57,545 bases of DNA from a virus. This document shows positions 1-57,545 of the stretch, one piece after another. Under the pieces are notes generated by a model. That model saw only the letters and a list, made by a program, of their open reading frames with translations, was not told the DNA's origin and ran no database searches. The translations under genes were made by a program, and so were the position numbers. Each line of letters starts with the position of its first letter. Positions within the stretch are counted from its first letter, which is position 1. Location of the stretch: the IMG/VR virus record IMGVR_UViG_3300034523_000291, positions 1-57,545 of that record; one strand, given 5' to 3'.

Positions 1-1194
1 TTAGGGTGCGCTTATTTGAACTGGGACCAATTTGGGACCAATCTGGAGCTTTTGCATTTCGCTCCAGTCCGAGCTTGAGTTGATCCAACGCGCATAAGTC
101 GAGAGCAGCATCTGCACACTATGGCCGAGCTGCTGGGAGATGAAGGCGGGGTTCATGCCAGACATAATGCATATTGTCGCATAGGTGTGACGACAGTTGT
201 ATGGCGGCCGACGACGGATATTCAAAGCCTTCAGAGTCGGAATCCACTGCTTGTGCAGGTCGGACGTCTGTTTCACGTACTCCGAGTTCTTTGAAGGCGG
301 GAATATGAAAGGCGTTTCCAGCACCTTGCCCTTGCCACTTTTCCGACGATTAGCGTAGTGCCTGGCGAACTGCAGGGCGTGCATCGCTCGATCGTTCAGC
401 AGCACGAAACGGTCTGAACCAGTCTTCGTCCGCTCCACCACTTCCCCCAAAGCGATCCCTCGACAAACGTGGGCAGTCCTCTTCTCTTCGTCTACCGCAT
501 CCCAGCGCATCGCTAGAGCTTCGGATAGACGCATGCCGGTGAAAAACACAAACTCAAAAAATGCCGCATAGATCGTGCTGGGCCAATGATCATGCGCGTA
601 CATCTTGGCGATGATCTGATTTGCTTCTTCCAGGGTGAACGGGTCGATCTCTTTTTTGCTGCGCTTGGGCAACTCCAGAATAGCCGCCGGGTTCTTCGGA
701 ATCAGTTCCTCGGATACGGCTGAGTTCAGGATGGTGGAAAGCTTCGAGATGGCGTTGCGCTTCACTCCCGGCGACTTCCACTCGTTCGTCGCCATTATCC
801 GGCGAAGCAGGGTGGTGGTGATCAGGTCAATCCGCACCAGGGCCAAGCCGGGCATCCAATAGCGGTTCAACGCGCCCTTGTAGTTTCCCTTCGTTCCAGC
901 GACCACCTCACGACTGTCTAGCCAGAGCTGGGCATACTCGCCGAAGTTGATCTTCCCGCCAGCTACGTTGTTGGAACTAGGGAAAAGCTCGGCGTACTTG
1001 TCGTCGTCGAGCAACCCCAGCTTGATCAGCCCTTTTACTTGATCAACAACCTGTGAGGCAGACTTGATTCCTTTCGGTGTCGGAGGATAGGGGAGCGTTT
1101 CACTGCGCCGGCTGCCGTTCCACATAAAGCGGATGCGGATCGATCCGTGGTGGAGGTCCATTCCTGCGGGCAAACCCATTGGCTTTCGAGCCAT
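1..1194 (-). CDS. int: Phage integrase, tyrosine recombinase
   Basis: This 397-residue protein would integrate and excise the prophage by site-specific recombination. The N-terminal part (about residues 10-60) looks like an Arm-type DNA-binding domain, residues 83-165 like a core-binding SAM-like domain, and 185-380 is the catalytic domain. Visible catalytic positions are Arg222 (TGMRLSEAL), Arg335 in YNCRHTYAT, His358 in QQLGHS and the nucleophile Tyr367 in STYARW. The box II His is replaced by Tyr332. The stop codon is at the first bases of the window, so attL/attP cannot be seen. Its start lies inside the 3' end of the excisionase-like gene, which suggests coupled expression. Confidence 0.96.
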   Translation of the reverse strand: MARKPMGLPAGMDLHHGSIRIRFMWNGSRRSETLPYPPTPKGIKSASQVVDQVKGLIKLGLLDDDKYAELFPSSNNVAGGKINFGEYAQLWLDSREVVAGTKGNYKGALNRYWMPGLALVRIDLITTTLLRRIMATNEWKSPGVKRNAISKLSTILNSAVSEELIPKNPAAILELPKRSKKEIDPFTLEEANQIIAKMYAHDHWPSTIYAAFFEFVFFTGMRLSEALAMRWDAVDEEKRTAHVCRGIALGEVVERTKTGSDRFVLLNDRAMHALQFARHYANRRKSGKGKVLETPFIFPPSKNSEYVKQTSDLHKQWIPTLKALNIRRRPPYNCRHTYATICIMSGMNPAFISQQLGHSVQMLLSTYARWINSSSDWSEMQKLQIGPKLVPVQISAP

Positions 1195-1379
1195 TCGTAG
1201 TATCTCCTAATGCTGTACATAACGCGGCTGCCGTGCTTATTCCAGACGCCGAGGGGGATTTGGTTTCTGGCTCGCTTGGAGCGCAGGGCCGCTAGGGTGG
1301 TACCCAGGAGCTCGGCCATCTGCGCCTCGGGCACCTTATCTCCGGTAATACCGTCGTTGAGCTGTTCTGCTGCTGTCAT
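1035..1379 (-). CDS. Excisionase-like DNA-binding protein
   Basis: A 114-residue protein directly upstream of the integrase, overlapping it by 160 bp. The start at 1379 is chosen because GGGAGG lies just upstream; a longer frame to 1463 has no such site. Residues 18-60 hold a helix-turn-helix-like stretch (MAELLGTTLAALRSKR, then a basic wing ending YYEWLES), as in phage Xis/AlpA-like proteins. The C-terminal third is read from DNA that also codes for integrase and looks less constrained. The role in directing excision is inferred from position and the HTH. Confidence 0.75.
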   Translation of the reverse strand: MTAAEQLNDGITGDKVPEAQMAELLGTTLAALRSKRARNQIPLGVWNKHGSRVMYSIRRYYEWLESQWVCPQEWTSTTDRSASALCGTAAGAVKRSPILRHRKESSLPHRLLIK

Positions 1380-1381
1380 AC

Positions 1382-1603
1382 CTACCTCCCGCCGCCCGTC
1401 GTGGGACGCGCTTTCTTGATGATGTGTATTGCCAGGCCAAAGGTGATCAACAGCCAGGCGCAAGTGCCGGCGAAGGCGTAGATCAGTGCCTCAGTGGTGC
1501 CGGTGTTCAGAAGTTCGAGCCCGGCCCAAAAGAGCCAGCCGAGTGTTCCTACGAGGTACAACAAAGCGCCCAGCAGGATCAGGGTGAGTTTTATTGCGAA
1601 CAT
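1382..1603 (-). CDS. Small membrane protein, two TM helices
   Basis: A 73-residue protein with two strongly hydrophobic stretches (about residues 5-28 and 38-62), a short linker and a basic C-terminal tail (KKARPTTGGGR). GAGGA sits upstream of the ATG. It ends 3 bp before the excisionase-like start, so the two are probably cotranscribed. It should sit in the inner membrane. No family function is recognised. Confidence 0.75.
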   Translation of the reverse strand: MFAIKLTLILLGALLYLVGTLGWLFWAGLELLNTGTTEALIYAFAGTCAWLLITFGLAIHIIKKARPTTGGGR

Positions 1604-1720
1604 GGGGTGTCCTCGCCGCGCTGGGCGGCATATAGGGGATTGGAGTGATAGCTTTCTGCCTAGATGTCAAATAGGCCGAAAGCCGTGTACAAGAAGGTTC
1701 AATTAAGTTCGTGATGGGGC

Positions 1721-1969
1721 ATGGACGTGTCACACAACTTCGATGCTCCGATAGCGCACGCTTACCGGGGCCACGTGATGTTTCTTAAGTTCGACTGGCG
1801 GCGCCCGAACGATAAGAGCCCTGTTGCCGCACATATCATTGAACCAGCAGCCATCAATGGCTTAGGTGAGGTTGCAGCGAAGTTGGAAGGCCCTTGGCCA
1901 GACTATCCAGCAGCGCTTGATGACGCGATGGCGGCGGCCGAACGATGGATCGATAGTCAGTTGCCGTGA
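1721..1969 (+). CDS. Hypothetical protein, 82 aa
   Basis: The frame has phage-like coding character: an N-terminal motif GHVMFLKFDWRRP followed by an acidic, Ala-rich helix ending WIDSQLP. The ATG at 1721 follows a weak GGGG site, so the start is uncertain. It is transcribed opposite to the integrase group and converges on the broken methyltransferase. No domain was recognised. Confidence 0.55.
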   Translation: MDVSHNFDAPIAHAYRGHVMFLKFDWRRPNDKSPVAAHIIEPAAINGLGEVAAKLEGPWPDYPAALDDAMAAAERWIDSQLP

Positions 1970-2004
1970 CTCCGCTCACCGACAGGCATGTACGGAGATT
2001 GGGG

Positions 2005-2474
2005 TTAGGGGTGCTTCATGAACGTGATCCAGTGCGTTTTCTCGCGCTTACCGGACTTGTGGCCAAACAGCGGCTGCTCGTCGGCAAGCGCCAGGATTTC
2101 GCTGACCCGGATCTGGGTCTCGTTCCATTTGAAGATCAGGAACTGGCCAGGCCGCAGCACCCGGAAGCACTCAGCGAACCCCTTGCGGAGGTCGTCGCGC
2201 CAGTCGTCGGTGAGGATTCCATACTTCAGCCGCAGCCAGCTTCCCGGCCGGCGCGCACCAGGTGTGGTGGATCGAACACGACCATGTTGAAGCTAGCGTC
2301 GTGGAAGGGCAGGTGCCGGAAATCCATGATGACGTCTGGCTCAACCTTCAGCACCCGGCCATCACATAGCACATGCTCTTCATCGCGAATGTCGCCGAAC
2401 AGGGCGCGCTGGTCGCCTTTGTCGAACCACATCATCCGGCTGGCGCTACAGGGGTCTAGGACGCGTGCATTCAT
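2005..2474 (-). pseudogene. Class I SAM methyltransferase, frameshifted
   Basis: The 5' frame (start 2474, GGAG 7 nt upstream) opens MNARVLDPCSASRMMWFD and reaches the catalytic-type motif VVFDPPHLV, then meets a stop at 2226. Restoring one base in the C-run at about 2245-2246 continues as GSWLRLKYGILTDDW and on to WNETQIRVSEILALADEQ, ending at 2005 after TFMKHP. The joined protein would be about 156 residues, the normal length for this phage methyltransferase family (DPPH motif; nucleic acid or small-molecule target not known). Either a real 1-nt deletion or a sequencing error. Confidence 0.8.
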
Positions 2475-2577
2475 GGCATAGCTCCGCCCGCCGCTCACCG
2501 GCAAGCTGTTGAGTTGGAAGAGGGGTACAAGGAGCGGTTGTTAGCCGAACCGCTATAGGGAACTTTCCAGTATGGTT

Positions 2578-2605
2578 TTGTACAAATTGTTGTTTCGTGT
2601 ATAAG
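2578..2605 (+). promoter_or_regulatory. Candidate sigma70 promoter
   Basis: TTGTAC (2578-2583), a 16-nt spacer and TATAAG (2600-2605) point at the small gene starting near 2683. A hairpin with AGCGGTT/AACCGCT arms lies just upstream (2533-2554). The 2475-2670 interval has no other gene. Confidence 0.4.
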
Positions 2606-2682
2606 TTTTACTGCCGCAATCAAGGTAGGAGAACTATTCGGTTAACTGGCTTGCAGGCCGCCACAGAACATTGAGCGCCACC

Positions 2683-2922
2683 ATGAGTTCCGCGGAAGAT
2701 CTACGATTTCAGGCACACGTTCTGCTTGTTGAGCTTGACGCTGCTACGACGCAGCTAATGATGCTTGTAGTGGCGGGCGAGCTTTCCGGCCCGAGCTGGG
2801 ATGATGCCTTCGCTCGTCATAGCTCTGCTTATTCAGCTTGGGTAACCGCCGTCAGAGGCGTCAAAGTCGACCCAATGCCAATTCTCGACGCTCGCCCTCC
2901 TGAAGAGCCGCTCAGTTGCTGA
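2683..2922 (+). CDS. Hypothetical protein, 79 aa
   Basis: A helical protein (MSSAEDLRFQAHVLLVEL, then WDDAFARHSSAYSAWV) with a Pro-rich tail ending PEEPLSC. The ATG at 2683 and an in-frame TTG at 2671 are both possible and neither has a clear Shine-Dalgarno; an AGGAG at 2628 is too far away. No function is recognised. It converges on the gene ending at 2978. Confidence 0.55.
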   Translation: MSSAEDLRFQAHVLLVELDAATTQLMMLVVAGELSGPSWDDAFARHSSAYSAWVTAVRGVKVDPMPILDARPPEEPLSC

Positions 2923-2977
2923 GGCCACATCAACGCGGCTCCTTGGAGATGAACACGTAGGCGAAACAGGGTGGCGA

Positions 2978-3193
2978 TCATGGCGTCACCTCGACCAGTT
3001 TCCATTTGGTGTTGTTCGTCTGGCTGTGATCCGACTCGACCAGGCCTTCGCGCTTCATCAGTTCCAACTCGCGGCGGATCTGTTTGGTGGTGAACGGTTC
3101 GATATGGAACCGGAACCACCAGGTGCAGAACCAGTTATCCCGGGTACCGTCCGGGCCACTCATGTAGATGATGATCCGCTGGCGGAGGGTCAT
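2978..3193 (-). CDS. Small winged-helix-like protein
   Basis: 71 residues. The start at 3193 is set by the ATGA overlap with the upstream ASCH-like gene. The segment FTTKQIRRELELMKREGLV followed by NNTKWKLVEV has the pattern of a helix-turn-helix with a beta wing, so it may bind DNA. The N-terminal half (IIIYMSGPDGTRDNWFCTWW) is aromatic-rich. It is likely translationally coupled to the upstream gene. Target unknown. Confidence 0.7.
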   Translation of the reverse strand: MTLRQRIIIYMSGPDGTRDNWFCTWWFRFHIEPFTTKQIRRELELMKREGLVESDHSQTNNTKWKLVEVTP

Positions 3194-3909
3194 GACGTCA
3201 CCCGCTTGAACTCGACCACCCAGACCCACGGATTGGCGCTCCAGTCGCCACCGACGCTTTGCCACAGGTTGCCGAAGGCGTTGCGGTTCGAGTCGAGGCA
3301 CTGCTCGTGACTGGTGTTTCTGTCCAACATCCATCCATTGCGCTGCGGGTGACGCGCTTCGGGTGCCGGGCAGGCACCGACCTCAGACCAGCCTTTCACG
3401 CCGTGTCCGCACCTGCGGCCGTAGTCGGTGAAAAAGCAGCCCTCAGCCTGGACCTGGTCTTCGGTGATGTCCTGCAACCGCTCGACGCGCACGTCGGTGA
3501 TCTCCAGCAGGATGCGGCTGGCCCAGCGGGGCATGTGGATGCTGGGCCTCCATGTCGGCTGGTCCTGCTCGTACGGGTTGAGGCCGTCGGCGGCGTACAC
3601 CAGGTCTCCGTCCTCTCGGGCCTGATCAAGGTCCTGCATGTCAGCAGGTTGTAGGTACGGCCCTTTCTGGACCTCGGAGTGATCGCAGTACCAGGTCTCG
3701 CGCACCCAAAGCCTGTCGCCGGGCTTGCCGTAGGGGCAAAGGTCAGCATTACCAGGCAACGCGAGAAAGGCCGGCTCAAACCCAGCGGCTAAACAGTCCA
3801 GCGCCGCTTGTTTCTTCACCTCGCGCCGCGTGACAGTCTTCCGACCTTCCAAGATGGCGCGCACCATCGGCGCCGAAAAGAGTATTGGCCGTTCCTTTAT
3901 TTCAGGCAT
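3190..3909 (-). CDS. ASCH/PUA-like phage protein
   Basis: 239 residues from the ATG at 3909, which has AAGGAC upstream; an earlier ATG at 3942 has none. The N-terminus (ILFSAPMVRAILEGRKTVTRR) followed by PYGKPGDRLWVRETW matches the ASCH (PUA-like) fold, which in other proteins binds RNA or modified nucleotides. The middle carries WRPSIHMPRWASRI and the C-terminus WVWVVEFKRV, also usual for this phage family. Some relatives are called 'morphogenetic protein', but nothing here supports that role. Confidence 0.8.
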   Translation of the reverse strand: MPEIKERPILFSAPMVRAILEGRKTVTRREVKKQAALDCLAAGFEPAFLALPGNADLCPYGKPGDRLWVRETWYCDHSEVQKGPYLQPADMQDLDQAREDGDLVYAADGLNPYEQDQPTWRPSIHMPRWASRILLEITDVRVERLQDITEDQVQAEGCFFTDYGRRCGHGVKGWSEVGACPAPEARHPQRNGWMLDRNTSHEQCLDSNRNAFGNLWQSVGGDWSANPWVWVVEFKRVTS

Positions 3910-3969
3910 GACTTCGTCCTTGCCGCTATAGCGGCTGACCATGATGTTTATGTTTAGTAGTCAATAAAT

Positions 3970-4758
3970 TTGCTAGAGTGGCTCTTTGATATTGCGAGGT
4001 ATGGGCTCTTGAAGCGTTTTTTTAATTATTGGGCAGAGCAAGCTCAGTGGTGGAGCAGCAGAAAATTAGAGTGGTGGGCTGCACATGTCACAGCTTTCTA
4101 TTTCGGCGGATCCCTACTCGTCATAGCAGCGAAGTTCGACGAACTAATACTTCTCAAACTAAATGAGATAGGTGACCTGGCCGCCGGAGTTTTCGGGCCC
4201 CTTGCCTTTTTGTGGTTGGTTTTGGGATATATCCAGCAGGGGCGTGAGTTAAGAATAAGTTCTGAATCTTTGAAAATGCAGGCTGATGAGTTGAGGGCTT
4301 CCGTAGAGCAGCAGACCGCTATGGTAGAGGTTTCCAGAAGACAACTTGAAGCCGATCTGGAGGCGTCTGCACATCAGCGTGAGCAAGTCGAACGCCAAGC
4401 AGAGCCAGATATCAGAGTGAAATACTATGACGTTGTTTACTCTCCTGGACGTAATGCTCGCTTTGAGATTTCCAATGTCGGACCTAAGTGTGAGTCTGTC
4501 GAGGTGATTCTGGAAAAAGAGAGCCATGAAGGCTACGAACTGTTAACTTCATTTGGTTACTTGGATGGCAGGGGTGTTCAGTTCATAACTTTGCCTTTTG
4601 CTTTGTTGAGTGTTAGCGAAAGTGTTTTTGTAAAATTTACGTATTTGAAGATTAATGGTAATAGATCCGCTCAAAGATTTGGTTTTTTAAAGGTGGAAAA
4701 TAACGGAAATCAGGACAGCGCCAAGGCGTATAAATATATTAGTCCTTCTCAAGTTTAG
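3970..4758 (+). CDS. Membrane protein with coiled coil, cargo
   Basis: 262 residues starting at a TTG; no ATG lies upstream in frame. Two hydrophobic segments (about residues 38-58 and 70-90) are followed by a long charged coiled coil (about 92-145, with SRRQLEADLEASAHQ) and a beta-rich C-terminal domain (RFEISNVGPKCESVEVI). The gene, mainly its 3' half, is clearly AT-richer than its neighbours, which suggests recent acquisition. It sits next to an EVE-HNH nuclease. No family is recognised; a defence or exclusion role is only inferred from context. Confidence 0.75.
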   Translation: MLEWLFDIARYGLLKRFFNYWAEQAQWWSSRKLEWWAAHVTAFYFGGSLLVIAAKFDELILLKLNEIGDLAAGVFGPLAFLWLVLGYIQQGRELRISSESLKMQADELRASVEQQTAMVEVSRRQLEADLEASAHQREQVERQAEPDIRVKYYDVVYSPGRNARFEISNVGPKCESVEVILEKESHEGYELLTSFGYLDGRGVQFITLPFALLSVSESVFVKFTYLKINGNRSAQRFGFLKVENNGNQDSAKAYKYISPSQV

Positions 4759-5006
4759 TGATGTATTAAACATCTCGCCTTCGGCTAGGACGGCATTGCG
4801 GAGGACGATCTTATGATCATGACAATGTCCTATGCCGGGCTATGCCCGGGCGGTGGAGTGGGGGAGTTATGCGGCGCGTGCTTGGCGTTGCTCAGTGCGC
4901 CATGGATCGTTGGCGCGTGCCAGCGCTGCCATTGGCGACGGGCTGACGCTGTTGCGGTTGGTAGGTGATGTCAATATGCTCCCACTCTCAAACAAGGAGG
5001 TGAGCA

Positions 5007-6443
5007 GTGAGTAAATACGCGCCCTTAGCAGACTTTCTGAAAGCCCAGGCGCAGGACTCTGTCCAACTGGCATTCGGTCAGATCGATGCGCTAGTCAATG
5101 GCCTGCCGCCCAGTGCACGGAATCATGATGCTTGGTGGGCGAACTCGCGTACGGAGGATAGCCACACGTGGGCTCACTTATGGATCGCTGCTGGTTGGGA
5201 ATGTGTGTCCGTTAACAGGGCAAATGAAACCGCAGTTTTTCACCGAGCCTCAAATCGCTTAGCAAAGCCCATGCGGCGCTACTGGTGGGTTAATCACAAG
5301 CAAACTCATCTAAATGAGTATGCTGGCGGATACATTTGGTCTCCAAAAGAAAAGCGTAATGGTGCGACCAACCAGACGTATCTGAACCTCACTCTCGTGA
5401 GTCCCGGTGATGTAGTAATTTCGTATGCGGATGGGCTAATAAAGGCAGTAGGCGTTGCTTCGGATGCACATCGCGAAGAGCCTATCCCCGACAGTCATTG
5501 GCAGGCTGCTGAATACTGGCAAGCTCTTGGCTGGATGGTGCCGATCATGTGGGCCAGGCTGGATCATCCAATTTCTCCAAAATTACACTTAGATGCCTTG
5601 TTGGACCTTCTTCCAGAGAAGCATTCCCCATTACAGAAAAATGGCGATGGAAATCAGGGATGTTACCTCGCAAGTATTTCTCCAGCGCTAGGTGGAGTGA
5701 TTCTGGGTCTGGTAGCGGATCGCGATTTGAAAGCGTTGACAACAATTCGGGTTACAGCTTCGTCACAAGTGAATGGGCCAGGGGAGGATCACCGCCGTTT
5801 ACCTGCAGAGCAATTACGCAGTGTAACCCCTGAGTATATTTGGGAGGCAGTGCAAAGCTTGCTTCAGGGCCTGACCTCGGAGGAGTTTGGGCCGTCGATT
5901 GATTATGATTTGTTGGTTGATGAAGGGAAGCGACTGGCACCGAAGCAGGTGTTTGGACTTGCCGCAACAGCCGCTCTAGGGTTCACTCTCAAGTCTCGCC
6001 ACTTCACCGCGGGGAAGGGAACTGTTTGTTTCGAACTGCTGGAAGCCGCGGGTTATAAAATAGTCCCGAAAGGCGAGCAAGTCGAGGTGCTCGAAATACC
6101 CAATGACACTGAAGATAGGGAGTGGGCCGAGGGCCAAGTCAAGCTGGTGTATCACCTGAAACGTGAACGCTCACCGGGTCTATCTAGAGCCAAGAAGGCT
6201 TCATTTATCAAGAGGCATGGCCGGCTTTTTTGCGAGGAGTGCGGAACAGATCCTGTCGAAGCGTATGGCGATTTTGGTGTGGCTTGTATTGAGGTTCATC
6301 ATGAGGCGATCCAGGTTGCAGATATGGGCGAGCAGCACAAGACAACCCTAGACCAATTGCGGTGCCTGTGTGCCAACTGTCATCGTGTTCTGCATCGCAA
6401 ATTGAAGGCTCAGATTGTTCACCCTACACCAGCTAACACTTAG
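5007..6443 (+). CDS. EVE-HNH (McrA-like) endonuclease
   Basis: 478 residues from a GTG with AGGAGG upstream. Parts in order: an N-terminal DUF7662-like region (about 1-80); a PUA/EVE-like domain beginning RRYWWVNHKQT with GGYIWSPKEK and SPGDVVISYADG (about 90-230); a ScoMcrA-like middle segment with LAPKQVFGLAATAALGF; and a C-terminal HNH nuclease with Cys409/Cys412, EVHHE at about 428-432 and CANCHRVLH at 455-463. EVE domains read modified cytosines in type IV restriction enzymes, so cleavage of modified foreign DNA is the likely role. Its stop overlaps the stop of the convergent PAPS-reductase-like gene. Confidence 0.88.
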   Translation: MSKYAPLADFLKAQAQDSVQLAFGQIDALVNGLPPSARNHDAWWANSRTEDSHTWAHLWIAAGWECVSVNRANETAVFHRASNRLAKPMRRYWWVNHKQTHLNEYAGGYIWSPKEKRNGATNQTYLNLTLVSPGDVVISYADGLIKAVGVASDAHREEPIPDSHWQAAEYWQALGWMVPIMWARLDHPISPKLHLDALLDLLPEKHSPLQKNGDGNQGCYLASISPALGGVILGLVADRDLKALTTIRVTASSQVNGPGEDHRRLPAEQLRSVTPEYIWEAVQSLLQGLTSEEFGPSIDYDLLVDEGKRLAPKQVFGLAATAALGFTLKSRHFTAGKGTVCFELLEAAGYKIVPKGEQVEVLEIPNDTEDREWAEGQVKLVYHLKRERSPGLSRAKKASFIKRHGRLFCEECGTDPVEAYGDFGVACIEVHHEAIQVADMGEQHKTTLDQLRCLCANCHRVLHRKLKAQIVHPTPANT

Positions 6444-7231
6444 CCCGACGCTATTTCCGCAGCGCTCGGTTGATAGTCGGCTTCAGCCATCTCGCAAAAA
6501 AAAGAGCAAGCTGGTAACGCCTCGTTTCGTCGGGGTTTACCAGGCGAAAGGTCACGTAGAGAGAAACGGATATTGGTCTTACGGTCGCGATGCAGGTACG
6601 AGCCTGAGCCAAGTTCGTCCTGGACACGGCAAAGCTCTTCAAATTGCTCCGGAAAGTCCTCGCGGATCGCTCGAAAGTAGCCTTCGCCACCTTTCACGCA
6701 GCCGATGCAGTTGGCGTTGTCGTAGCCCAGGCGGTACATCAGTGGCAACTCGATCCCAGCGCGCTGGATCATCGCCTTGCAATCCTCTTTGCCCAGGCCC
6801 GCGTCAATCAGCGGGGCAATAACAGGGCGATCAGGGTTTCGGTCTCGGAAGTCTTCCAGGCGGTCTACTTCTTCCATCGTGTAACCAAACACCATCACGT
6901 CGCCAGGGTTCTTCCATGCGTCGAGCAACCGCCGTTTCAACAGCTTTGTGCATGGCGCACCATTGCGCCCTTTCATGAAACGCTCGCGCCGGAAAACCTG
7001 AATGATGTCTGCGCCGTATTTCTCGTCACGCAGTTGCGCAATTCCCTGACCGAACCACTCCTGGCAGTCCAGCAAGAACCGCCGGTTATCTTCATGCTCG
7101 TTTGCCAGAAAAGCATTGATGATCTGCACGTCGTGCGTGGCGCCGTATTGTGCCAGGGCCATCTTTGTGGCCACAGCCGAGGCGGCGCCGCAGCTGAACT
7201 GGCAAACGATTCGGGGTCGTTGTGCGGACAT
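6440..7231 (-). CDS. PAPS reductase-like PP-loop protein
   Basis: 263 residues. The N-terminal SCGAASAVATK is a PP-loop type ATP-binding motif (residues 13-23), followed by FLANEHEDNRRFL, and a Cys pair NCIGCVKGG (Cys175/Cys178) plus Cys94 in APCTKLLKRR. This is the phage branch of the phosphoadenosine-phosphosulfate reductase family. Such proteins are common in phages; whether they act in sulfur metabolism, tRNA thiolation or DNA modification is not settled, and no dnd or dpd partner genes are seen here. Confidence 0.82.
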   Translation of the reverse strand: MSAQRPRIVCQFSCGAASAVATKMALAQYGATHDVQIINAFLANEHEDNRRFLLDCQEWFGQGIAQLRDEKYGADIIQVFRRERFMKGRNGAPCTKLLKRRLLDAWKNPGDVMVFGYTMEEVDRLEDFRDRNPDRPVIAPLIDAGLGKEDCKAMIQRAGIELPLMYRLGYDNANCIGCVKGGEGYFRAIREDFPEQFEELCRVQDELGSGSYLHRDRKTNIRFSLRDLSPGKPRRNEALPACSFFCEMAEADYQPSAAEIASG

Positions 7232-7341
7232 AGGGGATCCTCGCCAGCTGGCGTGTTACAGAAGAGTGGATTGCGTTAAGTAATGGAAACTTCTGTCGTT
7301 GGGCGGTGCTCTCCTATGGATCAACGAATAGGAGGTCAGAT

Positions 7342-7572
7342 ATGAATTGCTATCTTTGCGGGATGGAGGCGAAGGAGTCAGGAGAAGGTCAAGGCGAACA
7401 GCTTGTGGATTGCTCTGACTGCGGTACGTACCGAATCTCAAGTCTCGTCCTTAAGGAGCTCGAAACAAAGAAATTTGAGTTCTCGAAGATGCGGGATGAT
7501 TTGCACCGTCAGCGGCAGTTCAACGCCACCTCTGTCGCAGAGATCAATACAGAGACGGCCATCTGGTCTTGA
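7342..7572 (+). CDS. Small zinc-ribbon protein
   Basis: 76 residues. The ATG at 7342 has GGAGG at ideal spacing. An N-terminal CYLCGME and DCSDCGTYRIS form a four-Cys zinc ribbon; the rest is a charged helix (LKELETKKFEFSKMRDDLH). It may bind nucleic acid or protein. No specific function is recognised. Confidence 0.7.
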   Translation: MNCYLCGMEAKESGEGQGEQLVDCSDCGTYRISSLVLKELETKKFEFSKMRDDLHRQRQFNATSVAEINTETAIWS

Positions 7573-7680
7573 GCGGCAGCCGTGCTCCTGTACGTCTTTG
7601 AAGGCACCGATAAATTGGTGTTGAACCTCGATATGGGGTATTACGGGTGACCGGCATGGAGCCGGATCAAGGAGGTATGT

Positions 7681-7893
7681 ATGCGTAATTACAACTACGA
7701 AGCAGGCCTTCATGAGCTTCAAATCGCAAAGGAGGAAGCTGAGGCGGCTGCGGAAGATTTCTACGATAAATACTGGCCGTTCCAGACTGACGAGATAGCC
7801 GCTCAGTACAGGGATCTGCAGTTCACGGCGGTTATCATGCTCGCCGAGTTTGAACAATTTGCTCAGCAAGGCAGCATTAAGCCAGCACGGTAA
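7681..7893 (+). CDS. Hypothetical helical protein, 70 aa
   Basis: AAGGAGG precedes the ATG at good spacing. The protein is acidic and helical (LHELQIAKEEAEAAAEDFYD). No domain was recognised. It follows the zinc-ribbon gene by 108 bp, an interval without a clear gene, and converges on the gene ending at 7900. Confidence 0.65.
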   Translation: MRNYNYEAGLHELQIAKEEAEAAAEDFYDKYWPFQTDEIAAQYRDLQFTAVIMLAEFEQFAQQGSIKPAR

Positions 7894-7899
7894 CGCTCC

Positions 7900-8532
7900 T
7901 TAAGGTGTGTTGCTTGTTCCACAGTTCCGACAGTCTTCCCGATAGCGCTGGGCGTCGCTGATGAACCGGCCGCAGCCTTCACAATTGAACATCATCATTT
8001 TGGGTTTTTTCGGCTTGGGCAGCTTGATGCCGGTTCCCCGTAGAGCCTCCTTGATGTTCACGTCGTCGCGTTCGACCAACCGGCGGCTATGCGCGTCGAT
8101 GTACGGCCTGGGCCAGACCACTGCACCTGATTGACCGAGCTTGCCGATCCAGGTGACGGTGTGAGCCCTCGGCACCACGGCTGCCTTCGACAGATCGCTT
8201 GTGAATACTCCGTCTTCACAAAGCCAAATCAGGTTGTTGCCGTTCCAGCATTGCGGCTTCTGGACGTAAAACTCGGCTGCGTCGGGGTGTTGGTCCAGCG
8301 CCTCGCTCAAGGTGACATTCTGGCAATCGACACCGACTCGCGCCCTGGCGTCGACATAGGCTTTGGGCCAGGGGATGTCAGTGTCGCGGTGATCGCAAGC
8401 GCCGTCCCGGGTGAACACTTGGGCCTTGGCCAGATCAGTGACATAACCAGATCCGCCAAAGCCCCAGAACGATAACCCGTCGCCGACGTAGGCCTGGCTG
8501 CGGCTGTCTTGCAGGTAGAACTGGTCGTCCAT
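7900..8532 (-). CDS. Duplicated-domain protein with zinc ribbon
   Basis: 210 residues containing an internal duplication. Residues 5-85 (FYLQDSRSQAYVG, VTDLAKAQVFTRDGA, WPKAYVDARARV, TLSEAL) are repeated at about 88-170 (FYVQKPQCWNG, TSDLSKAAVVPRAH, WPRPYIDAHSRRLV, NIKEAL). The C-terminus has a zinc ribbon, CEGCGRFIS and CRNCGTSN. A phage hypothetical protein of unknown role; the ribbon suggests nucleic-acid or protein contact. Confidence 0.75.
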   Translation of the reverse strand: MDDQFYLQDSRSQAYVGDGLSFWGFGGSGYVTDLAKAQVFTRDGACDHRDTDIPWPKAYVDARARVGVDCQNVTLSEALDQHPDAAEFYVQKPQCWNGNNLIWLCEDGVFTSDLSKAAVVPRAHTVTWIGKLGQSGAVVWPRPYIDAHSRRLVERDDVNIKEALRGTGIKLPKPKKPKMMMFNCEGCGRFISDAQRYREDCRNCGTSNTP

Positions 8533-8641
8533 GGATTATCTCCAGTCAGGCGCCGCCCTCCGTGACCGGTGGTGGCAATTTGGTTTTGGTTGGGGTATTA
8601 CAAGGGGCCTGCATCCGGCCGGCATTTTTGTGAGAGCTGTT

Positions 8642-8911
8642 ATGTCTATCGAGCCAACCCTGCGCACCAACTACGAGGATTACCTCAATCACGAGATAAG
8701 AGTTGAAGTGTTCGGTCCAGTGAAGACAAATCGCCAGGACACTAACTGCTCAATGACCCACTATGTGGCCAAACTCGCGATTTTTGAGTCTGGCTCAGAG
8801 GTCAATGGGACACGTGAATTGCTTCAAGAGCAGTACAGAGATATGAACGAGGCGGAGAGCGCCGCTTTTGCCAGAGGCCGTGAAATAGTTGGCCGGGTAA
8901 TGGTGCTTTAG
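8642..8911 (+). CDS. Hypothetical protein, 89 aa
   Basis: The ATG at 8642 is preferred over an in-frame start at 8531, because the upstream part would overlap the divergent gene start at 8532. The sequence contains RTNYEDYLNHEIRVEVFGP and a C-terminal helix MNEAESAAFARGREIV. No family recognised. Confidence 0.6.
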   Translation: MSIEPTLRTNYEDYLNHEIRVEVFGPVKTNRQDTNCSMTHYVAKLAIFESGSEVNGTRELLQEQYRDMNEAESAAFARGREIVGRVMVL

Positions 8912-8948
8912 CCAAACGCTGTTGTTGGGTACCGTGAGAGGCGGCTGA

Positions 8949-9437
8949 TCAGTCGTTATCGCCGTCGTCAGCGGCGTTCATTTGGAGCGATTCGGCAAAG
9001 CCTGCTTGCCGTAATTTGCGCGCCACGTTTTCGGATATCTGGTAACCGTGGCGCTTAATTTCGAAGAGTGGCGCTGACTTCTCGGCGCCCAATGAATGGA
9101 CGTATGTGATCAGTCGCCAGATCGTCGCCCGATCCTTCGTCTCGCCGAGTTCGGCGGTGGTTGCCGCCAGCCGGTCGCGCATGGCCTGCCGGAAGTAGTG
9201 GCGGATGATTTCCGTCGGACCTTTAACCTTTGGCGGCGCCGGCGGCATATCCTCGGGCCGGCCATTCAGCACAAGCAGTTGCACCGCCTCGCTGACTTCT
9301 TTGATTTCATGCCATAGCATCAGCTCGTCGAGCATCTGCCGGGTGCCGTACGGGACTGTGTGCCGCAATTCCTGCTCGCCCAGTTCCTGCCGTTTCTCGG
9401 CAAGCCTGGCCGTTCGTTCTTCCTGGGTCACAGCCAT
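8949..9437 (-). CDS. Hypothetical phage early protein
   Basis: 162 residues; GAGG lies upstream of the ATG. Helical throughout (LAEKRQELGEQELRH, QMLDELMLWHEIKEVSEAV, IRHYFRQAMRDRLAATTAEL). DNA coding for QISENVARK carries one copy of the dispersed GCGCCACG inverted repeat (9020-9054). Part of the leftward early operon. Function unknown. Confidence 0.7.
   Translation of the reverse strand: MAVTQEERTARLAEKRQELGEQELRHTVPYGTRQMLDELMLWHEIKEVSEAVQLLVLNGRPEDMPPAPPKVKGPTEIIRHYFRQAMRDRLAATTAELGETKDRATIWRLITYVHSLGAEKSAPLFEIKRHGYQISENVARKLRQAGFAESLQMNAADDGDND
9020..9054. repeat. GCGCCACG inverted repeat, copy A
   Basis: Arms GCGCCACG (9020-9027) and CGTGGCGC (9047-9054) with a 19-nt spacer. Two more copies with the same arms lie at 21091-21124 and 28113-28146. 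This copy is inside a coding gene. Confidence 0.7.
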
Positions 9438-9519
9438 TCGCTACCTCTTCGATTTCGCTGGCCGTCAGTACGAGCCAGGTTTGACGTTTGCTTTGCTGGG
9501 TGCGGGCTATGCGGCGCAT
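9307..9519 (-). CDS. Small early protein, 70 aa
   Basis: The ATG at 9519 has a strong GGAGG 7 nt upstream. The first 27 residues (MRRIARTQQSKRQTWLVLTA, then SEIEEVA) have good coding character. The remainder overlaps the next gene by 131 bp and is low-complexity, so the true product may be short or the frame may have drifted. It overlaps the 3' end of the upstream gene by 13 bp, as expected in a tight operon. Confidence 0.45.
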   Translation of the reverse strand: MRRIARTQQSKRQTWLVLTASEIEEVANGCDPGRTNGQACRETAGTGRAGIAAHSPVRHPADARRADAMA

Positions 9520-9977
9520 GAATCGACCTCCACCTGGCGCCAGGCGCCGACCGAAGTCAGCAAGGATGACAGTTGCGCCTCGGTTACCGTCTTTTCGCCA
9601 GGCACTGCCAGCCACCCCATACCTACTCGGTGATTCGGGTTGCAGTCGGCCTTCACTTCTTCATAGAAGTGCTCAAGGACGTCCGAAAGCCTTTCCACCA
9701 GGTGCACGCCGTCAGGTCTGATGTCGATCGATTTCATGTACTGGGCGCCATCTTGGCGAACACAGATGCTGGCGATGTATATCGTCCAGCGGTGTGCAAC
9801 ATCGCAGAGCGCGTCGGAAACCGTTCTCGAAAGAATCTGCTTTCCGTTCTTCCAGTTGATCATCACCTGCAGGCCGCTTGGATCGATGTTGATGACGGCA
9901 GCATGGTTGGTGTTGATCAGGGCCCGCATGCTGCGTTCGATCTGAACGCGCCGATTGCACGGCTTGCGCTTGCTCAT
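9507..9977 (-). CDS. Hypothetical phage early protein, 156 aa
   Basis: A basic N-terminus (MSKRKPCNRRVQIER) is followed by a beta-rich part (AAVINIDPSGLQVMINWKNG) and helical segments. Start overlaps the stop of the upstream gene by ATGA at 9974-9977. Leftward early operon member without recognised function. Confidence 0.72.
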   Translation of the reverse strand: MSKRKPCNRRVQIERSMRALINTNHAAVINIDPSGLQVMINWKNGKQILSRTVSDALCDVAHRWTIYIASICVRQDGAQYMKSIDIRPDGVHLVERLSDVLEHFYEEVKADCNPNHRVGMGWLAVPGEKTVTEAQLSSLLTSVGAWRQVEVDSCAA

Positions 9978-10219
9978 AAAGCCTCCGCGAGTTTGCGCAG
10001 CGCCTTACGTTCTGCCGCTGTGATAGGCGGCTTGCGGCGCTTGAGGATGGTTTCGGGATCGATCTTGGTGGAGCGCTTCGGCGGTGGAGGGTTAATCGCC
10101 GGGCTTTCACCCAGGTAGATCGTTCCGCCAGCCGCCAGAAACTGCGCCGTGCGCTCCGATATTGACTCGGCGTGCTGACGCTGCTGCTCAACCAGGTTGA
10201 GGTGATTGCTGACGTACAT
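9974..10219 (-). CDS. Hypothetical protein, 81 aa
   Basis: The ATG at 10219 follows GAGGTCGGC, a good ribosome site; the longer frame to 10393 overlaps the Gp157 gene in antiphase and is rejected. Features: a helical N-terminus (NLVEQQRQHAESISERTAQF), a Pro-run PPPPKRSTK and a basic C-terminus (TAAERKALRKLAEAL). No family recognised. Confidence 0.7.
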   Translation of the reverse strand: MYVSNHLNLVEQQRQHAESISERTAQFLAAGGTIYLGESPAINPPPPKRSTKIDPETILKRRKPPITAAERKALRKLAEAL

Positions 10220-10226
10220 GCCGACC

Positions 10227-10790
10227 TCACTTGATCCGGATCGAACTGTCGCCGCGCTCCAAGTGAGCCCAGGTAGGTTCGGGTAAAAGTTCGTGTTCAG
10301 CGTCTTCACCGGCTGCCATGCGCTTGCGCACCGCTTCGTTATGCTCGCGTATCTCCTTGAGCTTGGCGGCAATGGCCTTTTTATCCGGAGCAATGCTCGA
10401 CTTCACAGTGGTCAGTTCGTCCGGCACTGCATCTTCGTTGTCCACGATCACCCGCTCGCTGCCCATGGCCAGCGTGATGGTGAAGAGCGGACGCTTGATC
10501 GACTTGATGTTTGCGGCTTCCATGTTGCGGCGCAGGTAGTCGCCGATCTGCGACACGCTGTTGGACTTGATCCGCTTGAGTTCAGCCAGGCGCTCGATTT
10601 CGTTGTCGATAGCCGTCACGTCGCTTTCAATGTTCCGGCGCAACTTGACGATCTTGTCAGCCTTATCGTTGAAGTCGCCTTGCACTTCGTCCATGGCGTG
10701 CTGCAGGGCCTCTTTCAGGCCCTCATCATCGGTATCGGCCATGGCCTGAAGTTCGGCGAGTTTGCCGGTGAGTGCGTAGAGTTGGGTCAT
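10227..10790 (-). CDS. Siphovirus Gp157-family protein
   Basis: 187 residues. The N-terminal two-thirds are helical with coiled-coil heptads (DKADKIVKLRRNIESDVTAI), then the family's YLRRNMEAANIKSIKRPLFT and the beta segment VDNEDAVPDEL. Gp157 proteins are named after a Streptococcus phage Sfi protein and usually sit next to phage recombination genes, as here. The stop of the upstream annealing-protein gene overlaps its start by 4 bp. Confidence 0.85.
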   Translation of the reverse strand: MTQLYALTGKLAELQAMADTDDEGLKEALQHAMDEVQGDFNDKADKIVKLRRNIESDVTAIDNEIERLAELKRIKSNSVSQIGDYLRRNMEAANIKSIKRPLFTITLAMGSERVIVDNEDAVPDELTTVKSSIAPDKKAIAAKLKEIREHNEAVRKRMAAGEDAEHELLPEPTWAHLERGDSSIRIK

Positions 10791-11530
10791 GCTGCGGCCT
10801 CCGTGCCTTTTTCAAGCACAGCTTTGCGCTCCTCGAATGCTCGAGTGATTCGCGCGATGAAGGTGGGTTCGTTGCGACGAGTTGCCTCGCGGATGTATTT
10901 CACGTTCAGAAGCTTGAGTTCGTGAGTCGTGACGGCCTTGCCAATGGTTTCGACCGCTGAGGCAAGCCAGTCGACACGCTCTTGTTTTTGGCGAAGTATC
11001 TCGGCGTCCTTGTCCTCGGCTTTTTCAAGCTTGAACTCTTCGGTGATGGTGTCGACGTAGGTCGGATCGTCGAACATGCCCATGTAGATGTCGGCGGCGA
11101 ACCCCAACGGCTGCAGGCATTTACCGATGGCGTCCGTCAGCGATTTTTTCGCTGCGTCCCAGTCAGTAAGAATCTTTCCCTGCTGCAGGTAGATAAATGG
11201 CGTATGGCCGTAGTGCTGAACCGTGCATTTTTGCCCGGCGTTGCCCAGGTACCAAAGCTCGATTTTTACGGTGTGCAGCTTCGCGCAGATCATTGGAGCC
11301 TCTGGCCACTCTTTAGTGGGCGCCTGAAGCGGTGCACCTTCGTCAAATCGATCCTCAAGGACATTCCAACCCCAACCCTCACCGCATGGTCCGAAAATCT
11401 CTGTTGCCTTGCGCATGAGGTAGGTTGGCCTGATCGCAGTGCCCTTAAAGCCACCCGCGCCAGTGTATTTTTTAGTAGCGTCAGGGTCGGTTGTGTTGAC
11501 CTGGTCCCAAATTCTCGTGTTCTCGGACAT
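10787..11530 (-). CDS. Rad52-like annealing protein
   Basis: 247 residues. IFGPCGEGWGWNVLEDR followed by DWDAAKKSLTDAIGKCLQPL and GFAADIYMGMFDDP has the pattern of Rad52-superfamily phage single-strand annealing proteins (the 'DA-KKALTDA-KK-L--LGF-AD' helix). It would anneal complementary strands during phage recombination. Neighbours (Gp157 and a GHKL ATPase) fit a recombination module, but no exonuclease partner was recognised. The exact subfamily could not be assigned by eye. Confidence 0.7.
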   Translation of the reverse strand: MSENTRIWDQVNTTDPDATKKYTGAGGFKGTAIRPTYLMRKATEIFGPCGEGWGWNVLEDRFDEGAPLQAPTKEWPEAPMICAKLHTVKIELWYLGNAGQKCTVQHYGHTPFIYLQQGKILTDWDAAKKSLTDAIGKCLQPLGFAADIYMGMFDDPTYVDTITEEFKLEKAEDKDAEILRQKQERVDWLASAVETIGKAVTTHELKLLNVKYIREATRRNEPTFIARITRAFEERKAVLEKGTEAAA

Positions 11531-12624
11531 TACTTATTCCTCCAGCCGTCAGCGCGCTTGACCAGTTCCTTGAAGGCAGTCGACGGCAGCCTGCTCATGT
11601 ATTTTTTGTTGTCGCGATACCATTCTTCCAGGGCGGTTTTGGGCGTCTGGATGGCAACGACGTGGGAGACCTGTTGCTTGTACGAAGTCGAGTTTGAAAC
11701 CTGAGAGTGGAAGGTCCGGCTCACCACTACGGTGTTGGTCATTCCCTGCTTGACCAGGTTGTTCAGTTCTTCCTGGGATTGAACGGCAATGGCACCGGGG
11801 TGCTTCTGCTGGAACAACCGGTAGCAGGCCTCCCGTACAAGCTCGGTACTGCCGTACTCGACATATTCAACGTCAGGAATACCAGCCTCGATCTTCTCCG
11901 CCACCTCATCCAAGCGCCCGGTGTCAATCCACGCGTTTTTCGACACCTGTTTCAAATCCCATCCGCTAACCGTTTGGCGGTCTCGCTCAAGCTGCAGATG
12001 CTCGGGGAGAATGTCATAGCCGTAGGTCAGATCGGTGTCGCATACGAAGAGGGTGCCGACGTACAGCTTGCCGGGCCGGGATGGCAGGATATGGCCGTAT
12101 TTGGTACCGATGACGTCGCTCATCGGCGGCTGCATACGCAGGCACATGTTCCGGATTTCCGTTTCGTCTTCCTCGGAGAGGCCGGAGACAACGAACTCAA
12201 CGCCCTGATTCTGCCTATGTGCCGGCGTCTCGTTGATGCACAGCACCTCCGCGTCGAACTGGTCGCTATGCCGGAACTCAGGCACCCACTGCTTATTGCC
12301 ATTCCAGACCTTCACGTCGTACCCGTTCCGGGTCAGTACCAACAGGGCGATTTTGTAGCCCTCGCCGAAGCTGCCGATGGCATCGGGGCGGTCGGACTTA
12401 GACGTGCTGCCTAGAACCAGGGTGCTGGCCTCCAGCCTTGCAAAGCGGCTGGTGATGAACAGCTGGCCGTTGGCGAAGGCGTATTCGAAAGGCGACTCGC
12501 TATCCAGCGCGTTCTGCACCAACTCCCGGATGGCTTCTTTCAGGCCCCAATGGCGGACGTAATCGCGGGACAGGGGAAGTTCGTAGGACTTGGACCGGAT
12601 GCGATCTGCAATAGCTGCGAGCAT
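11530..12624 (-). CDS. GHKL-fold ATPase
   Basis: 364 residues. The N box is IRELVQNALDS (Glu34, Asn38) and the nucleotide-lid glycine motif is IGSFGEGYKIAL (residues 83-94), both diagnostic of the Hsp90/gyrase/MutL (Bergerat) ATP-binding fold. There is no recognisable MutL endonuclease or histidine-kinase part; the C-terminal half is unassigned. GGGAG precedes the ATG. Its stop overlaps the annealing-protein start (ATG at 11530), so the two are coupled, which suggests a role in recombination or DNA remodelling. Confidence 0.82.
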   Translation of the reverse strand: MLAAIADRIRSKSYELPLSRDYVRHWGLKEAIRELVQNALDSESPFEYAFANGQLFITSRFARLEASTLVLGSTSKSDRPDAIGSFGEGYKIALLVLTRNGYDVKVWNGNKQWVPEFRHSDQFDAEVLCINETPAHRQNQGVEFVVSGLSEEDETEIRNMCLRMQPPMSDVIGTKYGHILPSRPGKLYVGTLFVCDTDLTYGYDILPEHLQLERDRQTVSGWDLKQVSKNAWIDTGRLDEVAEKIEAGIPDVEYVEYGSTELVREACYRLFQQKHPGAIAVQSQEELNNLVKQGMTNTVVVSRTFHSQVSNSTSYKQQVSHVVAIQTPKTALEEWYRDNKKYMSRLPSTAFKELVKRADGWRNK

Positions 12625-12669
12625 GGCAATACTCCCGCGCCATCCTTGCGGGGCGCTGTGATGTGTTGG

Positions 12670-12786
12670 TTATTGAGTGATTCGATCAGCGAGGGCGCTG
12701 AGCAACATCAGAAAGGTGCAGACGGAGAGGGCAGAGAAGGAACCGCGCCAGATCAGCATGCGCCTGGTGCGCTGGTGGGGAGTCAA
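12670..12786 (-). CDS. 38-aa membrane peptide
   Basis: A short gene starting at a TTG whose bases overlap the TGA of the gene upstream (TTGA at 12783-12786), with GAGG about 9 nt before it. The product begins MTPHQRTRRM and then forms one membrane helix (WRGSFSALSVCTFLMLLSAL), ending DRITQ. It is the only frame in the 158-bp gap. The hydrophobic helix and coupling support it. Function unknown. Confidence 0.55.
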   Translation of the reverse strand: MTPHQRTRRMLIWRGSFSALSVCTFLMLLSALADRITQ

Positions 12787-12977
12787 GGCCGAACCCTCAC
12801 CGCGATGCGACCACCCTTCAGGGTTGGCGCCAGGCGCTGTGGCAGATCCCGCACCAGGTCTTCACGCTTGCGGCCGATGAGCTCGTTGAAGGGAAGGCCG
12901 AAGCCCAGGATGGCAATGCGGCGCTCGATGTCGTCGAGCTGCTCGTCGATCAACGATTTAACCGGTGCCTTGGTCAT
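12783..12977 (-). CDS. Hypothetical early protein, 64 aa
   Basis: Begins MTKAPVKSLIDEQLDDIERR and contains GFGLPFNELIGRKREDLVRD. It is translationally coupled at both ends: its start overlaps the upstream stop (12974-12977) and its stop overlaps the start of the 38-aa peptide. No family recognised. Confidence 0.7.
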   Translation of the reverse strand: MTKAPVKSLIDEQLDDIERRIAILGFGLPFNELIGRKREDLVRDLPQRLAPTLKGGRIAVRVRP

Positions 12978-13165
12978 GCAGCCTCCTTGCGGTGCCTGGT
13001 GATTTTCAGCAGGCGCTGGCAGTAGTGGTTGAATTCTTCGACGGTGATCGCGTCGCCGGTGAGCATGTTGGTGATCATCCGCACCACGAAGGCTTGGGCG
13101 CCGGGCTCACTGCTGGGATGCTCAAGTGCTTCAAGTGCCTCATCGATCAGGATGTGCGGACTCAT
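12974..13165 (-). CDS. Hypothetical early protein, 63 aa
   Basis: Helical, with VVRMITNMLTGDAITVEEFN and a basic tail (LLKITRHRKEAA). Four-bp overlaps on both sides place it inside the leftward operon. Function unknown. Confidence 0.7.
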   Translation of the reverse strand: MSPHILIDEALEALEHPSSEPGAQAFVVRMITNMLTGDAITVEEFNHYCQRLLKITRHRKEAA

Positions 13166-13599
13166 AGGTCGGCATCCACATCGTCTTCGCGCTCTTCCCG
13201 TTCTGCTGCTACTGCGTCTTCGGCATACGGTCTCAGCAGCGCTGCAGCGATCTTCTCGACCGCTTCAATAGGGCGTTGATGGCCCAGCAGGTCGGCTGCG
13301 TGTGCCCGAGCATCGCTCTGGCTGCCGAGCATCGCCGACAGCAGTAGGCGGGCAAACGAATCACGCTCGTCCAGGCCGTCGATCTGGCGCTGGTTCAGGT
13401 AGCCCTGCAGGGCCGTGCAGAACCGGTCGAACGTCACCACCTGCGGCTGGCCGTAGCGGCGCTTCCACTTGATGTCGACGCCGCACACCAGGCGCTCCGC
13501 CGAATGCTCAAGCCAGTCCGTCACCTCGTCGCTCTCGCTGACCTCTGGAGGCAACTGAGCGTCGTAACGCTCCTGGCAAATCTTCAATGCTGCGTTCAT
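13162..13599 (-). CDS. Hypothetical early protein, 145 aa
   Basis: The ATG at 13599 has TTGGAGG upstream. An in-frame GTG at 13644 also has GGGAGG, giving 15 more residues; that site additionally opens a five-codon leader in another frame, so translation-coupled control is possible. The protein is acidic at the C-terminus (EREEREDDVDADL) and contains VVTFDRFCTALQGYLNQRQI. No domain recognised. Confidence 0.7.
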   Translation of the reverse strand: MNAALKICQERYDAQLPPEVSESDEVTDWLEHSAERLVCGVDIKWKRRYGQPQVVTFDRFCTALQGYLNQRQIDGLDERDSFARLLLSAMLGSQSDARAHAADLLGHQRPIEAVEKIAAALLRPYAEDAVAAEREEREDDVDADL

Positions 13600-13791
13600 G
13601 GTCGCCTCCAAGGTGGCGGGTTGTTCACCTTTATTCGTCAACACTCATGCCTCCCGCTGGTTGCCGATGGGCGCGGGGGAGGAGTGCTGACGTAATAGAG
13701 GTGGGAAAGGGAGGACAGGTCATCCAACTTCGTTGAAGCTGCGCTTTTATTGCGGGGCAGTTGAGTGTACTGATAGGCTCAAAACAGCGAT

Positions 13792-13805
13792 GTGCGAGAT
13801 CGCAC
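13792..13805. promoter_or_regulatory. Short palindrome before TonB-like gene
   Basis: GTGCGA-GA-TCGCAC, perfect 6-bp arms, 23 bp upstream of the start at 13828. A possible operator for this moron; no match to a known regulator was made. Confidence 0.3.
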
Positions 13806-13827
13806 CGCCAAATAGCGAGATTTTTGA

Positions 13828-14205
13828 ATGTTCAGATTTTTTCTAGCCACTATTTTTTCATTTGTTTTTCTCGGCGTAATTTCTGGTTGCTCTTCCACTG
13901 CCGAACAAGAAAAAACACTGAGCGCCGGGCTCGTTGCGCATTTGAATAAATTCAAGACGTACCCGATCGCCTCGCAACTGGCCGGGGTTGAAGGGACAAC
14001 CCAACTGCGCTTTACGATAGATGGCGACGGAAATGTCGTTTCTTATGAGCTGGTACAAAGTTCAGGCAATGTGGACTTGGACGCGGCCACTCTAGAATTA
14101 ATCCGTCGCGCCCAACCACTGCCGAAACCACCAGCCGATTTAATGAAAGACGGCCCAATTACGATCATTGCCCCTTTTATCTACTCCCTAGACGGGAATA
14201 TCTGA
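13828..14205 (+). CDS. TonB C-terminal-like lipoprotein
   Basis: 125 residues. A signal peptide with lipobox (GVISGC, Cys21) is followed by a domain like the TonB/TolA C-terminus: LNKFKTYPIASQLAGVEGTT, then VSYELVQSSGNVDLDAATLE and QPLPKPPADL. Real TonB has an N-terminal membrane anchor and Pro-rich spacer; here the domain follows a lipoprotein signal directly. It is on the opposite strand inside the leftward early operon, so it is a moron. It might alter TonB-dependent receptor use, including phage entry; that is inference. Confidence 0.78.
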   Translation: MFRFFLATIFSFVFLGVISGCSSTAEQEKTLSAGLVAHLNKFKTYPIASQLAGVEGTTQLRFTIDGDGNVVSYELVQSSGNVDLDAATLELIRRAQPLPKPPADLMKDGPITIIAPFIYSLDGNI

Positions 14206-14385
14206 GCAGGACTTGCAATCCGCCGCCGTCACTCGATGACCGTCTTCGCATTCAACGACGGAAACGCTGCTGGTGTAGCCACGTTCAGCGTTGAGCCTGT
14301 TTGTCTCGCTGATACAGGCGGCCAGGCTCTTGTCGGAAAATACCCGAAGTTCGCCGCGCAGGGTGATGTGGATGACTTTGTTCAT
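14188..14385 (-). CDS. Hypothetical protein, 65 aa
   Basis: The second ATG (14385) has GGAG 7 nt upstream and is chosen over 14391. Begins MNKVIHITLRGELRVFSDKS and ends with a Cys-containing tail (VECEDGHRVTAADCKSCSD) that may bind a metal. Its 3' end overlaps the end of the convergent TonB-like gene by 18 bp. Function unknown. Confidence 0.65.
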   Translation of the reverse strand: MNKVIHITLRGELRVFSDKSLAACISETNRLNAERGYTSSVSVVECEDGHRVTAADCKSCSDIPV

Positions 14386-14452
14386 GGTCATGCTCCGGGT
14401 TGTTTTCCCAATGCCCACCGCTCTGGATGGGCATCAGTGAAAAGGTCCGCAC

Positions 14453-14584
14453 TCAAAAGAAAACGATGCAGCAAGGTCCGTCGTAGCCTTCTTCGCATAC
14501 AAATGCCTGGGCCTGCCCGGTAGACACCGTCCAGTCTTGAACGTAAATGGTGCCAGCGAAACGGCTTTTGATCATGATTTGCAT
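14453..14584 (-). CDS. 43-aa early leftward protein
   Basis: Starts at 14584 after GAGGAAAAGAAA. Reads MQIMIKSRFAGTIYVQDWTV and ends GYDGPCCIVFF. Compact beta-like sequence with three Cys near the C-terminus. First well-supported gene downstream of the leftward promoter at 15309. Function unknown. Confidence 0.55.
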   Translation of the reverse strand: MQIMIKSRFAGTIYVQDWTVSTGQAQAFVCEEGYDGPCCIVFF

Positions 14585-14628
14585 TTTCTTTTCCTCGTTT
14601 GATTTTCCGGATGACCCTGTCGCCAAGG

Positions 14629-14784
14629 TCATCGAGGAAATCTGTGGGGCCCAGGCCCGCTACTGGCGACGGCCTGGGGTTGTTGCGTCAGCGGTGTTGG
14701 CCAATTACCCGCTGCTGATTGCAGGGCTGGCCGGTCGTCTTCGGTGTGGGCTTCGAGCTTCCTACTCACAGCGTCAAACAGCAT
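14629..14784 (-). CDS. Doubtful 51-aa frame, possibly frameshifted
   Basis: Begins MLFDAVSRKLEAHTEDDRPA. At the CCCC run near 14650 the frame breaks into HRFPR; one base fewer would continue as PTDFLDDLGDRVIRKIKRGK. There is no Shine-Dalgarno before the ATG. The sequence character is gene-like, but support is weak. Confidence 0.3.
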   Translation of the reverse strand: MLFDAVSRKLEAHTEDDRPALQSAAGNWPTPLTQQPQAVASSGPGPHRFPR

Positions 14785-14815
14785 CTGTTCGCCGTGGATA
14801 ACAGGTCCTTACAAC

Positions 14816-14965
14816 ATGCACGCTACAGCTCTGAATGCCCTGACTGAATGGGGCAGGGTGCATGAGGTCCGGCGCGCCCAGCCGAAGCTATCGGGCCCGC
14901 TAATTTTTGAATCTGTTCTTGCTGCCGGTGTTACTCGCCACCGCCGGCTGGGCGATTACTTTTGA
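14816..14965 (+). CDS. Doubtful 49-aa frame
   Basis: Begins MHATALNALTEWGRVHEVRR and ends RHRRLGDYF, a plausible small protein, but it runs against the leftward transcript and has only a weak AGG upstream. Kept as a low-confidence candidate. Confidence 0.3.
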   Translation: MHATALNALTEWGRVHEVRRAQPKLSGPLIFESVLAAGVTRHRRLGDYF

Positions 14966-14985
14966 TCGTGCGCCTTGATTACCAC

Positions 14986-15000
14986 CTGGACTTAATCCAG
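14986..15000 (-). promoter_or_regulatory. BoxB-shaped hairpin 2 in leader
   Basis: CTGGA-N5-TCCAG: 5-bp stem and 5-nt loop, the same geometry as lambda boxB, inside the leftward leader. No boxA beside it was noticed. Confidence 0.3.
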
Positions 15001-15221
15001 TTCGCACCCGTTGTGTCACCTATCCGCGCCTTGCCAGTGCAAACCCCTCATCTTGGGATCTGGTAGGTGGCGGAATCAGTGCAACCCTCTGTTCGTATCT
15101 GCGTGGCCGGTCCGGAGTTTCGGTTGGCTGACGCGCTACGTGACTTTGAGCTGGCAGGGTTCTCCCTGCGATATCCAGTTCCAGAGCTGGCGTGGCATCG
15201 GCTGTTTGTTGCTCGCAGTTA

Positions 15222-15236
15222 CCGGATCGGGTCCGG
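15222..15236 (-). promoter_or_regulatory. BoxB-shaped hairpin 1 in leader
   Basis: On the minus strand CCGGA-CCCGA-TCCGG, a 5-bp stem with a 5-nt loop, 26 nt downstream of boxA. Stem and loop sizes match lambda boxB, but the loop is not of the GNRA-like type that lambda N uses. Confidence 0.4.
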
Positions 15237-15262
15237 GGTAGTCGATGGCGAGGATCCTGAGC

Positions 15263-15274
15263 TTTTAAAGAGCG
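15263..15274 (-). promoter_or_regulatory. BoxA antitermination element
   Basis: Minus strand CGCTCTTTAAAA closely matches rRNA-type boxA (TGCTCTTTAACA), which binds NusB and S10. It lies about 30 nt into the predicted leftward transcript, the place of nutL in lambda. Confidence 0.6.
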
Positions 15275-15308
15275 GTTCGCAGCGGCTGTGTGTTGCTGCG
15301 ATGAAGTG

Positions 15309-15337
15309 AATATAAGCCCGCTTATTTTATTCGTCAA
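15309..15337 (-). promoter_or_regulatory. PL-like leftward early promoter
   Basis: On the minus strand TTGACG (15332-15337), a 17-nt spacer and TATATT (15309-15314): close to a sigma70 consensus. One CI-type operator covers the -10 side and a second adjoins the -35, so repressor would shut it fully. It should drive the leftward early genes from 14584 on. Confidence 0.8.
15312..15325. promoter_or_regulatory. Distal operator OL1-like
   Basis: ATAAGC-CC-GCTTAT, a perfect 6-bp dyad overlapping the -10 of the leftward promoter. The arms are identical to the operator at 20232-20245 next to cro. Confidence 0.8.
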
Positions 15338-15350
15338 TAAGCAGGCTTAT
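15337..15350. promoter_or_regulatory. Distal operator OL2-like
   Basis: ATAAGC-AG-GCTTAT, identical over all 14 bases to the operator at 20232-20245. It abuts the -35 of the leftward promoter and is 25 bp from the neighbouring site. Confidence 0.82.
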
Positions 15351-15368
15351 ATATTTTCCTGCGGGCGA

Positions 15369-15397
15369 TAAAAAGCCCGCTCAGTGGCGGGCTCTTT
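15369..15397. terminator. Bidirectional terminator
   Basis: AGCCCGC-tcagtg-GCGGGCT with a T tract on both sides. It ends the DUF1654 transcript (stop at 15397) just before the leftward promoter. Confidence 0.8.
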
Positions 15398-15648
15398 TAT
15401 GAGTCGCAGTACTCGTGCCAGCCGATTCTGACGGTGCCTCCATCCAAATGCTCAACCCTAATACCGGCCGTGTCACCGATCTCCTGGATTACCTGGTGCC
15501 AGGCTTCAGGGCTTTCATCGTCGCGCCTGGAGACCTCAACCAACTGAATCCGCTGTACCCGCGGAGAGGCGATCAACCGTTGCAGGCGATGGCCCACAAG
15601 TTCGTAGGAGTTTCTCGATTTTGGTGTGGGGTAGGGTGCCTGGATCAT
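15397..15648 (-). CDS. DUF1654 protein, SOS-controlled
   Basis: 83 residues from the ATG at 15648, which has AAGGAGCG upstream. SYELVGHRLQRLIASPRVQR and DDESPEAWHQVIQEIGDTAG match the DUF1654 family, which is mainly found in Pseudomonas and its phages and has no assigned function. A LexA box lies 20 bp upstream within the promoter, so it should be DNA-damage-inducible. It is followed at once by a terminator. Confidence 0.82.
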   Translation of the reverse strand: MIQAPYPTPKSRNSYELVGHRLQRLIASPRVQRIQLVEVSRRDDESPEAWHQVIQEIGDTAGIRVEHLDGGTVRIGWHEYCDS

Positions 15649-15667
15649 GCTTCGCTCCTTGCGAATG

Positions 15668-15683
15668 CTGTATTTGTGTACAG
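15668..15683. promoter_or_regulatory. LexA (SOS) box
   Basis: CTGTATTTGTGTACAG fits CTGT-N8-ACAG. It overlaps a promoter reading leftward: TTGCCA (15703-15708), 17 nt, TACTGT (15680-15685). LexA here would block the DUF1654 gene until SOS induction. Confidence 0.8.
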
Positions 15684-15774
15684 TATTGGTGGTGACATAT
15701 CTTGGCAAGAGGGCGGCAGCAAGTTTCATGCACAAATGCATATTTCGCACGGCGGAGTCTTTTCGGCAGGCATG

Positions 15775-15797
15775 AAAAAGCCCGCGCGTAGCGGGCT
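15775..15797 (-). terminator. Terminator of immunity-protein gene
   Basis: On the minus strand AGCCCGC-loop-GCGGGCT followed by TTTTT, 25 bp after the stop at 15822. Confidence 0.75.
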
Positions 15798-15821
15798 GTG
15801 CTTGAATGCATGGAGCCAAAG

Positions 15822-16647
15822 CTACTTGCCGGAAGAGGCCCACCGAGCCAGCGTCCAATAGGTTGACTGACCAATCCTTGGCTCCTTTGCGTACTCTGTA
15901 GGGCGCTTCAAGCCGACCTGCATAAGATCGTCTCGCACCTGCAGGACAGTCCAGCGAATATCCCTCGCCAAGTCCTTTTGGTGGAAACAATTTTCCCCCG
16001 AGGTTCTGTCAGCCCAGGCGGTGAATTCTGACTGGTTATAGTGAAAGAGGGATTGATTGAAATCGGTAGCGGAAACGCAGCCAAAAGCTGAGCCGTCTAA
16101 AATAACCAGGTCGTCGGCTGATGCACGAAAGGTACCGGGCGCGGCAATGTGTGAGGCTACATTCGCCACCGGGAGCAAACGGTACGCGATCGCACCGATA
16201 ATGATTGCCACGAGACCAGAGCACAGCGCTACGAACAGCGCATTATTGCCAGCTGCCGAAGCTGCTCCCGAAATTACTTCTACAGACTCCGTGACAGGAC
16301 TCTGACTTTCTTGGTTGATGGGCCCTGCGTTATCGTCAGGCAAAACATCGGCGCCGCAATGTTTGCACTTTATTGCTGCGCGCTTGATGGTCTCGGCGCA
16401 CATTGGGCAAATCCTGTCAGAAGAGGCGCCGATCTCAGAGGGCAGCTTTTGTTCTGTATTCGCCGAAACCGACCATACGAGCGCTGCCACCCATCCAAGT
16501 GCTGTCCAGCCTAGCAACAGGTTCATCAAAAAAAATCGAGTTGCCGTTGCGATGCTTGCGCTTTGCAGCCACGAAGGTGGGCGTGAAATATATGACGAAG
16601 GCAGCCATTAGAAGCACAAAGCCGGCCAGTGGACTTCCACTATCCAT
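15822..16647 (-). pseudogene. Superinfection-immunity zinc-ribbon protein, split
   Basis: The 5' frame (start 16647) encodes FVIYFTPTFVAAKRKHRNGN-SIF, and the next frame continues MNLLLGWTALGWVAALVWSV; together these form the T4 Imm-like superinfection-immunity membrane domain. The frames meet at an A8 run (16528-16535); seven A would make one continuous protein. After the membrane domain come a zinc ribbon (CPMCAETIKRAAIKCKHCGA), a third membrane helix (LFVALCSGLVAIIIGAIAY) and a C-terminal domain of unknown function. The full protein would be about 274 residues. The downstream part alone (235 aa from a TTG) may still be made. Confidence 0.8.
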
Positions 16648-16744
16648 ACCAAAAAACTAGTCCATTGAATTGAGTTAGCACTTTATCATTCGTGGCGTAC
16701 AGCCACCATTGGCGGCGTACGGATTCAGGTCGGGTAGGGGAGAT

Positions 16745-16775
16745 ACAAGAAGCCCGGCGCTGGACCGGGCTTTTG
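16745..16775 (-). terminator. Terminator of small secreted gene
   Basis: AGCCCGG/CCGGGCT hairpin right after the stop at 16777; T-rich on the minus-strand side. Confidence 0.7.
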
Positions 16776-16776
16776 A

Positions 16777-16908
16777 TCAGGAGCAGGTCCCGCCCTTATG
16801 GTGCGATCCTGTTCCACCTGTTGGGTGAGTGCCTTTTGGACACGCCGAGGCAGAGAAGGAAGCTATCGAAAGCAGGGCTACCAAGCCAATTACAGCGAAT
16901 TTTTTCAT
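16777..16908 (-). CDS. 43-aa secreted His/Gly-rich peptide
   Basis: GGAGG is 4 nt before the ATG at 16908. A signal peptide (MKKFAVIGLVALLSIASFSA, cleavage after SA) is followed by a mature part CPKGTHPTGGTGSHHKGGTC plus a final Ser. The mature peptide has two Cys near its ends, so it could form one disulfide loop, and a His pair. Small proteins of this type occur in Pseudomonas. A terminator follows directly. Function unknown. Confidence 0.7.
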   Translation of the reverse strand: MKKFAVIGLVALLSIASFSASACPKGTHPTGGTGSHHKGGTCS

Positions 16909-16988
16909 AGAGCCTCCATGCACTGCGGAATGCAGTATCAGGGCATCGGCGTGTCGAGATATTGCTTGAGTGAAGAAATTCGGTGAAT

Positions 16989-17315
16989 TCAGAAGGACGA
17001 TGCAATCGCCTGAGCCAGTTGCATGTCGCTCATCAAAGGCGAGCTGTAGGTCGCCCTGTAGTACCTGGAGGCTTGCTCAAACTGAGCGCCGCGAATTTCG
17101 CCGTCTGATCCTATGAATGCAAGCGCATCAGTCTTTGCTGATTTGAGTGGTTTTTGCGAATCGTCCGACGTATAGCTCGGTAACGTCGTCAAAGCGGTTG
17201 GCAAGATTGATGTGTAGGTCATCACTTTATCGAACGGGGTGGCCTTTTCATTCGCCGTTACGTGGTTGCCGATCAGCACCATCGCAGCGATTGCCAGAGT
17301 CTTCCATGTGTCCAT
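16989..17315 (-). CDS. DUF2388 secreted protein
   Basis: 108 residues. An N-terminal signal peptide (LAIAAMVLIGNHVTA) precedes a domain with KTDALAFIGSDGEIRGAQFE and DMQLAQAIASSF, the signature of DUF2388, a Pseudomonas periplasmic family without known role. Lies between cI and the distal operator, so it is probably expressed in the lysogen from its own promoter. Confidence 0.75.
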   Translation of the reverse strand: MDTWKTLAIAAMVLIGNHVTANEKATPFDKVMTYTSILPTALTTLPSYTSDDSQKPLKSAKTDALAFIGSDGEIRGAQFEQASRYYRATYSSPLMSDMQLAQAIASSF

Positions 17316-17379
17316 TCTTCGATACTTCCATTGCGATCAGAGGGCGCCACCATAGCAAAGCAAGGGGCTTGCCAGAAAC

Positions 17380-17404
17380 AAGAGGCCCGGCGCTGGGCCG
17401 GGCT
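17380..17404 (-). terminator. Terminator after XRE-ImmA gene
   Basis: GCCCGG/CCGGGC hairpin downstream of the stop at 17424; the minus-strand T tract is imperfect. Confidence 0.6.
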
Positions 17405-17423
17405 TAACCTATTCCGGGCTTTA

Positions 17424-18497
17424 TCAGACAACCCTGAGACGAGGAGGCGTTATCGGACGGTTCGGCTCGGGTTGCTCTCCTAGCACCCCTTGGAGAAGAG
17501 AGTCCATCTCATCGAGAGGAAGGTTAAGTTGATCGGCAATCGACTCCTTCGTATAGCGATCCTTCCAAAGCTCTTCAAGCACTTTTCGCCAAAGCACAGA
17601 GAATTCCCTATCCATAGATTGGGGTTCCTTTGTTCTATAGCCAGCTATTGCAATCTGCTTGCAGATCTCTCTGTAATGCCAATCAGATAAAATATTTACA
17701 TCCCTAAGGCTCCGAGCCAAAGCAGGTACAGAAACTCCCCATCTTTTCTTGCTGGCGATAATTTGTGAAATGGATCTTACTGAGGGAAGATTTGCAATCA
17801 AATCTTCCCTGGGTATCAACAGGTTAGACGCAAATGCGTCCGCATCTCGCTCAACATCAGAGCCTTCAGTATAACCATGCGCATGCATTAGCAAATGGCC
17901 CAGCTCATGAGCGGCGTCGAACCGGCTGCGTTCTGACGACTTTATGGTATTCAAAAAAATAAATGGAGTGCCATCTCTCCAAAATGAGAATGCGTCAACG
18001 TCACGACCTTCCGACAAAGTGAAGATCCGAACACCTTTAGATTCGAGAAGCTTGATCAAGTTTGGTATAGGACGGAACCCAAGGCCCCAATGACGCCTAA
18101 TTGATGCTGCAGCTGAAACTGGATCTTCATCTCTTAGATCGAGTAGGTCTTGTGTGGGAAGATTAAATTTACTTGCAACCCAGTCGTTGAATAGATACCC
18201 AAGCGCACCGCTGGCTAATGCCGCGTCTGTTTGTTTGGCAGTCATTGATTTTAGACTACGAAAACTTACCTGCTTGCTATGTAGCTCATCTACATCGTCA
18301 AGATAAAAGAACTCAACTGGATACTTTAAAGCCTTCGCTATTGCGGCTACTGTTTCTGTTGAGGGTTCAATGGTAACCCCTTTTGCTATCCTAGAGAGTG
18401 TGACTTGAGTAACTCCAGACAGCTCTGCGAGTTTTTTTTGCGTAAGCTGCCTGCGCTTTCTAGCGAAGTCGAGCCGTGAAAGATTGAGATTCGCCAT
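17424..18497 (-). CDS. XRE regulator with ImmA/IrrE protease
   Basis: 357 residues. Residues 7-65 are an XRE helix-turn-helix (LTQKKLAELSGVTQVTLSRI). The central part is a COG2856/ImmA-type zinc metallopeptidase with HELGH at 197-201 and the third ligand region VERDADAFASNLLIP (Glu216). The C-terminus (to RLRVV) is helical. In related systems ImmA cleaves a repressor to release mobile-element or stress genes. The gene starts 2 bp after the stop of the partner at 18500, so the two form one operon controlled by the 45-bp dyad upstream of the partner. Confidence 0.88.
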   Translation of the reverse strand: MANLNLSRLDFARKRRQLTQKKLAELSGVTQVTLSRIAKGVTIEPSTETVAAIAKALKYPVEFFYLDDVDELHSKQVSFRSLKSMTAKQTDAALASGALGYLFNDWVASKFNLPTQDLLDLRDEDPVSAAASIRRHWGLGFRPIPNLIKLLESKGVRIFTLSEGRDVDAFSFWRDGTPFIFLNTIKSSERSRFDAAHELGHLLMHAHGYTEGSDVERDADAFASNLLIPREDLIANLPSVRSISQIIASKKRWGVSVPALARSLRDVNILSDWHYREICKQIAIAGYRTKEPQSMDREFSVLWRKVLEELWKDRYTKESIADQLNLPLDEMDSLLQGVLGEQPEPNRPITPPRLRVV

Positions 18498-18499
18498 CT

Positions 18500-19144
18500 T
18501 TATTTTTTCGAAATCAGAATTTCTGGCTCATCGACAATGCCTTCCGCCGCGGGAGCAGTCGCGAATTCCAGCAGGTCGATATCTTTATCAGCAACAAAAA
18601 TTCGGTCAAAGAAACCTACGAAGTGATCTTCTGTGAATGGTTTTGGCCTGGATACCTCAACCTCCAATCGTTTTGCGTTAGCCGATACGCAAACGAACCA
18701 TACCACCGGAAAGCTACCATCCGGACGACTGTCCACAACATCAGCCCTAGGGAAGAGACTTTGCGCATGAGGGGCAGCTACTAAATCACGTGTAGCCTCT
18801 CCTTTAGGTGAAATCGCTTGCGGCTCGATATCCTTGCAAGCGTGATCTACGTTTTGAAAACCCAGCATGATCCCAAGGTCGTCATTAACTACAATCTCGA
18901 TATTTCTGAAGTTGCCAGTTCTCCAACCGCTAGGAAGTGTCTCTAGGCGGAGGTGCCGAATCCCGGCCTGATAAGCTTGAGTACCAGGGAAGTTGACTGG
19001 GTCAACCCCTTCTAGGTATTCGGATCGAGCGCTCGCTGCTGCCATACCAATTTTGATGATCTGGTCAGAGGTGAGACCCAGGGCGTCAAGGCTGCGCTTA
19101 ATATCGTATGGCTGGTCGATAATACCGAGAGCATGATTGGACAT
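18500..19144 (-). CDS. Partner protein of XRE-ImmA
   Basis: 214 residues from the ATG at 19144, with AGGTG upstream; an earlier in-frame start at 19204 would lie in the dyad operator. Contains MSNHALGIIDQPYDIKRSLD, FRNIEIVVNDDLGIMLGFQ and a C-terminal VEVSRPKPFTEDHFVGFFDR. No domain was recognised. The same operon as an ImmA protease suggests it is a substrate, toxin or sensor partner; this is inference. The arrangement resembles a two-gene toxin-antitoxin or defence unit. Confidence 0.75.
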   Translation of the reverse strand: MSNHALGIIDQPYDIKRSLDALGLTSDQIIKIGMAAASARSEYLEGVDPVNFPGTQAYQAGIRHLRLETLPSGWRTGNFRNIEIVVNDDLGIMLGFQNVDHACKDIEPQAISPKGEATRDLVAAPHAQSLFPRADVVDSRPDGSFPVVWFVCVSANAKRLEVEVSRPKPFTEDHFVGFFDRIFVADKDIDLLEFATAPAAEGIVDEPEILISKK

Positions 19145-19155
19145 ATTTTCACCTG

Positions 19156-19200
19156 ATGTTAATTTTTTCTTCCTACATTGTAGGTTAAAAAAATTAACAT
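19156..19200. promoter_or_regulatory. 45-bp dyad operator of XRE-ImmA operon
   Basis: A 13-bp outer inverted repeat (ATGTTAATTTTTT at 19156-19168 and its complement at 19188-19200) and an inner one (CCTACA-T-TGTAGG, 19172-19184) share the same centre at 19178. A leftward promoter candidate (TTGCAT, 16 nt, TACAAT) lies across it. A strong candidate for autoregulation by the XRE domain. Confidence 0.75.
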
Positions 19201-19270
19201 GCAATGGCTGGTCGATGAGCGCGCAGGCCTTTCGGATTTACTTCAGTGATCCTGTCCGACCACAGTCGCC

Positions 19271-19513
19271 TCAAAAACGCGCGCCATAGAAGTGATTCAG
19301 CGCTATCAGTTCAACCACAGCCACGAAAACGCAGAGCACAACGAAGCCAGGGCTGAAGACCCGCTTGCGGCCGGATGAGCTCCAGCTAAGACCAGCTGCG
19401 TCGGAGTAGCCGGGGATCATCATAAGCAACGCCAGGCAAGCAATTACCCCAACCTTGCTCCAGAAGGACCGCTCTCGCCATGAGGTCGAAGGTTTTCCAA
19501 GGGCGGATGGCAT
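19271..19513 (-). CDS. Membrane protein coupled to cI
   Basis: 80 residues with two hydrophobic segments (about 19-36, VGVIACLALLMMIPG, and 53-75, GFVVLCVFVAVVELIAL). Its ATG overlaps the cI stop (TGATG), so it should be translated in the lysogen along with repressor. Position equals rexA in lambda, and a role in excluding other phages is plausible, but no family was recognised. Confidence 0.72.
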   Translation of the reverse strand: MPSALGKPSTSWRERSFWSKVGVIACLALLMMIPGYSDAAGLSWSSSGRKRVFSPGFVVLCVFVAVVELIALNHFYGARF

Positions 19514-20172
19514 CAGTAAAATTTCTGCAGCGCCTGCACAACCACGCCCACGATCCGGCAGTTCTCGTCCACCGCCTCGATCGGGTAGCTGGGGTTCAGC
19601 GGCTTCAGGAACAGTCGACCGCCATCGCTGACCAGCTTCTTGAACGTCGCTTCGTTGCTGTCTGGCAGCTTGGCTACCACCAGCTTGCCTGGGGCGACTT
19701 CGGCCTCAGTGTCCACCAGGATCAGAGTGCCTTCAGTGATGCTCTGACCGGCGGGCGCCGTCATTGAGTCACCTTTCACCTTCAGCCAAAACGCTGTGCC
19801 CTTGGAGTCGTACTCCGAAAACTCATAGCTGTCAGAGAATCCGGCCGGGTAGGGCTCAACAGCCTCCGCCCAGGCGCCGGCGGCAACCCAGCTGATTACG
19901 GGGTAGCGGAATGATTTGGTGGGCTGCGCGGCAATAGAGATATTTGACTCGGCAGCGCTTACACCTGTCATTGGCCCGGTATTTTCGGAGAGCCAAATAG
20001 CGTTCACACCACACACATGGGCGATCTTCGGCAGGTGTGCGCTTTGAAGGTTCTTTCCGGTCTCCAGCTGGGAGATTACCGGCTGCTCAACACCCACTTT
20101 TAAGGCGAGCGCCTTCTGCGTCAGCTTGGCGTGATTGCGTGCGGTTTTGATTCGTTCGGCGAGTGTGCTCAT
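19513..20172 (-). CDS. cI: CI repressor, LexA/S24 type
   Basis: 219 residues from the ATG at 20172. Residues 5-62 form an XRE helix-turn-helix (LTQKALALKVGVEQPVISQL). The C-terminal half is a LexA-like self-cleaving peptidase: cleavage site Ala98-Gly99 (VAAGAW), nucleophile Ser136 in KGDSM and Lys178 in TFKKL. It should hold the prophage silent through the operators at 20185-20245 and 15312-15350 and cleave itself on RecA activation. No Shine-Dalgarno precedes the ATG, which lies only about 9 bp after a TATAAA box, so the message from that promoter would be almost leaderless. Confidence 0.93.
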   Translation of the reverse strand: MSTLAERIKTARNHAKLTQKALALKVGVEQPVISQLETGKNLQSAHLPKIAHVCGVNAIWLSENTGPMTGVSAAESNISIAAQPTKSFRYPVISWVAAGAWAEAVEPYPAGFSDSYEFSEYDSKGTAFWLKVKGDSMTAPAGQSITEGTLILVDTEAEVAPGKLVVAKLPDSNEATFKKLVSDGGRLFLKPLNPSYPIEAVDENCRIVGVVVQALQKFY

Positions 20173-20181
20173 CAGCTGGAA

Positions 20182-20209
20182 TTTATAAGTTCCCTTATCG
20201 GCTTGCAAA
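20182..20209 (-). promoter_or_regulatory. PRM-like promoter for cI
   Basis: On the minus strand TTTGCA (20204-20209), 16 nt, TATAAA (20182-20187). Transcription would begin 1-4 nt before the cI ATG, as at lambda PRM. The -10 overlaps the operator nearest cI. Confidence 0.55.
20185..20198. promoter_or_regulatory. Operator OR3-like
   Basis: ATAAGT-TC-CCTTAT, a variant of the ATAAGC-N2-GCTTAT dyad. It overlaps the -10 of the cI promoter, so filling it would limit cI synthesis. Confidence 0.65.
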
Positions 20210-20231
20210 TAAGTTTCCTTCTACTTAGGAT
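20203..20231 (+). promoter_or_regulatory. PR-like promoter for cro
   Basis: TTGCAA (20203-20208), 17 nt, TAGGAT (20226-20231). The middle operator lies between its -35 and -10 and the strongest operator just after the -10. Confidence 0.6.
20209..20222. promoter_or_regulatory. Operator OR2-like
   Basis: ATAAGT-TT-CCTTCT, an imperfect copy of the dyad, 24 bp from the site near cI and 23 bp from the site near cro. The spacing of about two helical turns is as in lambda OR. Confidence 0.5.
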
Positions 20232-20245
20232 ATAAGCAGGCTTAT
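20232..20245. promoter_or_regulatory. Operator OR1-like
   Basis: ATAAGC-AG-GCTTAT, perfect 6-bp arms, 15 bp before the cro start and at the predicted start of the cro transcript. Identical to the distal site at 15337-15350. Confidence 0.82.
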
Positions 20246-20253
20246 CAGGAGGG

Positions 20254-20261
20254 TGCTCTTA
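20254..20261 (+). promoter_or_regulatory. Possible boxA before cro
   Basis: TGCTCTTA resembles boxA and would be near the 5' end of the rightward early RNA. Short, and it also lies between the Shine-Dalgarno and the ATG of cro, so it may be chance. Confidence 0.25.
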
Positions 20262-20473
20262 TGACCCCTATCGAAAGGCTCGTCGACTTCTTCGGCGGGC
20301 AAACCAAAACCGCTATAGCGCTCGACGTTTCTCAAGCCGCAGTTTCGTACTGGGTTGCCGGGATTCACCCGATGCGCGCCGAAAAGGCTTTCAAGGCAGA
20401 AGAGTTGACCGGTGGAAAAATCACTGCTCGCGAGCTTTGTATTCCCGGAAAGGACGCCCAATCCGCCGCCTGA
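20261..20473 (+). CDS. cro: Cro-like repressor
   Basis: 70 residues with an N-terminal helix-turn-helix of the YdaS/Cro type (LVDFFGGQTKTAIALDVSQA, then AVSYWVAGIHPM). AGGAGGG lies upstream. Divergent from cI with three operators between, so it should bind the same dyads and favour lytic growth. Confidence 0.88.
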   Translation: MTPIERLVDFFGGQTKTAIALDVSQAAVSYWVAGIHPMRAEKAFKAEELTGGKITARELCIPGKDAQSAA

Positions 20474-20553
20474 CATCTCTGTCCGCCGTTCCATTGAGCA
20501 AATGATCGCCTCTGCACCTGCAGGGCGCCACGTAAAGAATTTCGAGGTGTTAC

Positions 20554-20979
20554 ATGCAGGACTTGATGAAGGCGATCTATGACGTTGTGGACGACCACGG
20601 GGCAGGGCGGATTGCAGAGGGCGCTAGCTTCTGTTCGAAGACGCTGCTTTCCCAAAAGGCGAACCCTGACTACGACAGCCACAAGCTGAACGTCCAGGAG
20701 CTGCACCGGATTATGAAGTTCACCCAGGACTTCCGCCCACTGAAGGCTTGGGCCGAGGCTTTCGGCTTCGACTTGGTACCGAAGGACAAGCCAGAAGGAA
20801 TCAACCTCAACACCGCGCTACTGCGCTTGCACACCGATCTGGCTGACGTGACCCGCCTTGCGTTCGACGCCCAGGCCGATGGCCGCGTTTGCACTCGCGA
20901 GAAGTCCGAGCTGCTCAAGGAGGCAGAGGAAGTGATCGTCAGCCTGGAAGTATTCAAGCAGTCCGTGAAGGCGGCCTGA
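20554..20979 (+). CDS. cII: CII-type regulator (CP76 family)
   Basis: 141 residues; GAGGTG upstream. Contains MQDLMKAIYDVVDDHGAGRI, FCSKTLLSQKANPD and NVQELHRIMKFTQD, matching the phage regulatory CII/CP76 family, followed by a long C-terminal helix. It would activate lysogenic promoters. Lies between cro and a terminator, as cII lies downstream of cro in lambda. Confidence 0.78.
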   Translation: MQDLMKAIYDVVDDHGAGRIAEGASFCSKTLLSQKANPDYDSHKLNVQELHRIMKFTQDFRPLKAWAEAFGFDLVPKDKPEGINLNTALLRLHTDLADVTRLAFDAQADGRVCTREKSELLKEAEEVIVSLEVFKQSVKAA

Positions 20980-20995
20980 ATTACAGACACAAAAA

Positions 20996-21020
20996 AGCCG
21001 ACGTACGAGGTCGGCTTTTT
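20996..21020 (+). terminator. Terminator after cII
   Basis: AGCCGAC-N7-GTCGGCT followed by TTTTT. It stands where lambda tR1 regulates entry into the replication genes, so antitermination or read-through would be needed for the downstream genes. Confidence 0.85.
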
Positions 21021-21048
21021 CTACAGCAGTAAACAACTGGAGCGAATC

Positions 21049-21843
21049 ATGCACCAACACACCGAATCGATCAATAGCCCCAGCGTTCCGGCGCCACGAT
21101 TTTCGCAATCTGAAAACGTGGCGCGGACAATGTCGTCTCGGGAAATCGCTGAGCTTACCGGCAAGCGCCATTTTCATGTGACGACAGACATCGAGAGGAT
21201 GCTGACCGAACTGAAAGAAGATGCCACAGGTTTTCGTGCCATCTACCTGGACAGCATGAATCGTCAGCAGACGGAGTACCTGCTCGATCGCGAGCACACC
21301 GACTGCCTGCTGACCGGTTACAGCGCCGCTATGCGCATGACCGTGATTCGCCGCTGGCACGAACTGGAGTCGCAGGTGGCTCAGACTCAACCGCTTTCCA
21401 CCATCGAAATCCTGCAGATCGCCATGGAGTCTGAAAAGGCCCGCTTGATGCTCACTGCCCAAGTTGAGCAGCAGGCCACGAAGATCCACTCCCTGGAGAA
21501 CCTCTTCAAGGAAGGCATGACACACACCCAATTCTGCAAGGGTCTCAATGGCGTCAATGTCATGCAGGTGGGTAATTACCTGGAAGAGCGCAGTTGGCTC
21601 TACAACGAGAGCAAGTCCGGTACCCGTCACCGTGTTGGCTCGTACGCCCGCGACAAGTACATGACCGAGCACCAGGTCGAAGTCACCCCGCACGGGAAAG
21701 ATCCGTTTATCTCCTACACGCCCGTTCTGTTGAAGAAGGGCGCCGCACGCCTGTACGACCTGTACCTGGCCGGCGAGCTGCCCATGAAGAAAACCTGGGA
21801 CGGCCTGTTCACCCACGATAAAGCAGTGCGAGGTGCCGCTTGA
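21049..21843 (+). CDS. Rha/KilAC antirepressor-like protein
   Basis: 264 residues. The N-terminal Rha domain begins ARTMSSREIAELTGKRHFHV with the typical TEYLLDREHTDCLLTGYS. The C-terminal part (HTQFCKGLNGVNVMQVGNYL to GLFTHDKA) is an ANT/KilAC-like DNA-binding domain. Such proteins act as antirepressors or early regulators. Codes across copy B of the GCGCCACG inverted repeat (SENVAR). Its last bases overlap the O-like gene. Confidence 0.85.
   Translation: MHQHTESINSPSVPAPRFSQSENVARTMSSREIAELTGKRHFHVTTDIERMLTELKEDATGFRAIYLDSMNRQQTEYLLDREHTDCLLTGYSAAMRMTVIRRWHELESQVAQTQPLSTIEILQIAMESEKARLMLTAQVEQQATKIHSLENLFKEGMTHTQFCKGLNGVNVMQVGNYLEERSWLYNESKSGTRHRVGSYARDKYMTEHQVEVTPHGKDPFISYTPVLLKKGAARLYDLYLAGELPMKKTWDGLFTHDKAVRGAA
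21091..21124. repeat. GCGCCACG inverted repeat, copy B
   Basis: Arms GCGCCACG (21091-21098) and CGTGGCGC (21117-21124), 18-nt spacer, inside the 5' part of the antirepressor gene. Confidence 0.7.
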
Positions 21844-22754
21844 GCATGGGCCTTATGGTAGCCGCGATGAAGCTTCGCGTCGGCAACCCATTGCGCAAGC
21901 TAGTGCTGATCAAGCTGGCTGACAACGCCAGCGACGTAGGCGAGTGCTGGCCGTCCTATCAGCATATTGCCGATCAGTGCGAGATCAGCAAGCGCTCTGT
22001 AATGAACCACATCACCGCGCTTTGTGAGGCAGGACTGCTGCGCAAGGAAATCCGAAAGGGTGGCCCGAAGGGGAACTCATCGAACGTTTACTTCCTGACC
22101 CTGGATGGTGGTGGTGCACCTCCTGCACCAGGGGTAGTGCAGCAGATTCACCAGGGTAGTGCAGCAGGTTCACCCCCTAGTGAATCTCCTGCACCAGAGG
22201 GTAGTGCAGCAGCTGCACCCAGAATCAGTAACTCTCTTGAACCAGTCATAGAACCGGTCATTGAACCAATTACGCCCCAGGCTACCGCCAAGGTCGTGAC
22301 GGGACAGGTCGTGCCATTCGTTCCCCAGCAACCACGAGTTGAGATTCCGGCCGACATGCCGGGGCCGAAAGACCAGACCTGCAAAACCTTTAAGGTCTGG
22401 GCGAACTACGCCATGGCCTACCGCAAGCGTTACGGCGCCTGGCCAGTGTGGAACGCAAAGATTGGCAAGCAGATGGCGCTGCTGGTTGACCGCCTTGGTG
22501 CTGACGTCGCCCACCACGTCGCCGCCCACTTCCTGAAAGCCAGCGATGCCGCCGTTCTGCGTAAGTGCCACAGCGTCAACGAGCTGCTGGTCAACGCCGA
22601 GAGCTATCACACCCAGTGGGTGACCGGGCAGCGCGTCAACGGCACAACTGCCCGCCAGATGGAACGAACCGAGGCCAACCTGTCCGCAGCGGAGCAGGCC
22701 GCTCAGATGGTTCTGGCCAAACGCCAAGCAGGTGACCGCAATGAATACCTCTGA
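21840..22754 (+). CDS. O-like replication initiator
   Basis: 304 residues. Residues 8-75 form a winged helix-turn-helix (HIADQCEISKRSVMNHITAL). A low-complexity linker (about 88-125, GSAAGSPPSESPAPEGSAAA) is encoded by the iteron-like repeats, and the C-terminal domain (KTFKVWANYAMAYRKRYGAW) resembles phage replication proteins. It should bind its own origin inside the gene, as lambda O does. Overlaps the antirepressor by 4 bp and the next gene by 14 bp. Confidence 0.8.
   Translation: MSMGLMVAAMKLRVGNPLRKLVLIKLADNASDVGECWPSYQHIADQCEISKRSVMNHITALCEAGLLRKEIRKGGPKGNSSNVYFLTLDGGGAPPAPGVVQQIHQGSAAGSPPSESPAPEGSAAAAPRISNSLEPVIEPVIEPITPQATAKVVTGQVVPFVPQQPRVEIPADMPGPKDQTCKTFKVWANYAMAYRKRYGAWPVWNAKIGKQMALLVDRLGADVAHHVAAHFLKASDAAVLRKCHSVNELLVNAESYHTQWVTGQRVNGTTARQMERTEANLSAAEQAAQMVLAKRQAGDRNEYL
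22131..22219 (+). repeat. Iteron-like repeats, candidate origin
   Basis: Three copies of GGGTAGTGCAGCAG (beginning at 22132, 22154 and 22199; start-to-start 22 and 45 bp), each followed by a CACC-ending tail, plus repeated CTCCTGCACCAG and a TTCAC/GTGAA inverted repeat. Just downstream is a 12-bp tandem repeat (gaaccagtcata type, 22239-22270). Layout resembles the lambda origin inside gene O. Confidence 0.6.
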
Positions 22755-23538
22755 AATGAATGATCAGCAGGTTGCCGGGCTGGCCGCTGCCATCTGCGCA
22801 ACCGCCGAGGCCATGGGGCAGGAAATGAACCCAGGCACCGCCGCGATGATGGCTGAAGACCTCTGCGCCTACCCGGTGCCCGTCGTCAAAGCCGCGTTGA
22901 AAGCATGTCGCTTTGAGGTGAAGGGCAAGCTGGCTATGGCTGACATCCTGCAGCGTGTTCAGACCTCCGACGGACGCCCGGGCAAGGACGAGGCCTGGGC
23001 CATCGCCATGACTACCAACGACGAATTCGAAACCGTGGTGCTGACCGACGAGATCCAGCTTGCTCTGGCCGCTGCGAAACCCATCTTGGATGGCGGTGAC
23101 AAAATCGGCGCACGCATGGCGTTTATTGACGCCTACCAGCGGTTCGTGGGCCAGTCCCGTGAGGATGCGACGCCGGTCAACTGGCACGTTTCCGTAGGCT
23201 TCGACGCCAACCGCCGAATCCAAGCTGTGACCAAGGCGATGGAGCTGAAGCGCATTCCGCGCGAACACGGCCAGAAGTACCTGGCAGACCTTAGTGTCGA
23301 GCCTGTCACCGAAGACGGACGCGCTATCGCAGGTCTGCTCACAGGCAACGTCACCCGGCCAGAGCCGGCGATTCGCCAGAAGCTGGAGCTGGTGAGGAAC
23401 TCGATGATGGAAATGCGGAAGGCCAGTGCTGAGCGGAAAACCGAAATGCGGATTGATGCGGCAAATGAGTTAGCTGATCGCCGCGCGCTGCTGATTAAGC
23501 AGGCCCGGGATCTGGAAGCGAAGAGGGCAGCGCAATGA
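22741..23538 (+). CDS. Hypothetical replication-region protein
   Basis: 265 residues. The ATG at 22741 is preferred (AGGTG 7 nt upstream) over GTG 22732. Helical: GLAAAICATAEAMGQEMNPG, then KAALKACRFEVKGKLAMADI (a pattern seen in helicase-loader-type phage proteins) and a charged C-terminal helix (RRALLIKQARDLEAKRAAQ). Its position matches lambda P, but homology to a loader is not shown. Confidence 0.65.
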   Translation: MNTSEMNDQQVAGLAAAICATAEAMGQEMNPGTAAMMAEDLCAYPVPVVKAALKACRFEVKGKLAMADILQRVQTSDGRPGKDEAWAIAMTTNDEFETVVLTDEIQLALAAAKPILDGGDKIGARMAFIDAYQRFVGQSREDATPVNWHVSVGFDANRRIQAVTKAMELKRIPREHGQKYLADLSVEPVTEDGRAIAGLLTGNVTRPEPAIRQKLELVRNSMMEMRKASAERKTEMRIDAANELADRRALLIKQARDLEAKRAAQ

Positions 23539-24050
23539 CCAAGCCAGCCAAACCCCGACCAATGCCCGTGTACCTGGTGCTGCGCCGATTGGTAGATCCA
23601 GCCACCGGCAAGGAGGTGGCCGCTTTTGTGCCGTCCTCCGACGCTGATCGGTCGATCCTTCGCGAGCGGGATTTCCGCATCAACACCAAGATCCGCGCCG
23701 ACCTCAAGCAGCCGCGCAACCCACGGTTCAACGGTTTGGTTCATGGCTTGGGCCGGGTGCTGAGCCAGAACATAGACCGGTTTTCCGGCAAGCAGTCCCA
23801 CGACGCGATCAAGGCCCTGCAACTGGAGTCTGGCGTCTACTGCGACGAGGAAGCATTCGACATACCTGGCCTGGGCCAGCTCACCCGCAAGACGCCGCGC
23901 AGCCTTTCATACGACTCGATGGGGGAGGAGACATTCCAAGACTTCTGGCGCCAATGCTGCGCGTACCTGGTGCTGCATGACTGGCCGACGCTTACCGAAG
24001 AGCGCCTGACCGAAATGGCAGAGTTCGAAGCATTCAAGGAGGCCGCATGA
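23535..24050 (+). CDS. DUF1367-like phage protein
   Basis: 171 residues. INTKIRADLKQPRNPRFNGL followed by KQSHDAIKALQLESG matches the DUF1367 phage family found beside nin-region genes. Four-bp overlaps with both neighbours. Function unknown; probably replication or recombination support. Confidence 0.7.
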   Translation: MTKPAKPRPMPVYLVLRRLVDPATGKEVAAFVPSSDADRSILRERDFRINTKIRADLKQPRNPRFNGLVHGLGRVLSQNIDRFSGKQSHDAIKALQLESGVYCDEEAFDIPGLGQLTRKTPRSLSYDSMGEETFQDFWRQCCAYLVLHDWPTLTEERLTEMAEFEAFKEAA

Positions 24051-24682
24051 GGCGCACCCCGCTACAACGCAAAACCCCGCTCAAATCTGGCGCACCACGC
24101 CGCAAGCGCTGCCCGGAGTGCCGGGTGATGTTCGTGCCTGCGCGCAATGGGCAGGCAGTGTGCGGCGAGATCAAGTGCGCCATTGCTCATGGTCAATCGG
24201 AGAAGGGACGGGCAGTCGCCGGGAAAGCCCTGGCGGATGTAGGGCGTCGCGAGATCAAGGTCCGCAAGGAGAAGCTGAAGACCCGGGCGGCTCATCTGCG
24301 CGAAGCCCAGGCCGCAGTGAACGAGTACGTTCGCCTGCGTGACGCGCACCTGCCGTGCATCAGCTGCGACTCGACGCCGAACGACAACGACCTTATGACC
24401 GGCAGCCGCTGGGACGCTGGGCATTACCGCTCCGTTGGTGCCTGCCCGGAACTGCGCTACGAGCCGCTGAACATCCATCGTCAATGCGTGAAGTGCAACC
24501 GCAACCTGTCCGGCAATGCGGTGGAGTACCGCATCCGCCTGGTGCAGCGCATCGGCGCCGAGAAGGTGGTCTGGCTGGAAGGTCTGCACCCAGCCTGCAA
24601 GTACACCGTGGATGAGATCAAGGCCATCAAGGCCAAGTACCGGGCAATGACCAAAGAACTGAAAAAGGAGCAAGCCGCATGA
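24047..24682 (+). CDS. ninG: NinG recombination protein (Rap)
   Basis: 211 residues. Begins MRRTPLQRKTPLKSGAPRRK, then CPECRVMFVP, a coiled-coil stretch, CISCDS, DAGHYRSVG and QCVKCNRNLSGN, the standard NinG/Rap arrangement with an HNH-like zinc site. In lambda Rap is a Holliday-junction endonuclease that helps phage recombination. Embedded in a row of overlapping genes. Confidence 0.92.
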   Translation: MRRTPLQRKTPLKSGAPRRKRCPECRVMFVPARNGQAVCGEIKCAIAHGQSEKGRAVAGKALADVGRREIKVRKEKLKTRAAHLREAQAAVNEYVRLRDAHLPCISCDSTPNDNDLMTGSRWDAGHYRSVGACPELRYEPLNIHRQCVKCNRNLSGNAVEYRIRLVQRIGAEKVVWLEGLHPACKYTVDEIKAIKAKYRAMTKELKKEQAA

Positions 24683-25224
24683 CCTATCGCAACGTTGTTT
24701 CAGCAGTAGTTCGAGCCCTCGCGGCCGAGACCATCAGTTCCGCCGGCGGCTGTGACTTCGAGCCCAAGGTGCAGTGCGCCAAGCAGAAGGGGGAGATCGT
24801 CGGTAAGGAGGCCGCTTTTCTCCAGGACTGCTGGGTGTTCGGCCGGCTGCACAAGGCTCTCACCCCGGCGCACTGGCGAGTACTCGTGGCGAAGTATTCC
24901 ACCCATGAGGAGCGTAAGCACGGCGCAATTCTGGAGCTTCTGCACTCGGTGAAGACGCCGGCCCCGAAGCGCTTCCGTGAATGCGCCGTGCTCACTTGGG
25001 CTATCCCGCAAGTCGCCGGTGCCGAGGGCAAGCGTTCATCTGCAGTATTGCCCGCCGCATGGTACGACATCACCAATTGGGACAACGACGGCAAGCCAGA
25101 GTCAACTCGGTACCGGTGGCGTTCGACGATTCGCAAGGTGCTGGATGACCAGGTGAACGAGGCGCTAACCGCCGCTCAGGAACTACTTGATGCGGAAGGC
25201 CTAATCGAAAGTTGTGCCGCTTAG
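24679..25224 (+). CDS. Hypothetical gene in Q position
   Basis: 181 residues. Contains CWVFGRLHKALTPAHWRVLV, HEERKHGAILELLHSVKTPA and the C-terminal RWRSTIRKVLDDQVNEALTA. It is the last gene of the rightward early operon, where lambda has the late antiterminator Q. There is no clear match to a Q family, so that role is only inferred from position. Followed by a terminator 83 bp on. Confidence 0.7.
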   Translation: MTYRNVVSAVVRALAAETISSAGGCDFEPKVQCAKQKGEIVGKEAAFLQDCWVFGRLHKALTPAHWRVLVAKYSTHEERKHGAILELLHSVKTPAPKRFRECAVLTWAIPQVAGAEGKRSSAVLPAAWYDITNWDNDGKPESTRYRWRSTIRKVLDDQVNEALTAAQELLDAEGLIESCAA

Positions 25225-25306
25225 CAAATAGACATTGCAACGAATGAGAAAGTGAGAGATTATTTATTCAATCTGTCGATCCTGCGCGTTAGGGATTCGC
25301 ATTGAA

Positions 25307-25333
25307 AGCCCAGCAAACACGCTGGGCTTTTTT
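25307..25333 (+). terminator. Terminator of rightward early operon
   Basis: AGCCCAGC/GCTGGGCT hairpin followed by TTTTT. Confidence 0.85.
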
Positions 25334-25390
25334 GTGGGTGCCAAGTTGATGTATAGATGAGACTCAGTTTCCAGCCGGATGGAGTCTCTA

Positions 25391-25879
25391 ATGCACGAAT
25401 CTCAAGGTCAGACCAAAACTGTCGTAGAGGAATTGGATTTACTCAACGACAAAGCCTTCACAAAAACACAGTGGGAAGGGCGCCAGACTGATTGGCTATT
25501 GCAGTGGCTTGTTAAAAGCTCCAATCGAGCATCGCTAAGCATTGGTCTCACCTTATCTGTCGGTGGGTCAGTAATATCGGGCAAATTGATCCCCCACGCA
25601 GTGTATTTTGAGAGGCTTGCCGAAAGCTTTTCCGCCCCCTTCAGGGAGAAAGGTGATCACAATGCAGATGCGATCCAAGACATAATTCTTGGTTTCAATG
25701 TGACTCCCGGAGCTGAGTCTCCCGAAGAGGACGCCCCCTTCCAGTTCCTACACCTCGAAGATGCTAGAACCTACTTAGGTACATCGTCGTCAATTCCTGG
25801 CGAGACAGGCGCGCTTTGGCGCGGGAAAATTTCATCCATAGATGGCTTTACGCTTGGATTAATTAGTAATAACGATTAA
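25391..25879 (+). CDS. GvpU-like protein
   Basis: 162 residues from the ATG at 25391 (GGAG 8 nt upstream). The core (DWLLQWLVKSSNRASLSIGL, then TLSVGGSVISGKLIPHAVYF) resembles the GvpU domain first named from Bacillus gas-vesicle clusters, although such proteins also occur alone. No other gvp gene is present, so a gas-vesicle role is unlikely. Flanked by terminators on both sides, a typical moron unit. Confidence 0.6.
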   Translation: MHESQGQTKTVVEELDLLNDKAFTKTQWEGRQTDWLLQWLVKSSNRASLSIGLTLSVGGSVISGKLIPHAVYFERLAESFSAPFREKGDHNADAIQDIILGFNVTPGAESPEEDAPFQFLHLEDARTYLGTSSSIPGETGALWRGKISSIDGFTLGLISNND

Positions 25880-25956
25880 GCCATATCGATATAATCGACC
25901 GTGCAACTCACCTCTTTACGTTTATCTCGGCGCAGTTGAGCTCTGCAGTATTGAAG

Positions 25957-25982
25957 GCCCCGCGATTGCGCGGGGCTTTTTG
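25957..25982 (+). terminator. Terminator of GvpU-like gene
   Basis: GCCCCGCG/CGCGGGGC hairpin followed by TTTTT. The following 25983-26277 interval has no gene I can support. Confidence 0.85.
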
Positions 25983-26277
25983 CATTCAGCTCCGTTGGGC
26001 TAGCGAAGCGAGGGAAGTTGAATTTGCATAGGCGACATCTGTATTTCTTAATTCAAGCGCCCTTACCCCGATAAAGCGTGCACCGGTCCTAGACCCCTTT
26101 CGCCCGCATCTGTACCAAGCGCCAAGCTCGGAAAAAGCGAAATGTACCTGCGCTGTTTCTGCCAACGAAGGTGGCAAAAACGCTATTTAAGGAATTTTGA
26201 GAACGAATTGATGGCACATTGACTCATAGTGCCGCTGTCACTTAAGCGATCTTTCCTTAGAACTTGTTGGTCACAAA

Positions 26278-26790
26278 ATGAAGAAAATTATCCTATCGGC
26301 GTTGCTATTTTGCGCGGTCTGTAACGGCGCTCAAGCTGTAGAACTATCAGGTGCCCTCGGCGCGACTAGCCAAGGCGGCTTGACTGCCCGTACAGCACTG
26401 GGATTCAACTGGGACAAGGCATGGCTGGAAAGCTCTACAGGTAAGCTGACCGGATACTGGGACCTGGGTTATACATATTGGGAGTCGGGAAAAGAGGCTG
26501 GTGCTCGCCACTCTGTTTCCTTCTCCCCTGTGTTCGTTTACGAGTTTGGTCAAGGCGACATCAAGCCGTTCATCGAGGCCGGCGTCGGTGTTGCAATATT
26601 TTCGGGCACCAACGCTGGCGACCAGAAATTCGGATCTTCCTTCAACTTCGAAGACCGAATTGGCGCAGGCTTGAAGTTCGGTGATACGCAGAAGGTAGGT
26701 GTCCGGGTTACTCACTATTCAAACGCCGGCATCAAAGAACCGAACGATGGCATTGAGTCTTACGCACTTTTCTACAGTCATTCGATTTGA
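26278..26790 (+). CDS. pagL: Lipid A deacylase PagL-like
   Basis: 170 residues with a signal peptide (IILSALLFCAVCNGAQA). The mature part is an 8-strand outer-membrane barrel with alternating aromatic residues. THYSNAG holds His146 and Ser148, and Glu160 (GIESYALFY) completes the PagL triad with the same spacing as the Pseudomonas enzyme. It would remove the 3-O acyl chain from lipid A in the outer membrane. As prophage cargo it could change the host surface and phage adsorption. It stands alone between terminators. Confidence 0.88.
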   Translation: MKKIILSALLFCAVCNGAQAVELSGALGATSQGGLTARTALGFNWDKAWLESSTGKLTGYWDLGYTYWESGKEAGARHSVSFSPVFVYEFGQGDIKPFIEAGVGVAIFSGTNAGDQKFGSSFNFEDRIGAGLKFGDTQKVGVRVTHYSNAGIKEPNDGIESYALFYSHSI

Positions 26791-26800
26791 TGTGCACAGG

Positions 26801-26825
26801 AACCCGCCACCGCGCCGGGTTTTTT
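26801..26825 (+). terminator. Terminator after pagL
   Basis: AACCCG/CGGGTT hairpin and T6, followed by ATTGCCT, the first half of the linker found before tail genes. Confidence 0.75.
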
Positions 26826-26890
26826 ATTGCCTAAATTTCCCAAAGCCCTCAGAGCCTCTGACTTGTCACGCTGATGAGAGACCTATTCAG

Positions 26891-26917
26891 GGCCTCGCCA
26901 TCGTGCGAGGCCTTTTC
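26891..26917 (+). terminator. Second terminator before holins
   Basis: GGCCTCGC-N6-GCGAGGCC followed by TTTT. It separates the pagL unit from the holin genes. Confidence 0.75.
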
Positions 26918-27006
26918 GTTTTCGGCCCCACCACACCCTTCGCTCTGAGCAGGGAGTGCTGCTGGAGCCGATTCAATTCCCAAACATGCCCCACGGAGTC
27001 GAGCGC

Positions 27007-27345
27007 ATGGAGTATCTACAGCGCCTGCTCGACAAGATCGACAGGTTCGAATTGCTGATTGCGGGCCTGATTGGGGCTGTCGTTGCGAGCTGGTGGCACA
27101 AGGACGACTTGTCTGACTGGCGCGCCTGGATGGTGTTCTTGATCACCGGGGTTGCCTGCTCGCTGTACCTGACGAGCATGGTCAGCGCCTACCTGAATGT
27201 CACGGAGCCCAAAATAGTCGCCGGGATTGGTTTTCTCCTGGGTACGTTCGGCGGCTCGCTCCTGGCAGCAATCAACCGAGCCATCAAAGCCGCTGACCTC
27301 TGGGCGCTAATTCGCCAGCGGTTCGGGGGAGGCAATCCACCATGA
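27007..27345 (+). CDS. Holin-like protein, three TM helices
   Basis: 112 residues from the ATG at 27007 (GGAG 8 nt upstream). Three hydrophobic segments: ELLIAGLIGAVVASWW, AWMVFLITGVACSLYLTSMV and IVAGIGFLLGTFGGSLLAAI. Matches the putative phage holin family of Pseudomonas phages. It would form the inner-membrane lesion that releases the endolysin. It is far from the endolysin (53665), as in some Pseudomonas siphoviruses. Confidence 0.78.
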   Translation: MEYLQRLLDKIDRFELLIAGLIGAVVASWWHKDDLSDWRAWMVFLITGVACSLYLTSMVSAYLNVTEPKIVAGIGFLLGTFGGSLLAAINRAIKAADLWALIRQRFGGGNPP

Positions 27346-27686
27346 ATCTTGAACTGATCAACTCCATCGCCTGCGGCCTTATCGCGCTGTGGGCAGCCTG
27401 GTGCGTACTGAGCGGGAAGGTGAGGGACGGCATCCTTGGGAAGCTGATCTACTCGACGATCGCCATCACCGGTTTTGTCGTGATGGTGCGCAGCCAGAAC
27501 ATCTTCTTCGGCCCAACTACCGCCGGACTGACGCTGCATGTCGCTCTGGCCCTGGCCGGTGCACGGCATATCTTCATGGTCACGTACTGGCAGCGGGTGA
27601 AGGTCTGGCTGTGCCGGACGCTGAACTGCGAGCACTGCCTGAACTGTAACAAGGCACCTGGCGGTGTCGAGCGCAGAGCCAAGTAA
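27342..27686 (+). CDS. Second holin-like membrane protein
   Basis: 114 residues, overlapping the first holin gene by ATGA. Three membrane stretches (SIACGLIALWAAWCVLSG, LIYSTIAITGFVVMV, GLTLHVALALAGARHIFMV) and a Cys-rich cytoplasmic tail (CRTLNCEHCLNCNK). Probably holin partner or antiholin, judged by coupling. Confidence 0.72.
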   Translation: MNLELINSIACGLIALWAAWCVLSGKVRDGILGKLIYSTIAITGFVVMVRSQNIFFGPTTAGLTLHVALALAGARHIFMVTYWQRVKVWLCRTLNCEHCLNCNKAPGGVERRAK

Positions 27687-27695
27687 TGCGAGGGC

Positions 27696-28061
27696 CTACC
27701 ATCCCCCTGGAAACCACTGACGGGCGAGGCTTACCGTCACACGCAAAGCATGCTGACTTTGATCACACTCCAACTGCTGATCTTCGGGCGTTGCGGGTTT
27801 GCGCCACCTGAGATTTGCCGTTAAACCTTTGGCGTAAGATCGCTCAAATTCGGTATTCGCTTCTTTTGTAAGGCGCATGGCTTTCGCATAGTCCGCCTCA
27901 AGGTCATCAGGCAGCGATTCACAAGCCAGTTTGGCTTGCTGATACCTAACGGCATACATGTAGCCGTCAGTTGGGGCTTCGTCGTAGCTGTAGCGAGAGG
28001 GCTCCACAGCCATTGCTGGGCCAGCGATAAGTAAAGCGATGAGATACAGGCGTCCGTGCAT
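27696..28061 (-). CDS. Secreted hypothetical protein, 121 aa
   Basis: Starts at 28061 with a signal peptide (RLYLIALLIAGPAMA). The mature part is helical (YAVRYQQAKLACESLPDDLE) with two Cys. Opposite to the holin genes, a moron. No family recognised. Confidence 0.65.
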   Translation of the reverse strand: MHGRLYLIALLIAGPAMAVEPSRYSYDEAPTDGYMYAVRYQQAKLACESLPDDLEADYAKAMRLTKEANTEFERSYAKGLTANLRWRKPATPEDQQLECDQSQHALRVTVSLARQWFPGGW

Positions 28062-28108
28062 GGGTTTGAGTCTCGAAAAAATCAAATTTGGCGGAGTATA
28101 CCTGGCTC

Positions 28109-28150
28109 ATCCGCGCCACGTTTTCGAATGCGCCAAATCGTGGCGCGGAT
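28109..28150. repeat. GCGCCACG inverted repeat, copy C
   Basis: In the gap between two leftward genes: ATCCGCGCCACG (28109-28120) and CGTGGCGCGGAT (28139-28150), perfect 12-bp arms with an 18-nt spacer. This copy has the longest arms of the three. No T tract, so it is not a simple terminator. Confidence 0.75.
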
Positions 28151-28176
28151 TAGAGTTACCTGCTCAGTCAACCTAC

Positions 28177-28509
28177 TTATCCATTCATACGTGCCGCCAG
28201 TAAGGCTCGCTCCTTGCTGAGAGGTTTGAGCACCGCGGGTTGCTCTCCGATTTTCATGAACAGGAAATAATGGTCCTGATCATCGTGCAGGATACGGTAG
28301 ACGTCAGCTGTTCTGTCAGTGCTTGGCGAAGTCAGCTTGTCCACAATTAACGTGTAAGCGCTAACTCCCAGCTTCTCCAAAGCTGTCTGCAGCTCTGCGT
28401 CAATCCGTGATCGCCATTTTTTCATGTTGTGTCGATACGCTAGGACTGCAAGCACGATTGCCATTATTGGCATTACGCCGGCCGCGAAGACGGTAAATAA
28501 CGTATCCAT
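28177..28509 (-). CDS. Single-TM hypothetical protein
   Basis: 110 residues. An N-terminal membrane helix (LFTVFAAGVMPIMAIVLAVL) is followed by a soluble part (SRIDAELQTALEKLGVSAYT, VYRILHDDQDHYFLFMKIGE). AGAGA lies upstream. Moron on the opposite strand just before the packaging genes. Confidence 0.65.
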   Translation of the reverse strand: MDTLFTVFAAGVMPIMAIVLAVLAYRHNMKKWRSRIDAELQTALEKLGVSAYTLIVDKLTSPSTDRTADVYRILHDDQDHYFLFMKIGEQPAVLKPLSKERALLAARMNG

Positions 28510-28584
28510 GATCTCTCTTTGTTAAATAAGAAAACTGTTTATGAATACCCGCAAGCTTGAAAGGCGGCAAGAGAAGGTCACGAT

Positions 28585-29199
28585 ATGATTCGACCAATGC
28601 CGCCACTATCGCTGCTTGAATTGTCCGACTTTGGTGTTCGCATTACCCCAGCTCCCGAGGTATGGGAATGGCTCCAAGCCGAGATCCTTGCCGACACCGG
28701 CATCATTCACAACGAAGACCATGCTCACCTACTGGATGCAGACATCCGGATCATGTGGGCGTCGTCGAGCTTCACCAAGCACGGCCGCACTGTCCTGGGC
28801 CAAGCCGAGCAGGTAGCGTTCCGCGCCGGTGGTTGGCAGAAAGCCCGGATGGAGCAGCAGATGCGTGACTGGTTCGGCGATGTGCCGGCTTTCATCATCA
28901 CGCTGGCCGCTGACTACTGCGCCCAGTGCAGCGACCTTGAGTTTTGCGCCTTGATCGAACACGAGCTGTATCACCTGGCTCACGCGACCGACAAGTACGG
29001 TCAACCAGCATTCACCCAAGACGGTGCACCTAAGATCAAGCTGCAGGGCCACGACGTCGGAGAGTTCGTCGGGGTTGTCCGCCGCTATGGTGCGAGCCCT
29101 GACGTTCAAGCGTTGGTGGATGCTGCAAACAGACCTGCTGAGGTGGGGAAATTGAACATTGCGAGGGCCTGCGGAACCTGTCTGCTCAAGTCGGCCTGA
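28585..29199 (+). CDS. Putative phage metallopeptidase
   Basis: 204 residues. CALIEHELYHLAHATD contains HELYH, an HExxH zinc-peptidase motif, followed by HDVGEFVGVVRRYG, which identifies the putative metallopeptidase family seen at the start of Pseudomonas phage packaging operons. It might process a head protein; the substrate is unknown. Confidence 0.75.
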   Translation: MIRPMPPLSLLELSDFGVRITPAPEVWEWLQAEILADTGIIHNEDHAHLLDADIRIMWASSSFTKHGRTVLGQAEQVAFRAGGWQKARMEQQMRDWFGDVPAFIITLAADYCAQCSDLEFCALIEHELYHLAHATDKYGQPAFTQDGAPKIKLQGHDVGEFVGVVRRYGASPDVQALVDAANRPAEVGKLNIARACGTCLLKSA

Positions 29200-29231
29200 T
29201 TCCATGACAGGTATTGACGGATGACAACCAT

Positions 29232-29708
29232 ATGGCAGTACTACGAAGCGAGGTCAAAGCCTTCATCGTTCAGGCTCTGGCCTGCTTCGATACGCCGTCC
29301 CAGGTGGTAGCAGCGGTCAAGACAGAATTCGGGATTGAGATCACCCGACAGCAATGCGAAACGCACGACCCGACAAAGTTTGCCGGGCAGAAGCTCGGCA
29401 AGACCTGGGTGGACCTGTTCCACGCTGCTCGCAAGCGATTCCGTGAAGAGACAACCGATATCCCCATTGCCAATCGCGCGTACCGACTTCGCGGTCTTGG
29501 GCGGCTGGCCGAGAAGGCTGAGAGCATGCGCAACCTGGCGCTGACTGCTCAGTTGTATGAGCAGGCCGCCAAAGAAGTGGGCGATGCCTACGTGAATCGC
29601 CGCCTTGAACCTGAAAAGCCTTTGGGCTCCCACGCTGACCAGCAGCACGCCGTTGCTGAGTACACCCTGGAGCCTGATGAGAATGTCCCCGCTACCCCGT
29701 ACCTATGA
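29232..29708 (+). CDS. Terminase small subunit (DUF2280)
   Basis: 158 residues. The ATG at 29232 gives MAVLRSEVKAFIVQALACFD, the usual DUF2280 N-terminus; an in-frame TTG at 29214 is less likely. Contains an N-terminal HTH region (DTPSQVVAAVKTEFGIEITR) and helices for oligomerisation (RGLGRLAEKAESMRNLALTA). It should recognise the packaging site and pass DNA to the large subunit, whose gene overlaps its end by 26 bp. Confidence 0.85.
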   Translation: MAVLRSEVKAFIVQALACFDTPSQVVAAVKTEFGIEITRQQCETHDPTKFAGQKLGKTWVDLFHAARKRFREETTDIPIANRAYRLRGLGRLAEKAESMRNLALTAQLYEQAAKEVGDAYVNRRLEPEKPLGSHADQQHAVAEYTLEPDENVPATPYL

Positions 29709-31002
29709 CCCGCCGGTAAAGCTGACGCCGAAACAGGCGAACATTTACTGCTGGGGCTTCCAGCCTCAGGCGCGTTTCCGCGATGCTGTATGTGGTCGAC
29801 GGTTCGGCAAGACGTTCTTGGGCAAAGCTGAGATGCGCCGCGCAGCTCGCCTGGCTGCTGAGTGGGGCGTGAGCGTCGAGGACGAGATCTGGTACGGCGC
29901 GCCTACGTTCAAGCAGGCCAAGCGCGTGTTCTGGCGCCGGCTGAAGCAGGCGATCCCTGAAGCGTGGCGTGCACACCGCCCGAACGAAACTGAATGCTCG
30001 ATCACGCTCAAGTCTGGCCACGTCATGCGTGTGGTAGGGCTCGACAATTACGACAACTTGCGCGGCTCCGGTCTGTTCTTCGTCTTGGTGGATGAGTGGG
30101 CGGACTGCCCGTGGGAAGCATGGGAAGAAGTCCTTCGGCCGATGCTCTCGACCTGCCAATACTCGATACCGGGCATCGGTATGCGAAAAGGTGGTCACGC
30201 GCTGCGCATCGGCACGCCGAAGGGCTTCAACCATTGCTACGACACGTTCCTTGATGGCCGGCCAGGCCATGAGCCCGATCACAAGAGTTGGCTCTACACC
30301 TCGCTCGACGGTGGCAACGTTCCGGCTGAAGAGCTGGAAGCTGCCCGCCGCAAGATGGACCCTCGGACCTTCCGGCAAGAATACGAGGCCAGCTTCGAGA
30401 ACTACCAGGGCGTCGTCTACTACACGTTCAATCGTGAGGCGAACCGAACCAGCGAGACGATCAAGCGCGGCGAGGCGCTGCACATCGGCATGGACTTCAA
30501 CGTCATGAAGATGGCCGCCGTGGTGCATGTCATCCGTGACGATTTGCCATTGGCCCTCAGCGAGTTCTCCGAGGTGCGTGACACACCGGAGATGATCGAG
30601 AAGATCAAGCTTCGCTTCCCTGATCACAGCATTGCGATCTACCCAGACGCCAGCGGCCAGAACACAAGCAGCAAGAGCGCGAGCGAGTCTGATCTATCAC
30701 TGCTCAGGAAGGCTGGTTTCACCGTAGTGGTGGATTCGACCAACCCCGCGGTAAAAGACAGGGTTAACGCCATGTGCGCAATGTTCGCCAACACGTATGG
30801 CGAGCACCGCTACCTGGTCAACGTTGACCAATGCCCGAAATATACGCAGTGCCTGGAGCGGCAGATCTACACGGACAAGGGTGAGCCCGACAAGAAGGCC
30901 GGATACGACCACCTCGTGGACGCCCCTGGCTACTTCATTGCCAAGCGCTACCCGATCAAAACACGCACAGGCGGAACACGCCGAATTGGAGGCTTGGCCT
31001 GA
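29683..31002 (+). CDS. Terminase large subunit
   Basis: 439 residues from ATG 29683 (ATG 29677 is nearer a GGAG and equally possible). ATPase: Walker A GRRFGKT (38-44) and Walker B FFVLVDEWAD (Asp137, Glu138). Nuclease: GMDFNVMKMA, IYPDASGQ and GYDHLVDAPGYF supply the acidic residues of the RNase H-like fold. It pumps and cuts DNA at the portal. Its stop overlaps the portal start (TGATG). Confidence 0.96.
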   Translation: MSPLPRTYDPPVKLTPKQANIYCWGFQPQARFRDAVCGRRFGKTFLGKAEMRRAARLAAEWGVSVEDEIWYGAPTFKQAKRVFWRRLKQAIPEAWRAHRPNETECSITLKSGHVMRVVGLDNYDNLRGSGLFFVLVDEWADCPWEAWEEVLRPMLSTCQYSIPGIGMRKGGHALRIGTPKGFNHCYDTFLDGRPGHEPDHKSWLYTSLDGGNVPAEELEAARRKMDPRTFRQEYEASFENYQGVVYYTFNREANRTSETIKRGEALHIGMDFNVMKMAAVVHVIRDDLPLALSEFSEVRDTPEMIEKIKLRFPDHSIAIYPDASGQNTSSKSASESDLSLLRKAGFTVVVDSTNPAVKDRVNAMCAMFANTYGEHRYLVNVDQCPKYTQCLERQIYTDKGEPDKKAGYDHLVDAPGYFIAKRYPIKTRTGGTRRIGGLA

Positions 31003-32462
31003 TGCCAGTGCAATCGACAAACCCCGACTACGACGCGCACATCGCGGAGTGGGAGATGATGGACGACGCGCTCGAGGGTGAGTGCGCCGTGAAGCGCAAC
31101 GAGCGCAACCTGCCCAAGCCGAGCGGTATGGTTGAGGCCGAGAAGATCGACGCCGCGGGCAACAAGTACCTCTACGAGAACTACACCAGCCGGGCTCAGT
31201 ACGAGCATTGGGTGCGCGACTCGTTGCGTTCGATGATGGGGCTGGTGTCTCGGCTGATTCCTGAGATCGAACTACCGTCTGGCCTGAAAGGGCTGGAGGA
31301 CAACGCCACAGCCGACGGCTTCGGCCTGAAGCAGTTGTTCTTCCGGATGGTGCGCCAGGCCATTTCCCACGGCCGGGTACCGCTGGTGGTGAACATCGAC
31401 GAGAGCGGCGAGCCATACTTCTCGACGTACGCCACCCGCAACGCCATAAATTGGGACACTGCTGATCAGGGCGGGCGGCAGGATCTGGTCCTTTCGGTGT
31501 TCCGCGAGTTTCGCAAGAAGGGCGGCGATCGCTACAGCCACGATTGCGACACGGTTTTCCGGGAGTTCTTCATGCTGGGCGATGTTTGCTACACCTCGGT
31601 GCGAAATGAAGGCGGCGAGCTGGTCGAGGACGAAAAGCCGCTGGGCACCACCGGAACTAACAACCGCTTGGTCAAAGGCCTGCCATACCTGCCCGTGATC
31701 TACTGCGGTTCGACCGACAACTCCCCGGATGTTGATGAGGTGCCGCTGCTGACCATGGCGCGGTCCGCATTGAAGTCCTACCAGATCAGCGCTGACTACT
31801 TCAGCTCTCTGCATCAGACCAGTCACCCGCAACCGTGGGTTTCCGGTCTGGATGAGGCTGTAGAGCTGAGTGTGACTGGTCCTTCGGCAGCATGGGACCT
31901 TGGCCCAAGCGGCAAGGCTGAATATCTGGAGTTCAAGGGCACCGGCATTGAAGCCAACCGCAAAGCGATGGATGACCAGAAGAACGCCGCGCTTGAGGCA
32001 GGCGCCAAGGTCATGGACGTGGCCGGCACTGAGTCGGGCGAGGCGCGCAAAACGCGTCAGAACGACCAGCACGCCACGTTGCACAGCATCGTCATCACGG
32101 TGGCCGAGGCGGTGGAGCAAGGCTTGCGGTACGCAGCCGAGTGGAAGGGCTACGACCCCAAGCAGGTCAAGTTCAAGGTAAATCCTGAGTTCGTGACCCC
32201 GGTGGTCGACGCCCAAGTGCTCGCCGAACTGCTCAAGGGCGTGATGGCCGGCACGATCAGCGCCGACACCTACTGGCAGTACCTCACCACCGGCAAGCTG
32301 CCGGAGCGCCCATACGAAGACGAAGCCGAACTGATCAGCGATGAGCGCGAGTCGGCCGGCATCAACTTGGACAAAGACGATGCCAACGACAAACCTGGTG
32401 CAGGCGGACAGCCAACTGCTGGAGCAGACGACGCGCCACTCGGTAATGCTGGAGCGGCTTAA
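31002..32462 (+). CDS. Portal protein (DUF4055)
   Basis: 486 residues. Segments NPDYDAHIAEWEMMDDALEG, SRAQYEHWVRDSLRSMMGLV and SALKSYQISADYFSSLHQTS match the DUF4055 portal family. It forms the ring at the capsid vertex through which DNA enters and leaves. The acidic, Gly-rich C-terminus overlaps the next gene by 83 bp. Confidence 0.9.
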   Translation: MPVQSTNPDYDAHIAEWEMMDDALEGECAVKRNERNLPKPSGMVEAEKIDAAGNKYLYENYTSRAQYEHWVRDSLRSMMGLVSRLIPEIELPSGLKGLEDNATADGFGLKQLFFRMVRQAISHGRVPLVVNIDESGEPYFSTYATRNAINWDTADQGGRQDLVLSVFREFRKKGGDRYSHDCDTVFREFFMLGDVCYTSVRNEGGELVEDEKPLGTTGTNNRLVKGLPYLPVIYCGSTDNSPDVDEVPLLTMARSALKSYQISADYFSSLHQTSHPQPWVSGLDEAVELSVTGPSAAWDLGPSGKAEYLEFKGTGIEANRKAMDDQKNAALEAGAKVMDVAGTESGEARKTRQNDQHATLHSIVITVAEAVEQGLRYAAEWKGYDPKQVKFKVNPEFVTPVVDAQVLAELLKGVMAGTISADTYWQYLTTGKLPERPYEDEAELISDERESAGINLDKDDANDKPGAGGQPTAGADDAPLGNAGAA

Positions 32463-33492
32463 GGCCGGCGAGGTCAAGAAGTTCGAGAAGTACCTACGCC
32501 AGATCGATAAGCTGGTGCGGGATCAACTCACCCGCAAGGAACTGACCACTTACAGCCGGGACCGCCTTGAGCAGTTCCTGGCCCGTGTGGACGGCAAGCT
32601 GCTGGAGATCTACAAGGCCTACCGCGACCTGGTGCAGGCCGATCTGGTCGACATCGCGCTGTATGAGTCGAGCTTTGAGGCCAAAAGCCTGAGCAATGCG
32701 CTCTCTATCGACGCTGTGGTGCCGACCAACACGGTGATCCGCGCTGCGGTGTTCTCCTACCCGCTACAGGTGAAGGGCATCGACGGCGGCAAGCTGCTGA
32801 AGAGCTTCGTCAGCGGCTGGACGCGGACCGAGACGATGCGTGTCACGAACACCATCCGGCTCGGCTTCGGCCAGGGCCAGACCAATGCCCAGATCATCCA
32901 GGCGATTCGCGGCACCGCGGCGCAAAACTTCACGGACGGCGTCCTGGCGGTGAGCAACCGCAACGCTGCCGCCGTGGTGCAGACGGCAATCCAGCATGTG
33001 GCCACCACGGCACGAATGGAGACGCTTAAGGCCAACAGTGACGTGGTGCTGGGCTATCGTTGGGTGTCGACGCTTGACCGCAAGACCTCGCAACAGTGCA
33101 AGGGCCTGGATGGGATGCGCTTCGACCTTGGCAAAGGCCCGCTGCCGCCAGCGCACATCAACTGCCGGTCAACCACGGTGCCGACCACCAGGCTCTCAGA
33201 GATGTTCGCCAAGGACGCCACGCGGGCTTCGGTGGGCGACAATGGGGGGGCGCAGGTCGATGCAGGTCTGAACTACTACGAGTGGCTGGCAACGCAACCG
33301 GCGAGGTTCCAAGACCATGCTCTTGGGCCGGTCCGGGGCAAGTTGTTCCGCGATGGCGGGCTGACTCCGGAGAAGTTTGCCAAGCTGCAGCTCGACAAGT
33401 CGTTCAAACCGCTGACCCTGGCGCAGCTGAAGAACGCAGAGCCCGACATGTTCACCCGAGCAGGCGTTACACTCGGCGCACCACCAGGTTGA
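32380..33492 (+). CDS. SPP1 gp7-like head morphogenesis protein
   Basis: 370 residues from the ATG at 32380 inside the portal gene end. The C-terminal half has the gp7/MuF signature: RVTNTIRLGFGQGQTNAQII, then YRWVSTLDRKTSQQCKGLDG and PPAHINCRSTTVP. It is a minor head protein that joins capsid and portal and is often ejected with DNA. No toxin extension is present. Confidence 0.88.
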   Translation: MPTTNLVQADSQLLEQTTRHSVMLERLKAGEVKKFEKYLRQIDKLVRDQLTRKELTTYSRDRLEQFLARVDGKLLEIYKAYRDLVQADLVDIALYESSFEAKSLSNALSIDAVVPTNTVIRAAVFSYPLQVKGIDGGKLLKSFVSGWTRTETMRVTNTIRLGFGQGQTNAQIIQAIRGTAAQNFTDGVLAVSNRNAAAVVQTAIQHVATTARMETLKANSDVVLGYRWVSTLDRKTSQQCKGLDGMRFDLGKGPLPPAHINCRSTTVPTTRLSEMFAKDATRASVGDNGGAQVDAGLNYYEWLATQPARFQDHALGPVRGKLFRDGGLTPEKFAKLQLDKSFKPLTLAQLKNAEPDMFTRAGVTLGAPPG

Positions 33493-33500
33493 GATAGCAC

Positions 33501-33986
33501 ATGCAGATCATCGTTGAGGACGGGAAGGGCAGGCCAGACGCGAATAGCTTCGTGCCGCTGGAGAAGCTGACCTTCTACCGCGACTACTACGGGTTCCGGA
33601 TACCTGAAGAAGAGGCTGACCAGGCCGGACTGCTGCTGCGCGCTGCGGCCGATATCAACGGTCGCCAGTGGAAGGGTCGCAAGGCCAATCCTGAGCAGGC
33701 AATGGCGTGGCCCCGCCGTGACTGCAAGATTGAATACCAGACGCTGTCCGAGACGTTCGTGCCCTTTGAGCTTGAATGGGGTCAAGTGCGGCTGGCAGTC
33801 GAGCTGTACGCTGCCGAGAAGGGCATCCAGATCGTGGAGCCAACGCATTGCACTGAGCCTAATGGCCGCCGCTCCCGGCTTAACCGCGATACGCCCGGGT
33901 TTCGCATGCGCCCGCCGCCATACGCGCCGAGCAGAACGCAATTCGCCGATTACCTGGTTATGCGCGGGCTCTCGATAGTCCGATAG
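33501..33986 (+). CDS. DnaT_2-like head-tail connector
   Basis: 161 residues. IIVEDGKGRPDANSFVPLEK and AMAWPRRDCKIEYQTLS, with a helical core (LEWGQVRLAVELYAAEKGIQ), match the 'putative DnaT-like' phage family (DnaT_2), whose place in the head operon indicates a connector/adaptor rather than a replication role. Confidence 0.75.
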   Translation: MQIIVEDGKGRPDANSFVPLEKLTFYRDYYGFRIPEEEADQAGLLLRAAADINGRQWKGRKANPEQAMAWPRRDCKIEYQTLSETFVPFELEWGQVRLAVELYAAEKGIQIVEPTHCTEPNGRRSRLNRDTPGFRMRPPPYAPSRTQFADYLVMRGLSIVR

Positions 33987-34006
33987 AACACAGAATTCAC
34001 ACCAAG

Positions 34007-34028
34007 CCGCCCAATGGGCGGTTTTTTT
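34007..34028 (+). terminator. Terminator within head operon
   Basis: CCGCCC-aat-GGGCGG followed by T7, then ATGCCTG, a degenerate form of the linker seen before tail genes. It may attenuate, because the head genes continue downstream. Confidence 0.75.
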
Positions 34029-34070
34029 ATGCCTGCAAAGCGGGCCGACCAAACCCAAGGGGTGCACCAA

Positions 34071-34808
34071 GTGGCAGACGAAAACCAGATTGATCTTGAA
34101 GACCCGGCAGTAAAAACCGCCATTGCCGCCGCAGTGGATGCAGCCACCCTGGGCCTCAAGAACAAAAACACCGAGCTGCTAGGCTCGCTCCGGACCACCA
34201 AGACCGAGCTGGACGGCTTCAAGTCCCAGTTCGAAGGCCTGGACATCGCATCAGTGAAAGGCCTGCTTAATAAGGTTGGTCAGGATGAAGAGACCAAGCT
34301 GATCGCCGAGGGCAAGCTGGACGAGGTCATCACCCGCCGCACAGAGCGCCTGCGCACCGACTACGACACCAAGCTGGCCGCCGAGAAAGCCCGTGCCGAC
34401 AAGGCTGAGCAATTCGCAGCTAAGTACAGCGACAAGGTGCTGGCCGACTCCATCCGCGCCGCAGCCATCAAGGCCGGCGCGCTCCCCGAGGCCGCCGAGG
34501 ACATCATCCTGCGCGCCCGGGGTACTTTCAAACTCAGTGAAGACGGTGAGGCGATTGCCACTGACCGTGACGGCGAGGTCGTTTACGGGAAGGACGGGAA
34601 GACCCCGCTGTCGCCGCTCGAATGGGCGGAATCCCTGCGTGAAACAGCAACACACCTGTGGCCAAGGGCTCAGGGCGCCGGGCAGACCGGCGACAACGGT
34701 GGCAAGGCCACGAAAAAGTGGGGCGAGTACACGGAAACCGAACGCGCTGCGATCGCCCGTGACAATCCCGATCTCTTCAAGAAAATCCAGGCCACCAAAG
34801 GAACCTAA
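34071..34808 (+). CDS. Capsid scaffold protein
   Basis: 245 residues from a GTG at 34071 (AAGGGG upstream); the ATG at 34029 sits in the terminator T tract. Highly charged and helical: KTAIAAAVDAATLGLKNKNT, EKARADKAEQFAAKYSDKVL and a basic C-terminal helix-rich tail (TETERAAIARDNPDLFKKIQ). Directly upstream of the major capsid gene, the usual scaffold position. Confidence 0.78.
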   Translation: MADENQIDLEDPAVKTAIAAAVDAATLGLKNKNTELLGSLRTTKTELDGFKSQFEGLDIASVKGLLNKVGQDEETKLIAEGKLDEVITRRTERLRTDYDTKLAAEKARADKAEQFAAKYSDKVLADSIRAAAIKAGALPEAAEDIILRARGTFKLSEDGEAIATDRDGEVVYGKDGKTPLSPLEWAESLRETATHLWPRAQGAGQTGDNGGKATKKWGEYTETERAAIARDNPDLFKKIQATKGT

Positions 34809-34811
34809 TCC

Positions 34812-35789
34812 ATGCCAACTACCCAATTGACCGACATCTTCGTCGGCGACTACTACGCCTCCCTGGCGCCGGTTAACAGCCCGGAAAAGACCGCTGTATA
34901 CGAGTCGGGCATCGTGACTCGCTCTCCTGTGCTGGACGCGATTGCTTCCGGCAGCCAGGGCACCGCTGAGATCAGCTACTGGCAGGATCTCAACGCCGAT
35001 GAAGCGCCGAACATCAGCAATGACGACCCGAATGACCAGGGCGAAGTCGGAAAGGTCACCCAGGACAGCATGCGTGCCCGGGTTCTGTACCTCAACAAAG
35101 GCTACGGTGTTACTGACCTGACCGCTGAGCTGGCGAACACCGAACCTCAGCAGCAGATCCGCAACCGCTTCGGCACCTACTGGACCCGCCAGTGGCAGCG
35201 TTACACCCTGGGCGCGGCTCGCGGCATCATCGCCTCGAACATCGCGAACAACGCCGGTGACATGGTCATCGACGCGGGCGCGACCATCAGTGCGAATGCC
35301 TTCCAGGATGCCGCGTTTACCGCCGGCGATGCGGCTGACCAGTTCGGCGCGATCGGCGTTCACTCAGTGGTGATGAACCAGATGGTCAAGCAGGACCTTA
35401 TCGAGTACCTGCGTGACTCGGACGGCAAGATCATCCTGGCCACCTACCTCGGCAAGCCGGTGTTCATGGACGACGCCCTGGTGTACGGCGCGGGCAAGTA
35501 CTTGTCCGTGTTCTTCGGCCAGGGCGCTTTCGGCTACGGCGAAGGCACGCCGAAAGTGCCGGTAGAGCTCGAGCGTAAGCCCGGCGGAGGTAACGGCGGC
35601 GGTGCCGAAGTGCTGTGGGAGCGGAAGACTTACATCCTCCAGCCTGCCGGCTTCAGCTGGAAGGGTTCCGAAGCTCAGAACCTCAGCCCAAACGCGACTC
35701 AGTATGCCTCCGCGGGCAACTGGGAGCGTGTATTCAGCCGCAAGCAGGTCCCGTTCGCCGCTGTGATCAGCGGTACCACCACGCCGTAA
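34812..35789 (+). CDS. Major capsid protein
   Basis: 325 residues. Recognisable stretches include DIFVGDYYASLAPVNSPEKT, GSQGTAEISYWQDLNADEAP, VTDLTAELANTEPQQQIRNR and the C-terminal SASSAGNWERVFSRKQ-type end (YASAGNWERVFSRKQVPFAA), characteristic of a phage coat protein with HK97-like fold. The order scaffold, capsid, LEM-domain protein, connectors supports it. Confidence 0.9.
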   Translation: MPTTQLTDIFVGDYYASLAPVNSPEKTAVYESGIVTRSPVLDAIASGSQGTAEISYWQDLNADEAPNISNDDPNDQGEVGKVTQDSMRARVLYLNKGYGVTDLTAELANTEPQQQIRNRFGTYWTRQWQRYTLGAARGIIASNIANNAGDMVIDAGATISANAFQDAAFTAGDAADQFGAIGVHSVVMNQMVKQDLIEYLRDSDGKIILATYLGKPVFMDDALVYGAGKYLSVFFGQGAFGYGEGTPKVPVELERKPGGGNGGGAEVLWERKTYILQPAGFSWKGSEAQNLSPNATQYASAGNWERVFSRKQVPFAAVISGTTTP

Positions 35790-35844
35790 TCCGGCCCACA
35801 CAGCCTGGCGCCCTTATGGCGCCGGGATGCTTTTGAGGTGACTC

Positions 35845-36150
35845 ATGAAAGTAATCTACACGGACAAGCCGGGCAAAGAGCGCGGCGTGTGCTACCGCCT
35901 GCTGAGCGAATTCTTCGGTGTCATCGGTTCCGCTACCGAGGTGGTGGTTGATGGCGATGCCCCGGACATCTTCGACGCCTACCAAGCGGCCGGCATCAAG
36001 GTGTCCGACGGCAAAGATTCAGAGATCAAAGAAACCGATCCTCTGAAAATGAAGGTCCCCGAGCTGAAAGAATGGCTGACCGAGAAGGGCATTGCCTTCG
36101 ACCCGTCCGCCAAGAAAGAAGACCTGCAGGCCCTGGTGCCAGCGGAATAA
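35845..36150 (+). CDS. HeH/LEM-domain head protein
   Basis: 101 residues. The C-terminal KMKVPELKEWLTEKGIAFDP followed by SAKKEDLQALVP is a HeH/LEM (SAP-like) helix-extended-loop-helix motif. The N-terminal half is beta-rich. Such proteins follow capsid genes in many phages; the exact role in the head is unknown. Confidence 0.78.
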   Translation: MKVIYTDKPGKERGVCYRLLSEFFGVIGSATEVVVDGDAPDIFDAYQAAGIKVSDGKDSEIKETDPLKMKVPELKEWLTEKGIAFDPSAKKEDLQALVPAE

Positions 36151-36160
36151 GGACAAGCAC

Positions 36161-36538
36161 ATGACCGACTTCATCACCGTTGCCGATGTTGACGCCCAGC
36201 TCGGTCCTGACTGGTCCGGCACCGGTGATCCGGTCCTTGCTGTGACTATGGCAAACGCCTGGCTCACAGCCAAGATTAAGCGGGCTGTTCCTGATCCGGT
36301 TCCGACCGAGATCAAAACAGCCGGCGCCCAGGTCGCCAAAGAGGCGGCGGCGGGCACACTGTACACAGCAACACAGAAGGAAGTGCAGAGTAAGACGGTC
36401 TCGGCTCAGTCCGGGACATCGGTGAGCAAAACCTACGTGGCGGGCTCGACCGATCAGTCGGCTGGCGTGAACTTCGCCCTGGCGCTGCTAGCGCCGTGGA
36501 TCAAGCGTTCCGGCGTGATGATGCTGAAAAGGATCTGA
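36161..36538 (+). CDS. Head-tail connector-type protein
   Basis: 125 residues from the ATG at 36161 (AAGGAC upstream). FITVADVDAQLGPDWSGTGD and AGAQVAKEAAAGTLYTATQK, ending FALALLAPWIKRSGVMMLKR. The family is conserved in this head-tail position in Pseudomonas phages and is sometimes labelled 'singed', a name without functional meaning. Confidence 0.68.
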   Translation: MTDFITVADVDAQLGPDWSGTGDPVLAVTMANAWLTAKIKRAVPDPVPTEIKTAGAQVAKEAAAGTLYTATQKEVQSKTVSAQSGTSVSKTYVAGSTDQSAGVNFALALLAPWIKRSGVMMLKRI

Positions 36539-36540
36539 TC

Positions 36541-36933
36541 ATGGGCATGCGTGAAGAGATCCAGGCCGAATTGGCCGAGTCGTTCGACGATCCTGATGGC
36601 CTGGCAGATGCCGTCAAGCCGGTGACAGGCGTTCGCAAGGTCGCTGGCGAGTATGATCCGGACCTGGGCGGCGAAACGCCGGAGACCACCGTGACGTACT
36701 CGGGGCGCGGTGTCTTTGGCAGCTACCTGTCTAAGGAAATCGACGGTTCACTGATTCAGACAACCGACAAGAAACTGCTGGTGCTGCAAAACGAGCTGTT
36801 CGTGTCGGCGGCCGGTGTTCCGACGGCGGTACCGGCCGCTCCGGCCATTGGCGATATCGTCAACGAGCTACGGGTGATGAATGTGTCTGCGGATCCTGCT
36901 GATGCAACGTGGACCATGCAGTTGAGGAAGTGA
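36541..36933 (+). CDS. Head-tail joining protein
   Basis: 130 residues. Starts MGMREEIQAELAESFDDPDG and ends VMNVSADPADATWTMQLRK; a beta-rich core (TVTYSGRGVFGSYLSKEIDG) is typical of phage head-closure proteins. Relatives are often mislabelled glutamate 5-kinase. The gene begins 2 bp after the preceding stop. Confidence 0.68.
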   Translation: MGMREEIQAELAESFDDPDGLADAVKPVTGVRKVAGEYDPDLGGETPETTVTYSGRGVFGSYLSKEIDGSLIQTTDKKLLVLQNELFVSAAGVPTAVPAAPAIGDIVNELRVMNVSADPADATWTMQLRK

Positions 36934-37006
36934 AAGACAGCGAGAAGCTGATAGCCTCATTGAGCTCTTTTGGCTTTTTTCTCAATTTGCACGTGTTTTT
37001 GAACGC

Positions 37007-37351
37007 CTAATAGCCAAGCATTTCATCCAGTTGGTCAAGTGTTTCTGTGTTCACCTTTCCATCCCTGAGTTCTTGCTCAAGCACAATTAAAAGTTCGATG
37101 GTTGCGTTAGAAAGTTCCAGGTTGGAAGGTATTTTACCTGTCGCAAACGTTGTCACCCACTCTGGGTGAGATTCTCTACAGCTTGCCGAAACGGCGTCCC
37201 GGAGTTTTTTTACGCTCTGGGTAAGATCTGCGCGGTTGGCCATGTCAGCTAGCACTCCCTTCCTTGCATTCTCGATGTTTTTCGCTGCTTGTTCACCAAA
37301 AGACAGCCCGTTACTTGGGACGCTAGATCGTTGAGTATGCGGCTTTTTCAT
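37007..37351 (-). CDS. Moron, hypothetical 114-aa protein
   Basis: On the strand opposite to the head/tail operon and AT-richer than its neighbours. The ATG at 37351 has AAGGAA 9 nt upstream. Helical (FGEQAAKNIENARKGVLADM, NATIELLIVLEQELRDGKVN). No family recognised. Flanked by non-coding DNA on both sides (36934-37006 and 37352-37479), as expected for a lysogeny-expressed insertion. Confidence 0.7.
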   Translation of the reverse strand: MKKPHTQRSSVPSNGLSFGEQAAKNIENARKGVLADMANRADLTQSVKKLRDAVSASCRESHPEWVTTFATGKIPSNLELSNATIELLIVLEQELRDGKVNTETLDQLDEMLGY

Positions 37352-37479
37352 AGAGATCATTTCCTTACGCGGGGGTTCTATAAGGGGTTAGCTAAATTAG
37401 CTTTACGAATTATTAGTCGAGGCGCCAGAGGCCTCAGTCTGCATGACAACCCGATTTTGTATCAGTTGCAGGTGCGATC

Positions 37480-38136
37480 GTGACGAACAAATACGCTAGC
37501 ATGAACGGTAGCTTCGCCGAGAACATTCGCGACTTCGCTGAGCGCGCCCAGGCTGGTATCGACGCGACCATCCGCGAGATTGTTATCGAGATCGGCAGCA
37601 GCGTTATCCGCATGTCACCGGTGGGCAATCCAGATATCTGGGCAGCGAACGTCGTTCACCGTCAGAGAAACACCCGGGCGGCCGACGACTACGACTTCAA
37701 GGTCGCAGTGCGCAACACGATCATCAACCTCAACGAATCAAACTTCACCAAAGCTGGCAAGCTGCGGCGCGGCGTGAAGTACGCCAAGCCCCTGACCAAG
37801 ACCGAGCGCGACCAGAACTTCAACGTGAACGGGTTAGTCGCGGGCAGGGACTACGTCGGCGGGAGGTTTCGCGGGAACTGGCAGTTTTCCATCGGCACGC
37901 CGGCGGAGGGCACGCTTGACCAAGTCGACCCGGTTGGCGGTGTGACGTTGGCCAAGCTGCGACTACAGGTCCAGGCGCTGACGGCGGGGCAAACGGCGTA
38001 CATCGTGAACAACCTGCCTTACTCTATTCCTTTGGAATATGGCCACTCCACTCAAGCTCCATCAGGAATGGTAAGAGTGACGCTTGCGAGATTCCAGCAG
38101 ATCGTCGACGAAGCCATAAGGAACAACCAGGTATGA
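37480..38136 (+). CDS. Tail-completion protein (gp10-like)
   Basis: 218 residues from a GTG with AGGTG upstream. FAERAQAGIDATIREIVIEI, RMSPVGNPDIWAAN, GRFRGNWQFSIGTP and the C-terminal PYSIPLEYGHSTQAPSGMV are the usual pattern of HK97-gp10-like neck proteins. Overlaps the tail terminator gene by 4 bp. Confidence 0.82.
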   Translation: MTNKYASMNGSFAENIRDFAERAQAGIDATIREIVIEIGSSVIRMSPVGNPDIWAANVVHRQRNTRAADDYDFKVAVRNTIINLNESNFTKAGKLRRGVKYAKPLTKTERDQNFNVNGLVAGRDYVGGRFRGNWQFSIGTPAEGTLDQVDPVGGVTLAKLRLQVQALTAGQTAYIVNNLPYSIPLEYGHSTQAPSGMVRVTLARFQQIVDEAIRNNQV

Positions 38137-38549
38137 GCCACGCCATCATTGCATCCATTTACGAGGCCAAGCTGATTGCTTGGAGCAAGGGTAGGGCGGA
38201 GCCGGTCAAGGTTGTGTTTGAGAACGTCCAGTACGAGCCAGCCGATGGCGAGACTTATCTACGGGCATTCATGCTCCCAGGCGACACCGCAAGCAGCACG
38301 CTCGCTGGCGACCACCGCGCTTTCATCGGCGTCTACCAAGTCAGCATTGTGGCTCCGGCTAATACCGGGAAGACAAAAACGAACCCGCTTGTGGGTGAGC
38401 TGAGCGCACTGTTTCCACTGTACGCGAGAGATACGAAGGCGGGCGTCACCGTCGTCACGATGTCACCGGTAGAGCCTGGCCCTGGTATAACCGATCCACC
38501 CACGTTCACCGTACCTGTGTCGTTCGAATACCGAGCAGACACCGTTTAG
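38133..38549 (+). CDS. Tail terminator (DUF4128-like)
   Basis: 138 residues. Begins MSHAIIASIYEAKLIAWSKG; LRAFMLPGDTASSTL and HRAFIGVYQVSIVAPANTGK fit the DUF4128 tail-terminator (lambda gpU-like) family, which caps tail length. Its end overlaps the convergent moron by 4 bp. Confidence 0.78.
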   Translation: MSHAIIASIYEAKLIAWSKGRAEPVKVVFENVQYEPADGETYLRAFMLPGDTASSTLAGDHRAFIGVYQVSIVAPANTGKTKTNPLVGELSALFPLYARDTKAGVTVVTMSPVEPGPGITDPPTFTVPVSFEYRADTV

Positions 38550-38932
38550 TCAGGATCAAACGGGCGAGTAGGCGTCCCTTGATGGAATAGCATTTGCCAA
38601 ATTCCAGCCTCAAGCTTCCAGATTGAAGATCTCCGCGCGTATTGCTTTGGTGCTCCGTCGCGGCTGGATTGGGAGGCTTCGTATACCAGTAGACAAGCGT
38701 CCTTGGATATCACGGTCAGTTTGAAATTTCGCGCCAAGATATCAACGCGAGACCTTTGAAGCGGCAAGCTTTCAACGGTATCAGCTTTTGAATAGAAGGC
38801 CCCTGAACGACCAATTTCATGGAAGTCTTTGTGCAACAGACGATTGAGTTGCTCAGGGTCATTTCGGACACTTACTTGATGCAAGCTGATCTCCATGTCT
38901 TGAAGCAGGTTGAGTAGCGAGACCTCTGTCAC
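38546..38932 (-). CDS. NTF2-like (DUF4440) moron
   Basis: 128 residues. RNDPEQLNRLLHKDFHEIGR with GAFYSKADTVESL and RRSSIWKLEAGIWQMLFHQG is the SnoaL/DUF4440 NTF2-like pattern. It lies on the minus strand between the tail terminator and tail tube genes. No substrate can be guessed. Members occur widely as free-standing host enzymes, so this is likely captured cargo. Confidence 0.75.
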   Translation of the reverse strand: MTEVSLLNLLQDMEISLHQVSVRNDPEQLNRLLHKDFHEIGRSGAFYSKADTVESLPLQRSRVDILARNFKLTVISKDACLLVYEASQSSRDGAPKQYARRSSIWKLEAGIWQMLFHQGTPTRPFDPD

Positions 38933-39006
38933 TTTGGTTTTCCCCTTTGCTCCATTCCAGATTTACCTGATTAGCACTTCCACCGCCCATAGGGCAAACC
39001 CAATAG

Positions 39007-39026
39007 CCCGCCTCTGTGCGGGTTTT
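39007..39026 (+). terminator. Terminator before tail tube gene
   Basis: CCCGC-N6-GCGGG followed by TTTTG, 27 bp before the tail tube start. The interval 38933-39052 holds no gene. Confidence 0.55.
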
Positions 39027-39052
39027 GTCATTTCTGAAAAGAGGAAATACCC

Positions 39053-39700
39053 ATGGCCGTCTTTCTGCCGAATGGCTCTACCGTTGTCGTCGCATCCGGC
39101 TACGGCAATCCGATCGTCGTCACTGCGATCTCCAATGCTCTTGAAGCCTCGGTATCGGCGGCGGCTCACGGCCTGAAGGCTGGCGATTTTGTGGAGGTGA
39201 CGTCTGGCTGGGCCCGACTGAACAATCGCGTGCTGCGCGTGAAAACTGCTACCGCCGACGCGTTTGTCCTTGAAAAGGCAAACACTCTCAACGTAGCGCG
39301 CTATGTTGCGGGCGGCGGCGCTGGGTCTGTGCGCAAGATCACGGACTGGGTGCCCGTCAGCCAAGTGACGGAATCCGCGAAGTCCGGCGGTGATCAGCAG
39401 AACGCAACCTACTCCTTTCTTGAAGAGGATGACGAGCATCAGATCCCGACGACCAAGTCGGCGATCGCGTTCACGCTCACTCTGGCTGACGATCCCGATT
39501 TGCCTCACAACGACGTGCTGATTGAGGCAGATGACGACAAGAAGCCTCGCGCCGTGAAGGTGAACCTCGCTGCTGGCGGCTGCATCGTTTACAACGCCTA
39601 CGCCTCGTTCGACAACGTGCCGTCCCTCAACAAGAACAACATCATGACCGTCACCGCAGTGTTTGCAGTCGTCGCCAAATTCATTCGCTACGCGTCGTAA
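39053..39700 (+). CDS. Major tail tube protein
   Basis: 215 residues. AVFLPNGSTVVVASGYGNPI, AHGLKAGDFVEVTSGWARLN, QQNATYSFLEEDDEHQIPTT and ADDDKKPRAVKVNLAAGGCI match phage tail tube proteins of the lambda gpV-like kind in Pseudomonas phages. It polymerises into the tail tube. Confidence 0.85.
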   Translation: MAVFLPNGSTVVVASGYGNPIVVTAISNALEASVSAAAHGLKAGDFVEVTSGWARLNNRVLRVKTATADAFVLEKANTLNVARYVAGGGAGSVRKITDWVPVSQVTESAKSGGDQQNATYSFLEEDDEHQIPTTKSAIAFTLTLADDPDLPHNDVLIEADDDKKPRAVKVNLAAGGCIVYNAYASFDNVPSLNKNNIMTVTAVFAVVAKFIRYAS

Positions 39701-39711
39701 GGGAAGGGCTC

Positions 39712-40092
39712 ATGGCTAAGTTCAAATTGATCCAGAAGCCGACCTTCAAGGCGCCGGTGATGATCCAGCGTGCCGGCTACAGCGCCGAGAAGGTGGAGTT
39801 CGAGTTCAAGTACCTGGACCGCACCGCGCTCGCCGAGCTGTACACCGGCTGGAACGAGCGGCACGACGAGCTGAGCAAACAGGTAGGAGACATGGACCTC
39901 AAGGCATTCACGGCTGCTCAGATCGATCTGCAGGCCGACCAGCTGCTTGATGTCGTCGTCGGGTGGGATATCGAGGAGAAGTTCACGCCTGAAAACGTAC
40001 GCATCCTCGTCAACTCGATCAACTCGGCCCCCAAGGCCGTGCTGAATGCCTACGCCGAAGCTTTCAACGAGGCCCGCCTGGGAAACTCCTAA
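39712..40092 (+). CDS. Tail assembly chaperone, G-like product
   Basis: 126 residues. FKAPVMIQRAGYSAEKVEFE and FTAAQIDLQADQLLDVVVGW fit the phage tail assembly chaperone family TAC_13. Terminates right after a slippery GGGAAAC, so it is the unshifted product, needed for loading tail tube protein on the tape measure. Confidence 0.85.
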   Translation: MAKFKLIQKPTFKAPVMIQRAGYSAEKVEFEFKYLDRTALAELYTGWNERHDELSKQVGDMDLKAFTAAQIDLQADQLLDVVVGWDIEEKFTPENVRILVNSINSAPKAVLNAYAEAFNEARLGNS

Positions 40093-40400
40093 GCGCTGCA
40101 CGCGCGCTCTATGAGCCGACGCTGGAGGGCACGGATGCCTTCGGATTCACCGCGGAGGACTATGGTTCAGAGGTCGGCATCTGGCCGGACAACTGGGAGG
40201 CCTTCAAGGTCTTTGAGGCCATGAGCACCCAGTGGCGCACAGGTGCGTGCGGCGTGACAGGCATGGACTACAGCGTTCTCTCCGGGGTTATTCGGATGTG
40301 TGGCGTACCGATCAGCCAGCGACAAACCATTTTCAGCGACTTTCGCCGTATGGAGGCTGAAGCCCTGCAGGTGATGGCGGAACAGAGAGAAAACAAATGA
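39712..40400 (+). CDS. GT-like chaperone fusion by -1 frameshift
   Basis: A -1 slip at G-GGA-AAC (40080-40086) avoids the stop and continues LLSAARALYEPTLEGTDAFG, then EVGIWPDNWEAFKVFEAMST and MDYSVLSGVIRMCGVPI, a DUF1799 domain, ending at 40400. The downstream frame has no early start codon of its own, which supports frameshifting. It would be about 228 residues, equivalent to lambda gpGT. The stop overlaps the tape-measure start (ATGA). Confidence 0.85.
40080..40086 (+). other. Slippery heptamer GGGAAAC
   Basis: A canonical X-XXY-YYZ site two codons before the TAA of the chaperone. Lambda uses GGGAAAG at the same place. Confidence 0.85.
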
Positions 40401-43400
40401 GCACCAACTTCGCTTCCCTGGGTATTGCTGTCGAGTCGTCACAGGCCGCAAAGGCTGCTGATGATCTTGATAAGCTAGTCGATTCCGCTGAAGGCGCCCA
40501 GAAGGCCATTGATGACCTGGGCACAACGGGCGAAGGCCTGGTCGACACCGGTAAAAAGGTTTCCCAGGCCGAAGCGGATGTTGCGCAAAGCATCGATAAA
40601 TCAACGGCAGCGAGGGGTCGGCAAGCTGGAGCCAGTCGTAAGGCAGCTGACAGCGCAGTCGCGGAAATCTCCGTCATCAGCCAGCTAGACAAGGCTATGA
40701 CGGGCAATATTTCGAGCATGGAGTCGCTGGTTCAAGCCGAGGGTTTGCTGGAGCGCGCCCGCAAGGGCGGCTTGGTCACCATCGAAGAGCAGGCGAAATA
40801 TCAGGATCAGCTGGGAAAGGCCTACGACAAGATTGAAAAGGCAGAAGCCAAAGAGCTGGCGCAGAAGCAGAAGCTGATTGAAGCGGAAAATCGTCAGATT
40901 GAGGCGCTGAAGCGTACCGTCAACGGGATTGACCCGGTAACCGCCAAGTTGGCGAAGCTTGAGGCTCAGGAGAACGCGCTCAATAACCTGCATAAAGCTG
41001 GTCAGATCGATGCAGAGCGCTACAACGAGGCTCTGGCTAAGATCGGGAAGGACCGGTCGGGGCTTACTGAAGCCGCTAGCGCTTTCGACAAGCTGAAGCT
41101 CGGTACCCGTCAAGCTCAAGAAAACGTCATGCAGTTGGCTAACGCCATCCAGGCAGGCGATCTGGGCAGTGGGGCGCGTGCGATCGCTCAGCTGGGGGCT
41201 GGCGCCGGTGAATCGGCGAAAAGCCTGGCAGGGATGCTGATTCCGGCCGGCCTGCTGGTCGCTGTACTCGGCTCGGTTGGCTATGCCTACTTCGATGCGA
41301 TGAAGCAGGCGCGAGAGTTCAATGCTGCGATCAACGGCGGCACGAATGGCGCGGGGCAAGCTATTGCCAGCCTGAAGGATATGGCCGACGGCGTTGGGCG
41401 TGTTACCGGTAACCTGTTCGGTGCGCGAGAGGCCGTTGTTTCGCTTGCGTCTGGCGCGGCCACCAGCGGCACCCAGATGCGCAATTTGGCTGAAGCTGCA
41501 GCGGCAGTCAGCGAAGTTACCGGTCAGGGGGCGGGCGAACTCGCCAAGTCCTTTGCCACCGCTGGCGATACAGCAACTGAAGCCGCCAGCAAAATCAGCA
41601 GTCAGTACGGATTGATCACCCTCGAGCAGTACCAGGTGATCAAGGGGCTGGATGACCAGGGCGACAGCCAGCGTGCCTTGGATGTGCTCAGCGAAGATTT
41701 GAACCAGGCCGCGTTGACGCGCCTGAAGACTTATCGCGAATCGTTATCCGACGTGGAGCGCGACTGGGACAGGATCAAGAACGCCATCAAGGGCGCGTAC
41801 GCAGAAGTCCGGTCGGAGATATTCCCTGACCTGGCCAAGCAGATCGAGATCACCCAGCGTGTTCTTGATACCCGCAAGAGCGGCGGAATTGCTGGCGCCA
41901 TCTCTAACGGTCTCAGTTCCTTGAACTCGGCTCTTGGTCTGGGCACCGGTGAGCATGACGACTCAACTGAGGCGCTTGAGAAAAAACTTGCCGAGCTGAA
42001 GGCCAGACAGACTGCCAGCTCTAACCTGGCAATTGTCACCGGTGAGAACGCCGACGCTAACCAGAAGGCAATCGAGGCTCAGAAAGCGCTGGATGCGCAA
42101 CTAGACAACGTCAACCCTCTGAATAAGCGCAAAGCGGGACTGGAGAAGCTGAACAACCAGTTCAAAGCGCTTTACGAGAATGCAGAAAAGGCAGGGCAAA
42201 AGTCGCCACTGCTTGACGGTGTGAGCTACGACGGCAAAAAGTTTTCCGGTGGTGCGTACGACATTCTTTTGAAAGGCATTGAGGATAAAAACAAGGACCC
42301 GAAAACCGCCGCCACCCAAGTTGATCTGACCAGCTTCAACAACGCCAAGAACGACTTGGCGGCGATCACCGACACCTACAAAAACTACCAGAAGGAACTG
42401 GAGGCGGCCCAGAAGGCTGGCCTACTGTCTGAGGAAGACTATCTGCTGCGGCGCCAAGCGTTGATCGGGAATCAGCTCGACCAGACAACGGCAGCCTACG
42501 AAGCAGAGATTGCGGCGCTTGAGGCCGCCAAGGGCAAGAAGTCCACGTCGGCTGCGCAAAGCATCCAGCTGGACCAGAAGATCGCCGACGCGCGCGCCGG
42601 ATTGGTTAAAGCGCAGAAGGATGCCAACAGCCAGCTTGAAGTGCTCGCCACCAACGAAACCGGGCGCCTGGCAAAGCAGGAGCGGGCGATCAGCACGTAC
42701 GTGCAGGCGCTGGGGCAGCAACAGCGGGCTTTGGAACTGGCAGGCCAGCGCGCAGTGCTCGGCGTTGGGCAGGGCGATCGACAGAACGCACTCAGCGGCG
42801 AACTGAACAGCCAGCAGGACCGGTTTGCTCAGCAGTCGCTGGAGCTCGCCAATCAGAAGTCTGATCCGTCGCGCAACATGTCGGAGGAAGAGTTTAAACG
42901 GGAGTCGCAGGCGCTCGCAGACGCGAACAAGGCCGCGACGGACCAGATCCGGCAGAACTATGCGGATGTGGAGAACGCCGAGGGCGATTGGACGAAGGGC
43001 GCAACGGCAGCCTGGGATAACTACCTGGATTCGGCGCGCAACATCGCCGGGCAAACCAAAAGCCTGTTCGGCAACGCCTTCAGTTCCATGGAGGATTCCA
43101 TCGTCAACTTTGCCATGACCGGTAAGGCGTCGTTCTCGGACTTCGCCAAATCGATCCTGGCGGACATGGCGCGCATTGCGACACGGCAGGCAAGTTCGGC
43201 ACTGCTGGGCAGTCTGGTTGGCGCGGCGGCGAGTTACTTCGGTGGCAGCGCGGCCGGCGGCGGCAATGGCATGGCCGCCGGGTCTGCCGGTGCCACGTCG
43301 TCAAACCTCGGTGCCTCTTCGGCCGGCTACTCCAGCACCTACTTCCCGCAAGCCAAGGGCGGCGCGTGGTCGGGCGGTGTGCAGATGTTCGCCGATGGCG

Positions 43401-43747
43401 GTGCGTTCACGAACTCCATCGTCAGCAAGCCTACGGCTTTCGGGATGGCCAATGGCAAAACCGGCGTCATGGGTGAGGCAGGGGAGGAAGCAATCATGCC
43501 GCTGACCCGGACGTCGAGCGGCAAGCTCGGGGTTATGGCCATGGGCGGCGGCGGGACTGGCGGAACGCAGATCAATGTCGAAGTGCATATCGATGGCGAT
43601 GGCAACGCTACCTCCTCGGCTGATGCACCTGGCTATGACCTCTTCGGCAAGGAGCTGGCGACGTTCGTAGAGCAGAAGTATCAGGAGCTGCGGAGCAGGG
43701 ACATGCGCCAGGGCGGCGTCATCAACAAAGCAATTAAGGGGCGCTGA
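40397..43747 (+). CDS. Tape measure protein
   Basis: 1116 residues, the second largest gene of the phage. N-terminal coiled coils (AAKAADDLDKLVDSAEGAQK), a hydrophobic segment at about 283-305 (MLIPAGLLVAVLGSVGYAYF), further coiled coil and a C-terminal Gly-rich region (GGSAAGGGNGMAAGSAGATS) followed by GVMGEAGEEAIMPLTR, a typical tape-measure C-terminal motif. It sets tail length and takes part in DNA entry. Confidence 0.94.
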   Translation: MSTNFASLGIAVESSQAAKAADDLDKLVDSAEGAQKAIDDLGTTGEGLVDTGKKVSQAEADVAQSIDKSTAARGRQAGASRKAADSAVAEISVISQLDKAMTGNISSMESLVQAEGLLERARKGGLVTIEEQAKYQDQLGKAYDKIEKAEAKELAQKQKLIEAENRQIEALKRTVNGIDPVTAKLAKLEAQENALNNLHKAGQIDAERYNEALAKIGKDRSGLTEAASAFDKLKLGTRQAQENVMQLANAIQAGDLGSGARAIAQLGAGAGESAKSLAGMLIPAGLLVAVLGSVGYAYFDAMKQAREFNAAINGGTNGAGQAIASLKDMADGVGRVTGNLFGAREAVVSLASGAATSGTQMRNLAEAAAAVSEVTGQGAGELAKSFATAGDTATEAASKISSQYGLITLEQYQVIKGLDDQGDSQRALDVLSEDLNQAALTRLKTYRESLSDVERDWDRIKNAIKGAYAEVRSEIFPDLAKQIEITQRVLDTRKSGGIAGAISNGLSSLNSALGLGTGEHDDSTEALEKKLAELKARQTASSNLAIVTGENADANQKAIEAQKALDAQLDNVNPLNKRKAGLEKLNNQFKALYENAEKAGQKSPLLDGVSYDGKKFSGGAYDILLKGIEDKNKDPKTAATQVDLTSFNNAKNDLAAITDTYKNYQKELEAAQKAGLLSEEDYLLRRQALIGNQLDQTTAAYEAEIAALEAAKGKKSTSAAQSIQLDQKIADARAGLVKAQKDANSQLEVLATNETGRLAKQERAISTYVQALGQQQRALELAGQRAVLGVGQGDRQNALSGELNSQQDRFAQQSLELANQKSDPSRNMSEEEFKRESQALADANKAATDQIRQNYADVENAEGDWTKGATAAWDNYLDSARNIAGQTKSLFGNAFSSMEDSIVNFAMTGKASFSDFAKSILADMARIATRQASSALLGSLVGAAASYFGGSAAGGGNGMAAGSAGATSSNLGASSAGYSSTYFPQAKGGAWSGGVQMFADGGAFTNSIVSKPTAFGMANGKTGVMGEAGEEAIMPLTRTSSGKLGVMAMGGGGTGGTQINVEVHIDGDGNATSSADAPGYDLFGKELATFVEQKYQELRSRDMRQGGVINKAIKGR

Positions 43748-44085
43748 TGGCTATTGAACGATTCAGATGGGCGACGGAGAAGGGCGCGGAGGGCGATATT
43801 GCCCAGCGCGTCCGCTCCAAGAAGTTCGGAGATGGCTACGAGCAGTCGGTCGAGGATGGTCTCAACAACCGGTCGCAATCCTGGCCGGTAACATTTACCG
43901 GCCTGAAGCCGCGCATTAAGGAAATCATGGACTTCATCGACCGACACAAAGGCTCGAAGGGCTTCCTCTGGGAGCCGCCCCTGGGTGAGCTTGGTCTCTA
44001 CAAGTGCAACGGCTACAAGCCAGTGCACCGTGGCGGCCAGGTCTACGCCATCACCGCGACCTTCCAGCAAACCTTTCATCCCTGA
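43747..44085 (+). CDS. Minor tail protein M-like
   Basis: 112 residues. ERFRWATEKGAEGDIAQRVR, KKFGDGYEQSVEDGLNN, GSKGFLWEPPLGELGLY and ITATFQQTFHP fit lambda gpM-like minor tail proteins at the tail tip. Starts one base within the tape-measure stop. Confidence 0.88.
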   Translation: MAIERFRWATEKGAEGDIAQRVRSKKFGDGYEQSVEDGLNNRSQSWPVTFTGLKPRIKEIMDFIDRHKGSKGFLWEPPLGELGLYKCNGYKPVHRGGQVYAITATFQQTFHP

Positions 44086-44096
44086 GATAACCACCC

Positions 44097-44849
44097 ATGG
44101 CACTGATCACGGACATCCAGAAACTGGAGCCCGGCGGCGAGATTCGCCTGTTCGAAATTGATGGTACCGAGTACGGCGCCGATTACTTGCGCTTCCACGG
44201 TCACGCTATCCCGCACACGCCAGAAGAATTACTGGCCTATGAGGGCTCGGAAGAGGATCTGCCCGCCAAGTCGATTATCTGGCAGGGTCAGGAGTACGCG
44301 GCCTGGCCGGTGCAGATTGAGGGTATTTCCTCAAGCAGCGATGGCACCGCCTCTCGGCCGACTTTTGCCGCCGGCAACGTCAACGGGCGCGTCACGGCGC
44401 TGTGCCTGGCTTTCGAGGACATGCTCAAGTTCAAGCTCACAGTCCGCGAGACCCTGGCCCAGTACCTGGATGCGGCGAATTATCCGGAAGGCAATCCAAC
44501 TGCCGATCCAACCCAGGAGGCGTTGGAAATCTGGTACATCGACCAGAAAACCAGCGAGGACGGTGAGGCGGTGGTCTGGGAGCTGTCTTCCCCGGGTGAG
44601 ATCGATAATCACGGCCTGCCAGGGCGCCAAATGACGACGTTCTGCCACTGGGCCATGACCAACGGCTACCGTGGCCCGGATTGCGGCTATACCGGTGCGG
44701 CCATGTTCGACGGTGAGGATAACCCCACGGATGACCCGGCCCTGGACCAGTGCAAGGGATGCTTGTCGTCCTGCAAGTTGCGCTTCGGCGAGAACAACGA
44801 GCTCAGTTTCGGTGGATTTCCTGCAGTTTCTCTCGTGAGTAGGAGCTGA
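44097..44849 (+). CDS. Minor tail protein L-like, Fe-S site
   Basis: 250 residues. Begins MALITDIQKLEPGGEIRLFE. The C-terminal part has the four-Cys pattern FCHWAMTNGYRGPDCGYTG and QCKGCLSSCKLRFG, which in lambda gpL binds an iron-sulfur cluster at the tail tip. Order M, L, K, I, J as in lambda. Confidence 0.9.
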   Translation: MALITDIQKLEPGGEIRLFEIDGTEYGADYLRFHGHAIPHTPEELLAYEGSEEDLPAKSIIWQGQEYAAWPVQIEGISSSSDGTASRPTFAAGNVNGRVTALCLAFEDMLKFKLTVRETLAQYLDAANYPEGNPTADPTQEALEIWYIDQKTSEDGEAVVWELSSPGEIDNHGLPGRQMTTFCHWAMTNGYRGPDCGYTGAAMFDGEDNPTDDPALDQCKGCLSSCKLRFGENNELSFGGFPAVSLVSRS

Positions 44850-44851
44850 CC

Positions 44852-45616
44852 ATGCGTAAGCACATAATCGCGGCCATCCAAGCGCACGCGGCGGCGGAAT
44901 ATCCGCGTGAGTGCTGCGGCCTGCTGGTAGCCGCCGGGCGAGCACAAAAGTACTTCCCGTGCCGGAATATCGCTACGGAGCCGAACGAAGAGTTCCGGCT
45001 TGACCCAGAGGATTACGCCGCGGCGGAGGACTTGGGAGAGGTGATCGGCATCGTTCACTCACACCCGGACGCCACCAGCAGGCCGTCATCGCGTGACTTG
45101 GCCATGTGCGAGGCCACTGCATTGCCCTGGCACATCCTGTCATGGCCCGAAGGCGACATGCGAACGATCACACCGAATGGCAGGACACCGTTGCTCAATC
45201 GTCCGTTCGTACATGGTGCTTGGGACTGCTGGCAGGTCTGCGCTGACTGGTATCAGCGGGAGTGGGGGCTGGAGTTCGAAGCCTTCCAGCGCGCCGACGG
45301 CTGGTGGGAGAGAGCGGAGAACTCCAGCCTGTACGAACAGCACTACAAGGCCGCCGGCTTTGTTCGCGTCGATCGGCCGCAGCGCGGTGACATGATCGTT
45401 ATGCAGGTTGGCCGGACAGTTCACCCGAACCATGCTGGCGTTTATCTCGGCACCGATCCGTCGCTGCCTGGTGAGGATTCAGGCGTTTTCGGCCCAGGGC
45501 CGTTCATGCTGCACCATCTGTACGGCAGGCCGTCTGAAATTATCGTCTACGGCGGACCCTGGCATGACAGGACGCGCCTGATCCTCAGGCACAAAGACGC
45601 GAAACAATCAACATGA
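44852..45616 (+). CDS. Tail protein K-like, JAMM plus NlpC/P60
   Basis: 254 residues with two enzymatic domains. JAMM/MPN: YPRECCGLLV and HSHPDATSRPSSRD (His69, His71, Asp82). NlpC/P60: Cys126 in GAWDCWQVC and His194 in HPNHAGVYLG. In lambda gpK-like proteins the first domain is thought to process a tail protein and the second cleaves peptidoglycan. Confidence 0.9.
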   Translation: MRKHIIAAIQAHAAAEYPRECCGLLVAAGRAQKYFPCRNIATEPNEEFRLDPEDYAAAEDLGEVIGIVHSHPDATSRPSSRDLAMCEATALPWHILSWPEGDMRTITPNGRTPLLNRPFVHGAWDCWQVCADWYQREWGLEFEAFQRADGWWERAENSSLYEQHYKAAGFVRVDRPQRGDMIVMQVGRTVHPNHAGVYLGTDPSLPGEDSGVFGPGPFMLHHLYGRPSEIIVYGGPWHDRTRLILRHKDAKQST

Positions 45617-45717
45617 CGCGGCAGCGCCACCCGGTTGCCACTGGCATTCCATCCACGCTGACCGCTAGGACAGCGGGTAGACTACTTGAAGATGCGAGGG
45701 AACTTTTTCTTGCGATA

Positions 45718-45732
45718 ATGTCAATTTGACAT
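45718..45732. promoter_or_regulatory. Palindrome before Cys-repeat gene
   Basis: ATGTCAA-T-TTGACAT, perfect 7-bp arms, directly after a GATAAT box (45714-45719). Candidate operator of the moron unit that starts at 45802. The gap 45617-45801 holds no other feature seen. Confidence 0.4.
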
Positions 45733-45801
45733 GTGTCTTTGCAGCTCGCCAGGGATGCCGACGATGCCGGTCGGATTTCCGGCAAACCAAGGAAGAAAAC
45801 G

Positions 45802-46227
45802 ATGAAATTGATTTTTGTAGTACTGCTGATGATTAGCGGCTACGCCTTTGCCGGCTGCGCCACCATTGGTGATTCGGACCAGCGCGCTTATTGCAGAGCT
45901 AAGGAGGGCAGTGGTACTTGCGGTTCGATCAGTAATCGGGACCTGCGTCATGCCTGCAATGCGGAAACGAACGGAGGTAGCTGCAATAGCATTGATGATC
46001 ACGATCAGCGCTATTTATGTAATGCAAGAACCAACCATGGTAGCTGCAGTTCGATCAACGATCGGGACTTGCGTCGTGCCTGCAATGCGGAAACGAACGG
46101 AGGCAGTTGTAATAGCATTGATGATCACGATCAGCGCTATTTATGTAATGCCAAAACCAATAACGGTACTTGCGGTCCAATCAACGATAGGGACTTGCGT
46201 GCGCAATGTGAAGCATTGAAACATTGA
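45802..46227 (+). CDS. Secreted 21-aa Cys-repeat protein
   Basis: 141 residues from the ATG at 45802. A signal sequence (KLIFVVLLMISGYAFAGC) could be cut by signal peptidase II at Cys19 or by peptidase I. The mature part consists of five 21-residue repeats such as CNAETNGGSCNSIDDHDQRY, each with two Cys. Two copies of a 126-bp (42-aa) unit are almost identical in DNA, showing recent duplication. Inserted between tail genes K and I with its own flanking non-coding DNA. Function unknown; surface or periplasmic. Confidence 0.78.
   Translation: MKLIFVVLLMISGYAFAGCATIGDSDQRAYCRAKEGSGTCGSISNRDLRHACNAETNGGSCNSIDDHDQRYLCNARTNHGSCSSINDRDLRRACNAETNGGSCNSIDDHDQRYLCNAKTNNGTCGPINDRDLRAQCEALKH
45952..46203 (+). 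repeat. 126-bp tandem duplication
   Basis: The segment around 45951-46016 recurs 126 bp downstream at 46077-46142 with few changes (tgcctgcaatgcggaaac start). It encodes alternate 21-aa repeats of the Cys-repeat protein. Confidence 0.7.
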
Positions 46228-46381
46228 TTGAAGATCACGAGAGCGGTCTTGGTGCACGAACAATATAAAATACGACCTCTAATACATCAGTTTTCAGCAG
46301 CGACGATGCATTGGAAAAGTCACTTTGAGAGATTTCGACGTCGGAAATGCTACAGTCCCGCCAAATCAAAGAGGGAACGAC

Positions 46382-46804
46382 ATGCGGATTTTGATAGCGG
46401 CTGTAGCGGTGGCGATGCTGGCAGGGTGTGCCTCATCGGCGATCTCGGTGCAGGATGCTAAGCCGGTGCCTTCGGATGAGATTTATGCCTTCCAGGCAAA
46501 GCCGGCCGGTGAAAGCGGGAAGATCACTGTTGTACGCGACTCCGGCGCTGTTGGCTCGGGGTGCGATATCGTGGTCTATATCGACGGGCGCAAGGCTGCG
46601 AAAATCGGTACTGGGCAACGAGCTACCTTTTATCTCCCCCCAGGCTCGCCGAATATCGCCGCCGGTCTCGCCGGATCAGGGCTTTGTGCGGGCGCTGCAA
46701 TTAGAACCATCTCTGCAACTGTCCAGTCTGGTAAGGAAAGCCTATACCGCATCAGCGGCGATATGGCCGGGTTCTACATTGGTCCCTACGTCGATTACAA
46801 CTGA
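46382..46804 (+). CDS. DUF2846-like lipoprotein
   Basis: 140 residues from the ATG at 46382 (AGAGGGAA upstream). Signal peptide with lipobox LAGC (Cys16 region: AVAVAMLAGCASS). VVYIDGRKAAKIGTGQRATF followed by YLPPGSPNIAAG fits a DUF2846-like beta domain. A lipoprotein moron between tail genes; superinfection exclusion by phage lipoproteins is known for other phages, but here it is only a possibility. Confidence 0.72.
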   Translation: MRILIAAVAVAMLAGCASSAISVQDAKPVPSDEIYAFQAKPAGESGKITVVRDSGAVGSGCDIVVYIDGRKAAKIGTGQRATFYLPPGSPNIAAGLAGSGLCAGAAIRTISATVQSGKESLYRISGDMAGFYIGPYVDYN

Positions 46805-46822
46805 CAAACGAAAACCATAAAG

Positions 46823-46843
46823 CCGCCTTCGGGCGGTTTTTTT
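46823..46843 (+). terminator. Terminator of lipoprotein gene
   Basis: CCGCC-ttcg-GGCGG followed by T7. The linker GCCTGGAGAAA follows at 46846-46856. Confidence 0.85.
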
Positions 46844-46845
46844 AC

Positions 46846-46856
46846 GCCTGGAGAAA
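46846..46856 (+). promoter_or_regulatory. Linker RBS, copy 1 (gene I)
   Basis: GCCTGGAGAAA, 3 nt before the ATG at 46860; the GGAG is the ribosome site. The same 11 bases recur at 47500 and 53651. Confidence 0.75.
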
Positions 46857-46859
46857 TTG

Positions 46860-47453
46860 ATGCAGACCTCAGCGATCAACTACCAAACAATGACGACCAT
46901 TCGCTTGCATGGACAGCTCCGGCAGTTCGGGAAGTCGTTCAGGCTTGCGGTGAAGTCGCCAGCCGAGGCCATCAAGGCGCTGTGCGTCCAGATCCCCGGC
47001 TTTGAGCGGTTTCTATCGAATGCTAAGTCACGCGGGCTTGAATTCGCGGTATTTCGCGACAAGCGCAACATTAGCGAGAAAGAACTGGCCTACCACGGCG
47101 CCGGGGATATTCGCATTGCCCCCGTAGTGGTAGGTAGCAAGCGTGGCGGCATTCTTCAGACGATTGTCGGCGCGATTCTGATTGTGGTTGGGGTGGTCTT
47201 TGCGGCCACGCCATTCGGTACTCCTCTTATTGGCGCCGGCATCGGGCTCGTTGCTGGCGGTGTTATCCAGATGCTTAGCCCTCAAGCCAGCGGCCTGAAG
47301 ACTAGTGCTGCCCCCGAGAACACGCCCGGCTATGCCTTCGGCAGCGCCAAGAACACCACCGCATCCGGTAACCCGGTTCCGCTCTGCTATGGAAAGCGGC
47401 GAGTGGGCGGGGCGATCATCAGTGCTGCGATCTACGCCGAAGACCAGATGTAG
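46860..47453 (+). CDS. Tail assembly protein I-like
   Basis: 197 residues. TTIRLHGQLRQFGKSFRLAV, CVQIPGFERFLSNAKSRGLE, then a hydrophobic Gly-rich part (GAILIVVGVVFAATPFGTPL, IGAGIGLVAGGVIQMLSP) and PLCYGKRRVGGAIISAAIYA are typical of lambda gpI-like proteins, needed for tail-tip assembly with K, L and J. Confidence 0.9.
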   Translation: MQTSAINYQTMTTIRLHGQLRQFGKSFRLAVKSPAEAIKALCVQIPGFERFLSNAKSRGLEFAVFRDKRNISEKELAYHGAGDIRIAPVVVGSKRGGILQTIVGAILIVVGVVFAATPFGTPLIGAGIGLVAGGVIQMLSPQASGLKTSAAPENTPGYAFGSAKNTTASGNPVPLCYGKRRVGGAIISAAIYAEDQM

Positions 47454-47474
47454 CCAACATTCGTAGTACCGCAG

Positions 47475-47496
47475 CCGCCCCCCGAGGCGGTTTTTT
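47475..47496 (+). terminator. Terminator between I and J
   Basis: CCGCC/GGCGG hairpin followed by T6. Likely partial, because J must be transcribed. Confidence 0.7.
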
Positions 47497-47499
47497 ATT

Positions 47500-47510
47500 G
47501 CCTGGAGAAA
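47500..47510 (+). promoter_or_regulatory. Linker RBS, copy 2 (gene J)
   Basis: GCCTGGAGAAA, 3 nt before the ATG at 47514. Confidence 0.75.
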
Positions 47511-47513
47511 AGC

Positions 47514-50500
47514 ATGGGCGCAGCACAGCAGCTCGATATTTACGGCGCCAAGGGTGGCTCCGAGAAGCCAAAAACGCCCACCGAGGCCCCTGACAGCCTG
47601 CGCTCTATCGCCATTGCCAAAATGCTAATCGCTATCGGTGAAGGAGAATTCGAAGGCACGCCTACCGCGCGCGATATCTTTCTCGACAACACCCCGCTGC
47701 AAGATCCCCAGGGAAACATGAACTTCCCGAACGTGAAGTGGGAGTGGCGCACCGGAGCGGTGGATCAGAGCTATATCCAGGGCATCCCCTCGATCGAAAA
47801 CGAGACCACGATCAGCACCGAGCTGCGCAGCGGGACGCCATGGGTTCGCGCTATCAACAACACGCAGCTCTCTGCTGTTCGTGTGCGTTTCGCATGGCCA
47901 GCGCTCCAGTCCGTGGATGCCGGGGGCAACATCAACGGGTACCGGATTGAGTACAAAGTTGAGTTGGCCACCGACGGCGGCGCCTACCAGCAGGTGCTTA
48001 GCGAAGCGGTCGATGGAAAGACCACCAGCCTTTACGAGCGCACGCGCCGCATCGATCTTCCCAAGGCAATCACCGGCTGGCTGATGCGTATCACGCGCCT
48101 GACCATCAATCAGAACAACAACAAAATCTCCGACACGATGCAGATCTCAGGCTTCACTGAGGTCATCGATGCGAAGGTTCGATACCCAAACACCGCGCTG
48201 CTCTACATTGAGTTCTCCGCCGAGCAGTTCCGCAGTATCCCGGCCGTGACGGTCGAGACCAAGCTGAAAAAAATGCAGGTGCCGAGCAACTACGACCCTG
48301 TATCGCGCACTTACTCTGGCGTGTGGGATGGCACGTTCAAGCAGGCGTGGACTGACAACGCCGCCTGGATGACCTACGACATCACCACGGCCGACCGCTT
48401 CGGCCTGGGCCGGCGCATCAAGCCTTGGATGGTGGACAAGTGGGAGCTGTATCGCATCTCGCAGTACTGCGACCAACTGGTGCCGGACGGGAAGGGCGGC
48501 CAGGAGCCACGCTTCATCTGCAACCTGAACCTGCAGAGCAAAGCCGACGCCTGGTCACTGCTGCGTGACATCTCGGCGATCTACCGAGGCATGACCTATT
48601 GGGCCCAGGGTCAGGTGTTCACCCTTTCGGACATGCCGCGCGCTACCGACTTCGACTTCGCTTACACCCGGGCCAACGTCATTGACGGCAAGTTCACTTA
48701 CTCCAGTGCTTCGGAGCGCACCCGGTACACCCGGGCGCTGATCAGCTACGACAATCCACTGAACAACTACGACACTGACGTTACTGCTGTGACTGATGCC
48801 AAGCTGCAGCGTCGCTACGGCGACAACCCGCTGGAGATCAGTGCCATCGGTTGTACTCGTGAGTCGGAAGCGCAGCGCCGCGGTAAGTGGGCGCTGCTTA
48901 CCAACTCCAAGGACCGGGCCGTTACCTTCAAGGTCGGTCTGGACGGGCGTATCCCGCTGCCTGGCTACGTAATTCCTATCGCGGACGAACTGCTGGCTGG
49001 GCGCCCCGTGGGTGGGCGTATCTCCGCAGTGAATGGCAAGGTCATCACGCTGGACCGCGATACTCAGGCCAAGCCCGGTGACCGGCTGATCCTCAACCTG
49101 CCAGACGGCAAGTGCGAGGGGCGAACCGTGCAGTTGGTCAGCGGCCGGCAGGTCACCGTTACCGTTGCCTACTCCGTTCCGCCCGAACCTGAACTGGTGT
49201 GGGCGCTGGATGCCGACGATTTGGCAATCCCGTTGTACAGGGTGGTAAGCGTGGCCCGCCCGGAGCCAGGCGTGTTCGAGATCTCGGCCGTGCAGTACGA
49301 TCCAAGCAAGTTCGCTCACATCGACACCGGGGCGCGGCTTGAAGAACGGCCAATCAGCGTTGTGCCAATCACCGTAGTTCCCGCGCCGGCAAGCGTCACG
49401 CTCACATCGAGCTACGCCGTGAACCAGGGCATCGCGATTAGCACCATGAACATCTCGTGGCCGGCTGTCACCGGCGCCGTCGCGTATGACGTGGAGTGGC
49501 GTAAGGACAGCGGCAACTGGATCAAACTGCAGCGCACTGGCGCAACAAGCGTGGACGTCACCGGCATCTACTCAGGCGCCTACCTCGCCCGGGTGCGCTC
49601 GGTGAGCGCTTTCGAGATCTCGTCTATCTGGAAGAGCTCCAACCTGACCAACCTGGAAGGGAAGGTTGGCTTGCCGCCGGCGGTTTCGTTCCTGACCACC
49701 ACCAGCGAACTGTTCGGCATCGGCATCAAGTGGGGCTTCCCTGCTGGCGCCGAGGATACTCAGCGCACCGAGCTATGGTATGGCCCGGCCAGTGACCTGA
49801 GAGCATCGACCAAGCTGGCAGACCTGGCTTATCCGCAGGCTGATTACCGCATGCAGTCGCTGCTGGCGGGCGCAACCCTGTTCTTCTGGGCGCGCTTGGT
49901 GGACCGCACCGGCAACATCGGGCCGTTTTATCCGGTTGTGAATGGGGTGATGGGCCAGGCCAGTTCGGATGCTGGGCCCATCCTTGAGCAGATCAAAGGG
50001 CAGATTGACGAAACCGCCCTGGGCCAGCACCTGAAGGACCGAATCGACCTGATCGACGGAAACGGACCAGGCTCGGTGAACGGTCGCATTGACGCGGCCA
50101 AGGATGAGCTGGAGCAGCTGATCGGGGAGGTGGTCGATGCGCTGGAGTACGTTCCATCCAAGGCCTACGCGCTGAACGACATCGTTCGCGTGGGCCAGCA
50201 CCTGTACCAGGCCAACGGCGCGGTGCCGGCGAACAACCCGCCGCCTAACGCCACCTATTGGACCGACATCGGCACCGTCACGCAGACGGTCAACGCCCTG
50301 GTGACCCAGGTTCAGCAGAACTCGGCGACGATTAACCAGCACGGCCAGGACATCACCGCCCAGGCCTCGCAGCTGAACGCGGTGAAAACCACGGTGAACG
50401 ATCCTGTCACCGGCGTAACCGCCACAGCGAGCGGGCTTAGCACGCTCAAGACCTCGGTGACCACGCTCGACAACAAGGTCACCACCACGGCGCAGCGCGT

Positions 50501-51239
50501 CGATGGTATTTACCTGCAGGTCAACCCGCCTCTCCAGGGTGACGACAGTGCGCTTATGGGGTCGGAGGCGAGCTACGTGGGGGTATGGTCAACCCAGTCC
50601 GCGCTTATTGAGGGCGACCTGGCGCAAGGCCAGCGCACGGACGCGGTGGAGGCCAGCGTTGCGGCTAACGCTGCGGCGATCGTCAGCGAGCAAACCGCAC
50701 GCATCAATGCCGACGGCGCCCTGTCGTCCAGCATCGAAACCGTTAAGACAACGCTCAACGGTAATACCGCGGCGATCCAGACCAATGCCACGGCCATCCA
50801 AGCAGTGAACGGAAAGGTGACGCTGAGCTGGTCGGTGCGACTGCAGTACGAGTCCGCTACGGGAGTATACAAGTGGGCAGGGGTGGGCCTGGGACTGGAG
50901 AACGGGCCGGGTGGCCTGCAGTCGAAGTTCGTCATCGACGCAGACCTTTTCGCCATCGGGCAGGCAGGTACGGTGCCGTTCGCTGTGCAGGGTGGGCAGA
51001 CCTTCATCAAGGCCGCGTTTATCCAAGACGGCACGATAACCAACGCCAAGATCGGGGCTTACATCAGTTCGACCAACTACATCGCGGGTCAGCAAGGATG
51101 GATCCTAAACAAGGATGGCACCTTTGAGATTAACGGCGTCGTCCCTGGGCAAGGCCGTTCGATCATGACGAATCGGTCTTTGCGTTTTTGGGATGTGAAT
51201 AACGTCAAACGGGTGCAAATCGGAGATCTAACAGAATGA
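47514..51239 (+). CDS. Host-specificity tail protein J-like
   Basis: 1241 residues, the largest gene. The N-terminal two-thirds contain the J signature (GEGEFEGTPTARDIFLDNTP, TADRFGLGRRIKPW, DISAIYRGMTYWAQGQVFTL) and fibronectin III-like domains (about 630-800). Then comes a coiled-coil/repeat zone (NSATINQHGQDITAQASQLN) and a C-terminal DUF1983-like end. It forms the tail-tip fibre that contacts the host receptor. Confidence 0.94.
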   Translation: MGAAQQLDIYGAKGGSEKPKTPTEAPDSLRSIAIAKMLIAIGEGEFEGTPTARDIFLDNTPLQDPQGNMNFPNVKWEWRTGAVDQSYIQGIPSIENETTISTELRSGTPWVRAINNTQLSAVRVRFAWPALQSVDAGGNINGYRIEYKVELATDGGAYQQVLSEAVDGKTTSLYERTRRIDLPKAITGWLMRITRLTINQNNNKISDTMQISGFTEVIDAKVRYPNTALLYIEFSAEQFRSIPAVTVETKLKKMQVPSNYDPVSRTYSGVWDGTFKQAWTDNAAWMTYDITTADRFGLGRRIKPWMVDKWELYRISQYCDQLVPDGKGGQEPRFICNLNLQSKADAWSLLRDISAIYRGMTYWAQGQVFTLSDMPRATDFDFAYTRANVIDGKFTYSSASERTRYTRALISYDNPLNNYDTDVTAVTDAKLQRRYGDNPLEISAIGCTRESEAQRRGKWALLTNSKDRAVTFKVGLDGRIPLPGYVIPIADELLAGRPVGGRISAVNGKVITLDRDTQAKPGDRLILNLPDGKCEGRTVQLVSGRQVTVTVAYSVPPEPELVWALDADDLAIPLYRVVSVARPEPGVFEISAVQYDPSKFAHIDTGARLEERPISVVPITVVPAPASVTLTSSYAVNQGIAISTMNISWPAVTGAVAYDVEWRKDSGNWIKLQRTGATSVDVTGIYSGAYLARVRSVSAFEISSIWKSSNLTNLEGKVGLPPAVSFLTTTSELFGIGIKWGFPAGAEDTQRTELWYGPASDLRASTKLADLAYPQADYRMQSLLAGATLFFWARLVDRTGNIGPFYPVVNGVMGQASSDAGPILEQIKGQIDETALGQHLKDRIDLIDGNGPGSVNGRIDAAKDELEQLIGEVVDALEYVPSKAYALNDIVRVGQHLYQANGAVPANNPPPNATYWTDIGTVTQTVNALVTQVQQNSATINQHGQDITAQASQLNAVKTTVNDPVTGVTATASGLSTLKTSVTTLDNKVTTTAQRVDGIYLQVNPPLQGDDSALMGSEASYVGVWSTQSALIEGDLAQGQRTDAVEASVAANAAAIVSEQTARINADGALSSSIETVKTTLNGNTAAIQTNATAIQAVNGKVTLSWSVRLQYESATGVYKWAGVGLGLENGPGGLQSKFVIDADLFAIGQAGTVPFAVQGGQTFIKAAFIQDGTITNAKIGAYISSTNYIAGQQGWILNKDGTFEINGVVPGQGRSIMTNRSLRFWDVNNVKRVQIGDLTE

Positions 51240-51562
51240 GCTCGGGAGTTCGCATATGGGGGCCGACTGGACTTCTGGAACTGGATGAAAATTCATTTAC
51301 TGTAATGGTTGTACATTCAGAGATAGTTCAGTCGAGCGGTCGCAGCCGCTTTATAGCTATCCCAGGCGTCAGCCCATCTACACATTCGGCAGTTTGCGTC
51401 CCAATTGCTGCATATGACACAACCGCACAAATGTGGACGGCGATTCAATATACGCCAATTGTAACTTCCGGAGGGGTTACAGTTTATTTTGGAAGTCCAG
51501 CAGCCAATACCGGGCCAACTGGTTCAAGCCCACAAAGATTGCTAGTTATGAGGTATCGCTAA
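51236..51562 (+). CDS. DUF6453-like tail-tip protein
   Basis: 108 residues; overlaps the J stop by 4 bp. SSGVRIWGPTGLLELDENSF and a C-terminal QRLLVMRYR fit the short 'front domain' proteins that follow J in Pseudomonas phages. AT-richer than J, so the receptor-binding end seems to have been exchanged. Confidence 0.65.
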   Translation: MSSGVRIWGPTGLLELDENSFTVMVVHSEIVQSSGRSRFIAIPGVSPSTHSAVCVPIAAYDTTAQMWTAIQYTPIVTSGGVTVYFGSPAANTGPTGSSPQRLLVMRYR

Positions 51563-52227
51563 TGTCTTTCGGAATGAGGTTCACAAACGATTCCGATGTT
51601 GTGACTCTTGACTCTGAATTCTCAAGGCTTGTTGTGCTTGAGAAAGGCTCATGGAGCGGGAACGGCTCAGGGGTTTATGTGCCATTTGCTAAGACAGTTA
51701 CGACCGATGAACCGCCGCTTGTATTTGTTAGGCCTGATGCAGCAAATGGTTATGTTTACTTTTGCCTTATTCATGGGGGAAGGGGGGCTTGGACTGGTTT
51801 TAGTTTTCAAGCTAATAGGAATATATCTACCAATGGTAAATGGTTTAGTGGGTCCTTCGCTTCGCAGGCTAAAGCAGAATATGGACTTCGCTTGTGGGAT
51901 TCATCCTCCAAACTCCTGTTTGATAGCGGGACGCCTTGCGCGCAATTTACGAGAACTATCACGGGCTGGACATACCTTGGCGCAGTAGGCAATCCGCCAG
52001 GGTCTGGGCAGTATAGGTATAGTTGGACCGCGCCCTCACCTCTCGATACTGGCGACTATATGCTCTTGAACAATATTGCCATGGATATTGCTGGTGTCGT
52101 ATCTAGGCAAGGAAACATATATGCAATTTGGGAGTATGGCAATAATCGTCTAGTTATTCAGGCGGTGGGGGTTGATCTCCCATCTGCGCTTTATATGCCA
52201 GTCGTTTTTGCTAAGCCGATTAGTTGA
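51562..52227 (+). CDS. Tail-tip / receptor-binding accessory protein
   Basis: 221 residues; its ATG overlaps the preceding stop (TAATG). MSFGMRFTNDSDVVTLDSEF opens like the preceding protein family, then comes a beta-rich body (GWTYLGAVGNPPGSGQYRYS, ANQAKAEYGLRLWDSSSKL-like region). AT-rich. Probably part of the distal tail. Confidence 0.62.
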   Translation: MSFGMRFTNDSDVVTLDSEFSRLVVLEKGSWSGNGSGVYVPFAKTVTTDEPPLVFVRPDAANGYVYFCLIHGGRGAWTGFSFQANRNISTNGKWFSGSFASQAKAEYGLRLWDSSSKLLFDSGTPCAQFTRTITGWTYLGAVGNPPGSGQYRYSWTAPSPLDTGDYMLLNNIAMDIAGVVSRQGNIYAIWEYGNNRLVIQAVGVDLPSALYMPVVFAKPIS

Positions 52228-52259
52228 ATTATAAATTAATTTGGAAGGGCTCATAATTT

Positions 52260-53033
52260 ATGGCAAGACAAGAAATCAACCTTGGCGCGGCACCAACCGG
52301 CGCCGGTGGAGATACCACGCGCAGCACTGCCGTGAAAATAAATGCGATGACCTTAGAGCTCTACCAGGGAATTGGTACCCCTGCTGCGCCTCTTCCGGTT
52401 TCAAAAGGTGGGAATGGCGGAGCAGCTATCGTAATCGGTAACGGCGCCAACTGCGATACGCTAGTCGACGCATCTTTGTATGCGTTGAACGGTACTTTTA
52501 CTAATGGGCCTCCATCGTTTGGGTCTGCTGCTTTTTTCTTGCGGGTTTCCGTGCATGGCGTCGGATACGAAGCACAGGAAGCGTTCGGCATTACCCATGG
52601 CGGACGCGCCGAGCGTCGTAGGATTAACGGTGTATGGCAGCCCTGGGCCAATATATACAACGGAATAAACGCCACGCTTGATCCAACCGGCACTGGAGCG
52701 GGTCTTATGTCTAGTGCGTTAGTTGGTGGTTATGCTGTAAGTAAATACGCCAACGGCGAAATAAATGTTAGAGGGACTGCGCCATTAACCGCAAGCTTTG
52801 CGGCAAACGAATTACGGGTAGTTATGGTAACGCTGCCCATTACTTTAGTTAACGGCGCCATAGGATTCGCTTATAAATCTAGTACGAATGCGCAACCGCA
52901 ACAGACCTATGATTTTTATGGGGTTATTGCGGAGTATATGTCGGATACTAGCACCGCGGCTTTCGTCATAAGAAATGGGTTAACCGTTCAAACATTTCAA
53001 CCAACTATTAACGTATGGGGGCGCTGGAAGTGA
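52260..53033 (+). CDS. Tail fibre with pyocin-knob-like domain
   Basis: 257 residues. The N-terminus ARQEINLGAAPTGAGGDTTR is a typical Pseudomonas tail-fibre attachment segment. CDTLVDASLYALNGTFTNGP and RAERRRINGVWQPWANIYNG match the pyocin-knob repeat. The C-terminus (TINVWGRWK) is the distal part. It likely decides host range. Confidence 0.8.
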   Translation: MARQEINLGAAPTGAGGDTTRSTAVKINAMTLELYQGIGTPAAPLPVSKGGNGGAAIVIGNGANCDTLVDASLYALNGTFTNGPPSFGSAAFFLRVSVHGVGYEAQEAFGITHGGRAERRRINGVWQPWANIYNGINATLDPTGTGAGLMSSALVGGYAVSKYANGEINVRGTAPLTASFAANELRVVMVTLPITLVNGAIGFAYKSSTNAQPQQTYDFYGVIAEYMSDTSTAAFVIRNGLTVQTFQPTINVWGRWK

Positions 53034-53416
53034 AGATTAAGATGTTTCCTTTTTTGTCCGATTGGCCGCTTGAGGCTTCTGTGTCGGGCGATGTAATCAC
53101 CATCAACGGTGAAGACATTGATTTGTCTGGTATACCGGACGGATACCGTCTCCCCGCATCCGCTGTGGGCAATAAATTCTTTCTCAGTGGTTCAGGCGAC
53201 TACGTGGAAAGGATAGGTAGAACTCTTCATTTTTCTTTAAAGCTTCCGGTAAGTATGGAGAGCCCCAATGAATATCGTAGTCCACTAGAACCTATGATTA
53301 TTGATGCGCGCAGTGGTCCGGTGAAGTTTCCCGACACCTCGCCTGTAGTGATCCCTGCAGCTGAACTTCCTGATATCCGAGAAGGACAAGAAAATGGTGG
53401 ACTTGAGCAAGCTTGA
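53030..53416 (+). CDS. Hypothetical protein after tail fibre
   Basis: 128 residues from a GTG at 53030 that overlaps the fibre stop (GTGA); an ATG at 53015 is also in frame. KIKMFPFLSDWPLEASVSGD and IDLSGIPDGYRLPASAVGN, a conserved small phage protein beside fibres, possibly a chaperone. Its end overlaps the next gene by 23 bp. Confidence 0.68.
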   Translation: MKIKMFPFLSDWPLEASVSGDVITINGEDIDLSGIPDGYRLPASAVGNKFFLSGSGDYVERIGRTLHFSLKLPVSMESPNEYRSPLEPMIIDARSGPVKFPDTSPVVIPAAELPDIREGQENGGLEQA

Positions 53417-53606
53417 ACCGATTAAAACGGCGCAAGACATAACGGATGAATTGAGCCTGGGTCAGGCTCGGGCGTACCTGAGCCAGACCAACTGGCATGC
53501 CTTCGCTCTGCTTGAGGATGGCACACCGATTCCGGACGACATCAAAGAAGCACGCGCAGCAGCTCGCGCAACCATCAACCGGTTGAGCCCTCCACCAGCG
53601 TCTTGA
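53394..53606 (+). CDS. Small tail-region protein, 70 aa
   Basis: VDLSKLEPIKTAQDITDELS and ARAYLSQTNWHAFALLEDGT, then PDDIKEARAAARATI: the pattern of a short tail-fibre assembly-type protein. Precedes a terminator and the endolysin. Confidence 0.65.
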   Translation: MVDLSKLEPIKTAQDITDELSLGQARAYLSQTNWHAFALLEDGTPIPDDIKEARAAARATINRLSPPPAS

Positions 53607-53626
53607 GTTTTTGCCAAACACCGCCA

Positions 53627-53650
53627 CCCGCCATGAGCGGGTATTTTTTT
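53627..53650 (+). terminator. Terminator before endolysin
   Basis: CCCGC-N5-GCGGG followed by a TATTTTTTT tract, then the linker. Confidence 0.75.
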
Positions 53651-53661
53651 GCCTGGAGAAA
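53651..53661 (+). promoter_or_regulatory. Linker RBS, copy 3 (endolysin)
   Basis: GCCTGGAGAAA, 3 nt before the ATG at 53665, identical to the two copies before tail genes I and J. Confidence 0.75.
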
Positions 53662-53664
53662 GTT

Positions 53665-54198
53665 ATGCCGATCACCGAGCAGCAATTGCTGCATATCTTA
53701 CCGAACGCCGGCCGCCAAGCCGGCGTTTTTGTTCCTGCCTTAAACACGGCCATGAGCCGTTACGGCATCGTGGGCACCGTGCGGGTGGCGGCGTTCATCG
53801 CCCAAGTAGGGCACGAATCTGGACAGTTGCGATGGGTGCGCGAAATCTGGGGCCCCACCGCGCAGCAGGCCGGCTACGAAGGCCGCGCGGACCTGGGCAA
53901 TACACAGAAGGGCGACGGCTCCAAGTACCGCGGGCGCGGCCTGATCCAGATCACGGGCCGGGCGAATTACACGGCATGCGGCGAGGCGTTGGGCCTGGAC
54001 CTCATCAGCAATCCGGAACTGCTGGAGCTACCGCAGCACGCCGCGATGTCGGCGGCTTGGTTCTGGTCGACTAATGGGCTGAATACACTCGCTGATCAGG
54101 GGCAGTTCGCGAAGATCACCAGGCGTATCAATGGCGGGCTCACCGGCCAGGACGACCGCCAGGCGCTATACGATAAGGCGCTGAAGGTGCTGGTATGA
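53665..54198 (+). CDS. GH19 endolysin
   Basis: 177 residues. FIAQVGHESGQLRWVREIWG carries the GH19 catalytic acid Glu51 and second acid Glu60; YRGRGLIQITGRANYTACGE and FWSTNGLNTLADQ complete the chitinase-class-I fold used by phage muramidases. No signal peptide, so it depends on the holin. Overlaps the Rz gene by 4 bp. Confidence 0.92.
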   Translation: MPITEQQLLHILPNAGRQAGVFVPALNTAMSRYGIVGTVRVAAFIAQVGHESGQLRWVREIWGPTAQQAGYEGRADLGNTQKGDGSKYRGRGLIQITGRANYTACGEALGLDLISNPELLELPQHAAMSAAWFWSTNGLNTLADQGQFAKITRRINGGLTGQDDRQALYDKALKVLV

Positions 54199-54713
54199 CG
54201 CCGGTGCAGAAGCTGGCGGGCCTATTGGTGCTGATGCTGGGGCTGATGGCCGGTACCGCGGGCGTGACCTGGCAGGTGCAGAACTGGCGGATGGGCAAGA
54301 AGCTGTCCGAGCAGGCCGGCCTGCATCAAGAAGATCTGACCAGGATCAGCATGGTCGCTGCCGCCCAGGCCCGCGCCGATCAGAGCAAGCGCCTGGCCAC
54401 CGAGCAACAGCTCGCCATCCAGGACCAACAACACATACGAGAATTATCCGATGCTCAACGTACCCAGGCTGCTCTGCGCGATCGCCTTGCCACTGCTGAT
54501 GTGCGGCTGTCAGTCCTTGTCGACGCAGCGGATACAGCCCGTGGCTGCAATGTGCCTACCGCCGCCGGCGCCGTCGGCGTGGTTCATGCAGCCCGTCGAG
54601 CCCAACTTGACCCAGCGCATGCTCATCGAATTATCTCCATCACCGATGCCGGCGACCAAGGATTGATCGCGCTGCGGGCGTGCCAGGCGTATGTCAGGGC
54701 CATTGCGCCCTGA
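54195..54713 (+). CDS. Rz: Inner-membrane spanin (Rz)
   Basis: 172 residues. One N-terminal membrane helix (LAGLLVLMLGLMAGTAGVTW), then a periplasmic coiled coil (AAAQARADQSKRLATEQQLA to QAALRDRLATADVRL) and a C-terminal region. It pairs with Rz1 to fuse the membranes in the last step of lysis. Confidence 0.85.
   Translation: MTPVQKLAGLLVLMLGLMAGTAGVTWQVQNWRMGKKLSEQAGLHQEDLTRISMVAAAQARADQSKRLATEQQLAIQDQQHIRELSDAQRTQAALRDRLATADVRLSVLVDAADTARGCNVPTAAGAVGVVHAARRAQLDPAHAHRIISITDAGDQGLIALRACQAYVRAIAP
54451..54666 (+). CDS. Rz1: Outer-membrane spanin (Rz1), nested
   Basis: 71 residues wholly inside Rz in another frame. Lipoprotein signal LCAIALPLLMCGCQSL (Cys18 or Cys20 as anchor), then a Pro-rich stretch CLPPPAPSAW typical of Rz1. 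Confidence 0.85.
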   Translation: MLNVPRLLCAIALPLLMCGCQSLSTQRIQPVAAMCLPPPAPSAWFMQPVEPNLTQRMLIELSPSPMPATKD

Positions 54714-54780
54714 CCTACATGCCCAATCGCAAAAATTAGCATGACCCCAAAAAACACCCACTTTGCAAAGGATTGCAAAA

Positions 54781-55575
54781 ATGACAAACCCAATCGTTCC
54801 ATGGATGGGCGGCAAGCGTCGCTTGGCTGATCGCCTCATTCCTCTTTTCCCACCGCACGAATGCTACGTTGAAGTTTTTGCTGGTGGTGCTGCGCTTTAC
54901 TTCATGCGCCCTCAGGCCGCCCCGGTTGAAGTTCTCAACGATATCAATGGCGATCTGGTGACGTTGTACCGGGTCGTGCAGAACCACATGGAGGAGTTCG
55001 TACGCCAGTTCAAATGGGCCCTGAGCTCGCGCCAAGTGTTTGAGTGGCAGAAGATGACCCGACCGGAAACCCTCACCGATATCCAGCGAGCTGCCCGTTT
55101 TTTCTACCTGCAGCACCACGCCTTCGCCGGGAAGGTCAGCGGCCAGACCTTCGGCACTGCTACTACGGGCCCGGCTATTAATCTGTTGCGGATTGAAGAG
55201 AACCTTTCCGCAGCCTGGCAGCGCCTCTCCGGAACCTATGTCGAAAACTTAGGGTGGCTCGAATGCGCCGAGCGCTACGACCGGCCCCACACCTTCCACT
55301 ACATGGACCCACCTTACTGGCAGACCGCGGGCTACGGGGTGGACTTTCCGTTCGAAAACTATGAGCGAATGGCCGACTTCATGCGTCGTTGCAAAGGCAA
55401 GGTCATGGTGAGTATTAACGACCATCCTGATATCCGGCGGGTGTTTGAAGGGTTCCACTTTGAAACGCTGGACATTCGCTACAGCACCACCAATCAGCGA
55501 CAAGGAAAAGCCGAGGTCAGCGGCGAGCTTGTGATCATGAACTGGAAACCTTCTGACCTCGGCGGGCTGTTTTAG
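54781..55575 (+). CDS. DNA adenine methylase (Dam/D12)
   Basis: 264 residues from the ATG at 54781 (AAGGA upstream). PIVPWMGGKRRLA, YVEVFAGGAALYF (SAM site) and HYMDPPYW (DPPY 176-179) identify a D12-class N6-adenine methyltransferase. It might protect phage DNA from host restriction or affect regulation. No cognate nuclease beside it. Converges on the SRAP gene with overlapping stops. Confidence 0.9.
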   Translation: MTNPIVPWMGGKRRLADRLIPLFPPHECYVEVFAGGAALYFMRPQAAPVEVLNDINGDLVTLYRVVQNHMEEFVRQFKWALSSRQVFEWQKMTRPETLTDIQRAARFFYLQHHAFAGKVSGQTFGTATTGPAINLLRIEENLSAAWQRLSGTYVENLGWLECAERYDRPHTFHYMDPPYWQTAGYGVDFPFENYERMADFMRRCKGKVMVSINDHPDIRRVFEGFHFETLDIRYSTTNQRQGKAEVSGELVIMNWKPSDLGGLF

Positions 55576-56252
55576 GGTGCAGGTAGTATCAGGTTGGGCC
55601 CCTTGTTCCGGACGTTCCCAACGGCCGTATCGACCTTGAACCATTCAAAGGCATCTGCTGGCTCGCCCTGGTGCAGTACCATCTGCTCGGCGCGTTCCTT
55701 GGGCGTGGCCGGGTCCAACCATTCACGGGCAAGTTCAGGACTCAGCACAACGGGCCGCCGGTCATGGATGTCCACCATGCCGCCGGCGCTGTCGGCGGTG
55801 ATGATCACGAAGCCGTCATGCTCACCTGGGCCTTCGTCAGCGTTGGACAACTGGCCGATAGCTGCGCAGTAGATCGGCGCGCGGTCGCGCCGGCGGATCA
55901 GGTAGGGCTGCTTCTTCGGCCCACCCTCATCGACCCATTCAAACCAGTTATTGATCGGTGTGATTGCTCGGTGCGGCCAGATTGCCCGGAAGAACGGGCC
56001 GTGGGCCACCTTCTCGACACGAGCGTTGATCGGCGCGGCGCGGTCCTTGGCCCAATGCGGTCGCCATCCCCAGCTCACCGGATCAGCCAGCAGCAATTCG
56101 CCTTGTACATGGAGCAGGGCGACCTGAGTGGTGGGGGCGACGTTGTATCGTTCCAGAGGCAGCTCGCCAACTGAGTTGACCATGGCATTCGGCATGCTTA
56201 GGGCCGCAACGAAGTCATGAATGCCGCTGTACTGTGAAAGGCGTCCGCACAT
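55572..56252 (-). CDS. SRAP-domain protein (YedK-like)
   Basis: 226 residues. The invariant N-terminal MCGR provides Cys2, which in HMCES/YedK cross-links to abasic sites in single-stranded DNA; Asn76 (INARVE), Glu105 (NWFEW) and His163 (DIHDRRP) complete the site. GGAG upstream of the ATG. It would shield abasic sites during phage replication or SOS. No LexA box was found before it, only a short palindrome at 56302-56314. Confidence 0.92.
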   Translation of the reverse strand: MCGRLSQYSGIHDFVAALSMPNAMVNSVGELPLERYNVAPTTQVALLHVQGELLLADPVSWGWRPHWAKDRAAPINARVEKVAHGPFFRAIWPHRAITPINNWFEWVDEGGPKKQPYLIRRRDRAPIYCAAIGQLSNADEGPGEHDGFVIITADSAGGMVDIHDRRPVVLSPELAREWLDPATPKERAEQMVLHQGEPADAFEWFKVDTAVGNVRNKGPNLILPAP

Positions 56253-56301
56253 GACTGTCTCCGCTCGTCGGGCTTGATGAACAGCCGCGCGCCGGCCGAT
56301 C

Positions 56302-56314
56302 TCTACACTGTAGA
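56302..56314. promoter_or_regulatory. Palindrome in divergent SRAP promoter
   Basis: TCTACA-C-TGTAGA, perfect 6-bp arms, between the divergent genes at 56252 and 56336. Possible operator; regulator unknown. Confidence 0.35.
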
Positions 56315-56335
56315 CACCGGCACCGGAGATTCGTC

Positions 56336-56545
56336 ATGACAACCGATATACAGCAGGTCAACGAGATGGAAGCGTGGCATGCGCTGCTCAATGACGCCGA
56401 ATTCACGGCAGGTGGACCCGAGTATCGCTATGAAACGCGCCTGGCACTGGCCGACAATATGCTGGAGCGAGGCGTGATTGACAGCGGAGAATGGCGCGAG
56501 CTGGTCGAGGAGGCTGTTGCTGGTTATGCGGACGACGTCGGCTGA
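56336..56545 (+). CDS. Small acidic protein, 69 aa
   Basis: GGAG 7 nt upstream of the ATG. EMEAWHALLNDAEFTAGGPE and LADNMLERGVIDSGEWRELV, acidic and helical. The motif MLERGVID echoes MLEAGVID in the gene 56524-57249, suggesting a related fold. Function unknown. Confidence 0.65.
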   Translation: MTTDIQQVNEMEAWHALLNDAEFTAGGPEYRYETRLALADNMLERGVIDSGEWRELVEEAVAGYADDVG

Positions 56546-57249
56546 GTGCCAGCTGTACTGACAAAGCCGTTACCTGCGCAGTTGCTGCAATCTTCGCGCT
56601 GTCCGAATCGGTCCAGGCAGGCACCGCACTTGGTGAACTGGGCAGAGAGGAGTAGGGGGCGGGCCTTTCGATAGCTCTCAAAATCGCGGCTTTCCAAGGC
56701 GACCTGTGCGCAATCTACCAGCGCACGATAGGTATCGGCATCGCAGATGATTGGGTAGACCTTCCCATAGATAAACTGCGCGGTCTGTACCAAATCGTAC
56801 AGCTCACCAGATGGCGCGGTAAGCACCAGCCCATTTATCGCCCAAGCCTGGTTGTCGCTCCGAAACACCAAACGCAAGTCAGTCTTATCGCGAAATACCT
56901 TTCCATCAAACCCATCAGTACCTGGGCCTATGGCTGAGTAGTAGGTGTTGCTTCGGATGTACCCGATGCACTCCGATGCCGCTCGTTGAATGACGTCATA
57001 GTAGCCGCCATACGTGTACCCAGCAGGCATGGTGACCAGCTCTTCAACGGCATGCCAGTAAGCCGCGTCGGCCAGCTCATCCATATCAAATTTTTCCATC
57101 TCGTCAATGACCCCTGCCTCCAACATGTCCCGAGTCTCCCAACGGCACATCATTCGATGAGCTTCGGGGTTATCGATCCGGGACGCGCTGTCGTCGAGGA
57201 TTCTTCGCCATTTGGCCAGCCATTCCTTTTTGAGTTCTGTAGGGGGCAT
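56524..57249 (-). CDS. SOS-linked zinc-ribbon protein
   Basis: 241 residues. Helical N-terminus (ELKKEWLAKWRRILDDSASR), centre YTYGGYYDVIQRAASECIGY, and a C-terminal zinc ribbon (KCGACLDRFGQREDCSNCAG). A perfect LexA box lies 22 bp before the start, so it should be damage-inducible. Its 3' end overlaps the small acidic gene by 22 bp. Function unknown. Confidence 0.75.
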   Translation of the reverse strand: MPPTELKKEWLAKWRRILDDSASRIDNPEAHRMMCRWETRDMLEAGVIDEMEKFDMDELADAAYWHAVEELVTMPAGYTYGGYYDVIQRAASECIGYIRSNTYYSAIGPGTDGFDGKVFRDKTDLRLVFRSDNQAWAINGLVLTAPSGELYDLVQTAQFIYGKVYPIICDADTYRALVDCAQVALESRDFESYRKARPLLLSAQFTKCGACLDRFGQREDCSNCAGNGFVSTAGTQPTSSA

Positions 57250-57270
57250 GTGAGTGACTGCTTATTTCTA

Positions 57271-57286
57271 CTGTATGGGTATACAG
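57271..57286. promoter_or_regulatory. LexA (SOS) box
   Basis: CTGTATGGGTATACAG, within the longer symmetric TACTGTATGGGTATACAGTA; matches CTGT-N8-ACAG. Controls the gene starting at 57249. Confidence 0.85.
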
Positions 57287-57335
57287 TAATCGAGCTTTGC
57301 CACTGATGCGACTCGAGGCGACGAGCTGTAAGACA

Positions 57336-57545
57336 TCACTCTGGCGACATCAACACCGCCAATGTGAGCTTGATGAATTCCTCATTGTGACTGAGCGTGT
57401 CCAGTGCGCCGCGTACATTCGCAGCAACCTCAGCGGAGCCGCGCTGCTCCACCCAGTTTGATAACTCCATGATCGATGCTTCGAGTGCCAGCTGATTTTC
57501 ATAGAGCTTGGAAACCAGGGAGGGGAGTAGGTCTGAATTCAGCAT
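57336..57545 (-). CDS. Small hypothetical protein, 69 aa
   Basis: Starts exactly at the window edge: NSDLLPSLVSKLYENQLALE and ELSNWVEQRGSAEVAANVRG, a helical protein common at the right end of Pseudomonas prophages. Function unknown. Its promoter lies outside the window. Confidence 0.7.
   Translation of the reverse strand: MLNSDLLPSLVSKLYENQLALEASIMELSNWVEQRGSAEVAANVRGALDTLSHNEEFIKLTLAVLMSPE

Follow-up and report, generated by a model that had tools for sequence, protein, structure and literature searches.

The segment at positions 15309–15350 of the window (the whole stretch of DNA that was analysed, 57,545 nucleotides long) is very probably the OL/PL region of a lambdoid Pseudomonas prophage, and is predicted to be controlled by the prophage's own CI. 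This reading draws on operator identity, promoter geometry, conservation and the way in which the operators at the two ends of the cI interval switch together, all of which are observed in the sequences themselves. The window, a virus record from IMG/VR, has a lambdoid plan, in which cI faces a cro-like gene and is followed on that side by genes for a CII-like activator and an anti-repressor.

Operators and promoters of the immunity region

Two perfect ATAAGC-N2-GCTTAT sites, 25 bp apart as the first-pass annotation had reported, were located at 15312–15325 (OL1, ATAAGCCCGCTTAT) and 15337–15350 (OL2, ATAAGCAGGCTTAT). Both are predicted CI operators. The leftward promoter described with them, TTGACG-17-TATATT, is also present (PL, 15309–15337, minus strand, with the −35 at 15332–15337 and the −10 at 15309–15314). 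The sites do not simply flank it, however, as had been proposed: OL1 lies inside the promoter, overlapping half of the −10 together with most of the spacer, and OL2 begins at 15337, the first base of the −35. In a promoter scan across 14–21 kb, PL was the sole 10/12 match and had the top score. No third OL site was found beside the pair in a motif scan at up to two mismatches. A terminator-like inverted repeat (15368–15395) is placed between PL and a gene with a DUF1654 domain annotation (15397–15651, minus strand).

At OR, three sites are spaced 23–24 bp apart. OR1, on the cro side (20232–20245), is a perfect predicted operator with the sequence ATAAGCAGGCTTAT; it is identical to OL2, and the 14-base identity noted earlier between the site at 15337 and the cro-side operator is thus borne out. 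The middle site, OR2 (ATAAGTTTCCTTCT, 20209–20222), is degenerate, although its position is kept in relatives, and OR3 on the cI side (ATAAGTTCCCTTAT, 20185–20198) has two mismatches. The sites lie between cI (19513–20172, minus strand, HTH_3 and peptidase S24 domains) and the cro-like gene (20261–20473, plus strand), both identified by domain annotation. The distance of almost 5 kb previously given as that from the pair to cI is the OL–OR distance (4,895 bp); from the pair to where the cI gene ends it is about 4.2 kb. OL has tandem operators that share their sequence with those at OR, and the promoter that they overlap points away from cI, both as expected of a lambdoid OL/PL.

The predicted CI is about 47% identical to that of phage 434 over its full length. 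Its N-terminal domain matches 434 repressor structures, and its C-terminal domain matches structures of the lambda CI C-terminal domain (e.g., 1kca). By eye, a possible PRM (TTGCAA-17-TAAATT, 20172–20209, minus strand) can be placed such that its −35 would coincide with the −35 of PR. The cI mRNA from this promoter would begin nearly at the ATG, and would thus be leaderless.

Recurrence of the operator pair

We scanned IMG/VR for two ATAAGC-N2-GCTTAT sites 5–25 bp apart and found such a pair in 36 contigs. In 33 of these the two sites are arranged around TTGAC-17/18-TATATT in the register seen in the window. The promoter was no part of the query, which specified the operators alone; its presence between them is therefore independent evidence. 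Most of the 33 contigs have a third perfect site at a distance of 1.17–6.13 kb. It invariably lies upstream of PL, where cI and OR are expected. No preferred length is apparent among these OL–OR distances.

The motif is rare in host genomes. Nine genomes that carry relatives of the prophage (5.3–7.4 Mb) have two to four copies each, nearly all at prophage OR or OL, and four genomes with other immunity types have none. The first-pass annotation had named frequent occurrence of the 14-mer in the host as grounds for abandoning the interpretation; the nine carriers, which are hosts of relatives rather than the window's own host, give the opposite result. The ATAAGC-type OR was not found in phages MR13 and UFJF_PfDIW6, which probably belong to other immunity types.

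These counts bear on whether the sites are a chance match or a host-wide palindromic repeat that has no regulatory role. Only the palindromic form of the motif speaks for this explanation. The window contains three matches to AWAAGYNNRCTTWT against 0.02 expected over its whole length, a number that was reached by no shuffle; copies are few in the carrier genomes and absent from the four others, and the register with the promoter is conserved in 33 contigs. We consider this explanation exceedingly improbable, and it was rejected on the window statistics and the genome counts.

The layout is already known from a Pseudomonas aeruginosa phage, phi297 (NC_016762). As in the window, its operators (ATAAGCACGCTTAT and ATAAGCAGACTTAT) lie on a TTGACA-17-TATATT promoter, with a DUF1654 gene alongside. 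The promoter at this place was annotated by the depositors; the record annotates promoters and does not list operators. The OL–OR distance in phi297 is about 2.9 kb, shorter than in the window, and the cargo is different (it includes a ParA-like gene).

Operator type follows CI type

We took 76 CI relatives from GTDB genomes. Those from Pseudomonas have several kinds of N-terminal domain, and each kind goes with an OR operator of its own: ATAAGC (type A), ATGGG (type B), ATAAC (type C) and TTCAGC (type D). We searched 38 typed loci for distal pairs of every type, with type consensuses set by inspection of the OR regions. A distal pair was found in 22 of the 38, all of them Pseudomonas loci (nine of type A, four of type B, three of type C and six of type D). 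In all 22 it is of the locus's own OR type, and cross-type pairs are absent, although these loci share ancestry and are not independent cases. The PL hexamers (TTGAC and the −10) stay in place across types while the operators are swapped. Type C relatives have three OL sites. In several further loci, distal sites are suggested by looser matches. Some CI relatives have no distal pair at the thresholds used, in part because of contig ends or degenerate sites.

The clearest case of operators following CI is a natural experiment. One locus (L046) encodes a CI whose C-terminal part shows 97% identity, across 147 residues, with that of the window CI. Its N-terminal domain and both of its distant operator sets are of a type other than that of the window. 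As predicted for a lambdoid OL/PL, the operators appear to change together with the specificity of CI.

This pattern also informs the question of which protein the sites serve. Lambdoid Cro and CI usually share operators, and a second HTH protein, RmrA, is encoded between cI and OL. The sites might therefore serve mainly Cro or another phage XRE-type protein, such as RmrA through its HTH domain, instead of CI. However, across loci the operator type goes with the N-terminal domain of CI, and a relative of RmrA occurs in just one other of the 22 intervals, that of L046, where the operators are of a different type. We thus regard a main role for a protein other than CI as very unlikely, and favor CI as the protein that they mainly serve. 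Cro may also use them alongside CI. Together, recurrence, the co-switching of types, rarity in host genomes and the direction of PL uphold the original proposal that the pair is an OL/PL equivalent.

Four loci with a type A CI and OR (L050, L052, L053 and L054) lack a detectable distal pair within 10 kb. Tail-tube and tape-measure genes are beside cI in L053. The L050 locus lies between a lysis cassette and chromosomal genes, and L054 contains genes for an endolysin and a chromosomal permease. L050, L053 and L054 look like tailocin or domesticated chromosomal loci without a phage left operon, in which one would not expect an OL. By its CI, L052 is a close relative of L050.

Left operon and cargo genes

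PL is predicted to lead into an early-left operon with genes for recombination and host-nuclease inhibition. By family match, these include a leftward gene of an exonuclease-labelled PHROG family (10787–11530, minus strand) and a leftward Siphovirus Gp157/Gam-like gene (10227–10790, minus strand). Between PL and these genes the leftward early region is interrupted by a plus-strand gene (13828–14205) for a small lipoprotein with a TonB C-terminal domain, which is likely accessory.

The ends of the cI–OL interval are constant in all 22 loci with a distal pair, with cI at one end and the DUF1654 gene at the other; the middle varies. In the window, the cargo includes the genes for RmrA (17424–18497, minus strand; HTH domain and ImmA/IrrE peptidase) and, next to it, RmrT (18500–19204, minus strand; likely ATG start at 19144). 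By gene content, this pair is predicted to be a RosmerTA toxin-antitoxin defence system, a family described previously (PMC10440598). A palindrome (CCTACA-T-TGTAGG, 19172–19184), noted by eye, lies immediately upstream of the likely start of RmrT. It is possible that this is an autoregulatory operator of RmrA.

These genomes point to an immunity circuit of a Pseudomonas prophage group with four operator specificities, every one of them found at OR as well as at OL, and with cargo between the two that can be exchanged.

Regulation and looping

We infer CI binding, repression of PL and induction from the sequence features. In a lysogen, CI dimers on OL1 and OL2 would block RNA polymerase at PL and so keep the leftward operon, with its Gam-like and exonuclease-family genes, turned off. 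The same CI would hold OR together with the rightward promoter at a distance of 4.9 kb. Cleavage of CI in the SOS response, suggested by the S24 domain, would open both promoters. CI on OL and OR may also bridge the two regions, so that cI and the intervening cargo genes form the loop.

Such CI-mediated looping in the lysogen, which had been raised in the first reading of the sequence, is plausible because lambda OL–OR constructs loop at 20 kb, and by analogy we consider it probable. In lambda, the 20 kb loop still forms with an efficiency of about 16%, and all three lambdoid repressors tested loop (PMC8053113). The C-terminal domain of the window CI, which matches that of lambda CI, is consistent with this capacity. 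It is possible, if somewhat doubtful, that CI instead acts at OL and OR independently, without a loop, and that the spacing is simply set by whatever cargo has been inserted. The lack of a preferred length among the OL–OR distances fits independent action, as does the presence of only two OL sites together with an OR in which two of three sites are weak; lambda constructs with two operators loop less well than those with three (PMC8053113). The contigs with ATAAGC-type operators, in which OL and OR are 1.2–6.1 kb apart, form a comparative series that is ready for asking over what distances the two can cooperate.

Comparison with known systems

As in the window, the repeated CI operators of lambda overlap the early-left promoter and have the same sequence as those at OR. 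In both, cI and exclusion or defence cargo lie between OL and OR, and the PL leader has a boxA-type element. Lambda carries rexAB between cI and OL, and the RosmerTA pair presumably occupies the equivalent place. The window differs from lambda in having two OL sites rather than three, which sets it apart from the three-site subtype, in its 14-bp, 434-like operators and in its spacing of 4.9 kb, compared with a natural OL–OR spacing of 2.3 kb in lambda (PMC8053113).

Phage 434 resembles the window in its CI (both have the 434-type N-terminal domain) and in operator length, the 434 operators being 14 bp. The window is distinguished from it by the ATAAGC-N2-GCTTAT operator sequence and by the Pseudomonas cargo. 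HK022 and phiKO2 also have two operator regions, one on either side of the repressor gene. Their OL–OR intervals are much shorter (about 700 bp and 630 bp, respectively), and looping has been measured in both (PMC8053113), whereas in the window it is only inferred.

A modular RNA in the PL leader

The PL leader RNA is more novel than the operator pair. The transcript opens with a hairpin (15278–15300, minus strand), followed by a boxA-like element (CGCTCTTTAAAAG, 15262–15274, minus strand). Neither is beyond what chance would give in the window alone: the hairpin has a fold z of −1.5, and a random sequence would also yield near matches to the boxA pattern. What carries weight is conservation: of 52 distinct PL leaders, 44 have a boxA of the CGCTCTTTAAAAG type after the −10. 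No convincing boxA-type element was identified at PR, either in the window or in relatives.

Further along the leader is a bulged hairpin that shows covariation (14650–14678, minus strand), with an invariant-type GU/GA bulge and a CGC-CAGUA-GCG tip. Directly before the first leftward gene there is a second covarying stem (14601–14642, minus strand). In 24 distinct copies of the bulged hairpin, 46 cells are changed on both sides of the stem, against 16 in shuffles and at most seven in slid controls. Most stem positions have several pair types among 124 distinct copies in the fetched loci. Copies were retained only where six of eight stem pairs form (210 of 269 core matches). Of the 183 copies for which 900 upstream bases are available, 114 are preceded by a boxA in the same orientation and none by one on the opposite strand.

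A search of the PL leader against Rfam 15 gave no match at the gathering threshold, and below it only weak matches to eukaryotic snoRNA and lncRNA families. A boxA-type element in the PL leader is a feature shared with N/nutL antitermination in lambda. We did not recognize an N-like gene among the scanned leftward proteins, in which respect the window differs from lambda; N proteins are short and divergent. We tentatively propose that the PL leader is an undescribed modular RNA, which could be either a processive antitermination signal that functions without N (similar to put or rrn, with host factors) or a site on which some unknown protein of the phage acts. Antitermination is the leading guess for its role. 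The leader can be put to the test as a possible new element of antitermination or processing. Its modules occur in the order hairpin, boxA, one or more hairpins with the CAGUA tip, and the second stem before the first gene. The hairpin thus precedes boxA in the window, whereas in the lambda leader boxA comes first and the hairpin after it.

What the first reader, a model, noticed from the sequence alone, without database searches (positions are those of the whole stretch)
15397..19513. Lysogeny cargo block between cI and PL, in the rexAB position
Between the two operator sets sit a cI-coupled membrane protein, an XRE-ImmA pair, two secreted proteins, a superinfection-immunity protein and an SOS gene, all leftward and most with their own terminators. 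In lambda this slot holds genes expressed in the lysogen. This block is the best candidate here for an uncharacterised anti-phage set.
Basis: partly seen in the sequence, partly recalled or inferred. Interest (0 to 1): 0.75.

Follow-up and report, generated by a model that had tools for sequence, protein, structure and literature searches.

The report
Phage immunity slot holding RosmerTA defence
In a dormant Pseudomonas virus, the stretch next to the gene that keeps it dormant is a swappable pocket of anti-virus genes; here it holds a known kind of toxin-antitoxin defence, and related viruses carry many other defences in the same place.

Summary
The anatomy is mostly as described, with two corrections. 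The block lies between CI operators, all genes leftward, in a lambdoid Pseudomonas phage. (1) The "XRE-ImmA pair" is one 357-aa HTH+M78-peptidase protein (RmrA, PADLOC 8e-134) plus a 214-aa partner (RmrT, 2.7e-29): a RosmerTA anti-phage toxin-antitoxin pair with a conserved palindrome before it. The best defence candidate is thus a known kind. (2) The superinfection-immunity gene is split by a frameshift at a T8 run; of 14 relatives read, 13 run through in one frame, and L087 (T6) is split too. DUF1654 is a conserved LexA-boxed gene. The rexAB analogy is literal: of 102 distinct cI-to-DUF1654 slots, 39 hold at least one recognised or TA-type defence gene (RosmerTA, XRE-ImmA+DUF4411, PD-Lambda-5, Kiwa, BstA, Dazbog, RexA, candidates). 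Flanking regions hit 4 PADLOC families, the slot 177. Shared DNA resumes at intrinsic terminators more often than chance, suggesting terminator-jointed cassette exchange. The cI-to-n hotspot, and RosmerTA in lambdoid Pseudomonas prophages, are in print; I found no print of this DUF1654-anchored slot. Expression and phage resistance are untested.

The parts
20184..20245 (.). CI operator set on the cI/cro side (three dyads)
   Evidence: pattern scan
19513..20208 (-). CI repressor (HTH + S24 peptidase), left edge of the slot
   Evidence: Pfam HTH_3 and Peptidase_S24
19271..19513 (-). 80-aa membrane protein, start overlapping the cI stop (TGATG)
   Evidence: phrog_29612 1.5e-41 only; found in 59 of 102 slots, TGATG at the cI stop in 39; dN/dS 0.31
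19156..19200 (.). palindrome before rmrT, probable RmrA operator
   Evidence: inverted repeat I2; core CCTACAATGTAG and T-run/A-run arms kept in 7 of 7 aligned loci
18500..19144 (-). RmrT, 214-aa toxin of RosmerTA
   Evidence: PADLOC RmrT 2.7e-29 full length; no Pfam, PHROG or NCBIfam match
17424..18497 (-). RmrA, 357-aa HTH + M78 (ImmA/IrrE) peptidase antitoxin, HELGH motif visible
   Evidence: PADLOC RmrA 8.1e-134 full length; Peptidase_M78 8.5e-22
17385..17403 (-). terminator after RmrA; start of homology to L088
16989..17315 (-). 108-aa secreted DUF2388 protein
   Evidence: PF09498 2.9e-17; cluster in 35 of 102 slots
16777..16923 (-). small secreted protein, 48 aa from GTG or 43 aa from ATG
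   Evidence: ORF; no family match above chance
16435..16647 (-). superinfection-immunity gene, first part (other frame)
   Evidence: PF14373 positions 1-21, 0.0025; phrog_1039 3.3e-7
16528..16535 (-). T8 tract at which the reading frame changes
   Evidence: tract lengths in relatives
15822..16529 (-). superinfection-immunity gene, second part with zinc ribbon
   Evidence: PF14373 positions 22-42, 8.5e-6
15668..15683 (.). LexA-type box
   Evidence: exact box before DUF1654 in 82 of 102 slots, 0 of 94 mid-slot
15397..15648 (-). DUF1654 protein, 83 aa, right edge of the slot
   Evidence: PF07867 1.1e-18
15309..15351 (.). OL operator pair and PL-like promoter

Best explanation
The block is the lysogenic cargo of an exchangeable immunity-region slot, from cI to the LexA-boxed DUF1654 gene and OL, in lambdoid Pseudomonas phages, the same place as rexAB in lambda. 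In this phage the slot's defence payload is a RosmerTA pair. Inferred working: RmrA (HTH + M78 protease) binds the palindrome before rmrT, represses the pair and neutralises RmrT; infection by another phage upsets this, RmrT is freed and stops the cell before the invader multiplies. The cI-coupled membrane protein is probably made together with CI in the lysogen. DUF1654 is probably switched on by DNA damage. The superinfection-immunity gene is probably off in this copy. Shown by sequence: gene identities, operators, operator footprint, LexA box, frame break, enrichment of the slot in defence families. Inferred: toxicity, neutralisation, anti-phage activity, expression in the lysogen.
For: RmrA and RmrT full-length PADLOC matches; 26 of 27 RmrA relatives have a gene just before rmrA, 22 of these similar to this RmrT at E 0.003 or better; conserved palindrome; RmrT-RmrA again after a cI-like gene in an unnamed Pseudomonadaceae genome. 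Slot: 39 of 102 distinct slots hold at least one PADLOC-recognised or TA-type gene, 24 of them named systems (with 46, 64, 87, 88, 90); 177 PADLOC families from 67 slot representatives against 4 from 134 flank representatives; RexA plus a multi-TM ORF in the slot of L124. Published RosmerTA members protect against phages (PMC10440598, passages).
Against: No expression, toxicity or plating data. 63 of 102 slots have no recognised defence gene. 82 of the 177 families come from one AAA protein. Slots were collected by similarity to this window, so they are a biased sample. The pair is rare: 1 of 398 Pseudomonadaceae genomes has this RmrT, and only 4 of 102 slots do. The flank beyond DUF1654 is as variable as the slot.
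Confidence: 0.75

Rival explanations
1. RosmerTA here serves mainly to keep the prophage in the cell (addiction) and has little anti-phage effect.
For: It is a TA-type pair with its own palindromic operator on a mobile element; the P. syringae paper suggests that prophage-borne defences may stabilise the prophage (PMC13182921, section 14).
Against: A phage-borne RosmerTA protected E. coli against two phages (PMC10440598, passages); neighbours in the same slot of relatives are defence systems without an evident addiction role, such as Kiwa, BstA and RexA.
Confidence: 0.3
2. The immunity gene is phase-variable: slippage at its T tract turns superinfection immunity on and off in a lysogen population.
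For: Close copies have tracts of 6, 7 and 8; L087 and the window differ by no other indel in 1,592 aligned bases; the part after the tract is under purifying selection (dN/dS 0.20, 6 homologues).
Against: Only 7 distinct close copies, 2 of them out of frame; a further scan found the same 6 contigs; mutation or read error would look the same. A -1 frameshift does not rescue the window copy, because that frame stops at once.
Confidence: 0.2
3. The block is mostly ordinary variable phage filler with little function in the lysogen.
For: The flank beyond DUF1654 is just as variable: 236 clusters in 485 ORFs, against 173 in 410 for the slots of the same loci; 63 of 102 slots have no recognised defence gene.
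Against: That flank and the other one together hit only 4 PADLOC families; the genes with enough homologues are under purifying selection.
Confidence: 0.1

Closest known systems
RosmerTA (RmrT/RmrA), e.g. of Gordonia phage Kita (PMC10440598); first description recalled as Millman et al. 2022
   Same: HTH + ImmA-type protease antitoxin next to a toxin; carried by a temperate phage
   Different: Kita's RmrT is predicted to sit in the membrane and depolarises cells; this RmrT is another type, with no long hydrophobic stretch seen by eye
Lambda rexAB and P. putida prophage P1 RexABpp (PMC12894663)
   Same: Defence genes downstream of cI on the same strand; in P. putida, also two genes after cI
   Different: This window has no RexA match; its payload is a toxin-antitoxin pair. 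Relative L124 has RexA
BstA of Salmonella prophage BTP1 and the cI-to-n mosaic hotspot (PMC8585504)
   Same: Same site after cI; the paper notes the cI-to-n region as a hotspot of mosaic diversity; BstA-like proteins occur in 2 of 102 slots here, one a partial match
   Different: Other payload here; slot edge is DUF1654 with a LexA box
P2 and P4 defence hotspots (PMC9122126)
   Same: A fixed phage site with exchangeable anti-phage systems
   Different: Other phage family and other site
RosmerTA in lambdoid P. syringae prophages (PMC13182921)
   Same: RosmerTA most prominent in the lambdoid clade that includes PhiAH14a, a phage that also matches this window (8% covered, 83% identity)
   Different: The passages and the one section read give no position of the pair relative to cI

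Membership tests
RosmerTA | Antitoxin RmrA with HTH and ImmA-type (M78) protease domain | tested here: met
   PADLOC RmrA 8.1e-134 over residues 5-357; HTH_3 and Peptidase_M78 above cut-off
RosmerTA | Adjacent toxin of an RmrT family | tested here: met
   PADLOC RmrT 2.7e-29 over residues 8-215; genes 2 nt apart
RosmerTA | Toxin harms cells and antitoxin relieves it | not testable with these tools
   needs expression assay
RosmerTA | Protects against phages | not testable with these tools
   needs plating assay
RexAB | RexA sensor and RexB membrane protein after cI | tested here: not met
   No RexA match among 9 window proteins in PADLOC; only the position is shared
Superinfection immunity protein PF14373 | One open frame over the whole domain, above the curated cut-off | tested here: not met
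   Two frames; halves score 26.0 and 18.1 against 27.9
LexA regulon (DUF1654 gene) | LexA-type box just before the gene | tested here: met
   Exact CTGT-N8-ACAG at 15668-15683 (such a match is not rare in the window by itself, 21 of 100 shuffles have at least 2), but conserved in 82 of 102 relatives against 0 of 94 mid-slot
PD-(D/E)XK nuclease fold (RmrT) | Fold match and D...(D/E)xK catalytic motif | tested here: inconclusive
   Two models (pLDDT 74 and 82) rank NaeI first by VIA-align (Z 6.6 and 7.7, rmsd 3.6 and 3.8, 132 and 139 aligned), but Z is under 8, unrelated folds mix in, no Foldseek hit reaches 0.001, and the only invariant acidic residue, E163, is in ELS/EVS rather than ExK

The most novel reading that the evidence does not exclude
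The cI-to-DUF1654 slot of Pseudomonas lambdoid phages is a cassette-exchange site whose joints are intrinsic terminators: each unit ends in a terminator that also serves as the shared sequence at which another phage's DNA resumes. The many unnamed cassettes, with the cI-coupled membrane protein and the zinc-ribbon membrane family, include new anti-phage systems, and a slippage-prone immunity gene is one switchable member.
Probability: 0.4. Interest if true: 0.65.

Novelty: new member of a known kind. Interest (0 to 1): 0.45.

Why it matters
It turns one block into a usable address: a fixed, easily recognised site (cI on one side; LexA box, DUF1654 and OL on the other) where Pseudomonas phages of this kind store defence genes. 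63 of 102 sampled slots hold no recognised defence gene, so the site is a short list for finding new systems. If terminators are the joints, it also suggests how phages swap such genes without breaking the repressor operon.

Tried and rejected
RmrT as a membrane pore like Kita's toxin: not supported, no long hydrophobic stretch seen by eye. RmrT as a PD-(D/E)XK nuclease: left open; a search of predicted viral structures gave no match at 0.001 (best 4.7e-3, a ParB/sulfiredoxin-like protein). RmrT in solved structures by sequence: none. RmrT in the phage collection: none; in plasmids: 8 distant matches of 22-32% identity. A genome-contig scan with the RmrT alignment found no relative. Rescue of the immunity gene by a -1 frameshift: rejected, that frame stops at once. 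Variability as a special mark of the slot: rejected, the flank beyond DUF1654 is as variable. Ends of shared segments at terminators: not above chance (21 of 306 against 24.3); only resumption points are. Literature on DUF1654: one paper in the library holds the word, not read. RmrT with RmrA as words: one paper, not read. My statement that the DUF1654-anchored slot was not found in print rests on the searches only.

Limits of the counts. The slots come from the best 80 of 595 cI hits, the best 80 of 101 membrane-protein hits, 73 immunity-gene hits and 4 RmrT hits, so they are biased to this window's relatives; the window itself is one of the 102. Of 165 loci with cI, 145 had DUF1654 downstream, and 102 distinct slot sequences were kept. 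Most of the other 20 stop at a contig end, but L219, L220 and L229 have more than 8 kb downstream without a DUF1654 match. The PADLOC scan of the slot used 67 of 110 cluster representatives, chosen by eye: likely spurious, secreted or transposon-like ones were dropped, and so were the RmrT and XRE-ImmA clusters. The control used all 134 that met the length rule. In the census the DUF4411 group is counted as TA-type on Pfam DUF4411 and a partial RmrA match of its XRE-ImmA partner (5.9e-17); DUF4411 itself has no PADLOC match. Census groups take each cluster by its scanned representative. ORFs were called by a simple script, not a gene finder. Note 2 of the notebook gives the tract as 16530-16537; the right place is 16528-16535.
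Full report
The window is an IMG/VR virus record of 57,545 bases. Its layout is lambdoid: leftward cI; rightward small repressor-family gene, CII-like, anti-repressor, O-like, NinB and NinG genes; leftward Gam-like and exonuclease genes beyond PL. The nearest named records are Pseudomonas phages.

The block 15397-19513 is real. CI operator-like dyads stand on both sides, with a PL-like promoter in the left set. Seven cargo genes run leftward: an 80-aa membrane protein overlapping the cI stop, RmrT, RmrA, a DUF2388 secreted protein, a small 43-48-aa protein, a superinfection-immunity gene and DUF1654. Terminator-like hairpins follow RmrA, the small protein, the immunity gene and DUF1654.

The pair in the middle is RosmerTA. 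The 357-aa protein matches PADLOC RmrA at 8.1e-134 and the 214-aa protein before it matches RmrT at 2.7e-29; the latter matches nothing in Pfam, PHROGs or NCBIfam. Of 27 RmrA relatives from genomes and viral contigs, 26 have a gene just before rmrA, and 22 of these are similar to this RmrT at 0.003 or better in a search of the 26. A palindrome before rmrT keeps its core in 7 of 7 aligned loci while its surroundings diverge, as expected of an operator bound by the HTH of RmrA. In one of 398 Pseudomonadaceae genomes a relative of the pair again follows a cI-like gene on the same strand.

The superinfection-immunity gene is broken by frame in this copy. Its two halves match the two halves of PF14373 in different frames. 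Of 14 relatives read, 13 run through; L087 is split too, with a tract of six T where the window has eight. Between L087 and the window no other indel occurs in 1,592 aligned bases, which points at the tract itself. Seven distinct close copies are too few to tell switching from mutation or read error, and a scan for further copies found the same six contigs.

What else lives here. I gathered loci by cI, the membrane protein, the immunity gene and RmrT and took the stretch from the cI end to DUF1654: 145 loci, 102 distinct sequences, 155 to 7,641 nt long, median 3,062. ORFs of 90 aa or more lie on the cI strand 293 times and opposite 79 times. An exact LexA box lies within 170 nt before DUF1654 in 82 of 102, against 0 of 94 mid-slot stretches; two or more operator-like dyads follow DUF1654 in 46 of 96, against 0 of 94. 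So cI on one side, and the unit of LexA box, DUF1654 and OL on the other, are the fixed edges.

Between the edges, 67 of 110 cluster representatives hit 177 PADLOC families at 1e-5, 82 of them through one AAA protein, while 134 representatives from stretches of matching length on both flanks hit 4 families (best 8.5e-15). Assigned to slots, 39 of 102 hold at least one such gene (37 of 97 after collapsing near-identical slots): RosmerTA 4, XRE-ImmA with DUF4411 7, PD-Lambda-5 4, Kiwa 4, RexA 2, BstA 2 (one a partial match), DzbA 1, the rest PADLOC candidates and one type-IV-like restriction gene. The 11 slots of the XRE-ImmA cluster divide into exactly 4 with RmrT and 7 with DUF4411, which looks like partner swapping at one site. 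L124 carries RexA (1.5e-71), a 154-aa multi-TM ORF in RexB's place, a zinc-ribbon membrane protein and DUF1654 in that order. The other 63 of 102 slots have no recognised defence gene.

How the cargo is exchanged. The window is 97.9% identical to L002 over 2,648 nt that hold most of cI, the membrane gene and RosmerTA; from about 17404, at the terminator after RmrA, it is 89.6% identical to L088, which has other cargo before that point. In all slots, points where homology resumes lie within 20 nt of a terminator-like hairpin 152 of 668 times, against 22 for random positions (largest of 1,000 trials 34), and 146 of 544 against 48.7 for random intergenic positions (largest of 500 trials 69). Points where homology ends show no such bias. 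Many of these points come from related pairs, so the counts are not independent events.

RmrT's mode of action is unknown. Two AlphaFold models from distant ends of the family (pLDDT 74 and 82) both resemble restriction endonucleases, NaeI first (VIA Z 6.6 and 7.7). But the scores are in the range where chance arrangements occur, Foldseek gives nothing significant, and the usual catalytic motif is not conserved. I treat it as a lead only.

Compared with print. RosmerTA is known, with a phage-borne member shown to protect (PMC10440598, passages). It is the most prominent defence in lambdoid prophages of P. syringae (PMC13182921, section 14), and Acinetobacter prophages carry it as well (PMC12421847, passages). 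The cI-to-n region of lambdoid phages is already called a hotspot of mosaic diversity (PMC8585504, Discussion passage), and a P. putida prophage has a RexAB two genes after its cI (PMC12894663). What I did not find in print is this DUF1654-anchored slot with its range of systems and terminator joints. The finding is a well-placed new member of known kinds, with a modest new generalisation.

Noticed in passing
window 16528-16535: T8 tract in the superinfection-immunity gene; close copies have 6, 7 or 8 in the tract, so the gene may be slippage-prone.
   Followed up: partly
window 16741-16772 and 17374-17405: Two terminators 633 nt apart share 91% identity over 32 nt, possible recombination handles.
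   Followed up: partly
window 13828-14205 (+): Rightward lipoprotein-like ORF with a TonB C-terminal domain (PF03544 2.8e-14) inside the leftward early region.
   Followed up: no
window 57271-57286: A second exact LexA-type box near the end of the record; within chance for the whole window.
   Followed up: no
L126:5731-6339 and relatives: A membrane protein family next to DUF1654 in 44 of 102 slots, unmatched by PADLOC and Pfam at 1e-5; the member in L124 carries the same kind of zinc ribbon as the immunity gene.
   Followed up: no
L029:10692-12085: Two-gene unit (350 aa and 115 aa), the larger without PADLOC match; its cluster is in 6 slots. Candidate for an unnamed defence pair.
   Followed up: no

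What the first reader, a model, noticed from the sequence alone, without database searches (positions are those of the whole stretch)
16524..16540. Superinfection-immunity gene split at an A8 tract
Removing one A joins two frames into a perfect Imm-like domain plus zinc ribbon. The tract (T8 followed by G in the message strand) is a likely site for phase variation, transcriptional slippage or programmed frameshift, or it is a homopolymer sequencing error.
Basis: partly seen in the sequence, partly recalled or inferred. Interest (0 to 1): 0.7.

Follow-up and report, generated by a model that had tools for sequence, protein, structure and literature searches.

The report
Prophage exclusion-type gene, homopolymer frameshift
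A gene in a Pseudomonas prophage that resembles phage superinfection-exclusion genes is knocked out of frame by one extra base in a run of eight; close relatives carry seven (intact) or six (broken), so this looks like an ordinary slip mutation in a mutable, dispensable gene rather than a new kind of switch.

Summary
On the minus strand an imm-like gene (ATG at 16647) is split at T8 (A8, 16528-16535). The halves score 18.1 and 26.0 bits to PF14373 (cut-off 27.9); read across the tract they give 61.9 bits, full length.

Of six close relatives (76-97% identical over the 234 residues downstream of the tract), four carry T7 in frame, one has TTTTTCTG in frame, and one (L004) carries T6, broken the other way. 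Some 40 more distant homologs have no such tract. The tract is therefore a lineage-specific codon accident, not a conserved recoding site. The intact ancestral state is T7.

No other coding homopolymer that could be compared in the window is shifted, so a generally error-prone assembly is unlikely. A local error cannot be excluded.

The window copy also lacks an AGG upstream of the start that nearly all relatives keep. Other family members are broken elsewhere (L150, L228). Best reading: a recent, slip-prone, probably leaky loss-of-function allele of an accessory gene. Reversible phase variation is possible but unshown; a programmed frameshift is disfavoured.

The parts
16528..16535 (-). T8 tract in the message strand (A8 on +): the frame break
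   Evidence: Read directly. Relatives: T7 in L003, L005, L007, L008; T6 in L004; TTTTTCTG in L006
16435..16647 (-). Upstream ORF, 70 aa: first transmembrane helix and first half of the Imm domain, then an out-of-frame tail
   Evidence: ORF list; PF14373 profile 1-21
15822..16529 (-). Downstream frame, 235 aa: second half of the Imm domain, zinc ribbon, third hydrophobic helix, C-terminal domain
   Evidence: ORF list; PF14373 profile 22-42; 76-97% identical to six relatives
16347..16412 (-). Zinc-ribbon motif ICPMCAETIKRAAIKCKHCGAD
   Evidence: Zn_ribbon_3 20.1 bits, below the cut-off of 27; the four Cys are invariant in the orthologs
16655..16658 (-). Place of the weak Shine-Dalgarno AGGT of the imm start; reads AGTT in the window
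   Evidence: AGG is kept in this leader in the 18 other phage-type family members compared; AGGT in 17 and AGGC in L013
16687..16706 (-). Conserved leader element GTGGCTGTACGCCACGAATG (palindromic, promoter- or operator-like), about 40 nt upstream of the start
   Evidence: Single copy in the window; exact copies in 46 viral contigs, mostly followed by accessory membrane, lipoprotein or secreted genes
16750..16772 (-). Terminator-like hairpin that separates the imm gene from the upstream small genes
   Evidence: Consensus scan
15779..15797 (-). Terminator-like hairpin after the imm gene
   Evidence: Consensus scan
17424..18497 (-). Prophage regulator: HTH plus IrrE/M78 peptidase domain, on the same strand upstream
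   Evidence: PF01381, PF06114; phrog_2439 transcriptional regulator

Best explanation
The thing is an accessory (moron) gene of a temperate Pseudomonas phage. It encodes a three-helix membrane protein with an Imm-type two-helix domain, a zinc ribbon and a variable C-terminal domain, and it sits behind its own conserved leader on the repressor strand. In this copy slipped-strand replication lengthened an in-frame T7 run by one base, between the first and second membrane helix, so ribosomes make a 70-residue fragment instead of the 274-residue protein. Shown: the split, the intact T7 relatives, a T6 relative, absence of the tract in the wider family. Inferred: that the change is real in the DNA, recent and mostly loss of function; that a small amount of full-length protein is still made because bacterial RNA polymerase skips a U on T8 runs; that the intact protein works in exclusion of other phages.
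For: Domain joins exactly at the tract. Naturally intact orthologs of 274 aa with the full PF14373 domain, 60.7-64.6 bits. Tract lengths 6, 7 and 8 in the clade; T7 in four of six relatives and no such tract in about 40 homologs. Constraint until recently: on the window branch 3 of 10 polarised codon changes are nonsynonymous, and 4 of 14 for window plus L004, against about 75% expected if neutral, binomial p about 0.004 and 0.0003. Second lesion-like change: AGG upstream of the start reads AGT only in the window. Family members broken elsewhere: L150 has ACG at the start and TAG in the domain, L228 is frameshifted. Literature: in P. aeruginosa mismatch-repair-deficient lines all indels fell in homopolymers, with rates rising to a plateau at 7 and above (PMC4702332). 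E. coli RNA polymerase needs about 7 T to slip, and a T8 frameshift made from a T7 run still gave full-length product (PMC6260861).
Against: No raw reads, so a local error cannot be ruled out. All three broken relatives are metagenome contigs and none is an isolate genome (3 of 27 against 0 of 30, p = 0.10). The low nonsynonymous share fits equally well a gene that is still switched on part of the time.
Confidence: 0.6

Rival explanations
1. Sequencing or assembly error: the true tract is T7 and the gene is intact.
For: T7 is the in-frame state of the closest relatives. Broken relatives are found only in metagenome contigs. The nonsynonymous share is low.
Against: The window has other coding runs of 7-8 in unbroken frames: T8 18432 and A7 17953 in the regulator, whose profile match runs through both, G7 33244, A7 48267, T7 34022. 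Those with comparable relatives show no net length change. No other frameshift in a conserved gene against relatives up to 96% identical. The same tract differs in an independent contig, L004.
Confidence: 0.2
2. True phase variation: the tract is a contingency locus that switches the exclusion protein on and off in lysogen populations.
For: Three lengths in seven close copies, with two independent off states on terminal branches. Surface or exclusion functions are typical contingency targets. CwpV is a phase-variable phage-exclusion protein, though it switches by another mechanism (abstract; mechanism from general knowledge).
Against: Tract only 7-8 long and A:T. In P. aeruginosa mutators 96% of indels were in G:C runs (PMC4702332). 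Not conserved: L006 keeps the protein without the tract. The window start region has an extra change that would not revert with the tract.
Confidence: 0.14
3. Programmed transcriptional slippage or ribosomal frameshifting that makes a short and a long product on purpose.
For: E. coli RNA polymerase slips on poly(T) of 7 or more, and a T8 frame mutant was rescued (PMC6260861). A case with an A11 run is known in tssM (PMC4256274).
Against: The relatives encode the long product without any shift. No tract in more distant homologs. The 30-residue out-of-frame tail has no matching counterpart in the intact relatives. No selected slippery heptamer or stimulator was tested.
Confidence: 0.06

Closest known systems
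PF14373 Imm_superinfect / phrog_1039 'immunity to superinfection' (T4 Imm type)
   Same: Full-length match of the two-helix domain: 61.9 bits, phrog_1039 E 2.6e-23. T4-like phage genes named imm align over residues 9-108 at 35%.
   Different: Here 274 aa with a zinc ribbon, a third helix and a C-terminal domain, carried by a temperate phage, and broken in this copy.
Homopolymer frameshift alleles of mutable tracts in Pseudomonas
   Same: One-unit change of a run of 7-8, giving a frame loss that can revert by the same process (PMC4702332).
   Different: A:T tract in a phage gene; no population or reversion data.
T8 frame mutant of mboIIM2 rescued by RNA polymerase slippage (PMC6260861)
   Same: An in-frame T7 turned into T8, with deletion slippage giving some full-length protein.
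   Different: Engineered reporter in E. coli; here a natural sequence without expression data.

Membership tests
PF14373 Imm_superinfect family | Full-length domain match above Pfam's gathering score | tested here: met
   61.9 bits over 1-42/42 when read across the tract, cut-off 27.9; intact orthologs 60.7-64.6. As encoded in frame, neither half reaches the cut-off.
PF14373 Imm_superinfect family | Two membrane helices | tested here: inconclusive
   Helices 6-31, 38-65 and 131-157 in a low-confidence model, mean pLDDT 39.
PF14373 Imm_superinfect family | Blocks DNA entry of superinfecting phage | not testable with these tools
   Needs plaque and injection assays.
Phase-variable (contingency) locus | Tract length differs between close copies and changes the frame | tested here: met
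   T8, T7, T6.
Phase-variable (contingency) locus | Both states present within one population, reversible | not testable with these tools
   No reads available.
Phase-variable (contingency) locus | Tract maintained across relatives | tested here: not met
   Interrupted in intact L006; absent in about 40 further homologs.
Programmed frameshift / slippage gene | Conserved slippery site with conserved two-frame organisation | tested here: not met
   Five of six close relatives are single-frame; outgroups have no tract.

The most novel reading that the evidence does not exclude
A phase-variable superinfection-exclusion gene of a temperate phage: slippage at T6/T7/T8 makes lysogen populations heterogeneous for exclusion, with leaky full-length product from T8 through RNA polymerase slippage and a split two-chain protein from T6 (stop and start overlap as TGATG in L004).
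Probability: 0.13. Interest if true: 0.55.

Novelty: new member of a known kind. Interest (0 to 1): 0.27.

Why it matters
If it is only a slip mutation, it is a caution: the gene would be mis-annotated as two ORFs, and the phage may not exclude its relatives. If the tract switches in lysogens, it would mean that a prophage can vary its own exclusion function at random, which would change how superinfection and phage co-existence are modelled. The comparison also exposes a modular family of Pseudomonas prophage accessory genes behind one conserved leader, which is likely the more useful lead.

Tried and rejected
Plasmid collection: no match. The phage collection gave no ortholog of the whole gene; MT839206 shares the flanks but carries a different gene in the slot. 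One genome-contig scan and 398 Pseudomonas genomes gave no ortholog of the T7 clade, only partial relatives, with Imm domains in frame where present. First N-segment dN/dS was out of frame and was redone. AlphaFold model too weak for a fold search, which was not run. No hit in NCBIfam or PADLOC; nothing meaningful in the PDB by sequence. Considered frameshift candidates at 13752, 15714, 26944 and 28070: by my reading outside genes or upstream of the likely start, or (26944) in a poorly conserved stretch. No paper was found on frameshift or phase variation in this family.

Full report
WHAT IS THERE. The window is a virus record of 57,545 bases, by content a temperate Pseudomonas siphovirus or prophage: its relatives in the phage collection are Pseudomonas phages phiAH14a, PseuP_222 and Aurca01, and an integrase match lies at 6597-7202. 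A8 lies at 16528-16535 and reads as T8 then G in the minus-strand message. Upstream frame 16647-16435 (70 aa), downstream frame 16529-15822 (235 aa). Read across the tract, the two give a 274-residue protein without a stop.

IS THE SPLIT MEANINGFUL. The two halves match PF14373 over profile positions 1-21 (18.1 bits) and 22-42 (26.0 bits), both under the cut-off of 27.9; joined they score 61.9 bits over 1-42. PHROG phrog_1039 'immunity to superinfection' matches the joined protein with E 2.6e-23. Five viral-contig relatives encode the same 274-residue protein in one frame, with 60.7-64.6 bits. The run itself is of ordinary length for this window: 1.23 A/T runs of 8 or more expected, 3 seen.

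THE TRACT IN RELATIVES. Six close relatives were found. L003, L005, L007 and L008 have T7 and are in frame. L006 has TTTTTCTG and is in frame. L004 has T6 and is out of frame in the other direction, with a TGA stop overlapping the ATG of the downstream part. On the tree L004 is sister to L005 (support 0.999), while the grouping of window with L003 is weak (0.13). So T8 and T6 are best read as two separate changes from T7 on terminal branches. The N part of the window is identical to L005 and the C part is nearer L003, which hints at recombination. Among about 40 further homologs in Pseudomonas genomes and viral contigs the site reads ATCTTTCTG, ATTTTCCTA and the like, without a run. The tract thus arose from the codon choice ATT TTT TTG (expected in 1.4% of Ile-Phe-Leu by the window's codon usage) and is not a conserved recoding signal.

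ERROR OR REAL. Against relatives up to 96% identical I found no other frameshift in a conserved gene of the window. Other coding runs of 7-8 are in unbroken frames, such as T8 at 18432 and A7 at 17953 in the regulator, whose profile match runs through both. Those that can be compared show no net length change. This speaks against a generally homopolymer-error-prone assembly. But the three broken relatives all come from metagenome contigs and none from isolates: 3 of 27 against 0 of 30, p = 0.10 with the Pseudomonas genome loci counted, p = 0.54 with viral contigs only (isolate or metagenome judged from the IMG number in the contig name). A local error keeps a probability of about 0.2.

DECAY OR SWITCH. 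Nonsynonymous changes are few on the window branch (3 of 10) and on window plus L004 (4 of 14), where about 75% would be expected without constraint. The protein was therefore under constraint until recently, or still is part of the time. On the other hand the weak Shine-Dalgarno AGG upstream of the start, kept in the 18 other phage-type members compared (AGGT in 17, AGGC in L013), reads AGT in the window. L150 has lost the start codon (ACG) and carries an in-frame TAG, and L228 is frameshifted near the end of the domain. Recurrent loss by different lesions is what an accessory gene under fluctuating need shows. It does not require a switch.

HOW IT WOULD WORK. The intact protein has three hydrophobic helices (6-31, 38-65, 131-157; low-confidence model), with the tract at the start of the second and the zinc ribbon between the second and third. 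By family and by analogy with T4 Imm, named in a review as an inhibitor of DNA injection (PMC11436027), it may act at the inner membrane against entry of other phage DNA. This is inference. T8 gives a 70-residue fragment with one helix. Some full-length protein is still expected: E. coli RNA polymerase slips on T runs of 7 or more, and a T8 frame mutant was rescued in a reporter system (PMC6260861). In bacterial genomes, selection against such runs is usually visible only from about nine (PMC1088944), so the effect should be small. Length changes of runs of 7 and above are the expected slip mutation in Pseudomonas, although A:T runs are less mutable than G:C runs there (PMC4702332).

CONTEXT. 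The gene lies downstream of an HTH-IrrE regulator on the same strand, between two terminator-like hairpins, and behind a 20-base palindromic element that occurs exactly in 46 viral contigs and 9 of 398 Pseudomonas genomes. It stands a fixed distance, mostly 53 nt, before the start of quite different accessory genes. The N-terminal module is exchangeable: L139 and L140 carry a different two-helix module on the same ribbon and C-terminal domain.

VERDICT. Real in the sequence, well explained as a one-base slip in a lineage-specific T7 run of an accessory gene. Not a programmed frameshift. Phase variation open, with a low probability.

Noticed in passing
16687-16706 (-): Element GTGGCTGTACGCCACGAATG with a following leader of about 30 nt is shared by 46 viral contigs and 9 of 398 Pseudomonas genomes, and mostly precedes diverse small membrane, lipoprotein or secreted accessory genes with the start about 53 nt away. 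It looks like a common promoter/operator module for prophage accessory genes.
   Followed up: partly
L139 and L140, 1100-2034: Domain swap: another two-helix N-terminal module in place of the Imm domain, with the same zinc ribbon and C-terminal domain.
   Followed up: partly
L150 1381-1530; L228: Other broken copies of Imm-type genes: start codon ACG plus internal TAG in L150, frameshift near the domain end in L228.
   Followed up: partly
15312-15325, 15337-15350, 20232-20245: Three copies of the near-palindrome ATAAGCAGGCTTAT in the immunity region, possible operators of the phage regulator.
   Followed up: no
L132 400-1700 (MT839206): A different gene fills the same slot between shared flanks, as expected for an exchangeable accessory locus.
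   Followed up: no
L004 around 1652-1660: In the T6 copy the upstream stop TGA overlaps the downstream ATG (TGATG), so a two-chain protein by re-initiation is conceivable.
   Followed up: no

Follow-up and report, generated by a model that had tools for sequence, protein, structure and literature searches.

A phage-borne RosmerTA gene pair behind a conserved double dyad: a putative two-part operator and a candidate clamp-binding loop

What does a 45-bp double dyad do directly in front of a two-gene unit on phage DNA, which protein would read its two pairs of arms, and what is the partner encoded ahead of that protein? We consider these questions for the dyad at 19156-19200 in an IMG/VR virus record of 57,545 bases, the whole stretch analysed here and called the window below. 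Judged by its gene content, the window is a temperate siphophage: profile matches mark an integrase (1-1194) and a cI-like S24 repressor (19513-20208), and genes for a CII-like protein, an anti-repressor, terminase, portal and tape-measure proteins are also present. As to the host, Pseudomonas is our guess. The phage also carries a phosphoadenosine phosphosulfate reductase-like accessory gene (6443-7231, minus strand). Between the cI-like and cro-like genes, three 16-nt direct repeats of the TATAAGTTCCCTTATC type (20184-20246, spacing 24 and 23 nt) are probably the phage's own operators. An 80-aa protein with two likely membrane stretches, which matches the function-less PHROG family phrog_29612, is encoded between the cI-like gene and the two-gene unit (19271-19513, minus strand).

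Both genes of the unit lie on the minus strand. The first, rmrT (18500-19144, 214 aa), has its ATG at 19144 and is followed after a 2-nt gap by rmrA (17424-18497, 357 aa), which is the operon that the preliminary description had proposed. That description had called the 214-aa protein unrecognised, a label that no longer applies: the PADLOC profiles for the RosmerTA toxin match RmrT (PDLC03932, E 2.7e-29; PDLC03935, E 4e-26), and PDLC03935 matches all 122 of the 122 RmrT members in our alignment A3 (plasmid loci and a few partial or odd rows were left out of alignments A3 and A4). RmrT had looked unrecognised because Pfam, PHROGs and NCBIfam hold no RmrT family; the window protein has no match in any of the three, and a Pfam search with the 122 members gave no convincing match either (best E 0.014, no family with more than one member). 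RmrA matches the antitoxin profile PDLC03946 (E 8e-134) as well as HTH_3 and Peptidase_M78 (PF06114), both above cut-off. The fusion described for the frame 18497-17424 is thus real and of the ImmA (M78) type, with an XRE domain at residues 6-65 (18303-18482, minus strand) and a HELGH zinc motif at residues 197-201 (17895-17909, minus strand) in one chain, modelled at pLDDT 94.4. By its profiles the pair is RosmerTA, a known anti-phage toxin-antitoxin family, and the system as such is not new. RosmerTA is named in many defence surveys, and Millman et al. 2022 is cited as its source. The available part of PMC10440598 lists that work among its RosmerTA sources and describes a member carried by a phage. 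Fused XRE-M78 antitoxins are already known from there and from the part of PMC12795458 at hand.

We now turn to the dyad itself. Its outer arms (19156-19168 and 19188-19200) are perfect over 13 bp and its inner arms (19172-19177 and 19179-19184) are perfect over 6 bp, the two pairs share one centre at 19178 and are separated by three mismatched pairs, so that the coordinates and the nested geometry proposed earlier are exact. A repeat search sees the same structure as two 22-nt arms (19156-19177 and 19179-19200), 86% complementary and 1 nt apart. With a score of 16 this is the highest-scoring short dyad in the window, the next separate one reaching 14 at 28128. In 100 dinucleotide-preserving shuffles of the full sequence the score never exceeds 15. 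Dyads scoring 13-14, that second one included, lie at 28128, 17795 and 15329. The dyad sits between a putative -35 box and the rmrT Shine-Dalgarno sequence AGGTG (19150-19154, minus strand, assigned by eye), which adjoins it. We also considered that the dyad might be coding, since an upstream TTG at 19204 would extend rmrT through it and two related contigs (L003 and L004) share the start of the peptide read from that codon. This reading was dropped because DNA conservation of the dyad explains the shared peptide and a good Shine-Dalgarno sequence precedes the ATG at 19144.

To see how far this arrangement extends we collected relatives. A single-protein query with RmrT found four relatives in viral contigs and eight on plasmids, with none in genome contigs or phage records, and three further RmrA queries against viral contigs gave few loci; compared with the single-protein RmrT query, the RmrA alignment was the productive one. 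Of its 490 matches in genome contigs and its 152 in viral contigs we kept the best 80 each, which restricts all conservation figures to close relatives of RmrA; some of the resulting 160 loci lie on contigs L001-L004. In 158 of the 160 an RmrT-family frame is found ahead of RmrA, and in both exceptions (L069 and L172) RmrA lies at a contig edge. In one locus (L065) the RmrT frame is split into two ORFs ahead of the RmrA frame, by natural inactivation or an assembly error, and in another (L085) only a weak fragment of it is seen. Pseudomonadota, Actinomycetota, Acidobacteriota, Gemmatimonadota, Myxococcota, Chloroflexota and other groups are represented among the loci.

Searching by symmetry alone, we find a significant dyad (a score reached by at most 1 of 60 shuffles) before the operon in 96 of 129 non-redundant relatives, three of 132 representatives having been dropped for short upstream sequence. 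Aligned on their centres, these dyads share one plan. The inner half-site CC(T/A)C occupies positions 6-3, a T-tract follows at 14-11, and the outer half-site lies at 20-16, where most dyads have T at 19. With a weight matrix we recover the operator in 116 of 130 loci above the maximum of 124 control segments, a count that is not independent since the matrix was trained on 99 of these sites, and that includes L085 among the 130 although its site is an artefact. Loci with a matrix score of 2 or less were left out of the tree-controlled covariation, the covariation ranking and the promoter and class counts. The operators fall into two classes: class I, with G at outer half-site position 20, has 48 loci including the window and class II has 64, while 11 further sites fit neither. 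In a further sample (7 of 26 phage-collection records with matches, chosen for host variety) a dyad search in six of the seven regions gave no convincing double dyad, although one of the six (L177) has an RmrT-family partner, and the operator may therefore be limited to the subfamily studied. Among the close RmrA relatives, the double dyad is a family-wide putative operator, probably an on-off switch, kept across many bacterial phyla. Our literature search found no operator described for RosmerTA in the works it returned, as far as their available text goes.

An operator should bear some relation to a promoter. By eye, the window has a putative -10 box TACAAT at the dyad centre (19177-19182, minus strand) and, 16 nt from it at the outer dyad edge, a putative -35 box TTGCAT (19199-19204, minus strand). 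The promoter that the preliminary description had placed under the dyad is plausible on this basis and gains support from relatives, although a consensus promoter scan did not list the TTGCAT/TACAAT pair (2 promoters found against 2.2 in shuffles). In class I, 41 of 48 loci have a TTGA or TTGC whose first base lies 25-30 nt ahead of the dyad centre, compared with 4 of 48 for a control interval, an arrangement that places the -10 box near the dyad centre. For class II, a TTG lies within the left arm in 36 of 64 loci and a TANNN[AT] box lies right of the centre in 36 of 64; here the left arm does not mirror the right at position 17, where 32 of 64 loci have a left T facing a right C; this is the base that the TTG needs. 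Promoter elements inside or beside the dyad in both classes are as expected for repression.

The same result bears on an entirely different use of the dyad. Arms of 22 nt directly before a Shine-Dalgarno sequence could form an RNA hairpin in the 5' leader that controls translation, in which case there would be no operator at all. Promoter elements in or at the edge of the dyad (41/48 in class I, 36/64 in class II) would start transcription after the left arm, so neither class would transcribe the complete hairpin; moreover, the outer bases covary with a DNA-recognition helix, as described next. We reject the hairpin on the promoter position and give it next to no credence.

If the dyad is an operator, which part of RmrA reads which arm? 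The raw associations already point to the XRE domain for the outer arms: Arg36 and a G at outer position 20 occur together in 47 of 49 loci, Val or Ile32 co-occurs with TA at positions 18-17 in 23 of 24, and both residues lie within helix 31-38, which in the RmrA model is the XRE recognition helix. A first covariation run on 79 evenly spaced loci had no tree control and gave higher scores than its tree-based repeat. For the latter the tree was derived from the peptidase core alone, and joint changes of operator and residue were counted per branch, stratified by branch length, over 117 loci. Under this control the pair of R36 and position 20 falls to z 3.44, and the leaders become S35 for the outer positions and R276 for the inner ones. 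By region, among 347 windows of equal length the XRE window 30-39 ranks within the first 2 for the outer positions and at 111 for the inner ones. The inner positions favour RmrA window 272-285, which ranks within the first 3 of 343, with five joint changes of R276 and inner position 3 against 0.7 expected. Farther along, Q336 shows four joint changes with the inner positions against 0.8 expected (z 4.07), and the C-terminal helix window 328-339 is not enriched for these positions (281 of 345). Single pairs are weak evidence because some 8,000 were scored, and the list includes high-ranking pairs without obvious meaning (F64, I228, S171 and others); it is the regional ranking that carries the argument.

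Read in this way, the covariation makes the XRE domain the probable reader of the outer arms and something in the C-terminal half of RmrA the probable reader of the inner arms, and it is this split that makes RmrA look like an autorepressor with two DNA-reading heads. The claim that the dyad controls the operon is therefore very likely right, backed by conservation and by the covariation of operator bases with the recognition helix, with the amendment that the XRE domain seems to read the outer arms only. The inner arms call for some caution. By sequence order, RmrA 272-285 should match the internal HTH of PprI. According to the part of PMC10904395 at hand, that HTH is partly buried and PprI forms a stable complex only with single-stranded DNA among the nucleic acids tested, which argues against the corresponding RmrA helix reading double-stranded DNA.

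An operator with a dedicated repressor beside a cI-like gene (19513-20208) raises the question of whether the unit might be a second lysogeny switch, with RmrA as an immunity repressor and neither defence nor addiction involved. The setting, a phage with integrase, CII-like and anti-repressor genes, would suit that role; against it, plasmids and genome contigs of bacteria from many phyla carry the same pair, and we regard the switch as very improbable. In the related phage contigs L002, L003 and L004 the Rosmer pair likewise follows a repressor-like gene, whose type differs in L003, as if this position were a cargo site. In the plasmid loci L006, L008, L009 and L011 the pair adjoins DprA-like, restriction or methylase genes, a defence-island setting.

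What, then, does RmrT do? The structure prediction of 18500-19144 that had been proposed as a check delivers a confident model (pLDDT 89.8) of an alpha/beta protein and no clear structural relative: Foldseek with the model returns no match at E <= 0.001, and no clamp-binding protein or known toxin fold is prominent in the fold searches. A second look with VIA places NaeI at Z 7.1 (rmsd 3.5 over 133 residues) and, in the same list, SfiI, EcoRV, HincII, BglII and Holliday junction resolving enzymes, with restriction endonucleases at Z 4-7; these we take to be one superfamily. Hence RmrT could be a nuclease-like toxin of a diverged PD-(D/E)XK fold within a RosmerTA pair, its Q-x-x-L-F loop (described below) being only structural or a site for antitoxin binding. 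A Z below 8, however, may mean a common arrangement only, and the conserved residues (R66, W74, D100, K/R114, E163, S165 and R181) show no D...(D/E)xK triad in the central strands on inspection of alignment A3. A nuclease of this kind is, in our estimate, improbable.

A different function is suggested by the loop that follows helix 116-127. Here 46 of 122 RmrT members carry the motif Q-x-x-[LM]-F, compared with a mean of 1.2 and a maximum of 4 in shuffled loops and with 1 of 475 other stretches of the same proteins, although the shuffle controls overstate the enrichment because family members are not independent. The bacterial clamp-binding consensus is QL(S/D)LF and possibly much more variable, according to the available part of PMC9690074. 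Counting the six-residue form as well (QLSLPF, QLDLPL, QLTLDF), 67 of 122 members have a motif of one form or the other and 55 have neither. This six-residue form of the clamp-binding motif is also accepted. The window protein has a degenerate version, AQSLF, at codons 127-131 (18752-18766, minus strand, from alignment A3), in which LF is kept and the first Q is missing; relatives at 50-55% identity (L003, L004, L096 and L101) have Q-x-x-L-F at this place. Because its first motif letter is A and not Q, the clamp step is weaker for the window copy.

The motif also appears outside the family in which we noticed it. Among 23 non-redundant partners of more distant RmrA proteins, none of which matches the RmrT profile (E >= 0.005), six carry Q-x-x-[LM]-F, in every case between residues 116 and 140. 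For residues 100-150 the expectation is 0.18, and not one of 2000 shuffles attains six; these 23 toxins are partly related to each other and one of them (L228) is probably no real gene. Examples are QLSLF, QLDLF, QFDLF and QYNLF. We found no published clamp-binding motif in a Rosmer toxin in the literature searched, nor an experimental study of the RmrT subfamily of the window. The motif fits the action of RipA, a pneumococcal Rosmer toxin which, as reported in the part of PMC12795458 available, acts on the sliding clamp DnaN, binds it physically and has its suppressors all in the hydrophobic protein-binding pocket; the comparison is with RipA's described target, and the word 'motif' is absent from the main text of that paper.

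It remains to ask what the peptidase is for. Residues H197, E198, H201 and E216 (HExxH and a third ligand, presumably the one used by M78 peptidases) are invariant in 125 of 125 RmrA proteins, so proteolysis probably matters, and RmrA may cleave RmrT, or itself in trans, with RmrT as effector or substrate, as the preliminary description had suggested. A site could be offered by the conserved charged tail D-x-D-[IV]-x-[VI]-x-[RK]-K at RmrT residues ~201-214 (18503-18544, minus strand), which follows a low-confidence linker; it is possible that this tail is an antitoxin contact or a protease site. PprI and CapP do cleave XRE-type repressors, as described in the available part of PMC10904395. On the other side, one Streptococcus RosmerTA homologue has no M78 domain (PMC12322248, where the Streptococcus homologues tested were inefficient against most phages), and RipAB comes without shown cleavage in the passages at hand of PMC12795458. 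Weighing these points, we consider such cleavage rather unlikely.

The explanation that we prefer, with moderate confidence and as a whole, is an accessory defence module of a temperate siphophage: a RosmerTA pair with an autorepressing RmrA, a two-part operator and a DnaN-blocking RmrT. In the mechanism that we infer, which extends to repression, dimer geometry, toxicity, clamp binding, trigger and defence, RmrA (XRE, zinc-peptidase and C-terminal helical units) would be both antitoxin and autorepressor. An RmrA dimer on the 45-bp double dyad, which overlaps the operon promoter, would keep RNA polymerase off, its XRE domains on the outer half-sites and its C-terminal half on the inner ones, and RmrA would at the same time hold RmrT inactive. 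Once RmrA is removed or triggered, RmrT would be freed and the operon derepressed. For the related peptidases PprI and CapP the activating signal is single-stranded DNA. Freed RmrT would most likely block replication, the loop at ~127-131 binding the clamp DnaN and thus stopping both host and phage replication.

The results computed here are the assignment to the family, the operator with its conservation, the split in the covariation and the enrichment of the motif. What is new, as far as sequence comparison can suggest, is a two-part operator that extends across the family and whose code can be read, together with a concrete hypothesis for the toxin target. A more general reading, in which the RosmerTA toxins of this large multi-phylum family and the distant ones are DnaN poisons acting through a Q-x-x-L-F loop and the antitoxin is a two-headed repressor (XRE domain on the outer arms, C-terminal half on the inner), is tentative and in our view somewhat short of probable. 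If that reading is true, promoter control, neutralisation and protease-based sensing would reside in one protein. In the literature we found, Rosmer toxin targets are known for single cases only, and with a common clamp-binding motif a large subfamily would gain a target that is simple to test, just as the double dyad would offer a recognisable DNA signature for these operons and a readable recognition code for the antitoxin. Should the protease-bearing half of RmrA read the inner arms, DNA binding and protease sensing could be coupled, and such coupling would show how a fused repressor-protease is switched.

How does the pair compare with known systems? It shares with RosmerTA (RmrT/RmrA) the two-gene operon, the XRE-M78 antitoxin and PADLOC profiles for both genes. 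RmrA has an M78 zinc peptidase in common with IrrE/PprI-DdrO, ImmA-ImmR and CapP-CapH, and its fold matches include CapP (Z 11.0, residues 124-292) and SinR/DdrO-type HTHs, but in those systems protease and repressor are separate whereas RmrA is one 357-aa chain. RipAB (Spr1630-Spr1629) of Streptococcus pneumoniae, the most closely studied Rosmer pair in the literature we found, has an XRE-ImmA antitoxin as here; the match of window RmrA to the spr1629 model has E 7.8e-36, but at 124 of 335 bits it is far below the cut-off. In the passages of PMC12795458 at hand, the partner in RipAB is a toxin that the fusion antagonises, no cleavage is shown and, as a difference, RipB action depends on ClpX. 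The RosmerTA of Gordonia phage Kita is phage-borne, has an ImmA-domain antitoxin and was shown to be toxic and anti-phage; its toxin D5 is membrane-associated and depolarising (PMC10440598, available part), whereas window RmrT is modelled as an alpha/beta protein, and since the Kita toxin depolarises membranes, Rosmer toxins do not have one common target. Finally, in SocAB of Caulobacter the toxin SocB uses a clamp-binding motif to block DnaN (PMC9690074, in the text available). The RipAB authors report no homology between SocB and RipA (PMC12795458, available part), and we claim none here; SocB stands as a precedent for a toxin with a clamp-binding motif.
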